This document shows, in pieces, positions 1 through 64,000 of a stretch of 64,000 nucleotides of DNA. The notes beneath the pieces are model-generated. The model was not told where the DNA came from and searched no databases. It saw only the letters and a list, made by a program, of their open reading frames with translations. The stretch covers positions 1,054,001-1,118,000 of the forward strand of contig NZ_LR216287.1 of the NCBI RefSeq assembly GCF_900696045.1, read 5' to 3'. The DNA comes from Candidatus Nitrosocosmicus franklandus. Lineage in GTDB: Archaea > Thermoproteota > Nitrososphaeria > Nitrososphaerales > Nitrososphaeraceae. Position 1 is the stretch's first letter; each line of letters opens with the position of its first letter. The position numbers were made by a program, and so were the translations under genes.

Positions 1-879
1 ATGTCTAATTCAAAATCCGATCAAATTAAGCAAGCCCAACGTCAAAGTTGGGATAGTGTGGCTTTTGGATGGCAAAAATGGTGGAAAACGTTTGAAAACG
101 GAGCACAAGTGGTAAGTGACAAGTTAGTTAGCCTTGGAGATGTAAAACCCGGCTCAAAGGTATTGGATATAGCAACAGGTATAGGCGAACCGGCTATTAC
201 CGCTGCTCATCGTGTTGGCAATGACGGTTATGTATTGGCTACAGATCTGTCACCCCAAATGCTGTACATAGCTAAAGAACGCGCCAAATCTCTAAAATTA
301 GATAATAGAATGGAATTTAAAGAGGGAGACGCAGAAACAATTGTTTTAAACCCATCGGAATTTGATGTAGCTCTTTGTAGATGGGGATTGATGTTTCTTC
401 CAAATCTGGATTTAGGACTCTCAAACATCCATAAATCCCTAGTAGAAGGCGGACGGTTTGCCACAGCAGTTTGGTCTACCCCCAATAAAGTACCACAACT
501 CTCTATTCCCATGAATATAGCCAGACGTGAAACTAATGCTCCGGCTCCCCCACCAGGAACTCTAGGCCCTTTTAGTTTGGCCGACGATAAAATACTTTTC
601 AGCGCTTTTGAAAAAGCTGGGTTCAGAAATATTCAGATAGAAAAAGTCAATGTAACTTTTCGATTTGATACAGCAGAAGACTTTACAAAATTCACTCAAG
701 ACATTGCAGCGCCTATCAACGTCCTATTGAAGGACGAGACTAAGGAGCGTACCGAACAAATATGGAATATGATAACACAAGAGGTTTCAAAATTTGCAAC
801 TATTAGTAACAACAGTATGGAGAAAAAAGGACTTGTGAGTATTGATAATGAAGCCATATGTATAGTTGGTACAAAGTAA
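1..879 (+). CDS. Class I SAM-dependent methyltransferase
   Basis: A 292-residue UbiE/Methyltransf_25-type methyltransferase, probably cytosolic, transferring a methyl group from S-adenosylmethionine to an unidentified small molecule. Motif I (VLDIATGIGEPA, residues 54-65) is the SAM glycine-rich loop. An acidic residue after the second strand (ATDLSPQML) binds the ribose, and the FDVALCRWGLMFLPN segment is motif IV. The C-terminal third (about 180-292) is a lid that normally sets substrate choice. The ATG is the first base of the window, so any earlier in-frame start is invisible, but the N-terminus matches the usual family length. The substrate cannot be named. Confidence 0.85.
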   Translation: MSNSKSDQIKQAQRQSWDSVAFGWQKWWKTFENGAQVVSDKLVSLGDVKPGSKVLDIATGIGEPAITAAHRVGNDGYVLATDLSPQMLYIAKERAKSLKLDNRMEFKEGDAETIVLNPSEFDVALCRWGLMFLPNLDLGLSNIHKSLVEGGRFATAVWSTPNKVPQLSIPMNIARRETNAPAPPPGTLGPFSLADDKILFSAFEKAGFRNIQIEKVNVTFRFDTAEDFTKFTQDIAAPINVLLKDETKERTEQIWNMITQEVSKFATISNNSMEKKGLVSIDNEAICIVGTK

Positions 880-1321
880 ATGGTAATTTATGGTAGTATC
901 TATCACTCGAATTGATATGATCACTTATTAAATTATTTATTTCCTATTTGTATCAAGTAGCTTCAGGTCCAAATCATTAAAAAAGCCTATCCTAATTGAT
1001 TGGTAACAGTTTTTAATCGTTGAGAATTGGCAAGGATAGATAGAATCCCAAGATTGATTTACAATATTTTTCCATATTAGTTATATTATTTCCTTGTTTT
1101 TCTATAACATGGTAAATTCTTATGATATATATCTCCAAGTGGACAAAAATTGGCCATGGATAGATAATGTAAGAAATGTTGTTCAAGTTGTAAATACGTA
1201 TAATCCATCTATCTGTTTAGTCAGCAAATGGTTGAACAATAAAATCAAGACATATTTTCTATCTATAGCCCCTATCGAAAAATATATCTTATTTATGTTA
1301 TGGGGTATACTTATAAACACA

Positions 1322-2620
1322 ATGAGATTTAGAATTGATTTCAATAATAATGATGATACAAGGACACGCGATGAAAAATCAAATAGAATTTTTGTAATCT
1401 CGTTCGTTTTAGCTTTAGCATTTGGATTTCTCTACACACATCAGATCCCCATTGCGATATCACAGTCGGTTAATGATCAAAATTTGAATGTGGAAGTGTT
1501 TGTTGAGGGTTTAGATTCACCTACCAGCATGGCCTTTTTAGATAAAAATAGCATCCTGGTTTTAGAAAAGAATGGACAGGTAAGATTAGTTTCTAATGAT
1601 CAATTGCAGCCCCAACCAGTTTTAGAGATACCTGTTGATTTCCAAAATGAAAGAGGGTTACTAGGTATTGCTGTACAAGAGAATACAGAAAGTGACAACA
1701 ACTCAGGTCAAGCTAGTAATACAAAAAATATTTTTCTTTATTATACTGGAGTTGATCAAGACAGTGACGAATTAAAGAACCTAGTTTATAAATACACTTG
1801 GAATGGTCAAGCGCTAGAAAACCCGACACTCATGTTGGATCTTCCTGCGATACCAGGACCCAACCATGACGGTGGAAAATTGATGATTGGTCCAGATAAT
1901 CATCTTTATGGTATCATAGGCGATCTGAATCATGATGGTATGTTACAAAACTTTCCTGATGGTCCTAACCCCGACGATTCTGGAATCATTTTTAGAATAA
2001 GCACTGTTGATGGATCCCCTCCGGCAGATAATCCCTTCTCCTCTGACCCTAATGATCCACGAAGCAAATACTTTGCATATGGTATTAGAAATTCATTTGG
2101 ACTAACATTTGATCCAGTTACCAAGACTATCTGGGAGACTGAAAATGGACCAGCTTCTAATGACGAAATCAATATTGTCAACCCTGGTTTTAATAGCGGT
2201 TGGCAAACAATAATGGGCCCAATTTCGTCTTCCGGGAATACCGAAAGCGATTTGGTGTCCTTTGAAGGATCTCATTATGCCGATCCCGTATTGACATGGT
2301 TAGATCCTCCAGCTCTCACAGATATAGAATTTCTAAACTCCACTAGTTTGGGCGAATCTTATTACAACAATGTTTTTGTAAGTGATTATAACAACGGAAA
2401 TCTGTATTATTTCGAAATGAATCCAGAGAGAAACGGATTCGTTCTTGATACTATTCCAGATCTGATTGTCGACAATGATGAGGAACAAGATTCAATAATT
2501 TTTGGCAGTGGTTTTGGAAGCATAACAGATCTAGTAACAGGTCCTGATGACGGATATCTGTACATATTATCATATGATAATGGGGTTATTTACAGGATTA
2601 CACCAGCATCTGGAGTCTAA
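1322..2620 (+). CDS. Secreted PQQ-type glucose/sorbosone dehydrogenase-like beta-propeller
   Basis: A GSDH-family six-bladed propeller that in characterised relatives oxidises aldose sugars with PQQ on the outside of the membrane. Visible signatures are the GLLGIAV strand, the PGPNHDGGKLMIGPD block carrying the catalytic-type histidine, and the YGIRNSFGLTFDP and TENGPASNDEINIV blocks that line the cofactor pocket and calcium site. The chosen ATG opens a charged N-region followed by a hydrophobic segment (FVISFVLALAFGFLY), a signal peptide or anchor. The frame stays open upstream to an ATG at 1109 and a TTG at 1094, which would add about 72-76 residues with another hydrophobic stretch, so the start is uncertain. 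PQQ use is family knowledge; no PQQ synthesis genes are in view. Confidence 0.8.
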   Translation: MRFRIDFNNNDDTRTRDEKSNRIFVISFVLALAFGFLYTHQIPIAISQSVNDQNLNVEVFVEGLDSPTSMAFLDKNSILVLEKNGQVRLVSNDQLQPQPVLEIPVDFQNERGLLGIAVQENTESDNNSGQASNTKNIFLYYTGVDQDSDELKNLVYKYTWNGQALENPTLMLDLPAIPGPNHDGGKLMIGPDNHLYGIIGDLNHDGMLQNFPDGPNPDDSGIIFRISTVDGSPPADNPFSSDPNDPRSKYFAYGIRNSFGLTFDPVTKTIWETENGPASNDEINIVNPGFNSGWQTIMGPISSSGNTESDLVSFEGSHYADPVLTWLDPPALTDIEFLNSTSLGESYYNNVFVSDYNNGNLYYFEMNPERNGFVLDTIPDLIVDNDEEQDSIIFGSGFGSITDLVTGPDDGYLYILSYDNGVIYRITPASGV

Positions 2621-2903
2621 TACTGCCGTACCGAATATCTATTTAGACATACGAAACGCTATATCAACCCCTCAATTTATTTCGAGTTGAATGCATATAT
2701 TCGGCAGTAGTATATGCGCAAGCGTTAGATTTCTAACAATAAAATAGATCTAATAATACTCTAGCAAGGGACTTTAGTTTTTATTCATAATTCTTGAAAA
2801 TATCACAGATCCTTAACTCGATAAAACAAGTTTAACTCAAAATCATTTTTTCGAAATCATCCTTTAAATAATTTCTTGTACACTACATGGATGTAATAGA
2901 TGT

Positions 2904-4130
2904 ATGTATATATATGATCATTTCAAATTAATCATCACTCTATTTCTTGTTGTATCTGGTATCAGTTTGGCGGGTACATCGTTATTAAAAAACACTCTAC
3001 TTGGGTACGATGAGGAAATGCTGTTTAATTATAATTATAAATATAATAGCAACACAGACATCCAAAATAATCTCGAGCCCGATTCAGAGTTTAGAGATTT
3101 CATATACGTCTCATTATACTCTGAACTAGTATCAAATAGCCACAACTGTATTCCGAATTCGAATACTACTATAAGAGAAGCATACAATCAATGCATTACA
3201 ATAAGAGAGTATCCAGTCCCTGAAGGTTCAAGGCCTCATGACGTAGCTCCTTCTACGTCAATGTCCTACACCAATAGCAATGTTTCAAAGAATCTGTTAA
3301 AGGATATTGTATGGTATACAGCACAATCTTCTAGCGAGCTTGGAAAGTTAAATACTACTACTGGAGAAACCTCACATATTTCTCTAGGAGAAGGGTCAGC
3401 TCCTCATGGTGTTATAGCAGGTCCTGATGGGGCAGCATGGATTACTGATGGAGGGCTAAATGCAATTGTTCGAGTAGATCCTCTTACAGAAAATATTACC
3501 ATTTATACTCTCCCAGAAGGTGTTGGATATGCAAACCTTAATACTGCTACATTCGACAATAATGGAACTTTATGGTTTACAGGACAAAGTGGAATATACG
3601 GAAGACTGTTTCCATCCACAGGAACTATAGAAATTTTTAATGCACCAAGAGGACCAGGTCCTTATGGGATCACAACTACACCAAATGGATCAGTATACTA
3701 TGCATCACTTGCGGGCAATTATATAGGACTCATAGATACAAGAACCGGGCAGGTAACAGTTTTGGAACCTCCTACACCAGATCAGGGAGCAAGAAGAGTA
3801 TGGTCTGATTCTTATGGGAAAATTTGGATATCAGAATGGAATGCAGGTCAGTTAGGAATGTATAATCCGCAAACAGACCAATGGAAAGAATGGAAACTCG
3901 CAGGAAAGAATCCCAAACCATATGCAGTATACGTAGATTCAAAAGACATGGTATGGATAAGCGATTTTGGTTCGAACTCGATGTTTAGCTTCGATCCTCT
4001 AAATGAAACCTTCAGCAAATTTGAGATCCCCAGTCCACAAGCAAACGTAAGACAGATTCTTGGGATAGAGGGTCAAATCTGGGGAGCTGAATCCGGAACC
4101 GATCGCTTGTTGATTATAAAGACAAATTAA
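2904..4130 (+). CDS. Secreted streptogramin-lyase-like (Vgb-type) beta-propeller
   Basis: A 408-residue protein with an N-terminal hydrophobic segment (LIITLFLVVSGISLAGTSLL) typical of export, a poorly conserved linker to about residue 95, then a seven-bladed propeller of the virginiamycin B lyase family. Blade repeats are seen as PHGVIAGPDGAAWITD, LNTATFDNNGTLWFTG, PYGITTTPNGSVYYAS, ARRVWSDSYGKIWISE and PYAVYVDSKDMVWISD. Many archaeal members are not antibiotic lyases, so the activity is open. It lies 283 bp after the PQQ-dehydrogenase-like propeller on the same strand, with a TATA-like TTTAAATAA around 2862, suggesting its own promoter. Confidence 0.75.
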   Translation: MYIYDHFKLIITLFLVVSGISLAGTSLLKNTLLGYDEEMLFNYNYKYNSNTDIQNNLEPDSEFRDFIYVSLYSELVSNSHNCIPNSNTTIREAYNQCITIREYPVPEGSRPHDVAPSTSMSYTNSNVSKNLLKDIVWYTAQSSSELGKLNTTTGETSHISLGEGSAPHGVIAGPDGAAWITDGGLNAIVRVDPLTENITIYTLPEGVGYANLNTATFDNNGTLWFTGQSGIYGRLFPSTGTIEIFNAPRGPGPYGITTTPNGSVYYASLAGNYIGLIDTRTGQVTVLEPPTPDQGARRVWSDSYGKIWISEWNAGQLGMYNPQTDQWKEWKLAGKNPKPYAVYVDSKDMVWISDFGSNSMFSFDPLNETFSKFEIPSPQANVRQILGIEGQIWGAESGTDRLLIIKTN

Positions 4131-4637
4131 TTACCTCCTTTGGTTGACTCTAAGGCATATAAATTTTGAAATGCAGGATATTATTTGTTGATATCATACC
4201 ATAAAGAAGATCCCTAATAGTAACAACACCCACTTTTGGAATAGATGCGATACGATTGCATAGTAATGGTATGGTGAGCAAAGATTATTTATGAATCGAA
4301 TCATGTTTAAGAATCCGTAATGCTCTCATCTATGAGAAAATCAAGAATACGAAGATGATTGGTATAATCTTGTATTTTGGTATTTATTGTATCCCACTAT
4401 TACAATGTACAGTTATCGAGATCTATTGATAGGATTTGTGGAGGGGAAATACACAACCCTACTTGTAGAAAGTTTTAAGTAAATGCTATGGCCATGGAGA
4501 TTCGAGTTTTCAATTAAACCGGAAGCATTTCCTGGCCTTCAAGATAGTAATTTAATTCACATTACTATTTTATGACATAGGAAATGAACCTTAATGAGAA
4601 ACCTTTTAGTTACCTTTCCCACATACAACTATAGAAT
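4131..4637. other. Gene-free stretch with a possible CBS-domain remnant
   Basis: No intact gene. On the minus strand about 4165-4283 translates to a short segment ending GVVTIRDLLYG, which resembles the end of a CBS domain but is bounded by stops and has no start. Otherwise AT-rich with no clear structure. Confidence 0.35.
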
Positions 4638-5546
4638 ATGCTTTTTGATTGCGCTATTATAGGCGGGGGACCGGCTGGCTTAAATGCTGCCTTAGTACTA
4701 GGAAGAGCAAGACGTCACATATTATTGTTTGACAATAATAATCCTCGTAACGCAGTTACCCAGGAATCTCATGGATTTATTACTCGTGATGGCATAAAAC
4801 CTACTGAATTTAGGAAAATTGCCCATAAGGAAATAAGTAGATATCCTTCTGTCAAATTTAAAAAGAAACAGATAACTTCAGTAGTCAAAAATGATAGTTT
4901 ATTTGAATTAAGAACATCAGAAAACGAAATATATCAGGCCAAATCAATAATCATAGCAACGGGTTTAAAAGAAAGGATACCAGAAGTAGATAAATTTTCT
5001 GACTATTATGGCAAAAGTTTGTTTAACTGTCCTTACTGTGATGGATGGGAACTGCGTGACAAGTCTTTAATTGTAGTCATAGATGATCAAGTTCAGGGAT
5101 TTCATTTTATTCAAACCACATATAATTGGTCTAAAGACCTAATTGTTTGTACTAATGGCAAACCGTTTCAAAACCATGAACAAAAACGTTTGCTCCTAAG
5201 TAAAGGAATAGACATAAGAGAAAGCAAAATCAAAAGATTTGTTGGAGAAGATGGACAGATTGAAAAAGTAGTTTTTGAGGATGGGGAAATTGTTAACGTT
5301 GATGGAGGTTTTGTTCTGCCTCAACTCTCTCAATCGTCTGATATTGCTAAACAGCTAGGATGTAAACACAATTCTCTTGGAGGTATACAGACAGACTCTT
5401 TTGGTAGGACGAATGTTAATGGAGTATATGCAGCAGGTGATGCTTCCATAATTGCTCCTGCTCAGTTAATTATAGCTGCTGCAGAGGGTGTTCAAGCGGC
5501 CATTGGTGTAAACAGGGATCTAATTGAAACAGAATTTTTAGGTTAG
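4638..5546 (+). CDS. Thioredoxin-reductase-like FAD oxidoreductase
   Basis: A 302-residue two-domain flavoprotein of the TrxB superfamily. The N-terminal FAD motif is IIGGGPAGLNAAL (residues 7-19), a redox-active CPYC pair sits at 131-134 (FNCPYCDGWE), and the C-terminal FAD motif is GVYAAGDAS. Size equals the family norm. The second Rossmann domain normally has a GxGxxA-type NADPH loop near residue 150, but here the position reads VVIDDQVQGFHF without the glycines, so NADPH binding may be weak or replaced by another donor. Expected role is reduction of a thioredoxin-like partner in the cytosol. No thioredoxin gene is adjacent. Confidence 0.85.
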   Translation: MLFDCAIIGGGPAGLNAALVLGRARRHILLFDNNNPRNAVTQESHGFITRDGIKPTEFRKIAHKEISRYPSVKFKKKQITSVVKNDSLFELRTSENEIYQAKSIIIATGLKERIPEVDKFSDYYGKSLFNCPYCDGWELRDKSLIVVIDDQVQGFHFIQTTYNWSKDLIVCTNGKPFQNHEQKRLLLSKGIDIRESKIKRFVGEDGQIEKVVFEDGEIVNVDGGFVLPQLSQSSDIAKQLGCKHNSLGGIQTDSFGRTNVNGVYAAGDASIIAPAQLIIAAAEGVQAAIGVNRDLIETEFLG

Positions 5547-5680
5547 CTCATGAATGCGATGTAGTGACATCAAACATCATTTCATTAATATCATTTGATA
5601 CGAAGTTGTGATGCGAGATTTAGTTACACAAATAAATAGAGGTGTGTCCAGATTTCGAATATTTTAAATATTCTAGGCAT

Positions 5681-6124
5681 TTAATGAGCTAGTGAAGTTA
5701 TTTTGCCAAAATCCCATGTGGAGAAAAACCTTGGAATTATTTCAATTATTATGCCTTCTCCACTTTTAGAGCATTCGTAAACAGTATTTGCCATGAGATT
5801 ATCGAGGGTACCCAAATATTTCATTATCATCTTTTCGGATATTGAGACGACTGTTTGAAGATCATCAGCAATAGTAGCTACTCCCTTTCCTTTTACACCT
5901 TTGTATGGAGTGTTACCATTTTCTATACAAAAATAGATAACAGGTTTTTGTCTTACATTCTGGCTATTGTAGGTGTTTTTGCCAGTCATGATGAATAGTT
6001 TTTCTTCGTTCTTGTCAAAGTAGAACCATACTGGTTGAATATTTGGATCTCCTTTATTATCAACGGTAGCGAACTGTAAATTTAATTTACTTTCCAGGAA
6101 TTGCTCTACCTCTTCCATAGTCAT
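5681..6124 (-). CDS. Pyridoxamine 5'-phosphate oxidase (PPOX)-fold flavin/F420-binding protein
   Basis: A 147-residue split-barrel protein. PPOX-type strands are seen in LQFATVDNKGDPNIQPVWF, the KLFIMTG strand and the GVKGKGVATI strand, with a C-terminal FSTWDFGK. In actinobacteria and archaea this class binds FMN or F420 and reduces or senses small molecules. It is a clear paralogue of the protein at 14212-14691 (shared PNI.P.W.YFD, IYFCI, PYKGV.GKG and TWD segments). An internal ATG six bases downstream is an equally good start. The substrate is unknown. Confidence 0.8.
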   Translation of the reverse strand: MTMEEVEQFLESKLNLQFATVDNKGDPNIQPVWFYFDKNEEKLFIMTGKNTYNSQNVRQKPVIYFCIENGNTPYKGVKGKGVATIADDLQTVVSISEKMIMKYLGTLDNLMANTVYECSKSGEGIIIEIIPRFFSTWDFGKITSLAH

Positions 6125-6384
6125 ACTGGGAATCTCTGGGCTTGCTCAGGATCTTCATATGATGTGATCCTTTTTATTGGATAAAAGCGTTGCAGATAGA
6201 GTATTTCAATCTCGAAACAAGGTTTACCATAAACTAAATTTCTAGGTGAAAAAGCGTCCTCACTATTCGCTAGTTTAACATCAATATTTATTGAATATAA
6301 AATATGTTGAATTGGCCTAACTGTAAAGGATAAAGTTCCATAAGTAAATAACATTCTAAGGGCGAATGAAGTAATATCATACAA
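6121..6384 (-). CDS. Small hypothetical protein, doubtful
   Basis: An 87-codon open frame whose end overlaps the first codons of the PPOX gene by 4 bp, the spacing expected of translational coupling. I recognise no domain. The composition (many Tyr, Phe, Ile; no clear signal peptide) does not argue strongly for or against coding. It could be the first gene of a two-gene unit with the PPOX protein or a chance frame. Confidence 0.3.
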   Translation of the reverse strand: MYDITSFALRMLFTYGTLSFTVRPIQHILYSINIDVKLANSEDAFSPRNLVYGKPCFEIEILYLQRFYPIKRITSYEDPEQAQRFPV

Positions 6385-6707
6385 AACATGAAATAGACAG
6401 ATTAGAATTATTTTAGATCCTTTTTCTTCAGTCTTTGTATATTTTTCTTCTAGACTTATTATTTTTCTACAAGCGATTTATAAATACAACACAGAAAGTG
6501 ATTTTATGGTATTATTCATTTGACTACGAGAACGGTCACAAGAATCTTTAAACTTTTCACACATTAAATAAATCTCATCGAATAGTGCAAATAGTAAATC
6601 GAATGCGGTTTATTAAACAATCCATTATACAGTTCAACACATTTCGAGTTTTTATTCAACCAACCATTTATGTAAAATAATTTATGATATATTAGGTAGG
6701 ATAAGAA
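6385..6707. other. Intergenic region upstream of the sugar ABC operon
   Basis: AT-rich divergent spacer with no gene. TATA-like stretches occur at 6476-6486 (GCGATTTATAA region) and at 6664-6693 shortly before the ATPase start at 6708, and AGGTAGGATAAG just before that ATG may serve as a ribosome binding site. Confidence 0.4.
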
Positions 6708-7799
6708 ATGGTCGATCTCAAAATAGAAAATCTAGCAAAGAAATACGGTGAGACGACAGCATTGGATGGATTTAGCATCGATGTAAAGTCAGGTGAATTA
6801 ATGGTGATATTGGGACCATCCGGATGTGGAAAAACCACAGCAATAAGATGTATTGCGGGATTAACACCTCCTACATCCGGACATATCTACCTAGGAAATA
6901 AGAAAATAAATGAATTATCTCCTAAAGATAGAGACGTAGCAATGGTTTTTCAAAACTACGCATTGTATCCTCATATGTCAGTCTATGATAATATTGCTTT
7001 TCCACTAAAAATGAGAAAAAAACCCAAATCGTACATCCAGGAAAAGGTTAAGCAGATGGCCGATCTTTTAGGCATAAACGATCTTCTCTACAGAAAACCA
7101 AAGGAGTTAAGTGGTGGACAAATGCAAAGAATTGCTTTAGGTAGAGCATTGGTAAGGGAACCGAAATTATTTCTAATGGACGAACCCCTCAGTAATTTGG
7201 ATGCAAAACTTCGAGCATACATGAGAACAGAAATAAAGAAATTGCAAAAGAAAATTGGAATAACGACTTTGTATATTACCCATGACCAAGTTGAAGCAAT
7301 GAGTATGGCTGATAGGATAGCCATTATGAAAAATGGAAATATACAGCAAATTGGAACTCCCATGGAGGTATACCATCGACCAAGGAACACATTTGTAGGA
7401 CAATTTATTGGCAATCCACAAATGAATTTAATTAGTGGATCGATTAAAGATAATACCCTATTCTTATTCTCACAACCTATTGCCAATCAGTTAACTGATA
7501 AGATAAAATTTGAAAATAAATTAATGGATACAAATGAATTCATCGTCGGAATAAGACCAAGAGACATAGCTTTACTCACAAAATCCAATAAAGGTACAGG
7601 AACCAGGTTACAGGGATCAATAGTCTTTGTTGAAATGCTTGGTGACGATACAATAATGGAAATAAATTTTGGGTCAGGGAATTTACTTGTTACCACAAAC
7701 AATATTACTAATACTTTTCAAGTTGGTGATAAAATTGAATTTGGATTAGAGTACTCGAAGATGCATTTTTTTGATAAGACAGGCAATAGAATCGAATAA
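6708..7799 (+). CDS. Sugar ABC transporter ATP-binding protein (MalK/UgpC type)
   Basis: Cytoplasmic ATPase energising carbohydrate import. Walker A GPSGCGKTT at residues 36-44, Q-loop in VFQNYALYPHM, signature LSGGQMQR at 134-141, Walker B LFLMDEP at 154-160, D-loop NLDAKLR and switch histidine in YITHDQ. The region after about 240 is the TOBE/regulatory domain of the CUT1 (MalK) subfamily, matching the 363-residue length. It heads a four-gene set with binding protein and two permeases on the same strand. There is one ATPase, so it probably homodimerises as in MalK and UgpC. The transported sugar cannot be read from the sequence. Confidence 0.92.
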   Translation: MVDLKIENLAKKYGETTALDGFSIDVKSGELMVILGPSGCGKTTAIRCIAGLTPPTSGHIYLGNKKINELSPKDRDVAMVFQNYALYPHMSVYDNIAFPLKMRKKPKSYIQEKVKQMADLLGINDLLYRKPKELSGGQMQRIALGRALVREPKLFLMDEPLSNLDAKLRAYMRTEIKKLQKKIGITTLYITHDQVEAMSMADRIAIMKNGNIQQIGTPMEVYHRPRNTFVGQFIGNPQMNLISGSIKDNTLFLFSQPIANQLTDKIKFENKLMDTNEFIVGIRPRDIALLTKSNKGTGTRLQGSIVFVEMLGDDTIMEINFGSGNLLVTTNNITNTFQVGDKIEFGLEYSKMHFFDKTGNRIE

Positions 7800-7910
7800 C
7801 ACTTGTACGAACAGAAAAATCTTTATCACAATTAACAATCATTACCCGTATTTTGATTGTATTAAAGATATATCTGAGGTTAATTAGACAGTATATGGCA
7901 CCTATGAGAA

Positions 7911-7924
7911 ATACTTAAAAAAGT
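7911..7924 (+). promoter_or_regulatory. Candidate TATA box of the binding-protein gene
   Basis: ACTTAAAAAAG lies about 25-30 bp before the ATG at 7944, the archaeal spacing for a leaderless or near-leaderless transcript. It would let the binding protein be expressed above the ATPase level. This rests on spacing and composition only. Confidence 0.35.
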
Positions 7925-7943
7925 TGATGTATTTATAAGGCTA

Positions 7944-9257
7944 ATGAAATTTTATGCATATTCATTCACTTTCTTTGCTATGTTAGTTTTTGTTACGCTC
8001 TTTATGCTAACTAATTACGACAAGTCATATGGACAGCAGCAAGTTACACTCACCGCAATTGTGGCCGAACCTAAGGAAAGATGGGATATTTTATTTGAAA
8101 AAGCTTTGGATGAACTAAGACAAAATCATCCAGAATTAAACATTCAAGTGGATTACCGGGTCTTACCATATGATGCAACTAGGACACAGATCTTGACCTC
8201 AATGGCAGGACAAACTCCTGTAGACCTAATTTCTGTTGATCAGATATGGCTTGGAGAATTTGCTGAAGGAGGTTTTCTAATGGATATAACTGATAGAGTA
8301 AATGAATGGGGGAGAGCAAACGAATGGTATCCAACCAATTGGGAAGGAGGCAAGTATGAAAACAAGACCTATGGCATTTGGTCGTGGACCGATGTAAGGG
8401 CCTTGTGGTATTGGAAAGATCTTCTCCAAGAAGCAGGAATTAATCCAGAGAATTTAACCACATGGAATGCATATATTGAATCGGCCAAAAAACTAAATGA
8501 GGTGCTAAAAGACCGTGGAATTCAAGGAGTCCACTTGGTAGGAGCTGCTCATTCACCGGATATGTGGTATCCGTATTTATGGATGCAAGGCGGTCAAATT
8601 CTTGAACAAAGAGACAATCACCCCACCAAGGGGAAATATTGGTTTCCTGTATTCAATAGTTCACAGGGTGTGAAGGCATTGGAATTTCTAAAACAACAGG
8701 TAGATGCAGGAATTTCACCTCAGCCAAATCACTTTTGGGGACAGGAATTTGCAGATAAAAAGTTTGCAGTTATGTTAGAAGGATCTTGGCTACTAGGAAC
8801 ATTCCCTAAAAGTGAATGGAGCTCTCTGAATGAGACAATAGGTATGCTCCCGTTGTTTCCAACTCCCTCTAGTAACGTTAATACTACCACAATGATGGGT
8901 GGATGGATACTTAGTATTCCTCAGACATCGCCTAATAAAGACCTAGCATGGGAGTTGTTGACACTAATGGTGGATCCCGAAGTTTTAACCCCTATGTTGC
9001 AGCAAGAAGGTTATCTTCCAACTCAAAAATCAATCGGTGAAGGTAACTACGCATCTCAACTTAACAGCACAATACCCTACTACTCTGAACTCATTTCGAT
9101 GATTCCCAACGGTCATAGTCGACCAAATATTCCAGAGTATCCTCAAATCGCAGAGAATATAAAACAGGCCATAGACGAAGTTTACTATAATATAAAACCA
9201 CCCAAACAGGCTTTAGATGACGCGGCAAAAAAAACTGTTGAAATTTTAGACTGGTAA
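7944..9257 (+). CDS. Extracellular carbohydrate-binding protein of the ABC importer (family 1)
   Basis: A 437-residue SBP_bac_1-type receptor that catches the sugar outside the membrane and hands it to the permeases. The N-terminus is a hydrophobic signal or anchor (FFAMLVFVTLFMLTN) followed by a mature start near GQQQVTLTAI. Family features include the RTQILTSMAGQTPVDLISVD segment, the GIWSWTDVRALWYWKD hinge strand, repeated aromatic residues (WMQGG, HFWGQEF) suited to sugar stacking, and a C-terminal helix with PPKQALDDAAKK. No lipobox cysteine is visible, so an uncleaved N-terminal anchor is likely. It sits 144 bp after the ATPase. Confidence 0.9.
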   Translation: MKFYAYSFTFFAMLVFVTLFMLTNYDKSYGQQQVTLTAIVAEPKERWDILFEKALDELRQNHPELNIQVDYRVLPYDATRTQILTSMAGQTPVDLISVDQIWLGEFAEGGFLMDITDRVNEWGRANEWYPTNWEGGKYENKTYGIWSWTDVRALWYWKDLLQEAGINPENLTTWNAYIESAKKLNEVLKDRGIQGVHLVGAAHSPDMWYPYLWMQGGQILEQRDNHPTKGKYWFPVFNSSQGVKALEFLKQQVDAGISPQPNHFWGQEFADKKFAVMLEGSWLLGTFPKSEWSSLNETIGMLPLFPTPSSNVNTTTMMGGWILSIPQTSPNKDLAWELLTLMVDPEVLTPMLQQEGYLPTQKSIGEGNYASQLNSTIPYYSELISMIPNGHSRPNIPEYPQIAENIKQAIDEVYYNIKPPKQALDDAAKKTVEILDW

Positions 9258-9293
9258 CAAACTAAAACCAACCTAAACGTTCTTTTTATCAAA

Positions 9294-10163
9294 ATGCAGT
9301 TAACAACAAAGTATGAACCTTATTTTTTCCTCCTCCCTGCAATTTCGATACTAATAGTATTCTTGTTATTTCCTTTTATGTGGAATATTTACATCTCCTT
9401 ACACGATGTCACAGTAACAACAATATTAAAAGAATGGAGATTTGTAAGTCTTGATAACTTTAAACAGGTTCTAAATGATCCAAATTTTCATATTTCAGTC
9501 AAAATTTCGTTAATCTTTGTTGGAGGATCTGTAGCATTTCAATTTTTTATAGGACTTTTAATATCATCTCTACTAAATCAAATTTCTAGGGGAAAGCAGA
9601 TCCTAATCGCAATATTTATGATCCCTTGGATAACATCTGGATTAATTGCTGCTTTTTCATTTAAATTTATTTTTGACAATAGTTTCGGAATCATAAATTA
9701 CTTACTAGGGTATTTTGGATTTTCAGCTATCGCATGGCTTTCAGATCCGAATACGGTCGTTTGGTCAATCATTATAGCAAATGTTTGGTATGGAACACCA
9801 TTTACTATTTTGTTTCTTACTGCAGGATTATTATCTGTAAATCAATCTATTTACGAATCTGCTAAGGTGGATGGAGCCACTAAGATCATGTCCTTCTTCT
9901 ATTTGACTCTCCCTTTAATCAAACCCTTTATAATAATTGATGTAATCTTAATAACAATCTGGTCGATTAATTTTTTTGAAATACCGTTAATCATGACTGG
10001 CGGTAATCCGTTATTTGCAAGTACTCCTGCATCCCTTTATATGTATAGACAGGCCTTTGAATTTGGACTATTGTCCAAAGGGTCGGCATCGGGTATAATA
10101 CTATTACTTATCAACGTAGTAGTTGCTTTTATCTATATTAGTGCATTGAGACAGAGGCGATAG
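9294..10163 (+). CDS. Sugar ABC transporter permease (MalF/UgpA type)
   Basis: A 289-residue integral membrane protein with six predicted membrane segments beginning at FFLLPAISILIVFLLFPF. The cytoplasmic EAA loop that docks on the ATPase is at about residues 187-210 (ESAKVDGAT followed by the LPLIKP stretch). It is the shorter type without the large periplasmic MalF insert. It is 36 bp after the binding protein and almost abuts the second permease. Confidence 0.9.
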   Translation: MQLTTKYEPYFFLLPAISILIVFLLFPFMWNIYISLHDVTVTTILKEWRFVSLDNFKQVLNDPNFHISVKISLIFVGGSVAFQFFIGLLISSLLNQISRGKQILIAIFMIPWITSGLIAAFSFKFIFDNSFGIINYLLGYFGFSAIAWLSDPNTVVWSIIIANVWYGTPFTILFLTAGLLSVNQSIYESAKVDGATKIMSFFYLTLPLIKPFIIIDVILITIWSINFFEIPLIMTGGNPLFASTPASLYMYRQAFEFGLLSKGSASGIILLLINVVVAFIYISALRQRR

Positions 10164-10164
10164 A

Positions 10165-11019
10165 TTGAACATGGACATATTTTCAAGCAAACAAATAGAA
10201 ATGATCGAAAAATCATTTGTTTATATCGCTCTTTTTGTATTCATCGGGCTCACACTATTTCCCTTGATCTGGGTCTTTACGACGTCATTGAAACCAAACG
10301 ATGAAACCATGAGTTTTCCTCCGAAATTGATTCCTGAAAACGTTACACTTGAAAATTACTGGTTTGTATTTACAAATTCCACCATTGTGAAAAGTATCTA
10401 TAACAGCTTAATTGTCAGTTTTGGGAGTATGATTTTGAATGTTACTATTTGTGCTTTTGCTGGATATGCCCTAGCACGATTTGAATTTAAAGCTAAGAAA
10501 ATATTCTTTTCCTTTATATTGGGTTTATTTACAATACCAATAGTTATAAACATAATACCATTATATATCATTCTTGCAAATCTAGGACTACTAAATTCCC
10601 TTGTATCTTTAATTCTTACTTTTCAAATCCTCATCATACCGTTAAATATCATGTTGTTAAAGAATTATTTTGAGACAATTCCAAGAGAATTAGAAGAGTC
10701 CGCATTGATTGATGGATGTTCAAAATTAGGAGTATTAAGAAAAATTACCATACCCCTGTCTATGCCAGGTTTTGCAGTCGCATCCATATTTTCATTTATT
10801 TTCTCTTGGAATGAATTTGTTCTCCCTATTGTACTTGCAAATTCACCTAACTCCACTTTATTTCAGGTCGCATTATACCAATTTATTTCACTGTATAGAA
10901 TCGAATGGGGATACTTGTCTGCAGGAATAATAATTGCATTACTACCAGTAATAATTCTCATCATTGTTTTCCAAAGACAAATGATCAAAGGATTTACGTT
11001 AGGTTCAATAAAGGGCTGA
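10165..11019 (+). CDS. Sugar ABC transporter permease (MalG/UgpE type)
   Basis: A 284-residue six-helix permease, partner of the preceding gene. The N-terminal helix IALFVFIGLTLFPLIWVF and the FPPKLIPENVTLENY segment are typical of MalG/UgpE proteins. The EAA loop is at about residues 175-197 (EESALIDGCSK followed by ITIPLSMPG). The first possible codon is a TTG two bases after the upstream stop; an ATG at 10171 is an equally likely start. The tight junction argues for co-translation. Confidence 0.9.
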   Translation: MNMDIFSSKQIEMIEKSFVYIALFVFIGLTLFPLIWVFTTSLKPNDETMSFPPKLIPENVTLENYWFVFTNSTIVKSIYNSLIVSFGSMILNVTICAFAGYALARFEFKAKKIFFSFILGLFTIPIVINIIPLYIILANLGLLNSLVSLILTFQILIIPLNIMLLKNYFETIPRELEESALIDGCSKLGVLRKITIPLSMPGFAVASIFSFIFSWNEFVLPIVLANSPNSTLFQVALYQFISLYRIEWGYLSAGIIIALLPVIILIIVFQRQMIKGFTLGSIKG

Positions 11020-11224
11020 AGAAAATCATTCAGATTCTCTTTATGAAGAAGTATTGTTTCACTACAACTTATTTAGTTTTACAATACACAATATGCTAGA
11101 TAGATCGATACTATAAAACATCATAAATTCTAAAATAGAAAATTTCCAATGTTTTAATGGATAAAAATATTTTACTCAAATCATTGGAAAATCCTTATTA
11201 TATCGATATAGAAATAGGAGATCA

Positions 11225-11542
11225 TTACGGTAGGATCTCTTCATCATCGCTGGTTGTTTCTGTTGCGGAGCTCTCTTCATCATCGCTGGTTGTTTCTGTT
11301 GCGGAGCTCTCTTCATCATCGCTGGTTGTTTCGGTAGAATTACTATTATCATTATTAATATTTTCAATAGTTTGATCAAAATCCCTACTCAAAGAACTAA
11401 AAGTGCTACTACTAGTATTTTCTGTAACTTCAATAGACAAATTTGGTAATGCCATGGAATTTGAGATAAAAAATGAATTAAAAGAATAATTAAATGCAAG
11501 GATTAATGTTAATGTAGCTACAGTTATGAGGATAAAATTCAC
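11225..11542 (-). CDS. Small secreted acidic protein with 12-residue tandem repeats
   Basis: A 105-residue protein: N-terminal hydrophobic segment (FILITVATLTLILAF) suggesting export or anchoring, a Ser/Asn-rich middle, and a C-terminus built of two and a half copies of TETTSDDEESSA. The repeats are strongly acidic and probably unstructured, as in cell-surface spacers or cation-binding tails. I recognise no family. It is convergent with the permease gene and stands alone. Confidence 0.5.
   Translation of the reverse strand: MNFILITVATLTLILAFNYSFNSFFISNSMALPNLSIEVTENTSSSTFSSLSRDFDQTIENINNDNSNSTETTSDDEESSATETTSDDEESSATETTSDDEEILP
11237..11331. repeat. 36-bp tandem repeat, about 2.6 copies
   Basis: Exact direct repeats with period 36 starting at 11237, 11273 and 11309; the third copy is cut after about 23 bp. 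The period is a multiple of three and keeps the minus-strand reading frame, encoding the TETTSDDEESSA unit. The first two units are identical at DNA level, which points to recent slippage or unequal exchange. Confidence 0.9.
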
Positions 11543-12280
11543 TATAACTAATCATAGGCTTATTACAAAATAAGAGTTACGTTGCTGAAATTGTTGCAAC
11601 AACCATTAAGATACCTATTGATTATTGACAGTCTGCAAATTCTGGTTTGGGTACAAACCCCGTATATTTAATAAAATTAAAGATTCGATAGCCAACCAAG
11701 TAATTCTGGTTTTGTAATAATGTCAAAGGTCTTTCCCAGTGATTAAAGTTCTTTTATTCTGAAATATATCAATAGTATAATAATAACAACATAATAATTT
11801 GACTAAGCTAAAAGTTATCTAGAATACAACAAAGATTTGCTTTTAAGTTTTACAACTAGGATAAACTTTAGTCATATCGCCCAAATGGAATAACACCACA
11901 CAAAAAATCGGCAAGGAAATCTGTATTAAGTTTGCGAATCATTTAGAGTGATAAGACTTCATTATAAGTTATATGAACCATAGAATATTAGTCCTGACAC
12001 CTAAACCTGTAAAACCATTAGAAGCTAACTAAGATGCATCATTATGACATAGTTAGAACACGAACACCGATAATTGGAGATAAAAAAATTTAGAGATAAC
12101 AATGCGATGTCCACCACATTTACGAAATGAATAACCTCGAGTTTCAAGCGATGATCTATGTATATGTATGGTTACAAGGGAATGAGGCTATAAATACAAA
12201 TTTAACAAGATTCGTTGTAGATATAAGTGCTTTGTTAGATAAGAAAAAAATAGGATGACAGTACTAGGTAGCAACGTCTT
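11543..12280. other. Gene-free stretch
   Basis: About 740 bp of AT-rich DNA between divergent genes. I see no convincing frame, RNA gene or long repeat. Confidence 0.5.
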
Positions 12281-12838
12281 ATGATAAACGATATGCATAG
12301 GACAAAATGGGGTAATCGATTTATTATCACTGCCATAATTCAAGGAGGCATAATGACTTTACTAGCACTATCTATGGTGGCTTCACAATTTATTTTTGCA
12401 AATAACTTTGATATGATACAATTTCTATCTTTGTCTTTTGAAGGGCCTGCAAAATGGTTCTTTCTTGGAATTATATTTTATCTTATTTTCATAGTTGCCA
12501 TAGCAGTTACGGCCATTTTCTACATTCATTTGGAAATCAATCTTAGGCGACAAATTTCTGGCATATTAAAGGTATTGGCATGGATTCATCTACTAGGTAT
12601 GAATATTGGAGGACCTCTGACTACTTTGCTTATGATATTTGCGGGATTATCAGGCTCAGGAGTAATGTCTGTCTTCATCGAAGGAAAAATAGGTCCACAG
12701 AATATTGAAATATTGAATGCGCTAACTACTCCAATAGCCATTTCAATAGGAATCTTAAGCATAGGTGTCATTTGTGGTGGTCTAGCATATACTCTAACTT
12801 ATCTCAAAGGAAACAACTTGATAAAAGGTGGACATTAA
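12281..12838 (+). CDS. Four-helix integral membrane protein, unknown function
   Basis: A 185-residue hydrophobic protein with four likely membrane spans: about residues 13-38 (FIITAIIQGGIMTLLALSM), 60-88 (FFLGIIFYLIFIVAIAVTAI), 103-130 (WIHLLGMNIGGPLTTLLMIF) and 150-176 (PIAISIGILSIGVICGG). The spacer with HLEINLRRQ is basic and presumably cytoplasmic. No family is recognised and it has no same-strand partner. Confidence 0.6.
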   Translation: MINDMHRTKWGNRFIITAIIQGGIMTLLALSMVASQFIFANNFDMIQFLSLSFEGPAKWFFLGIIFYLIFIVAIAVTAIFYIHLEINLRRQISGILKVLAWIHLLGMNIGGPLTTLLMIFAGLSGSGVMSVFIEGKIGPQNIEILNALTTPIAISIGILSIGVICGGLAYTLTYLKGNNLIKGGH

Positions 12839-13030
12839 AGAAATTTTAGAAATAAATCCACGAGTAGATCTCTTATATGAATATATTGAAAATTTATTTA
12901 TGCTGTAAGTATTCGAACAATAACTTTCAAATATCAATGGATCCGTGGCTCTTCAATTTCCTGAACCCTATTTTGACAGGGCTTGATATACGATGTGTTA
13001 TATCAGACTATCTTCTCAATGTTTATTAAC

Positions 13031-14107
13031 CTAAGACAGTCTAACTAGCGTTCTACCAATAGTATCTCCTCTAAAGAGACTGGCAAAGGCAAGTGGTGCA
13101 TTTTCCAATCCTTCAAAAATACTTTCTTTTAGTTGTATTTTGCCATCCCTAATCCATTTGACATGTTTGTATTGAATTCTCCTAAAATATCAAAGTGATC
13201 GCTCCAGATAAAACCCTGAAGTTTGAGCCTGTGTGAAACTGCCAGAGAAAGATTGGCAGGGCCTAAGGATGCTGATCTGCTACGCTGTTGATCTTCTTTT
13301 GAAGAATAGGTCATGTCTTCGCTATTGTATTGAGATGTGGTTCCACACAAAGCAATCCTTCCAAAGGTATTCATATTGTTAAATGCAGCCTCGAGATGTT
13401 TACCTCCAACATTATCAAAATATATATCGATTCCATTTGGATAAGCCCTATTTAGTTCCTCGGTGATATTATCAAAGCCGATCTTTCTATAGTTAAAAGC
13501 ATGGTCCATGCCAAGTTCATTAACTAACCAATTTACTTTCGCATCACTACCACAACTGCCTACTACATAACAGCCCTTTATCTTGGCCAACTGACATGCA
13601 ACAGAGCCCACCCCTCCTGCGGCTGAAGATACAAAAACAGTATCATGTCTTTCATGTAGACTACATATCTTAAATAGACCAACATACGCTGTCATGCCAG
13701 TGATACCAAGTAGACCCAGAAAAGAGCTCAATGGTGCCAGGGTTGGATCTACTTTTGATATGGATTTTTCTTCAATTTGAGCATCATTGCTGATCCAATA
13801 TTCCCTCCAACCAAAATTGGCCTTAACATAATCACCTACCTTAAACTGGGAGCTTTTGGATTTGATTACTTCTCCTATGCATCCGCCATCAAGTGGTTTA
13901 TTCAGTTCAAAAGGTGGAGCAAACCTAGTACCCTTGACCATATAGATACGTAAAAATGGATCTATAGACATCCAAATGTTTTGAACCAAAAAATCACCTT
14001 CCTCTTTTATGTCTGGAATTTCTACCTCTACGATTTCAAAGTCTTCTACTTTAACAGATCCTGCTGGACGCCTCTTTAAACGAATTTCACGACCAAATCT
14101 ATCATTT
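13031..14107 (-). pseudogene. MDR-family NADP-dependent oxidoreductase (PTGR/CurA-like), frameshifted
   Basis: Zinc-free medium-chain reductase of the leukotriene-B4-dehydrogenase/curcumin-reductase type, which reduces enone double bonds with NADPH. The longest uninterrupted part (13129-13989) has the GGVGSVACQLAK nucleotide loop, FDNVGG and the LAPLSSFLGLLGITGMTAY region. Its end (MSNGLGMAKYN then stop) is not family-like, while the neighbouring frame continues WIRDGKIQLKE, then LENAPLAFASLFRG and a natural stop at 13031. One base is missing near 13150-13165. At the 5' end family-like sequence (REIRLKRRPAGSV) continues upstream of 13989 to about 14107 but without an ATG/GTG/TTG in that frame. 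It is either a decaying gene or carries sequence errors. Confidence 0.8.
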
Positions 14108-14211
14108 TTCTATCTATAGATATCAGATGTTTATGATTCAAAAGAACTTTATTATTTGAAAATTGTACAAATTACGATTATGTTTTTATTAAATCCTGTT
14201 CAACATATGCT

Positions 14212-14691
14212 ATGAAAATTCTCGACGCAAGTGAACCAGAATTTGGCGGTCCTATGACAGAAGAGGAAGTGAGAGATTTCTTAATTAACAGTAACAAAAA
14301 CATTCACATTTCGACTCTGGATGAAAAGGGGGAACCCAACATCCACCCAACATGGTATTACTTTGACGATAGGAACGAAAAGATCTATATAGAGAGCGGA
14401 AGAGAATCAAGAAAAACCCAAAACCTAAGAAGGAATAACAAAATATACTTCTGCATAGATGATGATAGAATACCCTATAAAGGTGTTCGCGGCAAAGGAA
14501 CAGTGAGAATATCTGATGATGTTGATTATAACCTTCCCACAATTGAAAAGATTGTAGTCAAATATCTTGGAAGCGTCGAGCACCCTATGTCACACACCAT
14601 CATAAGTAAAATCAGAGGAGGAGATGCAATCCTATTAGAAATAACACCAAAGTTTTATGCTACCTGGGACCACAGCAAAGTCAAAAGGTAA
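14212..14691 (+). CDS. PPOX-fold flavin/F420-binding protein, second copy
   Basis: A 159-residue split-barrel protein paralogous to 5681-6124. The family strands NIHISTLDEKGEPNIHPTWY, KIYIESGRES and GVRGKGTVRI are intact, and the C-terminus (PKFYATWDHSK) matches the first copy. It is probably a homodimer binding FMN or F420. It lies upstream of an LLM-class enzyme that in archaea often uses F420, but 740 bp separate them, so an operon is unlikely. Confidence 0.8.
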   Translation: MKILDASEPEFGGPMTEEEVRDFLINSNKNIHISTLDEKGEPNIHPTWYYFDDRNEKIYIESGRESRKTQNLRRNNKIYFCIDDDRIPYKGVRGKGTVRISDDVDYNLPTIEKIVVKYLGSVEHPMSHTIISKIRGGDAILLEITPKFYATWDHSKVKR

Positions 14692-15435
14692 AGGAAAAGT
14701 TGTGCCAGAATATGAATTATCCCAGAGCAAAGAAATAGAATTGATAACCCCCAATCCTATTATAACAAAGTATGGTATAGAGTAAGAAAGCGCACCGGTA
14801 CGTAAACTTTAGTTTCTTTTAGATATATCCGCATATAGGAAAACCATTAAAGGAACGGTCGTTGAATATGGTCCAGGATTGAATCAACATAAAAATATTG
14901 TGAAGTAGAATCTAAAATATGGAACAATTTGGAAAACATAATCTCCTGTGTTTGTTAATCTAATTCCATTTTATAATGTAATGTTACTTTATAAGTGAAT
15001 AATAATCTAGTACGTGTAGGAGCATTAAGTTCCATTGGATTTTAGATCTAACAATGTGTGGTAAAGCTATAATATTAACTTGGGTTGATTTATATTTCAT
15101 ATTTTAAATTAAGTCTATAAAAGAATCTAAACCAAGACAAATAAACTTTCTCTCGTCTATTCGCCTATCTGCTTTTTAACCAACCACCTACTTGAGGTCA
15201 TAACTTTTGATGAATGACGGCATATGAAACTAACGTGTCAATTCAACCGTATAGTTTAAAGATACTAACAGACGATTTTATTTCATTCATTAAAGTAAAT
15301 AATAGCAGTAAATCTGAGTCAAGATTGAGAAATCAGTAGTACTATAGTAAGTGGTGTTAAATAGACAATCGACGAGTGTTGATTTGATTTTATTCACTAG
15401 AATGTTTTAATATCATAATAACCACTTTATTCATC
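14692..15435. other. Gene-free stretch
   Basis: About 740 bp without a supported gene. A short open segment at 14818-14910 (includes TIKGTVVEYGPG) looks protein-like but has no start and no recognised family. Confidence 0.4.
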
Positions 15436-16380
15436 TTGAAAGTTGGTATCTCACTACCGCAAGCTGGTTCACAAGCAACAAAAGAGAATATGCTACATAT
15501 GGCGCAAGCAGCAGAAAGCGAAGGCATCGATTCGATATGGACATTTGAAAGGTTACTCTGGCCTACCAACCCTCAAACTCCTTACCCAGCAACTCCAGAC
15601 GGAAGTCTTCCCCAAGAATATCAAATAATGCTTGATCCTTTAGAGACACTCTCATTTTTGGCCGCAAATACCAATAAAATTTCCTTAGGAACATCGGTAT
15701 TAGATATGCTGTTTCATAATCCTGTAATTTTAGCAAGAAGACTTGCTACACTTGATGTGTTTTCTGAAGGTAGAGTAATTTCTGGATTAGGTATCGGCTG
15801 GTCCAAGGATGAATATCAAGCTTCTAACATCCCATTTAATAACAAAGGGAAAAGAGCCGATGAATATGTCAAGATGTTAAAAATGATATGGACACACGAA
15901 GATGTTGAATTTAAGGGACAGTATTATAATATACCCAAATCAAAAATTGGACCAAAACCAGTGCAAAAGCCACATATTCCGATCTACCTTGGTGGTTTTA
16001 GCCCCAATGCAATTAAGAGAATAGTCGAAAATGATTTAAACGGTTGGATTGGTATTATTGGTGGCATTGCACCTTTTGATTATGTTCAGAGTGTTGTGAA
16101 TAACTTTAGAAATGAGGTAAATAAAGCCAATAAAGATGCCAATAAATTTAAAATGATTCTGCTCGCATACCCGTACCTTAAGGACAATAGTCTTAATTCA
16201 GGTAATAATGCTAATAGGGATACATTGACAGGAACAATTGATGAAATAGGCGACGACATCATGAAAATAAAAGATTTGAATGTTGATCATATAATATTTG
16301 CTTACAACTTTTCACCCATAGGCAAAGATATTGATAAGATGATCGATCTTACAAAGCAATTTTCACAATTTGCTAGATAG
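15436..16380 (+). CDS. LLM-class flavin/F420-dependent oxidoreductase
   Basis: A 314-residue TIM-barrel luciferase-like monooxygenase family protein. The N-terminus KVGISLPQAGSQATKENML, the ESEGIDSIWTFERL strand, the LGTSVLDMLFHNPVILARR block and the GRVISGLGIGWSKDEYQA block are diagnostic. The closest subgroup is the F420-dependent hydride-transfer enzymes. The first codon is TTG at 15436, directly giving the conserved first strand, with no ATG nearby. F420 rather than FMN is an inference from the archaeal setting, and the substrate is unknown. Confidence 0.88.
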   Translation: MKVGISLPQAGSQATKENMLHMAQAAESEGIDSIWTFERLLWPTNPQTPYPATPDGSLPQEYQIMLDPLETLSFLAANTNKISLGTSVLDMLFHNPVILARRLATLDVFSEGRVISGLGIGWSKDEYQASNIPFNNKGKRADEYVKMLKMIWTHEDVEFKGQYYNIPKSKIGPKPVQKPHIPIYLGGFSPNAIKRIVENDLNGWIGIIGGIAPFDYVQSVVNNFRNEVNKANKDANKFKMILLAYPYLKDNSLNSGNNANRDTLTGTIDEIGDDIMKIKDLNVDHIIFAYNFSPIGKDIDKMIDLTKQFSQFAR

Positions 16381-16688
16381 ATAGATAAGTAAACAAGGCC
16401 AACAAGAAGAAAAAACATTTATTCTTCAACAAAAAAATTTGAGTAGAACTATTGTCCAGTGTTGACAAGTTTCCACTTTTAGATAGTGAGTATATCTCCA
16501 ATAAAGGAATTATCTCACTTTTACCAAAAAGAATCTTTTGTTATCACCATTACCTTCCTAATAATCGTTGTTTCTTCCCATAAGTTTTTGTCCAATTAGA
16601 TATATATACATTGAATCACCACAAAGCTTCGAGATGGTCCTTAACTTTGCTTCCTAGTATAATCACATACATACATACATAAACCTGG
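16381..16688. other. Convergent intergenic region with a CATA microsatellite
   Basis: No gene. It contains a short tetranucleotide run (CATA-type, about four units) at 16664-16681 just after the stop of the minus-strand secreted protein. Confidence 0.6.
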
Positions 16689-17210
16689 TTATGTAATCTT
16701 TTCAGCTGACGCAGCCACAGTATAAGTTACTGTGAAGGGTTCACCTCCCACTGCACCAGCAGTATGAAATACCAAAGCATTGCCAACAAAGGATATACTA
16801 CCTGATGCGTATGATGTCCCACTTTCTGGTTTCATTAAACTCATAGCGACCTCAACATTACCAAACTTTTGTTTCAATGGCTCACCAAATTGCGATAATG
16901 ATTTACCTGACAGGGCACTGCTGTTGTATCCATGGAGAACAGCTATCTCTACTGGTTTGCTTGCTGCCCACGTGATATCGCCTCTCCAAACCAATCCATC
17001 CTCTCTAGGAGGAAGTGCAACTACTATCTGGTGTCCATCATGCATACCTGGAATTGACGTTTTGGTCTTTTGCATTACAACGTAGTTAGATAACACTTCT
17101 TCTACCTGGGCACTAGCAGAAGGAGACGGCCATGTAAAAAGAATGAGTCCAGGAATAAGAAAAAATGCTACAGCCAATAATATGGGGAATCTCATATTTT
17201 TGAATACCAT
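16689..17210 (-). CDS. Secreted protein, paralogue of 32145-32669
   Basis: A 173-residue exported protein: signal sequence FPILLAVAFFLIPGLILFTW ending near ASAQ, then a beta-rich domain. It shares with the protein at 32145-32669 the order KT.TS.PG..DGHQIV.ALPP, then a V/I-W-G-x-I/V-x-W strand followed by PVEIAVLHGYN-like sequence, and a C-terminal LVFHT.....FTVT. I do not recognise a named domain. It is divergent from the winged-helix gene at 17384 across a palindrome at 17255-17277. Confidence 0.65.
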   Translation of the reverse strand: MVFKNMRFPILLAVAFFLIPGLILFTWPSPSASAQVEEVLSNYVVMQKTKTSIPGMHDGHQIVVALPPREDGLVWRGDITWAASKPVEIAVLHGYNSSALSGKSLSQFGEPLKQKFGNVEVAMSLMKPESGTSYASGSISFVGNALVFHTAGAVGGEPFTVTYTVAASAEKIT

Positions 17211-17254
17211 TGATGCTTTACATTATGCATGTTCTATAAGGCTTGTTTACATGT

Positions 17255-17277
17255 CCTACGTAACTTAGTTACGTGGG
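17255..17277. promoter_or_regulatory. Palindrome between divergent genes, candidate operator
   Basis: Arms CCTACGTAAC (17255-17264) and GTTACGTGGG (17268-17277) with a 3-bp spacer; nine of ten positions pair. It lies 45 bp upstream of the secreted-protein gene and about 107 bp before the winged-helix gene. Its position suits autoregulation by the winged-helix protein, which is inference. Confidence 0.45.
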
Positions 17278-17383
17278 CTTTATAGACCAAGCATGAAAAC
17301 AAATTAAGGACAATGAAGTCACATAACGCCATGTCTAAGGTATTTGAACTAAATTGGTACATGTACATCGAGATCGGATTTAC

Positions 17384-17653
17384 ATGAGGAAGGACATCTT
17401 ATTGAAGCTCAATGAATTTGGAGAGCTAAACCAGAGTCAATTGATGAGCTATTGTGGATTAAACAATGTCGCACACAAGCCAATTATCGACGATTTGGTA
17501 GAAAAAGGTCTAATAATTAGATTTGAAGAACCATGGGGCAGACATAATAGGATAATCAAGTACAAGGTTTCAGAGAAGGGAAAGGAAATCGCAAAGGCAA
17601 TATTTGAGCCGTACGAATTACTGTTTCCAAGGAGAGAGGAGAAAAATGAATAG
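17384..17653 (+). CDS. Winged-helix DNA-binding protein
   Basis: An 89-residue one-domain regulator. The helix-turn-helix is in LNQSQLMSYCGLNNVAHKPIIDDL and the wing is the GRHNRIIKYKVSEKG hairpin, after which a helix with FEPYELLFP ends the protein. It resembles archaeal PadR/MarR-like or HTH_45-like domains. The frame is open to a TTG at 17354, but the ATG at 17384 (MRKDILLKL) fits a domain start better. A predicted two-helix membrane protein follows after 52 bp on the same strand, so the two may form an operon. Confidence 0.7.
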   Translation: MRKDILLKLNEFGELNQSQLMSYCGLNNVAHKPIIDDLVEKGLIIRFEEPWGRHNRIIKYKVSEKGKEIAKAIFEPYELLFPRREEKNE

Positions 17654-17705
17654 CATGATTAGCGCGTTTACAGCCCTTTTGATAAGCCTGTGGAGGGATA
17701 TTTAG

Positions 17706-18071
17706 ATGAATGATGCAACAGATTCCAAAGGAGAGTCCACGCATGAGAGTCTGCTTAAGATACTAGATAATGTCATTCATCAGTTGGATTTTATGAGAAA
17801 GGTGATGATCGTTATGACTATTTCATTTGTTATTATTGTACCTATAATTGCAACTCTGGGACTAATGTCTCAATCAACTGCCGGTGTAGGGAAATTCATT
17901 CCGATCATAGGTGGTGCTGCATTTCTAGTATGGCTTGGTGTTGGCATCAGACAGTGGAGGGTGTTTTCAAAATGGAAGCAAAAGTATCATGAATTTAATG
18001 CACTGCAGAAAAAGATTGAAAAGAGTCTTGATTTTGAAAAGGGTGGCAAAGAGAATAATAGCCCATATTAA
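17706..18071 (+). CDS. Small two-helix membrane protein
   Basis: A 121-residue protein with a helical N-terminus and two membrane spans (about residues 33-55, VMIVMTISFVIIVPIIATLG, and 65-82, FIPIIGGAAFLVWLGVGI), followed by a charged cytoplasmic tail (KWKQKYHEFNALQKKIEKS) that may form a coiled coil. Function unknown. It is probably co-transcribed with the winged-helix gene and could be its membrane partner. Confidence 0.6.
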   Translation: MNDATDSKGESTHESLLKILDNVIHQLDFMRKVMIVMTISFVIIVPIIATLGLMSQSTAGVGKFIPIIGGAAFLVWLGVGIRQWRVFSKWKQKYHEFNALQKKIEKSLDFEKGGKENNSPY

Positions 18072-18406
18072 CACAGAAATCAGATAGGTTCGATTGAAAG
18101 TAGAGAATGATACAAAGTAAATAGCCATAGAGCAGAATGTGCACGATCGTTAAACTGAACAAGCCTATTGAGAAGTACTTTTAATGAGTATATAGAACAC
18201 AGAGTGATTTAACTTGAGAGTCGAACACATACCGATGAGTAACAATATTATTACCATTCAAGAGATTAATGGCTTTAGATGCATAGACAAAGTTACCTGT
18301 GATAGTATGATCACGTTACAAATAATCAGAACATTAATCCTCTAATGTCACCTATTCTAGAATCAGATGTAAAATGAATATGCGATGTAAGATTAAATAT
18401 AGAGTA
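18072..18406. other. Gene-free convergent stretch
   Basis: No gene, RNA or long repeat recognised. Confidence 0.5.
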
Positions 18407-19204
18407 TTATATTTCTTCCTTAGTCCCGATAATCATGGATACTGGAAAATAAAAATGTATTTTGTCATTTACCAAATAACTTTTCATTCCTAAATGATGT
18501 TGAGTAAGATCTTGCTTAAAGAGTCGAACTATTTTATCTTTATCACCTGGCTTTGGAAATGACGACTGCAAGATTGTATCTAAATCCATTTCAAGATCAT
18601 GATGTTTAGTTATCATGTTGATGCATCCAATACTTTCCATCATTTGTCTCAGTTCTTCAATCGTTAGTGCTTCAGTATGAGATGGGTCTCGTAATTTCTC
18701 GACATAGTTATAAGCAGTCTTTTTATCAGGATCTGGAGTAACATCCACAACCAATATTTTCCCACCTGGTTTGCACACCCGTTTCATTTGTTCTAATACA
18801 ACTTTAGGGTCATGCAAATGATGAAAACTATATCTAGTTACTACTAACGAAAAGGAATTGTCATTAAATGGTAGTATGGAAACGTCTCCTATACGCCAGT
18901 CAACATTATACAATTTTTTCTTTTTTTGCAGAATCTTTGCTTGTTCGATCATTGCTGGAGTCAAATCGATACCAGTCACATGATTAACAAGTTTGGCATA
19001 TTCGCATGTTATTATTCCAGTTCCACATGCTACATCCAAAACAGTATCATCTGGTTTAGGGTTGCTTAATCTAAGCATAAGATCTATTCCATATTGATCA
19101 GAGTGTTGAGAGACACGGGTGAAAGGAACGGCTTGTTTTGTAAATTGTTCTATTACCGTATGGTTATGATAGACCTGATCTTTGTTCGATTTTACTTCCA
19201 CCAT
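18407..19204 (-). CDS. Class I SAM-dependent methyltransferase (UbiE-like)
   Basis: A 265-residue cytosolic methyltransferase. Motif I is VLDVACGTGIITCEYA, followed by the ribose-binding GIDLTPAMIEQA, motif IV LVVTRYSFHHLHDP and the post-motif PGGKILVVDVTPD. The length fits the Methyltransf_11/25 group, whose substrates include quinones and small metabolites. There is no gene neighbour to indicate the substrate. It is less than half as similar to the methyltransferase at 1-879 outside the motifs, so it is not a recent copy. Confidence 0.87.
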   Translation of the reverse strand: MVEVKSNKDQVYHNHTVIEQFTKQAVPFTRVSQHSDQYGIDLMLRLSNPKPDDTVLDVACGTGIITCEYAKLVNHVTGIDLTPAMIEQAKILQKKKKLYNVDWRIGDVSILPFNDNSFSLVVTRYSFHHLHDPKVVLEQMKRVCKPGGKILVVDVTPDPDKKTAYNYVEKLRDPSHTEALTIEELRQMMESIGCINMITKHHDLEMDLDTILQSSFPKPGDKDKIVRLFKQDLTQHHLGMKSYLVNDKIHFYFPVSMIIGTKEEI

Positions 19205-19827
19205 AATTTCATTTAGCTATGAAGATATTATTATTTTTTCATGCAACATATAAACAAGGGAATTTATCACATAGTTAATTAAAAATACATTGGAATTGTA
19301 ATCATCCCACCACAATACGGATACCAATCTTTGAAAAAGGATTCTTGTCATCGCCATGAAAATAAGTTGAGGATTTGAATGCATCGGTTAGATTATTCAA
19401 TGTCAATGTGCTTTGGTTTGCTTGCGGTCTTATTCTTTTCATACCATATCAGATCTTTATTGTCTCGATCAAAAATTCAGTATTTTCTAAGGTCAATAGA
19501 TAGTCTACTTCATAGCATAGCATAGCATAGCATACTCTAATCTCACAAGTATATCTGTATTAGTCACATAGTCGATCATGACCATTCCATCATGATATTC
19601 ACAAGTCATAATGAATTAGGCATTTAATGAAATACTTGGCATCCCTCTCAATAATAATAATATCTTTCTAAACCAATAACTCTGCAACCGTATTTTGTGC
19701 CAAGTTATGAAAAGGTCTTTTAAAAAAATATAACAGGGTTTGAAATTATACATTGAGTCCATTAGGTAACAAAGTTACGTCTCATAGGTCCGGCACGGTT
19801 ATTATACTTAATATCAAGATTATAATA
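19205..19827. other. Intergenic region with a CATAG pentanucleotide repeat
   Basis: A divergent spacer without genes. At 19511-19534 the unit CATAG is repeated about 4.8 times, a short microsatellite likely to vary in length by slippage. A TTG-started extension of the SRPBCC gene could reach 19753. Confidence 0.6.
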
Positions 19828-20454
19828 ATGATAAATACACAAAATAAATCTAGGAATGTCAAGAAAATAGAATCCTTATTCACGATAGTCAACACAAACA
19901 GAAACACAATAGCAATGACGGTTACAATGAGTTCCTTTTCTTTACTTATTGTTTTATTTGCCGTACTTAATACTGCAGTAATAACAGCCTATGGTCAACA
20001 AACTGATACAATCAATGCTTCCAAAATCGTCAATGCATCAAAGGACAAAGTATGGGAGATTGTTTCGGATGTGGATCAGAATCAAGCATATTGGCCGATT
20101 ACTATCTTAAAGAGTATTGAGAAAACAAAGAATACAATAGAAAGAGATGTAACTGTTCCTGCTCCACCCTTTATGGACAATAAAGCACATCAGACAATAA
20201 CCCTGAATCCAGAGCAATTTACAATTATTGAAAACCAAACTCAAGGTGCCGTCACAGGAGTTAAGACCATATCACTAGTACAACCAGAAAAGGAAAACAA
20301 CAACAACGTTACGGAAATTAGGGTGGTGTGGAATTTGGACTTGTCCAAGGTCCCAGGTATCGGACAAGGATTTGCCAAAAATGGTATCAGTAATTCCGTA
20401 ACAGAAGCACTCGACAAAATTGCTATTGCCACTACAAAAGATACGAGAACGTAA
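19828..20454 (+). CDS. Secreted SRPBCC (polyketide cyclase/START-like) protein
   Basis: A 208-residue protein with a signal peptide or anchor (SSFSLLIVLFAVLNTAVITAYG) and then a helix-grip domain. Recognisable SRPBCC elements are SKIVNASKDKVWEIVSDVD at the domain start, the WPI segment, and the C-terminal long helix FAKNGISNSVTEALDKIA. The domain binds a hydrophobic ligand, here presumably outside the membrane. The frame opens at a TTG at 19753, but ATG at 19828 or the ATG pair at 19915/19927 gives a better signal peptide. Confidence 0.7.
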   Translation: MINTQNKSRNVKKIESLFTIVNTNRNTIAMTVTMSSFSLLIVLFAVLNTAVITAYGQQTDTINASKIVNASKDKVWEIVSDVDQNQAYWPITILKSIEKTKNTIERDVTVPAPPFMDNKAHQTITLNPEQFTIIENQTQGAVTGVKTISLVQPEKENNNNVTEIRVVWNLDLSKVPGIGQGFAKNGISNSVTEALDKIAIATTKDTRT

Positions 20455-21053
20455 GAGAAACATAAATATGCACAAAGACTTTAAGGAATTTGCCATAGTT
20501 TAACGTCACATCAATTGACCGTTCTCACTATGTATCAAACTTTTAGCCACTTGGGATAATCAGAATTAGAAGCTGTTTTTTCCAAGAGTATTATCTTGTT
20601 GAACGTCGATTATGAGATGGTATTTAGTAGAGTATCATCATTTTTTCTGATAGAAATAGACAATGAAAAACCGTCGTCCGACTATATGCCTACTAACACA
20701 AAAATAACTTATCACGCGAGTTGATATCTAAATTATCATCTGATCATAAAATCCTAAATTAGTTTAAAGAGAAGTCGCCTGATTGGTACTCCATGCATCT
20801 AATGAAATGTTTTCAAATTATTTTTAATGTACATCCCCTATAAGTAATACTGTGACCCTCAAGTAGATACTACCACACTTTTCATGAGAAGCCAATCAAC
20901 AATCGTTCATCATTGAAGAATTATGTTCCTTTCACGGATTATGATTTTCACTTGATTAAAAAGTTAGGTTTTTCAGTGTATCCTTCTACAATAAATATGT
21001 GAATAGTCCCTATGATATTTACACCTCATTTTTAAAAATGGTCAGGGTCTAAA
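20455..21053. other. Gene-free stretch
   Basis: About 600 bp of AT-rich DNA with no supported feature. Confidence 0.5.
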
Positions 21054-21629
21054 ATGAAGTTTCGTACAATGAAAAGAGGAATGCGTGTTCTAGGTATCGC
21101 TGAAAGCTTTACAAAAGGTAGTATGTTTTCTAAGCTAGCTGGGATAGTAATGCGGCGTGATCTGATAATTGACGGCATGATTTTCGGTAATGTCACGATT
21201 GAAGGAGATGATGCTACACAAAGCATTTTATCTATGTATAGGTCGTTAAAGAGAAACGACATCAATTGTATAATGTTGGATGGTATTGTTATCAGTATGT
21301 ACAATATAATAGATGGCAAGGAACTTGAAGAGAACACTAAAATTCCAGTGATTGTAGTGACTTTCGAAGAATCGGAAGGTCTGGAAGGTGCCATAAGACA
21401 TCATTTTTCCAATAGCTCAGAGGCTGAAATGAAGGTAGAACTGTATCGTAAAATAGGTCAAAGAGATAAAATTCGACTGTGGACCGGTAAGAACCTGTTT
21501 GTACGATATTGGGGAATAAGTTCAGAAGATGCATACACGATAATTAATTTCTTTACCCTTCAAGGTTCTGTTCCCGAGCCAATCAGAATTGCAAAATTAG
21601 CTGCACGCGCAAGCATCAGAAGACAATAA
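21054..21629 (+). CDS. DUF99 family protein (UPF0215)
   Basis: A 191-residue archaeal conserved protein with an endonuclease-V/RNase-H-like fold known from structures of the family. Signatures are GMRVLGIAESF near the N-terminus, the MRRDLIIDGMIFGNVTIEGDDAT block and the INCIMLDGIVISMYNIID block followed by VIVVTFEE. Acidic residues in these blocks are where endonuclease V has its metal ligands. The cellular role of DUF99 is not established. It stands alone. Confidence 0.85.
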   Translation: MKFRTMKRGMRVLGIAESFTKGSMFSKLAGIVMRRDLIIDGMIFGNVTIEGDDATQSILSMYRSLKRNDINCIMLDGIVISMYNIIDGKELEENTKIPVIVVTFEESEGLEGAIRHHFSNSSEAEMKVELYRKIGQRDKIRLWTGKNLFVRYWGISSEDAYTIINFFTLQGSVPEPIRIAKLAARASIRRQ

Positions 21630-21974
21630 TTTAGATTTGACCGGCATTATTCAAATTGAAGAAAATGATCGGATCATGCTTCTATTCTGATCTGACTGTC
21701 TGTAAGAATTACTTCCCTCAATCAGAATTTAATTCACCAAGTTAACTTTTAAAGATAAGTTAAGGTGTGTATATCACTATATACTGGAAAATAGATAGGA
21801 ATCTGATTGCAAATGACGCAAAACATAAGGATCAACAAATTCCCCGTCGTAGGAGGATTCTGAGTAATCATTCAGTAATTAAATTCCCAAGTATTGTAAT
21901 GAATTACAGGTTTATTCTAATGGAGGCAGGGCAGGACTGCCTGCCACATTTAAGACTGTATAAAAGAGTTGCAA
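21630..21974. other. Gene-free convergent stretch
   Basis: No supported gene. An open frame at 21767-22015 runs into the GNAT gene antisense and has no protein-like features. Confidence 0.45.
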
Positions 21975-22442
21975 TCAAACTTTTTTTGTTAATAGATGAT
22001 GTGATCTGTTTGTGAATCCGATCTTATTATAAAATTCATAAGCATTATGATTACCAGTAACTACCTCCAAATGAATAGCCTTTATTTCAAATTCTTTTGC
22101 CTTCTCAAAGATCAATTCCATTGTTTTTTTACCAAATCCATTTCTTCTCTCTGATTCTACAATAAAAAATTCATCAATAAACGCGTCTCGCCCATGAAAC
22201 TCTAAAGAATAGCCAAAAGTTAATACGATATACCCAATGGCTCTGCTTTTGACAGAATTCTTATCAAATAGGTCAATAAGCCAAACTCTCCCGAAGGAAG
22301 GTTGATTTATTAGATTTTTGATAGACTCCTTTACCAAACCGGCATCAAAAGCATGTCCATCATATTCATAATAAGACCTTACAAGATCCATAAGGAAATC
22401 GAGATCTTGTTGTCTAGGTTCAACTAAACTTAAGCTTGACAA
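21975..22442 (-). CDS. GNAT-family N-acetyltransferase
   Basis: A 155-residue acetyl-CoA-dependent acetyltransferase. Motif A with the pyrophosphate loop is seen as IDEFFIVESERRNGFGKKTM (R-R-x-G-x-G-K/T) and motif B as HLEVVTGNHNAYEFYNKIGF. Translation starts at TTG (22440-22442) and no ATG gives the full fold. The acceptor is unknown; the family includes protein, polyamine and antibiotic acetylases. Confidence 0.87.
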   Translation of the reverse strand: MSSLSLVEPRQQDLDFLMDLVRSYYEYDGHAFDAGLVKESIKNLINQPSFGRVWLIDLFDKNSVKSRAIGYIVLTFGYSLEFHGRDAFIDEFFIVESERRNGFGKKTMELIFEKAKEFEIKAIHLEVVTGNHNAYEFYNKIGFTNRSHHLLTKKV

Positions 22443-22935
22443 GTACTCCTAATTTATCTGAAGTTCAAATATATTGTATTCTAATGTACAAGGTTACTAG
22501 ATTCAACATTGATAGTTTTATATTAATCGCAAATAAACGAATTAACCAACCCTTTACCTATGATACTTGAATATCAATGATAGTATCACAACTTAATTTA
22601 TTCAGTACTAGCAAAGATTAGGTCATTGTGTACTCTAACATATACATGAATTAACAAAATATATGATAACTAAATCAAATCCCAATACTTCATGAATGTC
22701 TGAGCTCCCCAAAAATGTCGAATCTGATACCCTAACAAATATTAGTATAGAAGAGGATTTGAATTTGGTAATACACAATTTGAATTAGCTTAGCACATAC
22801 TATTTATTTGATCGTATGATTTCTTGCAGAATTTAGATTTTTAGGCAATGCAGATCAAAGCCAAAATACTAAAAAAAGAGAAATAAAGAGACTAATAAAA
22901 GCATGTAATACTAAATAAACAAGTATTGATAGAGA
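22443..22935. other. Gene-free stretch
   Basis: About 490 bp of AT-rich DNA with no supported feature. Confidence 0.5.
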
Positions 22936-23337
22936 TTATTCCAACTTTACAGCTCCCGATCCACAGTTAGGGCATCTTCTTTCATTGTGTTGTGTTCTAC
23001 AGTTCATACAAACAAATCTTAACGGTTCAGATCCTAGTGAATAAGGGTCATTAAACAAACTATTTGAAATGGAGTGAATGAACCCTCTAAGCCCCTTATT
23101 CTTGGTATTTCTTGTCGAACTATCAGATGTACTGGTTAGATAATAATGTTGCAGTTTCTTTATTCTATATGTTTGTAATATCAGAATGATTGCTATGTAT
23201 ACAAGTAATGATATTGGAAATGGTATCGTAAAAGATAATATCAATCCTATCGCAATATAGATTGCGAACCACATGAAATAATTCTTATCCAGACCACTAA
23301 ATTTTCTATAATCTCCTATCCTAAACATCTCATACAC
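22936..23337 (-). CDS. Two-helix membrane protein with C-terminal zinc ribbon
   Basis: A 133-residue protein. Two adjacent membrane helices at about 20-62 (FMWFAIYIAIGLILSFTIPF followed by ISLLVYIAIILILQ) are followed by a basic Ser/Thr-rich linker and a zinc ribbon, CMNC.....RRCPNCGSG, with four cysteines near the C-terminus. The ribbon should lie in the cytoplasm. Such membrane-tethered ribbons are common and uncharacterised in archaea. Confidence 0.7.
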   Translation of the reverse strand: MYEMFRIGDYRKFSGLDKNYFMWFAIYIAIGLILSFTIPFPISLLVYIAIILILQTYRIKKLQHYYLTSTSDSSTRNTKNKGLRGFIHSISNSLFNDPYSLGSEPLRFVCMNCRTQHNERRCPNCGSGAVKLE

Positions 23338-23747
23338 CCCACATCAAAGATGAATGATCAATAAATAATATCCCAAAACAAATAAATAAATTTTGCCTCT
23401 ATGTTGCTATAGTTATTCGATATACCGATAATATCCCCAATGCTAACTTGAATATCAATTTTGATGGGATAAATTATCACCCTAGATCCCCTAAAGATAG
23501 CCAGATTATCGTAACTGGAGTTCTAACAGTAATTATTGCCTAGAAAATACAAAAGTGCATCTGCATATAACAGAATTAAGAATCAAGGTGTCGCCACATT
23601 TGAATGTATTATGATAAGCGCTATTATCAGTTCGTTAATGTTTAAAAAAGATCTTAACGAGAGATTTCTTCTATAACTTATCTAAAATGTTTGTTTATCA
23701 CAAAGCATATTGATCCAAATCAAAGATTCAAACAACATCATTTTACC
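23338..23747. other. Gene-free stretch
   Basis: No supported gene; contains the upstream region of the zinc-ribbon gene. The frame at 23710-23928 is antisense to the next gene. Confidence 0.45.
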
Positions 23748-24170
23748 CTATTCATCAATAGGGGACATCATTTTCATATCACCCCGGATCTCACAGATGT
23801 ACCTTGGAAATCCTTTTGGATCAAACTTTGAGGTTCTTGTTATTTTCGAAACTACTGGTCGAATTTTTATGGTTGTACCATCATCAACCACACATTCATT
23901 CCAATCTTCAATTACAGTTGTAAATTGAATATTGTCTTTAATCGATGCTTTAAGATCCTTTGTAGAATATGTTTTTGAGTCAGGATCCCCTTTCTCGTTT
24001 GTCAAAATTACACGAAATGGATGTATTTCGCACATTAGTTGACCCTGGTTTTTATAAACCTTCGTCAATACCACCTTAACCTTCAAAATAGAGTTATCAG
24101 ATAAATCATATCTACACCAATCCTCTTTTATAACAACAAAATCCAAAGGTGGTCTTGTGAAACTAGTCAT
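23748..24170 (-). CDS. Conserved-looking hypothetical protein with internal duplication
   Basis: A 140-residue soluble protein without a signal peptide. It appears to be two copies of one unit: VIKEDWCRYDLSDNSILKVK...TKVY......CEIHPF (about 12-52) and VIEDWNECVVDDGTTIKIR...SKITR......CEIRGD (about 83-132). Each has E-D-W, an acidic turn, K-V/I-K/R strands and a closing C-E-I. The pattern suggests two small beta-barrel or sandwich modules. I do not recognise a family name or function. Confidence 0.6.
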   Translation of the reverse strand: MTSFTRPPLDFVVIKEDWCRYDLSDNSILKVKVVLTKVYKNQGQLMCEIHPFRVILTNEKGDPDSKTYSTKDLKASIKDNIQFTTVIEDWNECVVDDGTTIKIRPVVSKITRTSKFDPKGFPRYICEIRGDMKMMSPIDE

Positions 24171-24406
24171 TCATGTTTCTCTGTCTTCTCTTTATTTAAT
24201 TTATTCCTAGATAAAAAATCGGAATTGTCATAGCCTACAAGCACAGGGATCAATTCCCACCCTCCCCTCCCCCCGGTAGCAAGTATCGATTTTAATACAA
24301 AAAGGAATCAAGAAAGATAATGATAATCAAACAATAGACAAATTAGTAGAAATGGTTTTTTATTAAAATTTGTTTAGTCATATACGACACTGTGAACACA
24401 AAGAAT
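24171..24406. other. Spacer with C-rich tract
   Basis: Spacer between two minus-strand genes. It contains an unusually C-rich run at about 24256-24281 (CCCACC then CCTCCCCTCCCCCCGG), which stands out in this AT-rich DNA. Meaning unknown. Confidence 0.5.
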
Positions 24407-25477
24407 CTACCTTTGATTATCATCATTATTTACATATAGTTCATAGGTATTTCCAGTGGCATTATTTAAATAATTCCAGTCAAGATTTTTAATATTTAGT
24501 TTTTTGAACTTTCTATTGGTTTGAATGTCAAGATTTCTATAAACCTCTTCCCCTATAATTATTTGATTCGGCCTTGCAAAACTTGTCATTTTTGAAGCAA
24601 TATTTATTGTATATCCAAGAATGTCCAAGTAGGGCTTTTTATGAACCGTAATACCATTTTTCTTTCTAACATTTTTATCATTGCTAACCCCATCACATCT
24701 TTTCTCATAATTCTGATTTGTAGCGACTGTATTAGTTAGGTTTTCAGTAATGGTTACTGTTTCAGGTCTTAAACCATATTGAACTATTGCATTTTCACCT
24801 ATATCAATTCCTATTCTTACACCGAGGTCTGTATAACCATTTGATTCTAAAATCGTATTCATTCCTTCTTGAATTATGGTTATCATTGAGTGTGCACAGG
24901 CAACAGCATTTGTGCAGGGAAGATACAAATCGTCTTTTTCCGTGAAAAAGAAGCAGATAATTGCATCTCCAACATACTTTAAAACATATCCACCATAGGC
25001 CTCTATTACGAGAGACATTTCTTGAGTAAATGCCTGTATTATAGGAACAAGGCGTTTAAGTGGTAGATTCATAGAAAGATCAGTAGAGCACACAAGATCT
25101 ACATGTAATATCACTAGCGTAACATTTGTACCAATAAAGTTCTCTAAGAGTTCTTGTGTCTTTTCCTGAGAAATGTTGAATTGGGATTTTACTTTCAGAT
25201 TATACCATGTTCTCATTTGAGCATCCTTGATTGCAGATTCGATATCAAATACAGTTTCTACTAATAACATGCCTAATTTCGGTACTTTTGATACCTGGAT
25301 AACCGATTCTTCTTTAACCTTGTTTATTTCCTGATATTTGCATATAGCGTCATTGATCTCTTCTATGCTCAAGTCTAATTGTAATGCAATCGTTTCAACT
25401 GGAATATTGGACTCATATAATGAAATAATTGTTTTATGTGGATGAATTTCGATATCCCGAGCATTTATCGAATTCAT
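24407..25477 (-). CDS. Class III adenylate/guanylate cyclase with N-terminal HTH-like region
   Basis: A 356-residue protein. Residues about 11-52 look like a small helix-turn-helix (ETIALQLDLSIEEINDAICK). The cyclase domain spans about 118-320: metal-binding Asp127 (LHVDLVCSTD) and Asp171 (KYVGDAII), adenine-selecting Lys167 and Asp285 (YLDILG), and Asn292 of the N-x-A-x-R motif. The transition-state arginine is replaced by Lys296 (NIASKMTS). A polar insert of about 40 residues (238-280) lies before the second half. No transmembrane or receptor domain is present. Class III domains work as dimers; this one would be a symmetric homodimer making cAMP if Lys296 is tolerated. Archaeal members are uncommon and mostly uncharacterised. 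Confidence 0.85.
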   Translation of the reverse strand: MNSINARDIEIHPHKTIISLYESNIPVETIALQLDLSIEEINDAICKYQEINKVKEESVIQVSKVPKLGMLLVETVFDIESAIKDAQMRTWYNLKVKSQFNISQEKTQELLENFIGTNVTLVILHVDLVCSTDLSMNLPLKRLVPIIQAFTQEMSLVIEAYGGYVLKYVGDAIICFFFTEKDDLYLPCTNAVACAHSMITIIQEGMNTILESNGYTDLGVRIGIDIGENAIVQYGLRPETVTITENLTNTVATNQNYEKRCDGVSNDKNVRKKNGITVHKKPYLDILGYTINIASKMTSFARPNQIIIGEEVYRNLDIQTNRKFKKLNIKNLDWNYLNNATGNTYELYVNNDDNQR

Positions 25478-25824
25478 GCATACTTTGATAGCAATCTATT
25501 ATTATATGTATTCAAAAAGAAATATCATTTTTGGTTATTTTATGGATTAGATTTCTCCAATCCGTGTTACATGGGTCTTTAGAGTCTCCAGCATCTCAAG
25601 TCCATCTTGAACCTTTTACTCTAAATTTGGCAAATGATTTACGTTATCGGCTGTTGAAAATAACGGACCATCAGATAGAATCATTAATCAGCTTGTGACA
25701 TAACAAACTATAAAAAAATAAAAATTATACTATGGTAATAGTTCCTCGGTAGATATCAGTCGAGTTAACTATAGTTCAAAGTTAATAATAATTACATATT
25801 TCTAAAAATAAGTAAAAGTATGAG
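25478..25824. other. Gene-free stretch
   Basis: No supported feature. Confidence 0.5.
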
Positions 25825-26055
25825 TTAACTTTCTTGGTGAATTTCTTTTTCCAACGCATCTTTTAATAATCGCACATGTTTTTCTCCATCTTGTTTTATG
25901 GTTTTCCACATCTCTGCCAAGTCTTGGCGTCCATCCTTTTCAGCATCCTGGATATACTTGCCTATGGTATCGTACAAAAAGTCAGCATCCTTACCCAATG
26001 TTCTTAGTATATCATAAGCTCTGTTAGTCAAGCCCGTGTCAGTAATGTTAGACAT
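25825..26055 (-). CDS. Small all-helical protein
   Basis: A 76-residue soluble protein predicted to be two or three amphipathic helices (AYDILRTLGKDADFLYDTIG, then DLAEMWKTIKQDGEKHVRLL). The spacing of Glu and His resembles half of a ferritin-like bundle, but the metal-binding ExxH pattern is incomplete. It has a clean start and no adjacent partner. Small proteins of this type are frequent in Nitrososphaerales; the function is unknown. Confidence 0.6.
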   Translation of the reverse strand: MSNITDTGLTNRAYDILRTLGKDADFLYDTIGKYIQDAEKDGRQDLAEMWKTIKQDGEKHVRLLKDALEKEIHQES

Positions 26056-26691
26056 ATGTTATTATGGCCACTATGGTTTTTATACCTTAAATTTTGTTGC
26101 TATATACATTTAGCGAAACTACAATCATTTCTTATATTCGCACGACATAATAGCATAATTTTAAATTCATAGTGTTTTATTATCAAATTTAAATTGCAGT
26201 CATCAACCAGACAGTAAGATAAAGTGATATTTGTCATAGTAATATCAAAAACATACAGTAGTTTTTATTTTAATATCGATTAGACAATTATTACTTTCAA
26301 GTGTAATAAGGTATCAATAAAGGTCTTGTTTCTTATGGCTATAAACTTGGCACCTCTATTTAGAGAATACCTCAGACCTTCTCATGTTTTTGTTTTTCAC
26401 CATCCGACTATCATGCTACCGCCTGATAGCTTATCGTGAGACTATCGATGGTTAACTTATGACATGATTGTAGCCTTATTACCCTTTTACTTGTTCTCAA
26501 AAACTCGCATGAGTTATTTGACGCGACAAATAAAAGTAGTTAAATTTATTCAACAAAGTATTTAATTACTGATCATTTCTAATTGAAATATTTCTGGTAG
26601 GCCAGAGGTTAAAATTGTAGATACCTACCTTACGTGACAAAGATTCTATTTTTTAATTACTGCTTTTATCTTTATTTAAACAAAAAGAGAT
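26056..26691. other. Gene-free divergent stretch
   Basis: About 640 bp between divergent genes. A small hairpin (CTATCA/TGATAG, 10-bp loop) lies at about 26407-26430. No other structure seen. Confidence 0.45.
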
Positions 26692-26955
26692 ATGCCCAAA
26701 ACTAGAAAAAATAATAAAAATGAACTATCTGAAGTGACAAAAAAAAGAATTGATGACTTGCCAGAACACGCACAACATATTTTCGAAAAGGCTCATAGTA
26801 GTGCCCTCAAGGAATATAAGAACCCAGAAAAGAGAAGAGGAGGCAATAAGGAATCAGCAGAGGAAGTAGCACATAAGGTAGCATGGTCTGCAGTAAAAAA
26901 AGAATACGAGAAAAAGGATGACAAATGGATCAGGAAGGATGATTCCGGCAAATAA
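26692..26955 (+). CDS. ChaB-family protein
   Basis: An 87-residue basic protein matching the ChaB fold: RIDDLPEHAQHIFEKAHSSA, then AEEVAHKVAWSAVKKEYEK and a terminal W-I-R-K. In Escherichia coli ChaB was named as a regulator of the ChaA cation antiporter; in archaea and viruses the family occurs without ChaA, and its role is unsettled. ATG start, single gene, no antiporter nearby. Confidence 0.85.
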   Translation: MPKTRKNNKNELSEVTKKRIDDLPEHAQHIFEKAHSSALKEYKNPEKRRGGNKESAEEVAHKVAWSAVKKEYEKKDDKWIRKDDSGK

Positions 26956-27159
26956 CCTTTTACTTATCTCATTCTCTTTTACATACATGCCTGTAATTTC
27001 ATCTCAAATATTTCATTAACCCATTATATTATAGTGCGTTTTATATACGATCAAGCTTTCTCTCGTACTGTAAACAACCTCCCCAACAACCGCTGTTTAC
27101 CTATTGTTCATCAATCTTTCTTTTTAAAAGTATTTAGCAAGCCATTACCCTAACTAGAT

Positions 27160-27432
27160 ATGATTGTCGTTTCCATTTTGGGGAACCTATTTTGTTTTCA
27201 TTTTGTGAATAAAAGATACAAACCGATTCGGATGACGGGTTTACTATCTTCCTCAATAACAAAGTTGTCAATATTTGTGATTTTTATTCACATCTATCTT
27301 ACGGGACATGTTTTTTCTAATAAAATAACGTATTTGAAAAGAAGAAATTATATTCAAAGACATGGTATTTTATCAAGATTGAAGAAAGAAAAGTTGAAAA
27401 AACTGACAAATAATTTTTCGAATGAAAAATAA
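27160..27432 (+). CDS. Small basic membrane-associated hypothetical protein
   Basis: A 90-codon frame with one likely membrane segment (ITKLSIFVIFIHIYLTGHVF) and a strongly basic C-terminal helix (LSRLKKEKLKKLTNNF). A TATA-like TTTTTAAAAG at 27121 lies about 30 bp before the ATG, as expected for a leaderless archaeal gene. No family recognised, and a chance frame cannot be excluded. Confidence 0.35.
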   Translation: MIVVSILGNLFCFHFVNKRYKPIRMTGLLSSSITKLSIFVIFIHIYLTGHVFSNKITYLKRRNYIQRHGILSRLKKEKLKKLTNNFSNEK

Positions 27433-27530
27433 AGGAAATTTAATAAATTTGATCAAATCGACCTCAAAAATGAAATTTCTTGGAGTAAAGAAACCAGATT
27501 GCAAATTCTTTTTTCCTTGAGGTGGGATAA

Positions 27531-28988
27531 TTATTGGCATTTTTGCACCATATTTTTAATTAAAAACTCGGTAACAGCTATTCTAATTGCGGATATGCCT
27601 GTTCTAAATGGATAGGCGCCATTGCCCTGAAAAGTTAATGGATGGACCCACTCATGTAACATGTTTGAATGTATAACATTATCTTCAGAAACAAATTTGG
27701 ATAACAAATAAGTGAAATCATCCATCATGTTAAACCGGTTTCGTGCTATCATTTCTATTCCAGTAATCCAGGCCCAAAAAGTATGATTATGGTATTCGTG
27801 AGGATTAAGTCTCCAAGGCCCCGTTTTTGCAACTTCTTTTTCAGTTACTAGGGGTAGATTGTTTTTCCAAGTTCTCTTTTTCAACGTATTTAATGTATTT
27901 ATTGCTCTTTGATGTATTTCTGAATCATCATGGTTAAATTGTTTGTAGTATAATTCTCCATTGGTTGTGATCTGAATATTATCATTATTATCAGTAAAAA
28001 TGTCTTGACTACTTTCTGTTAATGCAACTAGATATAAAGAAATATCCTGGGTGACTAGTCTGTTATGCATTTTTTCGTCTAAATGCAGATCTGCATCTAA
28101 CGTATCTGCATAGCAGTTGTCTTTATTAGACCACATCTTTTCTTCAACTGCATGTATAGTTCTGTATGCCATATTTTCAAGGTTTTTTGATTCATCATAA
28201 TTTCCGATTATCTTTAGGAGGTTAGACAGGCTCTTTAATGCAAGTATCCAGCAGGCCTGACTATAGACTACTTTTCCAGTTCGTAGAAGCGTATCCATCC
28301 AATCTTCATTATGTTTCTGCTCAAGTAATCCATCATTGTCGATATCCCTACTCTGCAAATAAGTTACTGCTTTAAGCATCCTGGGAACAAAAAAATTGAT
28401 AATGCCTGATAAGGAAACATTTAAGAAAATACTCTGACCTTCTTTATTGCTTGGCATATCATTTATCGTTACAGTATTCGCACTCAAATTTTCATTTCTT
28501 TCCTTTATTGCTATCAAATTAGTTAGAATCCATGAAGTAATATGGATCATTAGGGCAGTTGAATCTATATCAGGATTCTTTCCATATATTTCACAAAAAC
28601 CTCTTTCAAAATAAATAGTGGTAGGGATAGCTCCTTCAAATTTATTTATGGTACTACTATCAACAAAGTTTGACTTGAAGTTTAACTCAGGTGATCCTCT
28701 GCCATATAATAACGGTCTTTTTTTTAAATTACTGCAATACAATAACAATGGAGATACTTCTGTTCCTATCTGATTTGACCAAATCAAAAGACTTTGATAT
28801 AAGGTTGACTCATACTGACCAGATAAAAACTGATCTTTTAGTATAAAGGCCGCATCCCTTGCCCAAATTGCCTTGTAGTATCCCCCAGGATTTACATCCT
28901 TTCCTGCTTCAGATTTTGTTGCATTCATAAACTCAGCATAACGTTTATCAAAATTCATTTTATCCTCTTGATTAATAACAACAGGCAC
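27531..28988 (-). CDS. Six-hairpin glycoside hydrolase (glucoamylase/debranching-type)
   Basis: A 485-residue (alpha/alpha)6-barrel enzyme. Signatures are the GGYYKAIWARDAAFILKDQF strand near the N-terminus, the NDGLLEQKHNEDWMDT block, which holds the likely acid Glu/Asp, and the WRLNPHEYHNHTFWAWITG block. These match GH15/GDE-like glucosidases acting on alpha-glucans or trehalose-like sugars. There is no signal peptide, so it should act in the cytosol on imported or stored glucan. GTG at 28986-28988 is the first start; ATG at 28958 is an alternative. It stands alone, about 16.5 kb from the sugar importer. Confidence 0.75.
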   Translation of the reverse strand: MPVVINQEDKMNFDKRYAEFMNATKSEAGKDVNPGGYYKAIWARDAAFILKDQFLSGQYESTLYQSLLIWSNQIGTEVSPLLLYCSNLKKRPLLYGRGSPELNFKSNFVDSSTINKFEGAIPTTIYFERGFCEIYGKNPDIDSTALMIHITSWILTNLIAIKERNENLSANTVTINDMPSNKEGQSIFLNVSLSGIINFFVPRMLKAVTYLQSRDIDNDGLLEQKHNEDWMDTLLRTGKVVYSQACWILALKSLSNLLKIIGNYDESKNLENMAYRTIHAVEEKMWSNKDNCYADTLDADLHLDEKMHNRLVTQDISLYLVALTESSQDIFTDNNDNIQITTNGELYYKQFNHDDSEIHQRAINTLNTLKKRTWKNNLPLVTEKEVAKTGPWRLNPHEYHNHTFWAWITGIEMIARNRFNMMDDFTYLLSKFVSEDNVIHSNMLHEWVHPLTFQGNGAYPFRTGISAIRIAVTEFLIKNMVQKCQ

Positions 28989-29118
28989 AGTAACAAAACA
29001 TCAAGACATCATACCATTAAATAGTTTTTGAATCTTGTCGATTCAAAGTGAATATAACACATTCTTAAACTTTTATCTTTATTCATTATGTTAGAAGAAA
29101 AGAGAGAGTAGAAGAAAT

Positions 29119-29274
29119 ATGGGTAGTTCTAATAGAGTTAATAAGAATGAACCGGAACATTCAGAATATGAGTGTGACCTGTGTGGAATGAAATTTGGAA
29201 ATAGTCTGGGCGATATGGAACTTCATAAAACAATTGTACACTTTCAAAATGACGTTAAACATACAGAATATTAG
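29119..29274 (+). CDS. 51-residue single C2H2 zinc-finger protein
   Basis: A short gene with ATG at 29119 and TAG at 29272-29274. The protein carries one finger: Cys19-x2-Cys22-x13-His36-x4-His41 (YECDLCGMKFGN, then MELHKTIVH). A purine-rich stretch (GTAGAAGAA) ends 3-4 bp before the ATG. Tiny C2H2 proteins with this spacing are a known feature of archaea and may bind DNA or proteins. It lies alone between the glycosidase and cupredoxin genes. Confidence 0.75.
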   Translation: MGSSNRVNKNEPEHSEYECDLCGMKFGNSLGDMELHKTIVHFQNDVKHTEY

Positions 29275-29717
29275 TCAATTGAATTGACCAAAACTGCAGT
29301 AACATCAGGATTTATTTATTTATTTATTTGAGTGAAAATAGATTACTTGAGGTTAATTATTGATTACTTATGCATTATTACTCAGTGTAATTCATAATAA
29401 TTGTAAATCAAAAGGCAGCAAGAGATGCATAGGAGTTGGATAAACAATTCCAAAACAGAATCGCCAAGATCAGCAACTAAAGTCATTCTTGGTACAGATA
29501 AATCTAATCTTTTTCGGATTGGATATTAATACAACCATAAATCGACAGAGGGTAAATGAAAATATCTGATAAAAAAGTTTAGAAAGAGTATATGAATTAT
29601 AACCAAAAAACACCATAACGTCCAATTCCACATCCTTAGTACAAGATTTTTGAATTATAAAGAGCGCTGGCTGACTCTTTCCCAAAATTATGGCATCTTT
29701 CCTTTGTTCGTAAATTA
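29275..29717. other. Gene-free stretch with TTTA microsatellite
   Basis: No supported gene. TTTA is repeated almost five times at 29311-29329. An antisense frame at 29470-29685 shows no protein-like features. Confidence 0.5.
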
Positions 29718-30290
29718 CTAGGATACTAATACCTTGCCCACCATATTAGGATGAATTGTACAGTAGTACTCAAATGTACCGGGTTCCTGAAAAGTGTATC
29801 TAAAAGTATCACCAGTTTCCATTATTCCTGAATCAAAAACTGTAATGTCATTCGATGGAGAACCTGGGGATACGGAATGTGATTGCAAATCACCGTTGGT
29901 TTCTGATGATAAAGTATAATCTCTCAATCCTATAATATTGTTTAGATTATAAACTATGTTTGTTTCAATTTCATTGACTATATTTTCAATTATTCCTTTT
30001 TGTTTATTATCCTGTTCTACCATTATACTGTTTATAGACTCAGAATTCAGCCCAGTTACTGTATGTCGTGCTGAATCATCATTAGTCCATAGTATGGTAT
30101 CACCGATACTAATGTTTACAGGGTTAGGTTGATATGATTGATCATCAAAATTTGTGGCATCACGGATAATAGATACGATTACATCATCACCATCGCTTTG
30201 GGCTTCCGCAGGTTTCGTCAATCCTGATTGTCCTGCCATATTAGGAATGATGGCAGATGACAAAAAAATAAAGATTAATAATTTGTTCAT
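29718..30290 (-). CDS. Secreted cupredoxin (plastocyanin-like type I copper protein)
   Basis: A 190-residue exported blue-copper protein. Signal sequence LLIFIFLSSAIIPNMAG, then strands NPVNISIGDTILWTNDD, the first copper histidine in SARHTVTG, an atypical insert of about 65 residues, and the C-terminal ligand loop YYCTIHPNMVGKV giving Cys, His and Met. Archaeal ammonia oxidisers use many such proteins as extracellular electron carriers. The frame reaches 30356, but ATG at 30288-30290 starts the signal peptide and avoids overlap with the next gene. The long insert between the ligands is unusual. Confidence 0.85.
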   Translation of the reverse strand: MNKLLIFIFLSSAIIPNMAGQSGLTKPAEAQSDGDDVIVSIIRDATNFDDQSYQPNPVNISIGDTILWTNDDSARHTVTGLNSESINSIMVEQDNKQKGIIENIVNEIETNIVYNLNNIIGLRDYTLSSETNGDLQSHSVSPGSPSNDITVFDSGIMETGDTFRYTFQEPGTFEYYCTIHPNMVGKVLVS

Positions 30291-30340
30291 TCGTTGTAGC
30301 TTACCATATATATTCAAAGATAACATTTTCTGTAGGATCG

Positions 30341-31012
30341 TTATTTCATTAGCCAACCTATAATTCGATGAGGACTGTCGGAAGCTGTGGGATTCTTAAT
30401 CTCATCTTCATAATATATTTTCATACCACCAAGGAAGGATATATTTCCTGAAGAGTTTGTATTAAATAATGCAATACCATTTCCAGCCACGTTACCGTTA
30501 CCATCAATTTTTGATAAGCCGTGAACTGAATAGGATGCCCTGTCTCCAGTCATAGTTGTCAATTCTACTGCTCCATGATATTGTAGAATGTTATGATATA
30601 GATTCCAGACTCCAGAAAAGAAGCCAGTATGGTTATAGCTTATACCTTTGATAGTGCCATTCCCAAAAAACGGTACTTCTTCTGTAAGCATTCCCGTAAG
30701 GTTAGGAAGTATCCTGAAATTTGTATTATGATCAGTTTGATAAAGTATTGGTGGTTCACTCTTAATCATATATGATTGGTTTTGAACGTCTTTGGAGTAA
30801 AGGAATGGCTTGAGGAGCATTTCCTCAATATCTTGAGTCTTATTTTGCAATACTTTATTAGATGGAGTAGAAGATGCTAGAGCACTCGATATCAAAGAAC
30901 CCGGATCAATCATAATGGTCGTACTGCCAGCTACAACAGATATTCCTGTCAGTATAATAACAACCACGATGAAATCAATTTGATAATTGTTTCTGCATTG
31001 TATCATGATCAC
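30341..31012 (-). CDS. Secreted protein of unknown function, next to cupredoxin
   Basis: A 223-residue exported protein: signal sequence FIVVVIILTGISVVAGSTTI, then a beta-rich domain with repeated NG/NH turns (FGNGTIKGISYNHTG, GDRASYSVHGLSKIDGNGN, GNISFLGGMKIYYEDE). Many N-x-S/T sites suit archaeal N-glycosylation. It probably forms an operon with the cupredoxin 50 bp downstream, so a role in the same extracellular process is possible. It is divergent from the tandem-Lrp regulator at 31142. Confidence 0.6.
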   Translation of the reverse strand: MIMIQCRNNYQIDFIVVVIILTGISVVAGSTTIMIDPGSLISSALASSTPSNKVLQNKTQDIEEMLLKPFLYSKDVQNQSYMIKSEPPILYQTDHNTNFRILPNLTGMLTEEVPFFGNGTIKGISYNHTGFFSGVWNLYHNILQYHGAVELTTMTGDRASYSVHGLSKIDGNGNVAGNGIALFNTNSSGNISFLGGMKIYYEDEIKNPTASDSPHRIIGWLMK

Positions 31013-31141
31013 AAAAATTTAGGGAAATAATTGATTTAACTTGGATCATACCTGTGGTAAACAAATCGGACAACAGCATCAAGAATGGATTTTACTTACA
31101 CCAAGATAAAAATAGGCACGGTAGACAATATATGAAGAACG

Positions 31142-32059
31142 TTGACCTTGGATGCAATAGATTTGCGAATTCTAAACCAGTTAGGGCTAAACTGCAGGAC
31201 ATCATTTAGGAACATTGCAAGGTCCATCAATTTTACAACAAAAAGTGTTAAGGAAAGAGTTGATAGCATGATCGCGTCTGGTGTTATAAATAGGTTTATC
31301 GTATTAGTTGATCCATCAGCCCTTGGATATAGCAGAGTAGTCTCCTTTGCACTTAAAAAAGATCTTATTGATAAGGAGACCATTGAGAAGATTAAACAGA
31401 TTGGCGATATTCAGTTTGAGTTTACCGTACTTGGAGGAGTTAAAGGTTTTTCATTATTGACAAAAGATGAGTCACAATCGCACAATCGGGTAGAAAATAT
31501 GGTTAGATTCCTACAACCTGCTTTACTGGGTGCAATAGTCCAAGATCAGTTATCCGACGAAAAGCTAAAAATAAAAAAGAAATTGAAAAGACTGGACTAT
31601 CAGATAATAAGACAGCTGGTTTTGAATCCAAGAATTGAGCTACATGTTATGGCAAAAAGCCTCTCTGTCTCTTCTAAAACCATTAGTAGAAGGCTTGACA
31701 AGTTGCAGGAGAATCACATATTGGAGTTTACAGTATTACCAAATCCTAGAGAAATAAAGGGCCATGTGGTATTTTTTATAGATATAAAAATTAAATCAGA
31801 TAAGAAATTTAAGAACGTTTCTGAAAATATTTATCATCAACTACAAGATTATTTGATTCTGTCTCGTATATTCAACAGTAAGGATACTATTGGACTAGTA
31901 TTAGTTTGCGAAGCAATTATAGATGTGGAAAATATTAGATCATTAATAGAAATAATTGATGGTGTATGTCAGTGTCGGGTGTTTTTGCCCACTACGATTG
32001 AATATAATCAAGAAACGATACTAGATGCAATTGATCGGGTTAGTTTAGAAGTTCTCTGA
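31142..32059 (+). CDS. Tandem-HTH Lrp/AsnC-type transcriptional regulator
   Basis: A 305-residue protein containing two Lrp-like units: HTH1 at residues about 4-60 (IDLRILNQLGLNCRTSFRNI, KSVKERVDSMIASGVI), an alpha/beta region, HTH2 at about 148-200 (LDYQIIRQLVLNPRIELHVM, KTISRRLDKLQENHIL), and a C-terminal alpha/beta domain. Both HTHs keep the recognition-helix pattern. The first codon is TTG at 31142 (or TTG at 31148); there is no ATG in frame upstream, and translation at once gives the conserved helix. It is divergent from the secreted-protein/cupredoxin pair and may control it. Confidence 0.82.
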   Translation: MTLDAIDLRILNQLGLNCRTSFRNIARSINFTTKSVKERVDSMIASGVINRFIVLVDPSALGYSRVVSFALKKDLIDKETIEKIKQIGDIQFEFTVLGGVKGFSLLTKDESQSHNRVENMVRFLQPALLGAIVQDQLSDEKLKIKKKLKRLDYQIIRQLVLNPRIELHVMAKSLSVSSKTISRRLDKLQENHILEFTVLPNPREIKGHVVFFIDIKIKSDKKFKNVSENIYHQLQDYLILSRIFNSKDTIGLVLVCEAIIDVENIRSLIEIIDGVCQCRVFLPTTIEYNQETILDAIDRVSLEVL

Positions 32060-32144
32060 ATGTATTTTTAATTCTAAAATAACCAAAACAACATATATAT
32101 AATTAAAGAATAAAAACTAGTAGTATTTTAACCAAATACCATAG

Positions 32145-32669
32145 CTAGCTATTGGTTATATCTTTAGCAACAGCATCCAATGCGAATGTCACAGTGAACT
32201 TGGTGTTATTGGTAGAATGGAATACTAGTTGATCAACTGCAAAATCCGTGGTACCAAATGTCAACTCAGGAGTCGAACCAGTCAGATTGGTAGAAGCTAA
32301 GATAGTGTTGCTAGTATTGTTAATTGTTAGAGTTTCCACTTTGCTATGTTCTTCATCTTCTGCACTTTGATTATGTGCAATCAAGAATCCCACCTCTATA
32401 GGTTCGCTAGAAATCCAAGATACCGTTCCTACCCAAATTTTATCATCTCCTTTGGGCGGTAGAGCCATAACAATCTGATGATCTTCATGTCCAGGCGACG
32501 GTATGCCAGGTACAGATGTAGCTGTCTTTCTCAAAGTTATGCTATCGCCGGTTACTAACGTTTGTGCTGCGGCAGATTGGCTAGTCATCAAAATGGCCAA
32601 TACACTAGCAAACAACACACCGGAAATTACACTCATATTTTTGCTATAGGCAAACATGTCCATATTCAA
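32145..32669 (-). CDS. Secreted protein, paralogue of 16689-17210
   Basis: A 174-residue exported protein with signal sequence VISGVLFASVLAILMTSQSA ending AAAQ and a beta-rich domain. It shares SVPG...DHQIVMALPP, IWVGTVSWISSEPIEVGFL and LVFHS..NTKFTVTF with the protein at 16.7-17.2 kb. Seven N-x-S/T-like sites lie in the middle part. Function unknown; probably a cell-surface or pseudoperiplasmic protein. Confidence 0.65.
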   Translation of the reverse strand: MNMDMFAYSKNMSVISGVLFASVLAILMTSQSAAAQTLVTGDSITLRKTATSVPGIPSPGHEDHQIVMALPPKGDDKIWVGTVSWISSEPIEVGFLIAHNQSAEDEEHSKVETLTINNTSNTILASTNLTGSTPELTFGTTDFAVDQLVFHSTNNTKFTVTFALDAVAKDITNS

Positions 32670-33568
32670 CAGATGCTTTGATTAATATTTTTTGTATAGC
32701 GGATATGCATTAGTCAAAGGTACAAAGCACTGAAGACAAATTTGAGATCAAATCGAATATAAAATTAGATTGACATTAACATTTGGATGAAGGTTAAATC
32801 TTATGAACTATGACATTATTACTGTAAAATAAATCACTTGTTTTCACAGACAGTGGGATTGAGTTCCTAGTAGGAAAAAGGTTCTAACACATATGTATCA
32901 ATAAACACATATCGGCGGCATGATAACTAAATAATAAAACATCTGGTCGTTGGAGTATTATAGCTAAAATATTTAATGCTATCATCCAAGATTATTTCGA
33001 ATTATTGACAACCAAAATAACTAGATACCAAGCTTTTCTAAAAGTAAAAGACTGGAATATAAAATAAACTTGAAATTTATGTTCCTGGGCGCTCATTTAA
33101 TAAAACGATTCTTTATTATATCAATGGAGACTTTTGGTCATTCTTATAGCTTTTTATTTGATTGAACTTGGCATATTTTGGTGTTGTATTATATATCTTG
33201 CTTTGGGGCTAATAAAACAATATTATATCTCCATTATCATTACTTGCGGATCTGAGTAGAGTTTCAGAGTAATAACTTAACACCAGTAATATTTTTTGAT
33301 TTACCATTTTATAAAAAGGTACCAATGGTTCCATCAAACAATTTGCAGAGTAATAAAATGTGTTTTCTTATTTACTCGTTGACAATTTATTTTCAAATGC
33401 AGAAACAGAATGGTCACGATTGAAAGACGAAATGCGAAACATTACGAAATCCCGGAAGAGGTCAATCAAATCATTTAATCAAGTCATATAGTAGTAGCAG
33501 TAAGCTGTCTAAAACAAGGTAGAAAAGATAATTCTTAGTCCACCGTAACAAATAGGATTATGCTGGTT
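32670..33568. other. Gene-poor stretch
   Basis: About 900 bp of AT-rich DNA between two minus-strand secreted-protein genes. I found no supported gene or RNA. Confidence 0.45.
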
Positions 33569-34102
33569 TCATGTCATGAAACCGGCAATTGATTGATTTC
33601 CAAAGTGAGTACCAATTTTTGATGGATCAAAATATACAGAAATATTTTTTTCACTCAATGTAATGGTTGTAGGTACTTTAGAAAAAAATAAGCCATCATT
33701 CATAGTAAGCGTAGTTGTTCCTCTTATGATGGTCGAATTAGTTTCGGTAATGATTGGAGCATACGGAATCGATAGATCACTAACAGCATGTTCATGAGAT
33801 TCCGACCCATCTGGTTTGGTCATATTAATAACCGCATCAAAGGTGAGTACTACGGTAGGAGATTCTGTCAACGACCAATTGCCTGTATTTATCCAATCGG
33901 AATTGCCAGATGTATCAGTTTGTGTATAGTTAAAAATACCTGTTTTTGTGATATTTCCTTGCTGAGCATTCACAAAATATATAGTTTCATTTAATATTGT
34001 TACCCCTATACACAAAAATAAAGCTAAAGCTGGTACCGCTATTGTAAATAATATTGGCAGTCTATACCGATTGTCTAGTCTTTTAGATTTGCGTTTTAGC
34101 AT
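33569..34102 (-). CDS. Secreted beta-rich protein, unknown function
   Basis: A 177-residue exported protein: basic N-terminus, signal sequence PILFTIAVPALALFLCIGVT, mature start near NAQQG, then a domain rich in Thr, Asn and short strands (SPTVVLTFDAVINMTKPDGS, IIRGTTTLTMNDG). Several N-glycosylation-type sequons are present. It has an HEH cluster (SHEHAV) that could bind metal, but no family is recognised. Confidence 0.6.
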   Translation of the reverse strand: MLKRKSKRLDNRYRLPILFTIAVPALALFLCIGVTILNETIYFVNAQQGNITKTGIFNYTQTDTSGNSDWINTGNWSLTESPTVVLTFDAVINMTKPDGSESHEHAVSDLSIPYAPIITETNSTIIRGTTTLTMNDGLFFSKVPTTITLSEKNISVYFDPSKIGTHFGNQSIAGFMT

Positions 34103-34639
34103 GATTTATCTCCAAAGTCTCTAGTTATTTTGATGAAAGAATATGATGGTTGCATAAGCAGTCAGCACAGGCTTTCTTTCTTCATTTGTTTATAAAAAAT
34201 TTCCAATGAGGTAAGACTATTTCGTCGGACTTCAAACCTATTCGACTTGCTCATTTTACTCATAAGGGATTGTTTCATAGCATTTGCCTAATATTATACC
34301 TACATACAATTAACTTTTTAATAAATTTTAATAATTCATAAAATGATGTAGTCATAAACAAAATAAATACAGACGCAGATATTGATTTACCAGATCGAGT
34401 TTACGACAAAATCTTTTTTATTAAATAAAATAAATTAATAACGCTAATCATAGTAACGCAATCCAAACAAATAGACTAAATAAAACTAGTGGTAACATAT
34501 ATTGACAATAAGTAACTACAAAGCATGGGTCAAAACTAGAGGGATCATATTTCTAGGAATAATAGAATTCAATTAGACATTAAAAATTTACTAGGCTACT
34601 ACACTTTCTTAATTAAACTAGAATATAAAAACAGTTTTG

Positions 34640-34920
34640 GACTTGGTTCTGAGCTGCTGCTGCGTTATTTCCTTTATTTTTGTTTAAGCCAAGGGTATTA
34701 CAGGACACAAATATTCCTATTCAATATATGCATAATGCATTTTGAAATTTGCTTCGCGATTGAGACATTGATTATTGAACACATTACCACTTTCTTTTTT
34801 ACTCTACAACGTTACTATCAATAGTCCATATGTGGTTTAGAATTAATGCAAGTAATAACCACATCGATTTATGACGCAAATATGTATTTTAGTTGAATAT
34901 TTCTTGTTTTAGTCAGCCGT
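34640..34920 (-). pseudogene. Decayed remnant of the Q/N/S-rich secreted protein family
   Basis: Minus-strand translation in shifting frames recovers NRNICV and, further on, FVSCNTLGLNKNKGNNAAAA, matching NQNGLCV and FSCNNASFQHQFNSGNNALA of the intact copy at 43849-44298. Frames are broken by stops and there is no start. About 32 bp further upstream lies a block similar to the intact gene's promoter, supporting common origin. Confidence 0.4.
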
Positions 34921-34951
34921 GATCATAAAGAAAAAATACACTGGATTTAAG

Positions 34952-34992
34952 AACTAGTCGCAGTGCTCTAAATTTCTAGCATTTTTGGATTT
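34952..34992 (-). promoter_or_regulatory. Upstream element shared with the gene at 43849-44298
   Basis: About 41 bp aligning with 44336-44376 at roughly 32 identical positions, including AACTAGT, CTCTAA and TTCTAG. The A-rich segment towards the remnant gene (34930-34945) also resembles the TATA region of the intact copy. Confidence 0.4.
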
Positions 34993-35251
34993 GGGTGATG
35001 TAAAATACAAAAGTATGAGGGTTCTAGAATATCCACAATTAAGGCAAGTTTTTTTGAACTGATTTTGCGCCCAAGTGTATAGGATCTCATTAGTTAGCAT
35101 ATCAAATAGTAACAGTCTACAATGAAGGAAATTAAATTCATTGCAGCAACATTGTTTTATTTTATCGACGCTCCATTTTTAGTACTAAAGTTAATCAAAT
35201 ATTTTGTAGTTATAACGCCAACCTGAGGGGATAGGTATACCTAAAAAATGG

Positions 35252-36313
35252 TCAGGGTTTTGCCTCAAATACCAAGTTAAAAGGAGTTTGCGTTGCTCGA
35301 CGGAATTTTGAAAACCCTGAGGACTTTATAATTTCGGCTATTCGCTCTTCGCCTGCTTGTGCACCCAAAGCTGGCCCATTTTCACTTAAGGATGCAGGAA
35401 CACATACTATTGATGATACTGAATAAAATACTCGTCCAAGAGGATTTAAATTATCCTCAAGTTTATCATTTGCAAATGGTTCTACAAGCATCCAGGTACC
35501 ATTTTTTTTACGTATCGTTTGAAGAACATGTCTCGCTGCGCCGCTTGGGTCACCCATATCATGAAAGCAGTCAAAAAAGGTAACTAGATCATAATCGTCA
35601 CCGGGATAATCAGTTGACTTTGCTACATCAAATGTTATATTCTGAAGGTTTTCTTTTTTAGCCAGATCTCTGGCCCTTTCTATCGAGGGTTTGTGAAAGT
35701 CAAATCCTATAAAGCTTGAATTCGGGTATGCTCTGGCCATCAATATTGTGGATACACCATGGCCACATCCTACATCTGCTACCTTGGCCCCTCCTTTTTT
35801 GAGCTTGTCTTCAACCGAATCTAGAGATGGAATCCAATTACTGATAAGGTTAGCCACATAATTGGGTTTAAAGAAACGCTCCGTACCTTCATACAAATAA
35901 TGATGATGATCTCCCCAACCTAATCCCTTACCGGTTTTAAATGCCTCGATAATTTTTTCTTCGTCTTTAAACAGGCTAACTAATGATTGATAAAATCCTG
36001 CCACATATACAGGGCTGTTCTCATCTGTAAGAGCCACAGCATACTCTTCAGGAAGTGTATAGGTATCACTAGTACTATCATAGGTAACATAGCCACCAGC
36101 TGCTTGAGCGGCCAGCCATTCTTTAATTATTCGTGGATGCGTACCAGTCTTTTTTGCTAATTCGTCGTATGTTAATCCACTTTTCGATTCAGCCATAGCT
36201 TTGAATAACCCTAGTCTATCACCGATAAAGGTTATTAATGCGCCTTCAGCTGCACCCCACTCATTGACTACTTTTCCTATGAATTCATGCATCTTTGCAT
36301 CATCAATTACCAA
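35252..36313 (-). CDS. SAM methyltransferase with N-terminal winged-helix dimerisation domain
   Basis: A 353-residue two-domain protein of the Rv2258c-like/O-methyltransferase type. Residues about 10-85 form a winged helix (LTYDELAKKTGTHPRIIKEW), here used for dimerisation rather than DNA binding. The catalytic domain has motif I VADVGCGHGVSTILMARAY, the ribose-binding FIGFDFHKPSI, motif IV YDLVTFFDCFHDMGDP and MLVEPF. The start is TTG at 36311-36313 with a GGAGG 11 bp before it; ATG at 36292 is an alternative. The substrate is unknown. A 43-codon frame overlaps its start. Confidence 0.87.
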   Translation of the reverse strand: MVIDDAKMHEFIGKVVNEWGAAEGALITFIGDRLGLFKAMAESKSGLTYDELAKKTGTHPRIIKEWLAAQAAGGYVTYDSTSDTYTLPEEYAVALTDENSPVYVAGFYQSLVSLFKDEEKIIEAFKTGKGLGWGDHHHYLYEGTERFFKPNYVANLISNWIPSLDSVEDKLKKGGAKVADVGCGHGVSTILMARAYPNSSFIGFDFHKPSIERARDLAKKENLQNITFDVAKSTDYPGDDYDLVTFFDCFHDMGDPSGAARHVLQTIRKKNGTWMLVEPFANDKLEDNLNPLGRVFYSVSSIVCVPASLSENGPALGAQAGEERIAEIIKSSGFSKFRRATQTPFNLVFEAKP

Positions 36314-36434
36314 CGGTATTTGAACCTCCTTTAGAAATATTACCAGCTAATAGTTGTCCGGTTGTTGTTTTCTCTTGTGATATACATTTAATACCACCAT
36401 CCATGATTTTTGATAAGGATTTTTCCTCTATCAT
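36303..36434 (-). CDS. Possible 43-residue upstream ORF coupled to the methyltransferase
   Basis: ATG at 36432-36434, TGA at 36303-36305, overlapping the TTG start of the methyltransferase by 11 bp. The methyltransferase Shine-Dalgarno-like GGAGG lies inside this frame, the geometry of translational coupling. The peptide is polar with no recognised motif. It may be a leader or chance. Confidence 0.25.
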   Translation of the reverse strand: MIEEKSLSKIMDGGIKCISQEKTTTGQLLAGNISKGGSNTVGN

Positions 36435-37694
36435 AAATTATGTATAATATACGTACAATAAATCAATGATGGTAAAATTAATCAACCTCAATTTTCAAGC
36501 ATTATATACAAAGTTGTCAAGAATTATAGCCCATGTTTTATCGTCAGTCTGGAAAATCAACCGCAATATAATCTATGAATGTCCTACTTACCTGACCTAT
36601 AATTAGATACAAATGGTAAATTATAATAGCATGGTAAATTCAATCGAAGACTAAGCAGATTGTAATACTAACTGTAAGACTCTAGTGCACATAATAACAT
36701 GGTTAATTCTATGATCCAGTTTTACACCCTAGAGATTAATAATATTTGATGATTTGGATGAAAATGATTCTTGATTAAGTAAATCGTTGTTTGTTAGTCT
36801 AAAAAAACCATCTCTTTCATCCATCGATAGACTACGCAACAGTGTAGAACATTATATAATAAGCATATAGTTTAATTCATTAGGATATGGTATATGCGAA
36901 TATATTTATTTGGTATGATGATGCTCCTGCATGCGATCAAAATTAGGCAACTTCAAAATCATCACTCGCAACTAGCCAGTATAGAAAAGATCATCCCACT
37001 ATTGTGACACACTGGGAAATCATCAGTATCTATATTTGGAGCCTTTTTATTTAGAGAAAGATAGACCTGAAATCATTTACAGATCAAAGAGCGATTCTAA
37101 AATATCTTAGTTTTAGTTTCTTGATAAACACAATCTAATAATAATAATTACCAACACGAGAATTCAGTGGCTATGAGAATAGATCCTAAAAAGTATAAAA
37201 GAAAGAATGAGATTAAATATTCTTCGCGAGTGCATTTAATATCGCTATATGAAGAAATATTCTAACTACATAAAAGATAGAATAGACAAACTTCTCAAGA
37301 AATCCATTCAGTTCTCAGACTTATGAGACATAATCAATAATAGCTTAATTGATCCGTTCTGATACCAGAGAAATACATCATTGTCAACTTAACCGATATG
37401 GGTTAATTGATGGAATTTGATTTCTTCATCAAGTTAATTGCATGTTTTGGCGGTTTATTGCAGAAAAATAATTCATTTTCCTGAAACTCTTAATTTTATT
37501 CTTAAAGTTGAGAGTAATTCGTGTAGATATGATCATTATAGTGTTGAGCCATACTTCACAAATTATTGCACAAAGCTAAAATTAATCAGTCATCTATCAA
37601 TATCCTTTTACCAAATCTGAGTGCTTTATATCAATCAAAAAAAATGGTGGATGTGAATAAATTCTAGGATCCCAGGATTTCAAAAATTACGGGC
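36435..37694. other. Long gene-poor stretch
   Basis: About 1.26 kb, the longest empty region of the window. A frame at 37438-37620 is short and without protein-like features. No RNA gene or repeat recognised. Confidence 0.45.
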
Positions 37695-38426
37695 CTAGTT
37701 CTTTATTACCTTGTCTGCTGGTCTAATGTCTTTAACACATACAGCTTCTAGGTCACCCTGGTTATCGAAGAACGGCTCTAATACGAATGAAACTACATTC
37801 TGTACATTGGTTCCCGGATTAAGGGTAAGCGGGTTTCCATTTAATGCGTTAGTTCCCTTAAACTTAGCTGGAAGGTTTGACATCACTGCCTTATCCTTGG
37901 ATACAACCACTTCACCTGGAGATTGGAAGGTTATAGAAGTTACAGCTGGATTAGTTCCACAGGGATCGTCTGGCACATCTTCTAATGACACATAGTGATT
38001 GTGCCACCTTGGATCGTTAGCATTCTTTTGATCTTCGCTATCCAATACACCTTTATGTGTGGTGCTTACCATAATAGCGTTCAATCCCTGTGTTGTTAAT
38101 ATACCATATCCAAATGCCCCGCCACTACCATCTTTTGGAATATGTCCATGAGTTTGTAAAACAGCTTGAACTTCTTTTGCAGTTTTTCCGACAACAGCTT
38201 TGTCTATATCCAGATAATCATTGCTTGTCTTTGAGGGTATAATGTTCTTATCTTTAACAGCATCTTTAAATATATTAAATCCAGGAATGTTATCTAACCC
38301 TGCAAAACCACTAGATTGTGCACTTGTTTGCTGATTTTGATTGTAGGTCAGTAGTCCAACGGATAAAACTCCAGCTACTATAGCTGCAGTTAACATCAAT
38401 TTTGTATTGAAATTCATATTATTCAC
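37695..38426 (-). CDS. Secreted protein of unknown function
   Basis: A 243-residue exported protein with signal sequence LMLTAAIVAGVLSVGLLTYN and mature start after TSAQ. The domain has the segments VVGKTAKEVQAVLQTHGHIP, GAFGYGILTTQGLNAIMVST and HNHYVSLEDVPDDPC, plus two cysteines that could form a disulfide. The His-rich HTHKG and WHNHY stretches may bind metal. I do not recognise a family. Confidence 0.6.
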   Translation of the reverse strand: MNNMNFNTKLMLTAAIVAGVLSVGLLTYNQNQQTSAQSSGFAGLDNIPGFNIFKDAVKDKNIIPSKTSNDYLDIDKAVVGKTAKEVQAVLQTHGHIPKDGSGGAFGYGILTTQGLNAIMVSTTHKGVLDSEDQKNANDPRWHNHYVSLEDVPDDPCGTNPAVTSITFQSPGEVVVSKDKAVMSNLPAKFKGTNALNGNPLTLNPGTNVQNVVSFVLEPFFDNQGDLEAVCVKDIRPADKVIKN

Positions 38427-39235
38427 TATTAAACATGTATTTGTCTATATTTGACATTCTTCTCAAAAGCATAAAAAAGTGGAATATAATTACAAAATGG
38501 AATTTATTGATAGAGAAATGTATGGATAATTATTCTATTAGTTTATGCTGTCATATATGAAGAAAGATAGATGATCGCAAGGTCAGTAATCAGATGTGAG
38601 GAAAAGTTACCTACCTAACCGTCTACGGTGGTGTATAAAAGAAATAATTTTCTTATATATTGTATAAGATATTATGAATTGTTTTCTTTCTATATTGAGA
38701 AATGCCCAATCGTTATCTGCAATACAAAATAACCAGTGTTAAGAAGAGAATGGATAAGTTGTTTCATCAAATATACGGTAACCTTGCTTTGCAATATTCA
38801 AATGAAGTAATTAACGGTTGGAGTGCGTCATTAATATTTACGCTTGAAGCATACGAGTATAAGATTGCTGCATCAACCTAATGGTTCGTAGCAAGTAATT
38901 GATTCCCGAATATTCCCACCAATCATTCTCTATACGAGCTGGAATAACTACTAATGATCTTCATATTCAGGTGACTAACGATCAATGACTCGGTTGTATT
39001 TTGGACTATAGATGAAGATCTTGGTTCGTTTGAACTGGTAATGGTAATGGTAGTAGTTGATATTGCTGATGAGGAGGAGGAGGAGGAGCCTTGTCTAACG
39101 ATTCTGGTCATTATTACAATTACATTTCTTATTGTGATACCATTACTGTGATTACTGACAGTTCAATTTTCTGCTAGGATATTCATAGCTATTAGAACAT
39201 TATCCAAGTCTATAACTATCTTAATCTTTATCTAC
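38427..39235. other. Gene-poor stretch with a GGA-type microsatellite
   Basis: About 800 bp without a supported gene. GGA repeats six times at about 39072-39089; the antisense frame there (38923-39111) is only a run of serines from this low-complexity tract. Confidence 0.5.
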
Positions 39236-40906
39236 TCACAACATGGCAAAAATATTTCTTAAATCTATTCCCAAATCTTGAAGAATTACTCGTGCTGCAT
39301 TCCTTCCAGGGGCCATTGATACTCCAGGTCCGGGATGACTTGCTGATCCACATAAGTATACATTACTAACAGAAGGTACTTTATAATTACTTAATTGTGG
39401 AACTGGACGCATCCAGCCTGATTGATATGGCAAAATTGCACCAGAAGCTAGTGTACCCCTAATAGAATTAATTGGTTTTTTTTCATAATCTACTGGAGAG
39501 TAAATAGTTTTCCTTAAAACACTATTAGTTAGGTTTGGCATGTAGTTTTGATTTATGGTATTGATAATTTGATCTGCATACATATCTTTGAAACTCTCCC
39601 ATTCATTTTCCTTTCCTGTTTCACTTTCAACATTCTTAATTTTATAGGGCACGCTTAAGACAAGGAATTTAATCAGGTGATGTTGGTTAAAGTTTTTTTC
39701 GTTCGTGACAACTCTTGTTGGGTCCATCATCGAGTCATTACTCATGATAGAAAGAGGATTTGAAGGTGGCTTACCACTTCTACATTCATAATATATTTTT
39801 GAGAAAAACTCTAATCCTGGAGGAGATATGTGAATTTGGGGTGTTTTGGAGAGAATTTCTTGTCCTGATTTGTATTCTAGCGGTCCATTCAAAGCCAGAT
39901 ATATTCCAAATATGGCATCACCCCATTCCATCCGCCTAATACTTTTTGCCAAATGCGGATCGATATAATCTTCGCCTATAAGATTTAGAATCAGTGTTGA
40001 CGGGTCAGTGCTAGAAGCAATCAATTTTCTTGCCCCTATTATTTTTCCATCTGCAAGTTCTACACCTACCGCTTGTCCGTTTTCTATCAATATTTTTTTG
40101 ACCCGAGAGCTAGTCATTATTTGCCCCCCTTTTGATTGCAGATAATTGGCCAGTGCCATAGGTAGATTCACAAATCCACCTTTAACCACATTATTACCCC
40201 CATCTTGCATGATGGAGGAAAACAAATAGCACAGTTCACCGCCGCCTGCATCATCCGGAGATAGACCAACGAAAGAAGCAAAACTACCAAATAATGCTTT
40301 AACTTCGTCAGATTCAAAATTCTCATTACACCATGAACGCATTGACTGAGTTTTATGACGATACTTGTCTCCAACAACTTCCAGTGCCTCGGTTGTAACT
40401 TTTTTTTCCGATGAATCACTTCTTGAGTCCTCTATTAAGGGATTAATCGGTGGGGAATTAATCATTGATACAATTGAATCTCGATTTCTCATGTATTCAT
40501 CAAATATTTTCTTCCAAGACTGGGCATCTCTTTCAGAATATTTTCTAATGCTTTCTAATGTTTTTTCGAGAGACTTGTACATCGTAATATATCCATGGTT
40601 ATTTGGAAATAGATGTGATATTGATACTTCAGGATAAATTAATTCAAAACCATGACTTTTGAGATTCAATTCATCGGGAACAGGAGACACAGTTGCAAGA
40701 GAATATCCAAAGGCATGAATATCGGATTTAAAACCAGGTAAAGTTATCTCTTCGGTTAGTGTCATTCCACCTATTGATTTGTAATCCTCTAAAACCAAGA
40801 CTTTTAGTCCCGCCTTTGCAAGATAACAAGCACAAGTCAACCCGTTGTGGCCTGCGCCTATAACTAATGCATCATAATATACAGAGGGTGAATTGCTCAA
40901 AGTCAA
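39236..40906 (-). CDS. FAD-dependent phytoene-desaturase-like oxidoreductase (CrtI/PYROXD2 type)
   Basis: A 556-residue flavoprotein. The N-terminal dinucleotide motif ALVIGAGHNGLTCACYLAKA, ELEDYKSIGG-like second strand (VLVLEDYKSIGGMTLTEE) and the C-terminal VYLCGSASHPGPGVSMAPGR FAD-closing motif place it in the CrtI/PYROXD2 family. These enzymes desaturate or oxidise isoprenoid-like lipids, often at the membrane surface. Translation starts at TTG (40904-40906); a TATA-like GCATATAAA about 35 bp upstream suggests a short leader. No carotenoid genes are adjacent, so the substrate is open. Confidence 0.85.
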   Translation of the reverse strand: MTLSNSPSVYYDALVIGAGHNGLTCACYLAKAGLKVLVLEDYKSIGGMTLTEEITLPGFKSDIHAFGYSLATVSPVPDELNLKSHGFELIYPEVSISHLFPNNHGYITMYKSLEKTLESIRKYSERDAQSWKKIFDEYMRNRDSIVSMINSPPINPLIEDSRSDSSEKKVTTEALEVVGDKYRHKTQSMRSWCNENFESDEVKALFGSFASFVGLSPDDAGGGELCYLFSSIMQDGGNNVVKGGFVNLPMALANYLQSKGGQIMTSSRVKKILIENGQAVGVELADGKIIGARKLIASSTDPSTLILNLIGEDYIDPHLAKSIRRMEWGDAIFGIYLALNGPLEYKSGQEILSKTPQIHISPPGLEFFSKIYYECRSGKPPSNPLSIMSNDSMMDPTRVVTNEKNFNQHHLIKFLVLSVPYKIKNVESETGKENEWESFKDMYADQIINTINQNYMPNLTNSVLRKTIYSPVDYEKKPINSIRGTLASGAILPYQSGWMRPVPQLSNYKVPSVSNVYLCGSASHPGPGVSMAPGRNAARVILQDLGIDLRNIFAML

Positions 40907-41196
40907 TACAATTACTTTTGTAAAATAAAAATATTAAAGTTTATATGCATTCGCAAATTTTTCATTCTACCACAATACAAAGGATATTCCAATTATCACA
41001 TGATGTATAAATGATCATTACCATATAAGAGAGCATTTGGTTTAGCCATGTAGAGATCAAGATCAGGAAACATCGATGATCCAAAACAAGTATGTATGCA
41101 TATAAAATTCAATTAAATTTTTTTGATCTCCGTTGTATACATTGATGAATGAGCTCATAATATATACTACAATAGTTTTGTGAGACACAAAGTAAC

Positions 41197-41630
41197 GTGA
41201 TAGACGACAACAATGACAAACAAGAAAGAACTGATCGCTCACAGCAGTATCTTGCTAATGAAAGGACATTTTTGTCTTGGGTAAGAACCAGTATTGCATT
41301 AATAGGTCTTGATTCATAATAGCAAAATTTAGTTTTTTTCTGACAGAGTTTCGAAGCATAGGGCAACAATATTTACTAGGCGAGTCTGAAATAAAGCTAC
41401 ACACAACTATGTCTTCAATAGACCAAGGTTCTGATTGGATTGGAATTAGTACCATATCGTTGGCGATTGTATTAATACTGTTTGCACTGAAGAACTATCT
41501 CAATACAAACAAATCAATAATGACACAAACATATCTACCAGATAACAAGACGATTTATTTTACAGCTTCGATAATCATTCTTTTGAGCGTGGTTGTTTTT
41601 GTATACATAGTACTCGTTCCAAGCACCTAA
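41197..41630 (+). pseudogene. DUF202-family membrane protein, frameshifted
   Basis: A YidH/DUF202-type three-helix membrane protein. The GTG at 41197 starts a typical cytoplasmic segment ending QQYLANERTFLSWVRTSIAL, then IGLDS and a stop. One base is missing at about 41311: restoring it gives the family sequence IGLGFIIAKFSFFL, and the frame then runs uninterrupted through two more helices (ISTISLAIVLILFALKNYL, then YFTASIIILLSVVVFVYIVL) to the stop at 41628-41630. Without correction only the C-terminal 73 residues appear as a gene from 41409. Either a pseudogene or a sequence error. Confidence 0.8.
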
Positions 41631-41946
41631 TAGTATTGTAATTTACAAACAAGGATTAAACTCTATTAGGTGTTTATATCCATCTTTTCTAATTCAACTG
41701 ACTAGTTTAAGGTTTAGATATCTGCTGTAAATAAATAGGTATTCTTACTTGCATTGGTATGAATTAGTTCCCTATAACAGGAAAGTCTGTTCTACTGTTT
41801 TCTTTTCATTCTATTTATGATTACAGGGCTAACAGCATTCTTCGCAATATAGTCAATTAATTCTTACTATATGAGAAGCAAACAAGCACACATGCAATTA
41901 CTTACCAATATTTAACAAAAATAAGAATTTTTACTTCAAGGATAAT

Positions 41947-43098
41947 CTATTTTAACATCACTGGTTGTGCATTTACCCGTATACGGAACAGAGTATAGGG
42001 CTTTACACGAATGTCTTTTCCTTTATTATAGCGTCCTTGACGGTGTAGTTGATTAGCAGTAACATACAGATATCCATCGTTTGCAAGGGAAAGTGTATCA
42101 GGCCATAATAGACGAGGATCGTATACAAGAGTCTCCCACAAATTATCCGAATATCTAAGTCGAAGAATTGCATTATGCTCATAATTTGTTGAATATATGT
42201 TTCCTTCAGCATCCGATTCCAGACCGTCCGACGCACCTCCCCTATCTCCATGATTTTGTACTGTGTTTGCAACCTCTTCTTCGGAAATATTGCGGTCAAC
42301 AAGTGCATCTATGGCCACACTGTACAATTTGCGACTTCCTAGTGGACAATAGTATAGCCTGGAACCATCCGAATTTATAGCAATACCGTCAGCACCCATA
42401 CTTGCACCCTGTTTTACTGTTCCGTCAGGTTGACGCTCTAAAAATGGTCTTCCTTCTACAAGAGGAAGAAACGTTCCAAGATCTTCGGGTTTAGTGGAAG
42501 GGTGCTCATTAAGTCGACGCCAGCATTCTCCTGTATGGAGATCAACTACTATGATTGCATTAGACCCTTCCATAGAAGAATCTGTAATAAATGCCATTCC
42601 GTCGTTTCCCCTTCGCAAATCAAAGCGAATATCATTAAGGTAGGTTGTTGGTTGAGCAATTGTTTGAGGAAATAGAATTTTTTTTGTTACCTTGTTGGTA
42701 TCAAGATTTACACAGATCAATTTTGGTCCACCGTATTCTGTAGGTTTGAATAGAGGACTTCCAGTATCGAGAATCCACAATCGATCAACAGGATCCACAA
42801 CTACTGACTGAACAGAGACTAGTTTTGACGCCTGGTCTTCCTGATCCACTTCATTTATTGATTCATTAGGATAAGCAATAGGCCGACCATCTACAATTTC
42901 TGAAACTGTAAACTTGACATCGTCTCCCCATTTTGGAAAGTTTACAAAAATGCGTCCTGTATGAGAAACTGTCACCCCGGTTGGCATGGCATCATTAAAA
43001 AAAGCTACAGGTTCCAATGCACCTAGTGATTCCGAAGAGGGCAGTTCAACTGAGGGAATATCTCTAGATATACCACTTTTTTCAAAATTCTTTGACAC
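41947..43098 (-). CDS. MRJP/Yellow-like beta-propeller protein
   Basis: A 383-residue six-bladed propeller of the major-royal-jelly/Yellow (gluconolactonase-like) clan. Typical blocks are SVVVDPVDRLWILDTG, the TYLNDIRFDLRRGNDGMAFI strand, NAIIVVDLHTGECWRRL, GADGIAINSDGSRLYYCPLG and GLESDAEGNIYSTNYEHNAI. No signal peptide is evident, unlike the insect proteins. The start is GTG at 43096-43098. Bacterial and archaeal members are uncharacterised; lactonase or dopachrome-type activity is only a possibility. Confidence 0.8.
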   Translation of the reverse strand: MSKNFEKSGISRDIPSVELPSSESLGALEPVAFFNDAMPTGVTVSHTGRIFVNFPKWGDDVKFTVSEIVDGRPIAYPNESINEVDQEDQASKLVSVQSVVVDPVDRLWILDTGSPLFKPTEYGGPKLICVNLDTNKVTKKILFPQTIAQPTTYLNDIRFDLRRGNDGMAFITDSSMEGSNAIIVVDLHTGECWRRLNEHPSTKPEDLGTFLPLVEGRPFLERQPDGTVKQGASMGADGIAINSDGSRLYYCPLGSRKLYSVAIDALVDRNISEEEVANTVQNHGDRGGASDGLESDAEGNIYSTNYEHNAILRLRYSDNLWETLVYDPRLLWPDTLSLANDGYLYVTANQLHRQGRYNKGKDIRVKPYTLFRIRVNAQPVMLK

Positions 43099-43848
43099 GT
43101 TATATAATGGAAAACATGCTACAAATAGATAAATTAGAGGTTACAAGATAATAAAAACAGTAATAGCAATTTATACAATTCTGAAGAAGTTTTGTTTAAC
43201 TAACAAATAGAAGTTGCAAACACATCCTTTCACCCAGCATAAAAACATTACAAGAAGAATAGAAAACTTTCTAATTTCATTTTGAATATCCTCGAGACTT
43301 TACAAGTATGTAAATTTTTCTCGCGACGATTATTGTATAACCCATAGGAAGTCGAAAAAAATTCAATATCAACTTTGACTACAACAACAGCATTAATTTA
43401 CGATAAGATAAAATAGAAAGCTCCTCAGATTTTGGAGGACGAAATTAAGTAATGTTGTAATATAAAGATATTCTCGAACAAAGAGTAATAATTTTCATCT
43501 TCATATAGATTGAAATACAACCCAAGGTCCTTAATTATGTCAAATAAATTATATTAGCAAATAATGTTACTCATAACAGGAATCTCTTAGTTATGAGCAA
43601 TTGGTTTTTAATGAGCATTTGTTGTGATAATGTGTTGATTACTTAAAAAGTTCTAGAACAGAATAACAAATAAAGCTTTTTTCTACCAAATATCGTAAAT
43701 CAAGTATATTATTAGATATACATGTCACAATCAGAGATCAATTCATGATAACAATGAAAAATGGAGATTAATAATTAATATACCTAATTATTTTCGTCAA
43801 TCAAATTGAAAATACGTATGCAAAACAAAAAGAAAAGGGGTCTTGAAC
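43099..43848. other. Gene-free stretch
   Basis: About 750 bp of AT-rich DNA with no supported feature. Confidence 0.45.
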
Positions 43849-44298
43849 TTAACTTTGTGCTGCTGCGTTACTACCGGTGTTTGTTTGGCTTTGAACGTTA
43901 ATGTTGTTACCAGAACCTACTGTATCTCCACCAGAAACTACTATGCTCCCCTGGTTAGAAGATTGAGATTGGCTAATGCTTTGTTCTGCAGAGTTTCCAC
44001 CTTGTCCGGATTGTGCTAAAGCGTTGTTTCCACTGTTGAACTGATGCTGGAAGCTAGCGTTGTTGCATGAGAAGAATGTACTAGCACCTGAAACACACAG
44101 ACCATTTTGGTTTGATGACTGTGATTGTTCTATCGATTGTTTTGCTTTATTTCCCTTCTTGTTTGTTGCAAGAGCATCATTATCCATGGCTACCAATGGA
44201 CTGGATAATAGAGCCAAAGCGACCACCATTGCAATTGATGCTACAAGCATTTTGTTTTTGTTTGTGTTTTTATGAATATTTTGTGTTTTATTATTCAT
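43849..44298 (-). CDS. Secreted Q/N/S-rich repeat protein (intact copy)
   Basis: A 149-residue exported protein. Signal sequence MLVASIAMVVALALLSSPLVA, then a domain poor in hydrophobics and rich in Gln, Asn, Ser and Gly with two imperfect repeats: KAKQSIEQSQSSNQNGLCVS with SGNNALAQSGQGG, and AEQSISQSQSSNQGSIVVSG with TGSNAAAQS. Two cysteines lie in the first repeat only. The pattern recalls curlin-like or amyloid-forming surface proteins and archaeal fibre proteins; this is inference from composition. A nearly identical copy occupies the last 222 bp of the window. Confidence 0.7.
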   Translation of the reverse strand: MNNKTQNIHKNTNKNKMLVASIAMVVALALLSSPLVAMDNDALATNKKGNKAKQSIEQSQSSNQNGLCVSGASTFFSCNNASFQHQFNSGNNALAQSGQGGNSAEQSISQSQSSNQGSIVVSGGDTVGSGNNINVQSQTNTGSNAAAQS

Positions 44299-44315
44299 AT
44301 CTTTAATATTAGAAA

Positions 44316-44376
44316 AAAAATATATGGGATTTGCTAACTAGTTGCAATACTCTAATATTCTAGTACTTTTAGAATT
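44316..44376 (-). promoter_or_regulatory. Promoter of the Q/N/S-rich protein with conserved upstream block
   Basis: On the minus strand CCATATATTTTTTTT (about 44312-44326) is a TATA box about 20-28 bp from the ATG at 44298, predicting a leaderless transcript. The adjacent block 44336-44376 is shared with the remnant at 34952-34992 and is a candidate activator site. Confidence 0.45.
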
Positions 44377-44541
44377 AATTTGCGCATACAAATATAACAT
44401 GACAAAAATACCATTGCACTGCGCTCTGCCGTGGGAATACGTTTCAATATTCAATATAGCCGACAACAGAAAAACTACCGATTCTGTTCAACAACTAAGA
44501 ATTCAAAAAGGTTTTGACAGTACACTTATTTTTAAATTCTT

Positions 44542-45156
44542 TCAGGTTTCTATATCCTCAATTAGAATAGTATCAAATGCTACTGCTTTATCGGGTTCTG
44601 ATGCATAGATAACACAATGATGTGCTTTCAAAAGATCATGGATCCATTGCGGTCTCATAGATTTTTCTATTTTAGAGATATCATAAAGACATAATTGCGA
44701 GTTATCAAAACTATCAAAATTTTTATGCCCAACTTCTTCCAAAATAATACCCATCCTCATACCCTCCATTGTTTCTGTATCTGTTATCGTTCTACCCGCG
44801 AATCTAAATGGTGGTTTCATTCCTATGGTGGCATCTTTTCTTATGTGCATAAGCGTGCTCAAAGTTTCACGTTTATTATCATCGGATCTTTCAATGGTAT
44901 AGACACGGAGCATGTTATTATTTTTGTAATATCTTACATCGATACCTTCGTAGTTTAGTCTTTTTTCAATTTCATCTGGATCATCAGAAGTAAAAAAAAT
45001 ACATGACTCACCTTTCGTGAGACCATTTAAAAAATACCTAGCTATTATCCAAAAGGCATATTTTTGGTCATCATATAACAAGACTATATGTCTGTTTTGT
45101 TCTAGATCGTCAACAAATGCAAATGGACGATAATCATCATTATTCTTTCCACTCAT
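44542..45156 (-). CDS. MEDS (DcmR-type sensory) domain protein
   Basis: A 204-residue cytosolic sensor with a full MEDS domain: HIVLLYDDQKYAFWIIARYF, then LTKGESCIFFTSDDPDEIEK, an MLRVYTIERSDD strand, MRMGIILEEVGH and LCLYDISKIEKSMRPQWI. MEDS domains are P-loop-derived (KaiC/RecA-like) sensors first noted in methanogen and methylotroph regulators such as DcmR, with unknown ligand. Here no DNA-binding domain is fused; instead the HTH_45 gene ends 2 bp upstream on the same strand, so the two probably act as a split sensor-regulator pair. Confidence 0.85.
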   Translation of the reverse strand: MSGKNNDDYRPFAFVDDLEQNRHIVLLYDDQKYAFWIIARYFLNGLTKGESCIFFTSDDPDEIEKRLNYEGIDVRYYKNNNMLRVYTIERSDDNKRETLSTLMHIRKDATIGMKPPFRFAGRTITDTETMEGMRMGIILEEVGHKNFDSFDNSQLCLYDISKIEKSMRPQWIHDLLKAHHCVIYASEPDKAVAFDTILIEDIET

Positions 45157-45158
45157 TG

Positions 45159-45494
45159 TTAATTTCTCAACCCCACTGCTGTCGATGAATCAAAGTATCT
45201 TATACCCATTTCCGTCAAAAAAGAAGCGATCCGGTCAAAATCCCTTACAAAGTCTCTTCCTTTTGGAGTTATTTGGAGTGGATCCTTTATAATCATTTTA
45301 TTGTCCTCTAACTCATCTAGATACTTTACAAGTTTATCATATGCAAGATTACTCCTAAGCTGCACTCGAGTAGGTTTTACTTTACCATCACCACTACCAC
45401 TCTCACTGTCAACTAGTTCATCTAAAATACCTTTGAGTATATCATGATATAATTCCATTTTATTTCGCTTTGGCTTTGGCAGAGTAATTAACAA
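45159..45494 (-). CDS. HTH_45 winged-helix transcriptional regulator
   Basis: A 111-residue archaeal winged-helix protein. KRNKMELYHDILKGILDEL opens the domain, RVQLRSNLAYDKLVKYLDEL is the recognition region and MIIKDPLQITPKGRDFV the wing. A C-terminal helix may dimerise. The first codon is TTG at 45494; ATG at 45461 would remove part of the conserved first helix. It has an unusual acidic, glycine-rich loop (VDSESGSGDGKVKP). It forms a tight operon with the MEDS gene and faces a perfect palindrome at 45516-45529. Confidence 0.82.
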   Translation of the reverse strand: MLITLPKPKRNKMELYHDILKGILDELVDSESGSGDGKVKPTRVQLRSNLAYDKLVKYLDELEDNKMIIKDPLQITPKGRDFVRDFDRIASFLTEMGIRYFDSSTAVGLRN

Positions 45495-45515
45495 TTTTTT
45501 TTCTTATTAATAAAC

Positions 45516-45529
45516 CTCCCCTTGGGGAG
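45516..45529. promoter_or_regulatory. Perfect GC-rich palindrome, candidate operator
   Basis: CTCCCC-TT-GGGGAG, six paired bases with a 2-bp spacer, in an otherwise AT-rich divergent spacer 22 bp upstream of the HTH_45 gene and 45 bp before the DUF1428-like gene. Its place suits control of both transcripts by the HTH_45/MEDS pair; not tested. Confidence 0.45.
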
Positions 45530-45573
45530 TTATCCTTTTTATTGATTTAATAAAATAAATCTTGAATTACAAC

Positions 45574-45972
45574 ATGATTAATAATCAACAAGAAAATAAC
45601 AAAAACAATAGTTATTCAGAATTCATGATCTCACGATCACCAAAAAGTAACTACGAAGCATTAACGGCACTTGAAAAAAAGGCATCTGAAATGTTTAAAA
45701 AAGATGGGATATATTACGAGTTATTTAGACTTGCAGTAAATACTAGTTGGGAAGGATTCGAAAATATTTCAAAGATAGTTTCATTGAGTTCAAGTGATGA
45801 AGACGTATGGATAACCATAATGTCGTATAAGGATAAGAAACACAGGGATGAATTTGTAGAAAAAATGGCCAATGATAAAGAATGTCAACAAGGCTACGAG
45901 GAATGGGTAAAGCTTCTTTCCCCTAATTCCAAAATAATAACAGGAGAATTTGATAGACTATTGCAGAGCTAA
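45574..45972 (+). CDS. DUF1428-like dimeric alpha/beta-barrel protein
   Basis: A 132-residue protein (136 if a TTG at 45562 is used). SRSPKSNYEALTALEKKASE, GIYYELFRLAVN and EDVWITIMSYKDKKHRDEF match the DUF1428/antibiotic-monooxygenase-like ferredoxin-fold barrel. The function of archaeal members is not known; relatives are stress or monooxygenase-like proteins. It is divergent from the HTH_45/MEDS operon and may be its target. Confidence 0.65.
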   Translation: MINNQQENNKNNSYSEFMISRSPKSNYEALTALEKKASEMFKKDGIYYELFRLAVNTSWEGFENISKIVSLSSSDEDVWITIMSYKDKKHRDEFVEKMANDKECQQGYEEWVKLLSPNSKIITGEFDRLLQS

Positions 45973-46063
45973 TTGGAAAGAGAAATCATACTCTTGTATT
46001 TAAGAACTTACAATGCTATTTTTATCAATTTACTAACCTATCAATCTTCTTCCACAATAAACA

Positions 46064-46990
46064 TTATTTCAAAGATATTTGTTGATAAAATTTTTTGAAT
46101 TTCTCTAATTGGGTTTGTTTTAATTTGGATCGGCGGTTTAGAACTTGATTCCATTCCATAGTATATGAAATTGTAACGTCTTCCAAATTTGATTCAGAAA
46201 AAGCAAGTACAAAAATGTATTTCTTGTTCCAATTCTTTTCATAATATGAAGGATGATCGAAGGATATGGGAAATGCCAAAGTTGAATCTATATGAACCCA
46301 CCGACCCCCTATAAAAGATTCATTCCAACAATGATCCAAGAAATCATGTACAATTCGTGTTTTAATGGAAAAAGAGTTCAATATAGCCCCAAATAGAAAT
46401 GTCCATTCACTACATTTTCCCATCCTATTGTCAGCAATTTCCTTGATTTTACCATACCGAGGGAATGAAAATACAGCATTGCAAAATGAACAATAATAAT
46501 TTTCAATTCCCCTTATCTTCCAGGTATTACCAGGAATATACTCCAAAGTTAATTGGCGACCACAGTTATCACAAGAGGGGTTTTTGTCAACCCATCTCAT
46601 AAAGTCCTTCTTAAACCAGACCATCAATTCCTTTAAAGAGTCTAAAAATGAAGGGGAAAAAGAAGTAGAAGAAGAATCGTGCTTAACATTGCAAACTTCA
46701 TCGCCTTCTTTATCAGTCGAATCATTGCGGATATCAAGATTATTAGTGCTGTGGAAATCACCGTATCCATAATTATTGAAATTTACAACTTCAAATATGT
46801 CTTCTGTTTTAAGTTGCGTTTTGATATTTTTTCTAATTCTTTCTGGTACAAGAAGATTAACATATTGTAGGACATCAGGATCATTGTATTGGCTTGTAAC
46901 CTTTTTGTATAGTATAAAATGCTGTTTAGTAAATGGATAACTAAAACTATTAGTAGACAAATCAAACAATATATTTAGTGAGACGGACAA
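46064..46990 (-). CDS. Peptide:N-glycanase (PNGase/Png1-NGLY1)-like transglutaminase-fold protein
   Basis: A 308-residue protein whose residues about 45-290 follow eukaryotic cytosolic PNGase, which cleaves N-glycans from misfolded glycoproteins. In order: LLVPERIRKNIK helix, LKELMVWFKKDFMRWVDKN, zinc cysteines Cys140/Cys143 and Cys167/Cys170, FPRYGKIKEI, catalytic Cys193 (RMGKCSEWTF), His220 (DHCWNE) and Asp235 (WVHIDST), then YEKNWNKKYIFVLAFS and a C-terminal NRRSKL helix. The Cys-His spacing of 27 equals yeast and human PNGase. There is no signal peptide, so it should be cytosolic. A polar insert (about 75-112) is not family-like. Start TTG at 46988-46990. The activity is inferred; an amidase or protease role is possible. 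Confidence 0.82.
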   Translation of the reverse strand: MSVSLNILFDLSTNSFSYPFTKQHFILYKKVTSQYNDPDVLQYVNLLVPERIRKNIKTQLKTEDIFEVVNFNNYGYGDFHSTNNLDIRNDSTDKEGDEVCNVKHDSSSTSFSPSFLDSLKELMVWFKKDFMRWVDKNPSCDNCGRQLTLEYIPGNTWKIRGIENYYCSFCNAVFSFPRYGKIKEIADNRMGKCSEWTFLFGAILNSFSIKTRIVHDFLDHCWNESFIGGRWVHIDSTLAFPISFDHPSYYEKNWNKKYIFVLAFSESNLEDVTISYTMEWNQVLNRRSKLKQTQLEKFKKFYQQISLK

Positions 46991-47533
46991 AGTAAAAAAT
47001 ATTCATCTGAAATGTTGAATCAGGGTAAGAGTATTATGATTTTCCCTGACAGCCAGATTAATAACTCAAATAATTTGAGAAATAAATTCAAAGAGAACAG
47101 CATCTTTTAGCTCTAACCAACTATAACAACTGCTACTCCTCTCTTCTCTGTTCCATTACTCTAATCGTTAAAGATGAATAACAAAGTTGATCATAATTTG
47201 GATAGATTTATTGTTCGTTATAAGAATAGGATCTAATCATGTCATTCTTTTGGCGTTTTTTACTATCTATGGATTCAGATGGTATGTGTAGTAACTAATT
47301 ATGACAAAGAATATGATGATGAGGATGATGAGGATGATTAGAGAGTGAGGATAAGAATCAAAGGTGAACGCAATAATCTGTTATATCGAAATTTGATAAA
47401 TAATTGTTATTCAATTATTTGGAATTGTCATTGTATCAAAGTAATGAGATACGAATTTTCGGATTAATCTGACTAATGATTTGATGTTTTGGTGCTATTA
47501 GGATCGATATGAAAAGAGCATGTTGACTAATAA
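46991..47533. other. Gene-free stretch with GATGA low-complexity tract
   Basis: About 540 bp without a gene. A GAT/GAG triplet tract lies at about 47308-47339. Confidence 0.5.
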
Positions 47534-48433
47534 TTACTGGTCAATTAGACTATTTGACAAGTATTTCTTGGCTTTTTCCAGCACCTTTCTTTCATTTTCA
47601 GGCAGAGGTTTATCATTAATCATTTCTTTAAATTGTAATGCGTTTATTAGTGCTTTACCACCATAATGATTATTAAAATACACGAAAATGGTATCTGTTT
47701 TTTGATTCATTTTCTCGATTTTTTCAACCCAAGGCTCTAGTTCCCTCTGAGAGTATAGATAATTATACCAATAGTGACCTTGAGCAGTATTTCTGCCGTG
47801 TAATCTAACTACGCTAGTTGATCTAGAAGTTATGTTATTTTCATTAGATAGAAATCCTAAATTTTCTTCCGTAGGGGAATCGGTCAAAACTGAGGCAACA
47901 TCATAATGCTGAAGCAATTCTAATACACCCTCGGTATCCCAAGACGTGTGTCTAAATTCAATTGCAAAATAATTATAATTTTCAATATCAGAATTATTCC
48001 TCAATACCTTAAGAAATTCTTCCAGTTTATTAGATTCAGTAACTGTAAAGCTAGGAGGTAACTGGATAATTATTGCTCCTAGTTTATCGGAATTTTTCAA
48101 TGGAGATATCTTGTCAAGGAATGTCTGCAAATCGCTCAATACGCCTTTATTTATATCCAATCTCTTATCATGAGTTATCATTTCTGGAACTTTAACTGAA
48201 ATCTTAAATTCTGGTGGGGTTGTCCTTGCAATTCCAACAAATAAGTCTTGGGTCATATGTTGATAGAATCTATTGTAAAATGTAGCATCCATCTCAACTG
48301 TATTGAAGAACTGTGAATAGTAGTTGAGTTTTCGCGTTTTGCTATCAGGATAAAATATGTTTAGCCATCCGCCTTTTTCAGGCGAATCACCATAATTCCA
48401 ACCCGAGCATCCTATGAACAATTTGGAAGACAT
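47534..48433 (-). CDS. DUF72 (YecE-like) TIM-barrel protein
   Basis: A 299-residue protein with all DUF72 hallmarks: FIGCSGWNYGDSPEKGGWLN at the N-terminus, YYSQFFNTVEMDATFYNRF, PPEFKISVKVPEMITHDKRL, GAIIIQLPPSF, YFAIEFRHTSW and FVYFNNHYGGKALINAL. The fold is a TIM barrel with conserved acidic and aromatic residues, structurally close to endonuclease IV-type and sugar-isomerase barrels. The biochemical function of DUF72 is not established. Confidence 0.9.
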   Translation of the reverse strand: MSSKLFIGCSGWNYGDSPEKGGWLNIFYPDSKTRKLNYYSQFFNTVEMDATFYNRFYQHMTQDLFVGIARTTPPEFKISVKVPEMITHDKRLDINKGVLSDLQTFLDKISPLKNSDKLGAIIIQLPPSFTVTESNKLEEFLKVLRNNSDIENYNYFAIEFRHTSWDTEGVLELLQHYDVASVLTDSPTEENLGFLSNENNITSRSTSVVRLHGRNTAQGHYWYNYLYSQRELEPWVEKIEKMNQKTDTIFVYFNNHYGGKALINALQFKEMINDKPLPENERKVLEKAKKYLSNSLIDQ

Positions 48434-48876
48434 TCGCTAATTCATTCTTACTAGGAAAAGATAAAAAAGATTTATGAAAGTGGTTACAGCAATTGTAATT
48501 CAATTTCTTTTACTTTGTAATGGAGCAAGCAAAACTCTCCTAGTCGAACGTTATTGATTCAAATAGCGATAATTTACGAATTAAAGTCTTTAAAGATAAT
48601 TTTTTCATTCCTGATCACGACAAGATTAACAAACTAGCAATATTCACCTTTAACAGCAATTACATTACATATAAAAAACTGCAAAGAATTACACTCAACA
48701 GTTTAGAAACAATAAATGATCTTATTACAACGGTAATAACATCATCAACATTAGCATCAACAACAACATCAACCTACAAACTTCAAAAATAATGTTATCA
48801 ACCAAGATTGCTTTAGCTGCTTAGATTTACTTTGCTTCAACAAAAAATATAATCGAGGGAAGAAATTACATTCTAT
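48434..48876. other. Divergent intergenic region
   Basis: No gene. An imperfect ATCAACAAC-type tract lies at 48741-48772. Confidence 0.45.
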
Positions 48877-49866
48877 ATGACAACTAGAAAGTATAAGTTA
48901 TTTGAGAGTACTAGGATAGGAGGTAAAAGAAAGTCAAAAAACTATTTGAACAATAACAGTAGCCTTGCAAAACTCAAGAACAAACAAAAGACTAGTCGTC
49001 AATCGATGAAGATAATTAAAAGGAATAATGTTACTAAAACACAAAATGAAATGTTAACACAACTGGAAAAAGACTATGAGGAATTTAGCAGAACACACAC
49101 CTTTAAATTTCCAACCTGGCTGTATGGACCTCCCAAAGGAAAGTTATTTAAGGTTGAAGTAGAGGATTGTCCTAGATTTGGTGATACAGCATATGTGGAG
49201 TTTGATTCGGCTAGAACAGCATTTATCAGTATAGACATGCAAATTGATTTCTGCGGCCCAAAGGGTTATGTTGACGTCATGAAGTATGATTTGAGTTTAA
49301 CCTCGGCACCAATCAAACCTATACGAAGTGTCTTGGATGTAATACGGAATAAAACCGATATCAGAGTAATACACACCAGAGAGGGTCATCTACCAGATCT
49401 TTCCGATGCGCCATACAATAAAGTACTACGGAGTAAAATCATTGGAGATGGTGTGGGCATAGGCGATACGCCAGTTGGTGGTCTTGGCAGGTTACTGATA
49501 AGGGGTGAAAAAAACTGGGACATTGTAAGGGAACTATATCCAATACAAGGGGAATATGTAATTGACAAAGCAGGAAAGGGGGCGTTTGGGCAAAGCAATC
49601 TGCCGTTGATATTAAGGAATATGGGAATTACCCATCTGGTAATAGCTGGGATCACAGCTGACGTATGTGTTCACACTATTATGAGAGAAGCTAATGATTT
49701 TGGCTACTGGTGTACATTGCTAAAGGATGGAACCGGTGCTACTGACTATGGCAACTATAAGGCTGCAATTAAACAGATAAAGATGCAGGGCGGAGTTTTT
49801 GGATGGGTTACAGATTCTAAGAAATTTGTTAAAAGTGTTCAATCTGCATTCAAGGAGAAAAATTAG
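48877..49866 (+). CDS. Isochorismatase-like cysteine hydrolase (biuret/ureido-amide hydrolase type)
   Basis: A 329-residue cytosolic hydrolase. The catalytic triad is Asp120 (FISIDMQIDF), Lys231 (VIDKAGKGAF) and Cys264 in GITADVCVHT, with the cis-peptide before the nucleophile. The IDMQIDFCGPKGY and VIHTREGHLPDLSD blocks and the Lys-Cys spacing of 33 match biuret amidohydrolase and N-carbamoyl-type enzymes, which release ammonia from small amides. The first 60-90 residues are a basic, Lys/Asn-rich extension absent from most relatives; internal ATGs at 49006 and 49051 could be the true start. Substrate is inferred. Confidence 0.8.
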   Translation: MTTRKYKLFESTRIGGKRKSKNYLNNNSSLAKLKNKQKTSRQSMKIIKRNNVTKTQNEMLTQLEKDYEEFSRTHTFKFPTWLYGPPKGKLFKVEVEDCPRFGDTAYVEFDSARTAFISIDMQIDFCGPKGYVDVMKYDLSLTSAPIKPIRSVLDVIRNKTDIRVIHTREGHLPDLSDAPYNKVLRSKIIGDGVGIGDTPVGGLGRLLIRGEKNWDIVRELYPIQGEYVIDKAGKGAFGQSNLPLILRNMGITHLVIAGITADVCVHTIMREANDFGYWCTLLKDGTGATDYGNYKAAIKQIKMQGGVFGWVTDSKKFVKSVQSAFKEKN

Positions 49867-50249
49867 CTAAAAATAATAAAGATTAGCTGATAAACCCACA
49901 AGTATTCAGAGACGTTAACTATAAAGAAATAATGAATTTTACAGAAGATAGTAACAGCATGCAGTTTATAGAGAGAGAGCTAAAGAGAATAAAAGAGCTT
50001 TACTGTCTACTAGAAATCTTCATAGTAATTAAAAAATCCCAGAATTGATTTAACCTGAACTTTTGGAAATATGTTTGAGGTTGAATCTAAACCATGCTAT
50101 TAGAAATATGACTTCCATAATGACATATACGTAGATACAAATTTTGACACTCGAAATTTAATTTGAAAGTCATTTTCGATGCGAGGTCATGAGGTAAAAG
50201 AATATGTAATCATATCTACAAATAAATCGATTTGTAAGTAGTATGGTTA
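49867..50249. other. Gene-free convergent stretch
   Basis: About 380 bp with no supported feature. Confidence 0.45.
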
Positions 50250-50618
50250 CTATCGAGGCGCATAAAATATTATTAATGCACCTAATAGCACTATAAAGCC
50301 ACCGACTATTTCAAATCTATCCGGTCTCTTCTTATCTAAGATCAATCCCCAGACGATCGCCATCATTACAAAGATTCCTCCATAAGCTGCATATACTCTT
50401 CCAAAATTCGATGGTTGAAAAGTTTGAATTATTCCATACAGAACTAGTATGATGCTTCCTAAAAGTCCAACCGTTAAAGTCTTTTTATCTCTTAGCCAAT
50501 GCCATACAAGGTATCCACCTCCTATTTCAGCTATTGCAGCAATCAAAAACAGTCCAATAGTGGAAAAAAGAAAAATAACGAAAGAGTTAGTCGGAAGTAC
50601 CGATTCCAATTTTTTCAT
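50250..50618 (-). CDS. ynfA: YnfA-family (UPF0060) membrane protein, second of tandem pair
   Basis: A 122-residue four-helix membrane protein. GLFLIAAIAEIGGGYLVWHW (helix 1 with the conserved E-x-G-G-x-Y-x-V-W), GSIILVLYGIIQTFQPSNFG, RVYAAYGGIFVMMAIVWGLI and the P-D-R-F-E-x-V-G-G helix 4 are diagnostic. YnfA is related to small multidrug-resistance transporters and works as a dimer. This start overlaps the end of the first copy by 32 bp, so translation is coupled. Confidence 0.88.
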   Translation of the reverse strand: MKKLESVLPTNSFVIFLFSTIGLFLIAAIAEIGGGYLVWHWLRDKKTLTVGLLGSIILVLYGIIQTFQPSNFGRVYAAYGGIFVMMAIVWGLILDKKRPDRFEIVGGFIVLLGALIIFYAPR

Positions 50619-50964
50619 CCTCTTTACGGGGATAATAAAAAATAACGATAACGCCTATAGCAGCAACAATTGTTCCAGTTATGTCGTAAATATCCGGAAC
50701 AAAGTCCTCAAACAGATACCCCCAGCATAAAGCCATTACAATAAAAATTCCCCCATATGCAGCATATGTTCTATGGAAATGTGTTTTTTGAAATGTTGGA
50801 ACCACCCCATACATAAATAGCACAAGACCGCCTAATACACCAAATATCCAACTATGGCTTTCGCGCAACCATAACCAAACTAAATATCCTCCCCCTATCT
50901 CACATAATCCTGCAACAAAGAAGAAGAATAATGAATACAAAATGGTCTTTATCCTATTATACAA
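50587..50964 (-). CDS. ynfA: YnfA-family (UPF0060) membrane protein, first of tandem pair
   Basis: A 125-residue four-helix membrane protein with FVAGLCEIGGGYLVWLWLRE, GLVLFMYGVVPTFQKTHF and RTYAAYGGIFIVMALCWGYL. It starts at TTG (50962-50964). The C-terminus (RKEDEKIGIGTSD) is encoded in the overlap with the next gene. The two copies differ enough (about half identical) to suggest an obligate heterodimer, as in paired SMR transporters, which is inference. Confidence 0.88.
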   Translation of the reverse strand: MYNRIKTILYSLFFFFVAGLCEIGGGYLVWLWLRESHSWIFGVLGGLVLFMYGVVPTFQKTHFHRTYAAYGGIFIVMALCWGYLFEDFVPDIYDITGTIVAAIGVIVIFYYPRKEDEKIGIGTSD

Positions 50965-51324
50965 CTATCAAAGGATAGGGGTCTAACTCATTTATTTATC
51001 TATTAGATTATCTTCGCACCTATTAAAATAGATCGAATTCAGTCATAAAATAGAGCTCCTTGGAATAGCAAGATTCCGTTGCAAATATCGATCTTTTAGG
51101 CATCAAATATACAAAATATAATTTTTGTGTTCTTTTATCAAGAACTTGATAACCTGTATAAAATTAAAATATTTCCATTTTATTACCCCTCATCGCGAAT
51201 TCCTAATTTTAAATGAATCCACCACAGATCCAATTCCGATGGCTTTGTTCAATAACAAGAAATTAGAGAGATATAGAAAGAGAGGATTGGTTATGATTTT
51301 CTGCCGATATCGGTGAAGTACCAC
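50965..51324. other. Gene-free stretch
   Basis: No supported gene; a frame at 51125-51316 lacks protein-like features. Confidence 0.45.
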
Positions 51325-51774
51325 TTATCCGATTGAAGAAATATTTAGCATCAGCGGCTCATTGAAGGTATCTCCAAAATCATGACTTGACCTTACGAAT
51401 GGCTCAATCGTTCCAGTCTGATTGTCCCACCAAGTAATAGATACATGATTCTCATGAGCCAGTATAGAAACATTGGCAGAAAAAGAAGGATTGTTACTAA
51501 TATTAATTGGTGTCTTGAAGGTGTCTCCACCATTTTCACTTTTAGTAAAAAATATCTCCCAATTTCCTGTCTTATTATCGGGCCATACGATGTAAAGATT
51601 GTCGCCTGATGAGGCCATCGGTGATAAAAGCAGAGGCCTGCAGCAATTATCTTGCAAGGATAGACCATAAACTGAATCGCGTACAAAGAAACTGCTTCCT
51701 ATAATTAATGATGTAGAGACAATCACCAACATAACAATATCCCGAAAAAGCATGTTTTCTATTATGGGGGTCAT
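51325..51774 (-). CDS. Short secreted sialidase-like (BNR-repeat) protein
   Basis: A 149-residue protein with a signal sequence (DIVMLVIVSTSLIIGSSFFV) and two propeller-type repeats: NLYIVWPDNKTGNWEIFFTK with SENGGDTFKTPINISNN, and HVSITWWDNQTGTIEPFVRS with SHDFGDTFNEPLMLNIS. The S-x-D/N-x-G-x-T-F Asp-box pattern is present twice. Relatives normally have six or more such repeats in 350-450 residues, so this is probably a truncated copy. No continuation is found in other frames downstream. Confidence 0.6.
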   Translation of the reverse strand: MTPIIENMLFRDIVMLVIVSTSLIIGSSFFVRDSVYGLSLQDNCCRPLLLSPMASSGDNLYIVWPDNKTGNWEIFFTKSENGGDTFKTPINISNNPSFSANVSILAHENHVSITWWDNQTGTIEPFVRSSHDFGDTFNEPLMLNISSIG

Positions 51775-52041
51775 TAATTTTAGTTTTTATTTATGGCGTC
51801 AAGGATGGAAGATGTGCTGATCGTGATCTTGGACAGAAGAGTTACAAAAACTATTGTCCGAGTCTTTAATCTTTCAGTAGAATCAAGAAAAGACTATTCA
51901 AAATGCATGTCAATAACACTTACTTTTGATCCCAATACATTCAGCATATTGTTTTGCTCTCTATGAGGATTTTAGATGCAAATTGCGGTTGTTTTTCAAG
52001 CAACAAACAAATAGCTTTTTGATAGGTCTTATGCTGATGAG

Positions 52042-53295
52042 ATGAGAAGAGATACGTGGAGAGGAGGAGAAGGAGGAGGCACGTCTAAAAATATTATTTT
52101 AGCTGGAACAGTTTTGGTAATTACTTATCTATCACTAAGTTACGCTTTAGAATCTACAATCTTTGTTTATTCAGATTTTCCCAGAAAGGAAATTATGGAC
52201 GATTTAAGTGATGCACGGATAATAGACTTGGAAACAGGTCAATGGATTCAAAACAGATTAGTGAATTCAACTTTAACCTCAGCATTAGACATACAGCGAG
52301 TGGCATTTTTTGAAAAAATGGATCGATTAAATTCCACAATATGGATTGGGGACAATTTTCTAAGGTCTAAGGACATTAAGAATATTTCCTCAGTGGCATA
52401 TGGTATTTTGATAGATGGCGACAAGGACTCGTCAACTGGTAAAGAGGGAGTGGATTATCAGTTAGAAATTCAATGGATCAATAATACCGGTTCCATAAAG
52501 TTGCAGAAATGGAATAAATTGTTACTAGAGTATTCATCTTTGGGAAAGTATAAGATATTGGATTTGGTGCAAAACCAAAGTGGATATACGAGTTTTGAAA
52601 ACGACAACAACTATGTAATCCTTTCACTTGATATGAACAAGATTTCTGTCGATTCATCCTATAGAATGATGTTTTATGATCTTGTATCATTTAGTGATGG
52701 GACATTGGGTATTGATCTCACCAATTGGATAAATATCCCTGCTGATTCCTTTAGAGTGTTAACATCACCAGAGGAAATTACTCTAAAAAAAGGCGAAACA
52801 AAAACAATAGGCCTACAAATTTTGTCGAGCAGTGGAAAAATATCTGCCATCACCGATCTCTATGACTTTTCAAATTATACATCTCTCAATATTGTCATGA
52901 AAAACAAAAACGATAATCTTACAAATTCCACAATTGGAGGTTCAACTACTGAACCAGTTCAAATCGAAATTAGTGTTCCAAAAGATGCCAAAATAGGGAC
53001 ATATACTATTCCAATTACAGCCAATATTTCATTTGGATCAAATTTTCCATCAAACTTAATTGATTTTAATAACGAATATCCCATAATTATAGACACCAAA
53101 GGATATGAAATCAAAAACGGGAACTTTACAGTAGACGTAGTTGAACCCCCAACATTTCAAGAAGAACTGAAAACCTTTTGGGCAGCTTATGGATCAATGA
53201 TCACATTAATAGGAGCAGGATTTGCAGGAGGGTTGTCATCACTCTTCTTTGAATACATAAAAGAAAGAAGGGGCAGGAAATCAAACAAGAAGTAG
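52042..53295 (+). CDS. Surface protein with N-terminal signal and C-terminal membrane anchor
   Basis: A 417-residue protein. N-terminal hydrophobic segment IILAGTVLVITYLSLSYALE, an extracellular domain of about 330 residues with many N-x-S/T sequons, a sheet-rich part near 240-350 (ITLKKGETKTIGLQILSSSG, then VQIEISVPKDAKIGTYTIPI) resembling an Ig-like/NEW3-type fold, and a C-terminal helix MITLIGAGFAGGLSSLFFEY followed by a basic stop-transfer tail (KERRGRKSNKK). The first part (DGDKDSSTGKEGVDYQLEI) resembles a carbohydrate-binding type beta domain. Function unknown. Confidence 0.6.
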   Translation: MRRDTWRGGEGGGTSKNIILAGTVLVITYLSLSYALESTIFVYSDFPRKEIMDDLSDARIIDLETGQWIQNRLVNSTLTSALDIQRVAFFEKMDRLNSTIWIGDNFLRSKDIKNISSVAYGILIDGDKDSSTGKEGVDYQLEIQWINNTGSIKLQKWNKLLLEYSSLGKYKILDLVQNQSGYTSFENDNNYVILSLDMNKISVDSSYRMMFYDLVSFSDGTLGIDLTNWINIPADSFRVLTSPEEITLKKGETKTIGLQILSSSGKISAITDLYDFSNYTSLNIVMKNKNDNLTNSTIGGSTTEPVQIEISVPKDAKIGTYTIPITANISFGSNFPSNLIDFNNEYPIIIDTKGYEIKNGNFTVDVVEPPTFQEELKTFWAAYGSMITLIGAGFAGGLSSLFFEYIKERRGRKSNKK

Positions 53296-53637
53296 TTTTA
53301 AAGCTCGTATCTAGATTCAGTAAAAATCGCAGTTTTGACAATGAACATACCATCGAATACGGAGGAACTGACTGGACCAAATTTCAGGAATTTAAGACGC
53401 TAACCTCTAATGGATTTTTTATAAATTTAGTTCCTAACCGAAGATCACATTCTACGTAATAGCATGGTTTTAAAGAGATATATGAGTTCAATACAATATA
53501 ATACGAAAAATTGAAGATAGACAAGATTATGATAATTTTCCAACAAACAATATATTTATTTCACCAAATAACTTCAATTAAATAATCCAATCTCATAAAT
53601 AGATACATTATTATTTAGATAATGATAATTATTTGTA
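53296..53637. other. Gene-free stretch
   Basis: About 340 bp; TATA-like A/T tracts before the cupin gene, nothing else seen. Confidence 0.4.
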
Positions 53638-54213
53638 TTGAATGTAAATCATTTCAAAAATGACATTTATCACATTAATGACAAGAACAAGAATAATATT
53701 GGTCTAGGCGAGAAAATTGGTCTTTTTGGAGTTGACATAAAGATATTGGTTACAGGAGATATGACAGATAACAAATATTCATTGATAGAATTAACTTTTC
53801 CGGCCGGTCCTGAGAAAGAAATAGAATTACATGAACATAGCAAGGAAGACGTGACAATATGCGTCATAGAAGGCAAGTTTGTATTTAGATATGGTGATCA
53901 AGAAATAAAGAAATCATTTGGAGAAGATGATAAACCGTTTAGGCTTGAAAAAAATATACCTCATTCATATAAGAAAGTCGGAGAACAAAGAGGGATTTTG
54001 TTAATGATGTTTAGGCCCGCAGGATTTGAACACTTTTTCCATGATATTGGACAATCTCCCGTTATGTCAGCTACTGACAAAAACACAGACGAAACTAAAT
54101 TACAAGATGGACAAATAGAAGAAGATGATAGAGTACTACTACACTTACTTGAAAAAAAATATGGAGGAAGATTTGTGTTCGAACAAGATCAACAAAATAC
54201 CAAGAATGTTTGA
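53638..54213 (+). CDS. Cupin-domain protein
   Basis: A 191-residue protein with one cupin barrel (about 35-130): LIELTFPAGPEKEIELHEHS contains the H-x-H...E metal-binding pair of motif 1, VIEGKFVFRYGDQE is the middle turn and RLEKNIPHSYKKVGEQRG holds the motif 2 histidine. The C-terminal 60 residues are polar. It could be a metal-dependent enzyme or a ligand-binding protein. TTG at 53638 is the only start giving the complete barrel. Confidence 0.78.
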   Translation: MNVNHFKNDIYHINDKNKNNIGLGEKIGLFGVDIKILVTGDMTDNKYSLIELTFPAGPEKEIELHEHSKEDVTICVIEGKFVFRYGDQEIKKSFGEDDKPFRLEKNIPHSYKKVGEQRGILLMMFRPAGFEHFFHDIGQSPVMSATDKNTDETKLQDGQIEEDDRVLLHLLEKKYGGRFVFEQDQQNTKNV

Positions 54214-54541
54214 AACTAAAATATAACCACATTAGAATGATGAAAAGATCCTATAAAAGGTTAGGCATGTTGGATTTCTAGCAGTAAAAGGATCCTTGGA
54301 GTAGATTATCATAACACATCAGAGGAAAAAGAGAACATATAGGCATTTTCAAAGAGAATACAAAAAAAGTCATTCAATATAGATTGTAATCAAACATTTA
54401 TGGCCGTTTGAAAAATTACGTGAATTGAATAATATTTTGAGTAAAATATCAAAAATTATAAGAAATGGGAGGGTACAGTACATCTACATGAAGAGGCAAA
54501 TCATCAGATAAAGGAAATATCGATTATCAAATGGGGTGATA
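54214..54541. other. Gene-free stretch before the IS element
   Basis: About 330 bp without a gene; the IS6 element is inserted at its end. Confidence 0.5.
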
Positions 54542-54549
54542 GGTGATAA
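54542..54549. repeat. Target-site duplication, left copy
   Basis: GGTGATAA, identical to 55217-55224 on the other side of the IS element; 8 bp is the usual IS6 duplication size. Confidence 0.85.
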
Positions 54550-54566
54550 GGCTCTGTTCAGTTAAC
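54550..54566. repeat. IS6 left terminal inverted repeat
   Basis: GGCTCTGTTCAGTTAAC; the transposase stop codon lies inside it. Confidence 0.88.
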
Positions 54567-55163
54567 ATGTTTTATTTCTCTGTTATGATAGTCAATAAAT
54601 AACCGCAACCAATTGTGTACATGCTTCAACTTACAATTCTTTACTCTGCAAGGAAAATAGTCATCGAAACTTTCGGTTCTATCCTTGATATATTGCATCG
54701 TTCTTTCGATTACACTTTTCTCGTAAGAGGAATGAATATGGTGATCGAGTTTGAGAAACTGACAAGCCATGGGATACCAAGTCCCACCATCTGTAGAAAC
54801 TGGGTGCTTTCCATGAACTTTGATCAAATTAGAAAGATATCTTTCTGCAACAAACATGTTTCTCTCTTTGGATATAGAAAGTGCGAGGATCTGTCTGTTT
54901 GCAGGCTCTATCGCCACCCAAAGCCAGATGTATTCTGACCCTACCTTCAACATTGTCTCGTCTACAATATATTCTAGAATTCTTCTTCTTGATGCTTTCA
55001 ATTTTTGAGGCCTGTATTTTTGAATCCAATTCCAGATGGAGACATGGTTTCTTTTATACATCTGAGACAATCTTTCCGAGGCTTTTCTTAAAGATAAACC
55101 TGAAAAGTACAAATGTAAGCCATAATACACATACCTTGAAGGTGTTCTGTTTCTGCTAATCAT
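54558..55163 (-). CDS. IS6-family DDE transposase
   Basis: A 201-residue archaeal IS6 transposase. An N-terminal HTH-like region (GLSLRKASERLSQMYKRNHV) is followed by the DDE domain: first Asp in EYIVDETML, second Asp in HPVSTDGGTWYP and Glu in SVIERTMQYIKDR. It is complete for the short archaeal subgroup and starts at an ATG near the right terminal repeat. It should act by replicative cointegrate formation typical of IS6. Confidence 0.93.
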   Translation of the reverse strand: MISRNRTPSRYVYYGLHLYFSGLSLRKASERLSQMYKRNHVSIWNWIQKYRPQKLKASRRRILEYIVDETMLKVGSEYIWLWVAIEPANRQILALSISKERNMFVAERYLSNLIKVHGKHPVSTDGGTWYPMACQFLKLDHHIHSSYEKSVIERTMQYIKDRTESFDDYFPCRVKNCKLKHVHNWLRLFIDYHNREIKHVN

Positions 55164-55199
55164 AAAAGAAATAGGACATCTTCAAGCTATAGGTTTATC

Positions 55200-55216
55200 G
55201 TTAAATGAACAGAGCC
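55200..55216. repeat. IS6 right terminal inverted repeat
   Basis: Reverse complement reads GGCTCTGTTCATTTAAC, one mismatch to the left end. Confidence 0.88.
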
Positions 55217-55224
55217 GGTGATAA
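55217..55224. repeat. Target-site duplication, right copy
   Basis: GGTGATAA, identical to the left copy. Confidence 0.85.
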
Positions 55225-55595
55225 TGATGTGCTCTATTTTCCTCCGCCCCATAGATATAATGTAATAAATTTGATGCATTGTTAACGATGTTTCACTATA
55301 ATTACTATTCACTCTCTGACAGAATTTGAATTGCATAAACAAAGAACAAATGTTATCTTAGGCGATCTAAAGTATCAAAAACCTATCTGAGACCATTCAA
55401 ACTTTCATTTATTACATTTCTGAAATAAAATGGTTATTCAATAGTTCATTGATCATATACATCTTGTCATAAATGAAATATAAAAGAAATATTGTAACAT
55501 TTAAAATTATTTGAACAAAACGATTGATAATCTAACTATTAAAACTTCCGAAAAGGTTAAAACCAAATACATGGAATGAAGTGTGAAGAACAATA
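55225..55595. other. Gene-free stretch
   Basis: About 370 bp between the IS element and the membrane-protein gene; nothing recognised. Confidence 0.45.
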
Positions 55596-57005
55596 TTGCC
55601 ATTGATTGTCACTACAAGCATCATCAACAAAAAAACGTATTTAATGACGTTTATCGCTTGGGGAGTAATCATAACCGATGTCATCTTTGGCACCTTTTTT
55701 GATGTTTTAGGAAAGCCTCTTACTTCTTCTTTTGGTTTAATAATGTTTGTCATAATGAGTATCCTCGTATTTTTTGCCTGTCTATATGCACTGAGAGATT
55801 ATATGATTGCATTGCGCAAAACCCTCGAGGCGCCTTCGTTTTTTAATCGGCTTTACAAAGCAACTCCTATTTTTCTTTATACGCTTTTGGTCATCTTTGT
55901 AATCCTAATTGTTGAAATGACGTTATTTTCACAATATAGTACTTACCTGTTAATTCTACTTCTCCTCACAAGTACGGTATCCATCTTATTCTTTGGTTTT
56001 CGCGCATACAAATTTTTGTCATGGTTCAGTTTGAGTGTCAAAAAACGACAAAATATTATGATACTGGCTTTTGGGATATCATCGGTACTTCTTTGTATCA
56101 GTACTACTGTTGCAATCACATTAGATATAAAGCAACTGGTCGTTTCAAGACCTCCGACGATAGATCCAGATTACCCTGCTAGTAATTCCATGGCACACAG
56201 ACAATTAAGTAATACAGAACTTGTGATTCACCTCTACGGATTTCTTGTCCCACAAGTTACTGCAATTGCTATCGCAGAAACAGTTGCTGTCGCATTTTTC
56301 CTTCGTTACTTTAGGGATCAGATCGGAAAAAAAATATTTTGGATACTTATAATTTTGCCACCTGTGTTTTTTTTAACAGGTGTGTTTGGTCCTCAATTTT
56401 TAAAGGCAACAGGAAGCGAATTTGTGTATATGGAGGAAAGGTTCCTTATTTTCAGGATAATTGGTACCGCAGGATGGATTGCAGCTGATTTTGTAATAGC
56501 ATATGCATATATTTTAGTGGCTAAAACGCTAAAACGACAAATCGCATCTTCGCCTATTATTAACTATTTAATTATAGCAGCATTAGCAACCCTCCTAATT
56601 TCTCCAACAACCAACAACTGGATAACAAATAACTCGTTTCCACCCTTTGGAGCAATCCAACGTGCTTTTATCGTGTTTGCATCTTTTCTTTTTACTATGG
56701 GAATATATGCTGTAGCGTTGTCAGTATCTCACGATGCAGAATTACGTCGATTAGTCAGAAAATATGTAAAAGAGTATAACCTACTTGAAACTTTAAGTAA
56801 TGCAGAGGAGAATGCAGAAATGACACGAAACGTTGTAAAATTGATCCGTCAGCATGCAGGAATTTTGGAAAAAAGAACAGGAATCGCTTCTACAATGTTA
56901 GATGATAACGAAATTAGACGATATATGAATATAGTAATTGAAGAGACAAATCTAATCAAAAAAGGTAGTGGAAGAAAAAAGGATGGCAGAACAAACAACA
57001 TGTAA
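55596..57005 (+). CDS. Polytopic membrane protein with cytoplasmic C-terminal helical tail
   Basis: A 469-residue protein with about ten to eleven membrane helices, for example WGVIITDVIFGTFFDVLG, GLIMFVIMSILVFFACLYAL, IFLYTLLVIFVILIVEMTLF, YLLILLLLTSTVSILFF and IFWILIILPPVFFLTGVFG. The last 100 residues (HDAELRRLVRKYVKEYNLLE, then NAEMTRNVVKLIRQHAGILE) are helical and cytoplasmic. No transporter or sensor family is recognised, although the layout of many helices plus helical tail resembles 7TM-type sensory proteins. The first start is TTG at 55596; ATG at 55644 is an alternative. Confidence 0.65.
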   Translation: MPLIVTTSIINKKTYLMTFIAWGVIITDVIFGTFFDVLGKPLTSSFGLIMFVIMSILVFFACLYALRDYMIALRKTLEAPSFFNRLYKATPIFLYTLLVIFVILIVEMTLFSQYSTYLLILLLLTSTVSILFFGFRAYKFLSWFSLSVKKRQNIMILAFGISSVLLCISTTVAITLDIKQLVVSRPPTIDPDYPASNSMAHRQLSNTELVIHLYGFLVPQVTAIAIAETVAVAFFLRYFRDQIGKKIFWILIILPPVFFLTGVFGPQFLKATGSEFVYMEERFLIFRIIGTAGWIAADFVIAYAYILVAKTLKRQIASSPIINYLIIAALATLLISPTTNNWITNNSFPPFGAIQRAFIVFASFLFTMGIYAVALSVSHDAELRRLVRKYVKEYNLLETLSNAEENAEMTRNVVKLIRQHAGILEKRTGIASTMLDDNEIRRYMNIVIEETNLIKKGSGRKKDGRTNNM

Positions 57006-57335
57006 TTTAAGATCGGTGTTTTATGGTTAGTCCAAAGGGAATTTGATCATATTCTAAAAAAGTCGGATTTATAATTTTAATTATAATACCATTTTCAGAT
57101 AATTTTTATCACTGAGAGATCTAGTCGATATGAAAGCTTTCACTATGTATAGCACATGATTTGTCGCTTCAACCATTCTGAATTAGAACTAGTTACAACT
57201 GAATTCTATGATGTATTCATGCTATGTATCTCTTGATGACCACATCAGATCACAGTTATTGCTATTTTTGCCTCCAATTCTCACTCAAATAGTTAAAGTA
57301 CCAGAAAGCATAACATACCACAAGGTAAGATTGAA
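57006..57335. other. Gene-free stretch
   Basis: About 330 bp with no supported feature. Confidence 0.45.
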
Positions 57336-58196
57336 GTGCAGGAGAACAAAGTGATGCTAAATGGTTTCCAGATAAGGTACCTGAAATCTGAAAAATACAG
57401 GAGTTCGAAAAAGAAAAAAATCTTATTTATCCATGGTCTAGGTTCATCCTCAGATAGATGGGGAGATATCCCTGATGCTTTATCAAGATATTTTTATCCA
57501 ATAGTGGCTGTTGATCTTTTAGGATTTGGTAGTAGTGATAAGCCAGTAACACTAGAATACACTATTGAGAACTTTAGCAAATTCATTACAGACGTCATTG
57601 CTTGTAAACGAATTTGGAAAAATGATAGTATCGATAGTGATGGTGAGGGTGATGATAATTACAAAACAACAATAATAGGCCATTCACTGGGCGGATATAT
57701 AGCCGCAAAAGCAGCCATAGACGACCAAGACCTAATAGAGAAACTCGTTCTCATAGATTCCTCGGGAATGCTAAATGAACCAACCCCTATACTGGAACAA
57801 TACCTAAACGCTGCATTAAACCCATCCTTTGAAAATGTTAAGAGCGTGTTCGAAAAGATGCTCGGAAATCCGACGCTCCTCAATTCTACTCTCATTGATG
57901 GCTTTATAAAGAGAATTAAACTGACGGGGGCAAAACACGCATTTGAATCAGCTTTTGAAAATAGTACAAAAAAGCATATCGAAATTTCGGAGTTACAAAG
58001 TATTGACAATATACCAGCCCTAATTATATGGGGTGCTATTGATAACGTAATTCCGGTTACACATTCCAAACAATTTAAAGAGATATTTAAAAATAGTAAT
58101 CTTCAAATCATAGAAAATACAGGGCATGCACCATTTTCAGAGAAGCCGTCAATAGTATTTGATATGATTCGAATATTTTTAACAAATAATAGATAA
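57336..58196 (+). CDS. Alpha/beta hydrolase
   Basis: A 286-residue esterase/hydrolase of the Abhydrolase_1 type. Oxyanion-hole region FIHGLGSSSDRWG, nucleophile serine in IIGHSLGGYIAA, acid Asp in IIWGAIDNVIP and catalytic His in ENTGHAPFSEKP are all in order. A variable lid lies at about 150-210. Cytosolic, substrate unknown; relatives include MhpC-like C-C hydrolases and lipases. GTG at 57336 is the first start, ATG at 57354 also fits. Confidence 0.88.
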   Translation: MQENKVMLNGFQIRYLKSEKYRSSKKKKILFIHGLGSSSDRWGDIPDALSRYFYPIVAVDLLGFGSSDKPVTLEYTIENFSKFITDVIACKRIWKNDSIDSDGEGDDNYKTTIIGHSLGGYIAAKAAIDDQDLIEKLVLIDSSGMLNEPTPILEQYLNAALNPSFENVKSVFEKMLGNPTLLNSTLIDGFIKRIKLTGAKHAFESAFENSTKKHIEISELQSIDNIPALIIWGAIDNVIPVTHSKQFKEIFKNSNLQIIENTGHAPFSEKPSIVFDMIRIFLTNNR

Positions 58197-58780
58197 TATT
58201 GATCCTCGGAATTATTGTAGAGTAATATTGGTGCCTTTAATACATTGTTTTGCCAAAAGAAATGATGCTATTTGAGATTATCGCGATAGAGATATTGATT
58301 GTCCAACTCATCTATAGATAAAGAATGCCAAAGATGAAAAGAGAGATGTTATTGAAAAAGACTCACTAGTAACATTTTTCGAACTTATACCGTCAACCCA
58401 AATCAACATACAAAAGACAAAATATTTAATTCCTAAAAGTCTCGCACACAAGTTTGACAAAGATTATCTCCATTATCATGTTCCGGAAAAGAATACAAAT
58501 ATATTCGAACAAAGGAAAAAGTATCTTATTGAATTTACTAATATCGTATAATAGTACTTTTATTTAAATATATAATGCAATAAAATAATCATATTATACA
58601 TCTTTTCGTATCTTTTATTATTATTTTAAGAGGTACCTCTTTATTTAGGGATCAAAACATATCTCAAGACTGTAATATTTTCCACAGAATACTGCGAATT
58701 AAGATTGAAAAAAAAGGATTTCAATTTCCATAATAGGAGAAAAGTATGTATATTTTCCAGTCAACACTTTCAGTTTGATT
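58197..58780. other. Gene-free stretch with an orphan coding-like segment
   Basis: No gene with a start. On the plus strand 58318-58551 is open for about 77 codons with protein-like composition (includes VTFFELIPSTQINIQKTKYL and ends FTNIV) but no ATG/GTG/TTG, so it may be the tail of a decayed gene. Confidence 0.35.
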
Positions 58781-59449
58781 CTAAGTATTCCACTTCCATT
58801 CTGTAACTGATAAATTTCCACGACTATCAATTTCCATGTTGAAGAGCCCTATGACACCGTTCAAAAATTCAAGGCCACCCCCGGATGTCGATAATGATGA
58901 TGGAGGGGTGCTCCAGAATGTTACACCACGGACCAAAATTTTCCCTTGAGCGAAATTGCCTATAGTTTTACTGGTCTAGCTTGCAAAACCAGTACCCTGG
59001 GATCGCAGCAACCCCTTTCCTTCACCGTGAAATATTCCGTCAGCATTAAGTGTGATTGTAGTTGTACCGATATTTACTGCGTTTACAACAGGAGACGTCG
59101 TACCATTTCTGAAACTCGTATTGGTCATAAAGCTGGTTTCTATTTGAGGTTGAGGTACAACACCAAGTACTCTCTGTCCTGTAATTTTGCCTTGCTCCAC
59201 AAACAATGGTTGTAGATTGAAGGTTGTAGTTGCTGTGAAGGTGGCCTCGGTTACATTAGTTCTTTGATCCAACATAGAAGTTGTCGACTCACTTTGAGCA
59301 AGAGAATCAGTTGCGCTAGTGCTAAGAATAACAATTAGGATACCTCCAGTTAAAGTCATCATATATCTAATTTCCGAAATTGACATAATTTTGCTACTCC
59401 TTAATGTGGTGGAAACGATTTGTGATGATCTTTTTGGCAGTGTAACCAC
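58781..59449 (-). pseudogene. Secreted beta-rich protein gene with in-frame TAG stop
   Basis: A secreted protein of a type common in Nitrososphaeria: signal sequence MMTLTGGILIVILSTSATDS, then ATFTATTTFNLQPLFVEQG and a domain with IGTTTITLNADGIFHGEGKG. The frame meets TAG at 58976-58978 after QGTGFAS, yet in the same frame continues 65 codons with the expected family ending (FAQGKILVRGVTFWSTPPSS, GGLEFLNGVIGLFNMEIDSR, then LSVTEWKW) to a normal TAG at 58781. Without readthrough the product lacks its last third. The likely start is ATG at 59384-59386; the frame is open to 59449. Confidence 0.75.
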
Positions 59450-59631
59450 GTATCGGAACTCGGTTCTGTTGAATTGTTGGAAGTAATTGGTTCTATACTA
59501 CATCCATCAAACTGCGATGTCGATTGTTCTACATTCTTATCTGATACACAATATGAGAACATAGGTGGACTAGTTTCTGTCTGTAGTTCTCCTATGTTTG
59601 TAGTGTCATCTGTAATTATTTTATTAATCAT
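59401..59631 (-). CDS. Short hypothetical protein, doubtful
   Basis: A 76-codon frame directly upstream of the interrupted secreted-protein gene. Polar, Ser/Thr/Asn-rich, with four scattered Cys/His (SYCVSD, FDGCS, LHCQKDHHK) but no signal peptide. It overlaps the next gene only if that gene starts at 59449. No family recognised; possibly spurious. Confidence 0.22.
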   Translation of the reverse strand: MINKIITDDTTNIGELQTETSPPMFSYCVSDKNVEQSTSQFDGCSIEPITSNNSTEPSSDTWLHCQKDHHKSFPPH

Positions 59632-59877
59632 TGAGATTACTATTATATTTTCATTTATTAGATCTCTTCAACGGAAGTGTTTAAAATCAACTACTTTGTT
59701 GACGCCATCATGATTATTTTCTTGTGATAGAACTACTTTTGAAAATTACAACTAGAGATAGGTTAAGTAATGCTTAGCACATAAACTGATAATTTTTTGA
59801 CGAGAAAGTGTCCATTTATTGTTATATAGTGGCAAATTATATGTTAAACACTATTCTATTTTGTACGCTTCTGCCTC

Positions 59878-60654
59878 TCAAATTTCCACACTTCTTTCCT
59901 TCATGGTCCAATGGTAGATGAACAGATCCTTACACCATTGATGAAACAAAGCATTATCACTTCTGAAACCACCATTAAAGTCAATTTTTCCCACAGTGTC
60001 TGGGAATACCACTTCTGATATTTTCTCATTCATGACTATACCTATTTTGATATTTTCAGAATCGTCTATCATACGGTATTCAATTCTGCCCTTATGAATT
60101 CCGGCACTTTTGCGGACTTCTGCCCAATTGATGTTGCTGTTAGCAGGAAGAATTACTCTCCATGTCATCATAGAATTAATGTCAAGCCTTCCACTTTTGG
60201 TAACGTATTCCTGATTGCCTAGTCGATGATCTGCCATGAGCCATATGTACTTCTCTGCACTCTGAACAACCTGTTGCAAATGTGCAAAAACCGAGCCCAC
60301 ATTATCGACATGTTCAGCTTTTTGCATCTCACCCAAACGCTCAATGAATTCTAACGGAAGAGAAGATATGTCATGCGATAAAAAATATTCTCTATTCTGA
60401 GCATGAAAGACAAATGAGGGTACAAGATTTACAACGTTCTTACCAAATGTAGTGAGACCAAAAAAACCTTCAGAGTCCTTTTCTATTAATTTTGCGTTGC
60501 GTAAACACATCAGGTGTTTTGAAGTTTCCTGAGGAGTAGCTGACAACTTTGAAGTAAGATGACTCGATTTTAATCTCATATTGTGTATTTCAGAAAGTAG
60601 TGTTAGTCTATCCATGCTTGCAAGTATAAAAAGAAGCTCCGCTAGGCGTTCCAA
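59878..60654 (-). CDS. FilR1/DUF1724-type winged-helix transcriptional regulator
   Basis: A 258-residue archaeal regulator. Residues 1-75 are a winged helix (SSHLTSKLSATPQETSKHLM, CLRNAKLIEKDSEGFFGLTT). The rest is the FilR1-like sensor domain (FIERLGEMQKAEH, then VVQSAEKYIWLMADHRLG and ENIKIGIVMNEKISEVVF). FilR1 in Methanosaeta relates to carboxylated acyl homoserine lactone response; other members are uncharacterised. It lies 214 bp downstream of the TrmB gene on the same strand. Confidence 0.8.
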   Translation of the reverse strand: MERLAELLFILASMDRLTLLSEIHNMRLKSSHLTSKLSATPQETSKHLMCLRNAKLIEKDSEGFFGLTTFGKNVVNLVPSFVFHAQNREYFLSHDISSLPLEFIERLGEMQKAEHVDNVGSVFAHLQQVVQSAEKYIWLMADHRLGNQEYVTKSGRLDINSMMTWRVILPANSNINWAEVRKSAGIHKGRIEYRMIDDSENIKIGIVMNEKISEVVFPDTVGKIDFNGGFRSDNALFHQWCKDLFIYHWTMKERSVEI

Positions 60655-60867
60655 TTCAAGTTATTCAACACGTTCATTGATATTTGATGTTCATGTTTTG
60701 TAGATCTTTTTTCTGATAGAACTTTATTACATTATTGTTGAAAAAAAACAAATAGTACGCACCTATTAGTCACTTTGACGTAATAGAAACACTCATTATG
60801 AATTTAACAAAATAATAAGAAACTAGCGAGGTAAAGAATAACTAATTCAAACATCTAAAATCGAAAG

Positions 60868-61617
60868 TTATCTCTGGGCTATTTTCCATATACTGTCAAA
60901 ATAGTCTACAAAAATACCTGCTATTTCACTAGACGTTATTAGAACACCAGTTATCGTTTTCCAGTCTATTATAAGCAGTTTATTGGTAAAGATGTCAATG
61001 GTTCCCGGTAATGGAAAATCTACATGACGCAGCTTTACATCCTTGGGAATTTCCTTGAAATACTGCGAGTTTCTAAATTCTGAGCTGACGATTCCTCTCT
61101 CAACCAGTCGTTTTGATTTTTGATATTTGTAGAATCGGGAATAAAAAGGTGAAGCATTCTCATGAGTATCAAGATATGGATAAAAATATCTGAGTATATC
61201 TCCTTTCTTTGCATTACCTAACAAGGTCATGTATGCCGAACGCAATGACCTCGCTCCTAGAAATATTTCAGATGTGCTTCTCTTTGTTGCATATACATTC
61301 TTGGATAAATCATTAATGATCTTGGTTATTCCTTCTTTCTGTTTTCTTAATTCATCTTCTTTTTTCTGAATATACTCACCTAACTGTGATGGTGCCAATG
61401 ACCGCAAGTGTTTGATATTATCTTGTATGTTGTAACTTGCCAGTCCTTTTAGAATAAGACGTTCTAGCACATTGTAAACCTTGGATTGAGATACACCAGA
61501 TATTTCTACAATTTTTCCTACTCTTGATGGTCCAATTTGTATCATTGCTAAATACACTCTCGCTTCACCGCGTGTCAATCCTAAATTAGTTAGCTGTTCA
61601 ACATAGTTCTTGTTCAT
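60868..61617 (-). CDS. TrmB-family transcriptional regulator
   Basis: A 249-residue regulator with a TrmB-type winged helix at about 5-70 (YVEQLTNLGLTRGEARVYLA, VVEISGVSQSKVYNVLERL-like sequence), a coiled-coil linker (EYIQKKEDELRKQKEGITKI) and a PLD-like effector domain (AYMTLLGNAKKGDILRYFYP, IDIFTNKLLIIDWK). Classical TrmB controls sugar ABC transporters; members in ammonia-oxidising archaea are broadly expanded and mostly of unknown target. The sugar importer here is 50 kb away, so no link is claimed. Two palindromes lie just upstream. Confidence 0.85.
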   Translation of the reverse strand: MNKNYVEQLTNLGLTRGEARVYLAMIQIGPSRVGKIVEISGVSQSKVYNVLERLILKGLASYNIQDNIKHLRSLAPSQLGEYIQKKEDELRKQKEGITKIINDLSKNVYATKRSTSEIFLGARSLRSAYMTLLGNAKKGDILRYFYPYLDTHENASPFYSRFYKYQKSKRLVERGIVSSEFRNSQYFKEIPKDVKLRHVDFPLPGTIDIFTNKLLIIDWKTITGVLITSSEIAGIFVDYFDSIWKIAQR

Positions 61618-61644
61618 AATGGTGCTTTCGATTTTCCTTCACCA

Positions 61645-61662
61645 TTACCCCTCAGTGGGTAA
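61645..61662. promoter_or_regulatory. Inverted repeat upstream of TrmB gene
   Basis: TTACCC (61645-61650) and GGGTAA (61657-61662) with a 6-bp spacer, 28 bp before the TrmB start: a candidate autoregulatory site. Confidence 0.4.
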
Positions 61663-61667
61663 GTGAT

Positions 61668-61688
61668 ACTTATGTAATATACATAGGT
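61668..61688. promoter_or_regulatory. Second inverted repeat between TrmB and SRPBCC genes
   Basis: ACTTATGTA and TACATAGGT separated by 3 bp, eight of nine pairs. It overlaps an A/T-rich stretch that could be the TATA region of the TrmB gene. Confidence 0.4.
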
Positions 61689-61738
61689 AATGAATGAAAT
61701 GAGTTCTACAATTCAATTAGAGCCAAAAAAAAACCATA

Positions 61739-62130
61739 GTGAAGGTCATGTTATCGCATAAAAGTAAGGACATGGTCTTTAATTTTTTTGAAAATGCAAA
61801 GAATTTGGAGATTGGCGGTGCAATCAGTAACGTCGTCAGAGATATGAATGAATGGTACTCTTTTGATCACATAATAGCAGGAAATGCTAGATTAAAAATA
61901 GTAGCGAAGGACAGAGAACTAGGAATACTAGACCATTTATTTGAAGGCGGAGGCCTATCATGGATAGTATATGTTAGGATAATCAATAATGGTCACGGTA
62001 GCACAACGACCTGGACATTTCTTAAACCAGATGGGCTTACCGACGAACACTTTGAAGAACAATTAAAGGATTTGATGTAGAGATTGAGAACTGGAATAAA
62101 CACCTATCGACTAATAAATTCCGATACTAG
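61739..62130 (+). pseudogene. SRPBCC-like protein, frameshifted near the 3' end
   Basis: A small cytosolic helix-grip (SRPBCC) protein. Starting at GTG 61739 the frame carries FNFFENAKNLEIGGAISNVV, LDHLFEGGGLSWIVYVRIIN and STTTWTFLKPDGLTDEHFEE, then LKDLM and a stop at 62080. In the next frame the family-like ending FDVEIENWNKHL continues to a stop at 62128-62130, so one base is missing near 62068-62075. The protein would lose only its last helix. Divergent from TrmB across two palindromes, it is a possible TrmB target. Confidence 0.65.
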
Positions 62131-62471
62131 TCTTTTTGATTTGAAGGACTAACTAGAACAACTAGTAACATCTCTCTTCCAGGGTATTTTTATACACCTG
62201 CTAAAATTAGTACACCTTCGTGTAAAAATTTATAATGGTCATAAAAAGACGTCCTTACACTCACACGCTAGTTTTAGTAATCCCTTTATGTATTTAATTT
62301 TGGAAATACTGAACATTAACTAATATGAACAAGCTAGAGCAACAAACAAGAGATCATAATTCGATGAAGGTGTATCCGATCAAGTAAACAAGTCAATTCA
62401 GAGGAACAACTTGTAAGTACAATAAATCGGTCTATATCCCTATTAACAAAAAAGCTGTATATACCAAACAT
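62131..62471. other. Gene-free convergent stretch
   Basis: About 340 bp with no supported feature. Confidence 0.45.
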
Positions 62472-63677
62472 TTAATCCTCATTTTTAGTATACAAAACTT
62501 TTTGATCATATCTATTTTGTTTTAAGAGCAATGCAATTTCGAAGGCACCCTTAATTGTGTTTATCAAATCATTACTCATCTTGGAGATTTTGTTTTCCCC
62601 TATGGTATTGTTATTCATAGCAAGACTAGAAGTCATCGAATCGTAATTATTTTCTGTATCCTCAGCATACCATCCTCTTGTCCATCCTGCAAAGGGGAAT
62701 TTGCCAAACACAAAGCCCATTTGAGACCAGAATGAAAATAGTTCTCCTGCAACATGCTGAACATTATCCTGACCTCCTGTAATTATGAATGCAGCCACCT
62801 TATCTCTTATCAGATATCTATTATTAGTAATTATTTGATTTTGAATACAATTCATTCTTTGAATCATCTTGTAATATAACGAACTCGCGCTACCCCATCT
62901 TATTGGTGTGGCAATCAAAACTATATCAGCCCAAAGTATTACTTTTTCATAAATTTGGATCATCTGATCTTCGCGATCTCTTTCTGAAATGGAACAGGGA
63001 AAAATACAGGCGTTAGCATTCTTTGAATAGTATCCCTCACAGTGATTAAATTCTAATTCTCGAAGTTTAATCAAAACCGTTTCTGCTTTTAGTGTTTTCT
63101 TTGCGTATTCCAAAGCAAAGAGTAATGCATCTTCTGATGTACTTTGACGTGGAGCTATCTTATCGTTTGCGTTGGTAGTAGATATTCCAAGAATTCTTAC
63201 TTTTTTATCATCTACTGGGAGAATACTATCACTGGATTTATGCAATAAATAATCATCTACCGAATCCTTTAGTTTCAGATAGGCTTTATGAGGTTGAAAT
63301 AATCTTTTTCCAACGTTAGAAGGGATAGAACTTACATAGATTTTATCATTTTTTATTTTAATAGGATAAGAATTAACACTATCTCCTCCTTTATGGGGAG
63401 ATTTACCAGTCTTGATAGAATATTTCCATCCATGCCATGGACAAGTTACCATTTCTCCTTTAATGAATCCTTTACTTAGTGGTCCCCCTTTGTGTGCACA
63501 TGAATTAGAAATCGCGTAATAGGTTCCCTCGAGATTAAAAATGGCTATTTCAGTAATTTTTTTTCCATCGGTTCTAATAGAAAAGCTCTTTGATAATCCT
63601 CTTGGTATGTCTGTGGTTAAAGCTACATAAAGATATGAAGAATTATCAGTATCTAATCCCTCTTCTCCTTCATTCAT
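62472..63677 (-). CDS. Rieske [2Fe-2S] domain fused to NADPH-dependent FMN-reductase-like flavodoxin domain
   Basis: A 401-residue cytosolic fusion. Residues about 12-120 form a Rieske ferredoxin with CAHKGGPL and CPWHGWKY (C-x-H and C-x2-H cluster ligands). After a linker, residues about 155-345 form a flavodoxin-like NAD(P)H:FMN reductase fold: VRILGISTTN, LRELEFNHCEGYY, the I-x-E-K-x-I-L-W-A-D motif IYEKVILWADIVLIATPIRW and VAAFIITGGQDNV. Such a protein could pass electrons from NAD(P)H via FMN to the cluster and on to an oxygenase or other partner. No partner oxygenase is adjacent. Confidence 0.82.
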   Translation of the reverse strand: MNEGEEGLDTDNSSYLYVALTTDIPRGLSKSFSIRTDGKKITEIAIFNLEGTYYAISNSCAHKGGPLSKGFIKGEMVTCPWHGWKYSIKTGKSPHKGGDSVNSYPIKIKNDKIYVSSIPSNVGKRLFQPHKAYLKLKDSVDDYLLHKSSDSILPVDDKKVRILGISTTNANDKIAPRQSTSEDALLFALEYAKKTLKAETVLIKLRELEFNHCEGYYSKNANACIFPCSISERDREDQMIQIYEKVILWADIVLIATPIRWGSASSLYYKMIQRMNCIQNQIITNNRYLIRDKVAAFIITGGQDNVQHVAGELFSFWSQMGFVFGKFPFAGWTRGWYAEDTENNYDSMTSSLAMNNNTIGENKISKMSNDLINTIKGAFEIALLLKQNRYDQKVLYTKNED

Positions 63678-63778
63678 AAATTCTTATAAAGAACATAATA
63701 TATCTAAGGGAGTTATCTCATCTTTCTGATTTCCAGGTTAATCAAAACGTTTACGATTTTAAAAAAAGAAGATTTAGG

Positions 63779-64000
63779 TTAGCTTTGTGCTGCTGCGTTG
63801 CTACCGGTGTTTGTTTGGCTTTGAACGTTAATGTTGTTACCAGAACCTACTGTATCTCCACCAGAAACTACTATGCTTCCCTGGTTAGAAGATTGAGATT
63901 GGCTAATGCTTTGTTCTGCAGAGTTTCCACCTTGTCCGGATTGTGCTAAAGCGTTGTTTCCACTGTTGAACTGATGCTGGAAGCTAGCGTTGTTGCATGA
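63779..64000 (-). CDS. Secreted Q/N/S-rich repeat protein, second copy, cut by window end
   Basis: The C-terminal 73 codons of a second copy of the gene at 43849-44298; the 5' part lies beyond the window. Over 222 bp it differs at only three positions (63782, 63800 and 63877), all synonymous. The flanking sequence after the stop is unrelated, so the similarity is confined to the gene, as after gene conversion or a short duplication. Confidence 0.8.
   Translation of the reverse strand, partial: SCNNASFQHQFNSGNNALAQSGQGGNSAEQSISQSQSSNQGSIVVSGGDTVGSGNNINVQSQTNTGSNAAAQS

Follow-up and report, generated by a model that had tools for sequence, protein, structure and literature searches.

A predicted archaeal member of the cytosolic peptide:N-glycanase family in Candidatus Nitrosocosmicus franklandus

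The enzymatic deglycosylation of N-glycoproteins in the cytosol is regarded as part of eukaryotic quality control and as tied to the endoplasmic reticulum (ER), an organelle that archaea do not possess. The closest described enzymes are the cytosolic peptide:N-glycanases (PNGases) Png1 of yeast and NGLY1 of mammals. In the yeast PNGase, deglycosylation depends on the same Cys-His-Asp triad that is discussed below (PMC2791212), and activity depends on the CxxC zinc site (PMC9102325). Bacterial PNGase F and the acid PNGases carry the same reaction name as cytosolic PNGase; PNGase F, a secreted enzyme, differs in its fold, which consists of two eight-stranded domains (PMC9102325). An earlier report of an archaeal PNGase was not found in the literature that was searched, the scope of which left out most subscription papers.

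Here, we describe an open reading frame (ORF) in a stretch of 64,000 nucleotides, hereafter called the window, from the archaeon Candidatus Nitrosocosmicus franklandus, the genome of which comprises 2,836,447 bases on one contig. Because a cultured archaeon encodes a homologue in which the catalytic and zinc residues are complete, it can be tested directly if archaea break down N-glycoproteins as well and if this process predates the ER.

The open reading frame, its residues and its predicted fold

The initial annotation had proposed an ORF at 46064-46990 of the window. Its existence was confirmed on the minus strand, whereas its start is probably located at 46969 instead of 46990. Initiation at the TTG at 46990 would yield a protein of 308 amino acids. 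In close relatives, an in-frame stop codon lies just upstream of a shared ATA-TTG-TTT, and therefore the TTG at 46969, which would yield 301 amino acids, is the likelier start. All sequence motifs that had been named for this ORF were present and in the proposed order, i.e. CxxC, CxxC, FPRY, the Cys-His-Asp triad, and NWNKK..F.LAFS. The first zinc motif is CDNC (C140 and C143; 46562-46573, minus strand, as for all features of this protein), the second is CSFC (C167 and C170; 46481-46492), and FPRY occupies residues 176-179. The triad is composed of Cys193 (46412-46414), His220 (46331-46333), and Asp235 (46286-46288). It is followed by NWNKKYIFVLAFS at residues 253-265, which includes W254-N-K256 (46223-46231). 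A helical segment at residues 22-62 (46805-46927) was recognized from the structural alignment with the N-terminal helices of the mouse and yeast PNGases and from positions that are conserved in the family. The linker at residues 68-111 (46658-46789) is probably disordered; much of it had a pLDDT below 50, it corresponds to a gap in most family members, and in the family alignment it is restricted to the closest Nitrosocosmicus relatives. Neither a membrane segment nor a signal-like hydrophobic stretch was found in the protein (the maximum 19-residue hydropathy was 1.0), and it is predicted to be soluble and cytosolic.

Forty-two archaeal copies were compared using the yeast numbering, which was anchored on C129 (PMC9102325) and on the triad C191/H218/D235 (PMC2791212). 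In all 42 copies, W123, C129, C132, C165, C168, R176, C191, E193, W194, R210, H218, W220, E222, W231, H233, D235, Y247, W251, and K253 were retained. Invariance thus extends to the four cysteines of a predicted zinc site of two CxxC pairs (C140, C143, C167, and C170 of N. franklandus correspond to yeast C129, C132, C165, and C168), to the three catalytic residues (Cys193, His220, and Asp235 correspond to C191, H218, and D235), and to W254 and K256 (W251 and K253). The distance of 27 residues between Cys and His, which had been equated with that of the eukaryotic enzymes, was indeed found in all 42 archaeal copies as well as in yeast and mouse. The ratio Ka/Ks was 0.08-0.35 in 14 pairs of orthologues, and one further pair was saturated; the gene is under purifying selection.

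One position differed from the eukaryotic proteins. In the column of E238 of yeast and mouse, which maps to residues 238-241 (46268-46279), 33 of the 42 archaeal copies contain Leu, the other nine contain Phe, and none contains Glu, although the alignment of this column is uncertain because an insertion of three residues adjoins it, and Glu238 is not an established defining feature of cytosolic PNGases. We take E238, W251, and K253 to be sugar contacts in the complex of yeast PNGase with chitobiose. Given the change at E238 and the insertion, the sugar binding of the archaeal copies may differ from that of the yeast enzyme. In the soil relative Nitrososphaera viennensis, the second sugar of the N-glycan core is a uronic acid (PMC12153357), and the loss of a negative charge at E238 would fit this core.

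The relationship to PNGases was also evident from database searches. In a phmmer search against the PDB, the only significant matches were the cytosolic PNGases of mouse (E=1e-31) and yeast (7e-28 and 9.5e-28). When a profile of 17 archaeal orthologues was compared with solved structures, PNGases were found at 5.8e-45 and 5.2e-41, and neither a transglutaminase nor any other family was significant. In Pfam, Transglut_core was the only match (1.1e-9), and no NCBIfam model matched the protein. The AlphaFold model (mean pLDDT 82.9, pTM 0.81) contains a predicted zinc ribbon, and the PNGase fold was its closest match. For mouse PNGase, the Foldseek value was 2.3e-16 and the structural alignment had a Z score of 21.9 and an rmsd of 4.1 across 244 residues, and for yeast PNGase the Z score was 19.4. 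The rmsd to the PNGases ranged from 4.0 to 5.0 across about 243 residues, and the match takes in the N-terminal helices. Z scores were 14.4-15.6 for XPC/Rad4 and at most 9.6 for transglutaminases. Sequence matches, the predicted fold and the residue mapping all support the proposed homology to Png1/NGLY1; in the sequence searches as in the tree described below, the archaeal protein did not group with ordinary transglutaminases. Taken together, sequence and model give good support to the family assignment and to the predicted chemistry: the ORF is a real gene under selection, and its product belongs to the cytosolic PNGases.

Distribution, gene context and origin

The gene was detected in 35 of 70 genomes of Nitrososphaeraceae, representing 10 of 12 genera; this count includes one genome (G015) that matched over an N-terminal stretch only. 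It is disrupted in three genomes (G013, G014, and G023) and absent from three single-contig genomes (G025, G026, and G042). Patchy and interrupted in some genomes, the gene is dispensable. In one bin (G059), three copies were found on several contigs, which could be due to a duplication or to a mixture of strains. Within the class, copies occur in the Nitrososphaeraceae and in one genus (g20; L089 and L092) of a second family, which the data suggest to be the Nitrosopumilaceae. When two PNGase peptide motifs were used to scan about 85,000 species of bacteria and archaea, an approach that would miss divergent PNGase forms, 43 loci were obtained, all of them in records of Nitrososphaerota, and one of these (L108) is virus-like. 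For the zinc-ribbon form, no relatives were found in plasmids, phage records or viral contigs, and a structure search among viral predicted structures returned no match at E<=0.001; a viral origin of this form was rejected.

Weaker matches elsewhere in the Thermoproteota were devoid of the zinc ribbon. They comprise short soluble proteins of about 170 amino acids (L049-L055) and further proteins (L056-L067), several of which have hydrophobic membrane-like stretches. The best match of the short proteins (alignment A3) among solved structures was mouse PNGase (4.1e-25), and their fold had a Z score of 15.0. They share the spacing of 27 residues between Cys and His with the zinc-ribbon form, and, in contrast to it, they have retained a Glu equivalent to yeast E238. 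The virus-like locus is a 4.9-kb contig of the Thaumarchaeota MAG TA_20 (L108:379-3056), on which a DNA polymerase gene (PHROG families) is directly followed by a gene for a zinc-less PNGase-like protein of 173 amino acids. The contig looks viral, and a virus-borne enzyme of this type could act on surface glycoproteins of the host. For the L108 protein, viral contigs yielded no relatives, and fecal phage records yielded only two matches, both weak and partial.

In N. franklandus, the PNGase-type gene is surrounded by genes for a DUF72 protein, a DUF1428-like protein, a winged-helix protein, and a MEDS-domain protein. The downstream gene order was retained in only one other locus (L077). Across the loci of the archaeal family, neither a conserved operon nor a glycan-related neighbour was found. 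The inference of an operon was rejected, since gene order is shared only locally and among the nearest relatives, and other neighbours are clade-specific; no functional coupling follows from this. One such neighbour is a large aminopeptidase-like ORF, which is adjacent to and divergent from the PNGase gene at six loci (L090, L095, L096, and L100-L102); its family was assigned by eye, and some of the six loci share one MAG.

Several other genes of the window deserve a description. At 41947-43098 (minus strand), an ORF strongly matches the major royal jelly protein family (Pfam PF03022, 3.1e-35), which is unexpected in an archaeon. An isochorismatase-fold protein that resembles biuret amidohydrolase is encoded at 48877-49866 (plus strand), with 277 bits and thus below the cut-off of 370 bits. 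Two adjoining and overlapping YnfA/UPF0060 genes at 50250-50618 and 50587-50964 (minus strand) possibly encode a paired small transporter. The protein encoded at 43849-44298 (minus strand) is rich in Ser, Asn, and Gln, contains several motifs of the QSQSSNQ type behind an N-terminal hydrophobic segment, and matched no Pfam family above the cut-off; it looks like a secreted surface protein or an amyloid-like protein.

The phylogenetic position was analyzed with 116 core columns and a sampling that contained two eukaryotic sequences and neither Asgard nor bacterial homologues. The archaeal zinc-ribbon proteins formed one clade (support 91/93, and 76/91 after removal of the longest branches), and the two eukaryotic sequences were placed beside it and separate from it. 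A group of the eukaryotes with the short zinc-less cytosolic archaeal forms was rejected (p-AU 0.019). A single clade of the archaeal zinc-ribbon proteins and the eukaryotic sequences was neither supported nor rejected with these 116 columns (p-AU 0.265), and it is favoured because the zinc ribbon and the N-terminal helices are shared. Given two eukaryotic sequences and none from Asgard archaea, this tree does not separate a transfer from descent.

A horizontal transfer from a eukaryote to soil ammonia oxidizers, followed by spread among them, is a serious possibility that, in our judgement, falls somewhat short of being probable. It would explain the narrow and patchy range of the zinc-ribbon copies, i.e. 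Nitrososphaeraceae and one genus of Nitrosopumilaceae, and it agrees with the rejection of the group of eukaryotes and zinc-less forms. However, the archaeal copies form one clade beside and not inside the two eukaryotic sequences, and the zinc-less relatives in other classes of the Thermoproteota suggest an ancient presence of the core in archaea. A transfer would have no bearing on the origin of the eukaryotic PNGase; it concerns the origin of the gene and is compatible with a function as a deglycosylase. More tentatively, the protein could represent a true archaeal PNGase branch that descended from an archaeal core predating the ER and ER-associated degradation (ERAD), with the change at E238 and the insertion as adaptations to the modified, di-N-acetylated N-glycans of the chitobiose type that soil ammonia oxidizers carry. 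If archaeal descent were true, cytosolic deglycosylation would be older than the ER and ERAD.

Proposed activity and competing explanations

The protein is probably a cytosolic zinc-ribbon Asn-glycan amidase of the PNGase type that serves the salvage of glycoproteins or glycopeptides. Homology, the predicted fold, and the conservation of all catalytic and zinc residues form the observed basis of this proposal, from which activity, sugar specificity, and physiological role are extrapolated. In the presumed reaction, which follows the established chemistry of PNGases, His220 and Asp235 would activate Cys193, which would attack the side-chain amide between Asn and the first N-glycan sugar, either in a glycopeptide or in an unfolded glycoprotein. 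Hydrolysis of the thioester acyl-enzyme would then convert Asn to Asp, and the glycan would leave as a glycosylamine, which would decay to the free glycan and ammonia. The likely role would be the clearance of sugar chains, which would make the protein available for degradation and its nitrogen-rich glycan for reuse. Nitrogen-rich N-glycans have been proposed to be a nitrogen store in ammonia oxidizers (PMC12153357). The reaction bears on this proposal, since for each site the glycan and one ammonia would be given back.

An oligosaccharyltransferase (STT3/AglB) is encoded in the N. franklandus genome and in all 35 good genomes that were sampled in the class, and N-glycoproteins should therefore exist in N. 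franklandus. In Nitrososphaera viennensis, the N-glycan is a hexasaccharide whose core is of the chitobiose type; it is carried by the S-layer protein and by multicopper oxidase proteins, and no such N-glycan was seen in the marine N. piranensis (PMC12153357). Because AglB is encoded and a chitobiose-core glycan is present in a soil relative, N-glycans are a plausible substrate class. N. franklandus is a cultured soil ammonia oxidizer that does not contain the S-layer protein gene slp1 (PMC6776761), and Nitrosocosmicus may bear an amino-sugar glycocalyx in place of an S-layer (PMC6776761; PMC11559005). The lack of the S-layer protein, the main N-glycoprotein known from N. viennensis, counts against a glycan amidase in N. 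franklandus, as do the change at E238, the patchy presence of the gene, and the absence of a glycan-related neighbour. Moreover, if the three single-contig genomes without the gene are those of Nitrososphaera, the enzyme may be missing from the only species whose glycan is known.

Some of these observations would also be expected if the PNGase fold and an active triad were directed at another amide, for example in a transglutaminase, protein deamidase or peptidase reaction, and if the altered pocket near yeast E238 reflected a non-glycan substrate. This explanation, which we regard as unlikely, would account for the loss of Glu238 in all 42 copies and the neighbouring insertion, for the missing genomic link to glycan genes, and for the lack of an S-layer protein in the host, and it has a precedent in the Arabidopsis PNGase, which also has transglutaminase activity (PMC9102325). 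However, the zinc ribbon as well as W220, E222, W231, W251, and K253, PNGase features that go beyond the triad, were conserved in 42 of 42 copies, and the match of the predicted fold to PNGase was far above that to transglutaminases. Both argue against this explanation.

It is very improbable that the protein is not an enzyme at all and has a structural or adaptor function like the inactive XPC/Rad4 or those filamentous fungal PNGases in which the triad is mutated. XPC/Rad4 has the same fold and was the second-best structural match, and loss of the triad has been reported for filamentous fungal PNGases (PMC9102325), but Cys, His, and Asp are invariant in all 42 archaeal copies and the gene is under purifying selection. 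The probability of a chance match of motifs, a misassembly or a eukaryotic contamination is negligible, these being refuted by the E value of 1e-31, the occurrence in many independent genomes, the synteny in close relatives, and the closed single-contig genome.

Comparison with known systems

With classical transglutaminases, the archaeal protein has only the match to the Transglut_core domain in common, and the structural Z score was about 9, compared to 21.9 for PNGase. XPC/Rad4 proteins have the same fold, but they are inactive and bind DNA, whereas the archaeal protein has an intact triad and a zinc ribbon. The degenerate triad and the DNA-binding beta-hairpin domains of XPC/Rad4 were not found in it, and a length of 301-308 amino acids leaves no room for the latter. 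The closest described system is Png1/NGLY1 (EC 3.5.1.52; structures 2F4M, 2F4O, 1X3W, and 3ESW). The order of the elements is identical, including the zinc ribbon with two CxxC pairs, the triad with its Cys-His spacing, the surrounding Trp, Arg, and Glu residues, and the NWxK motif, and the N- and C-terminal helices are shared in the structural alignment with the predicted archaeal model. The differences are the Leu or Phe in the column aligned with E238, next to the three-residue insertion, and the disordered linker in N. franklandus and its closest relatives. Animal PNGases in addition contain a PUB domain and a C-terminal sugar-binding domain, whereas neither of the two is present in the archaeal protein.
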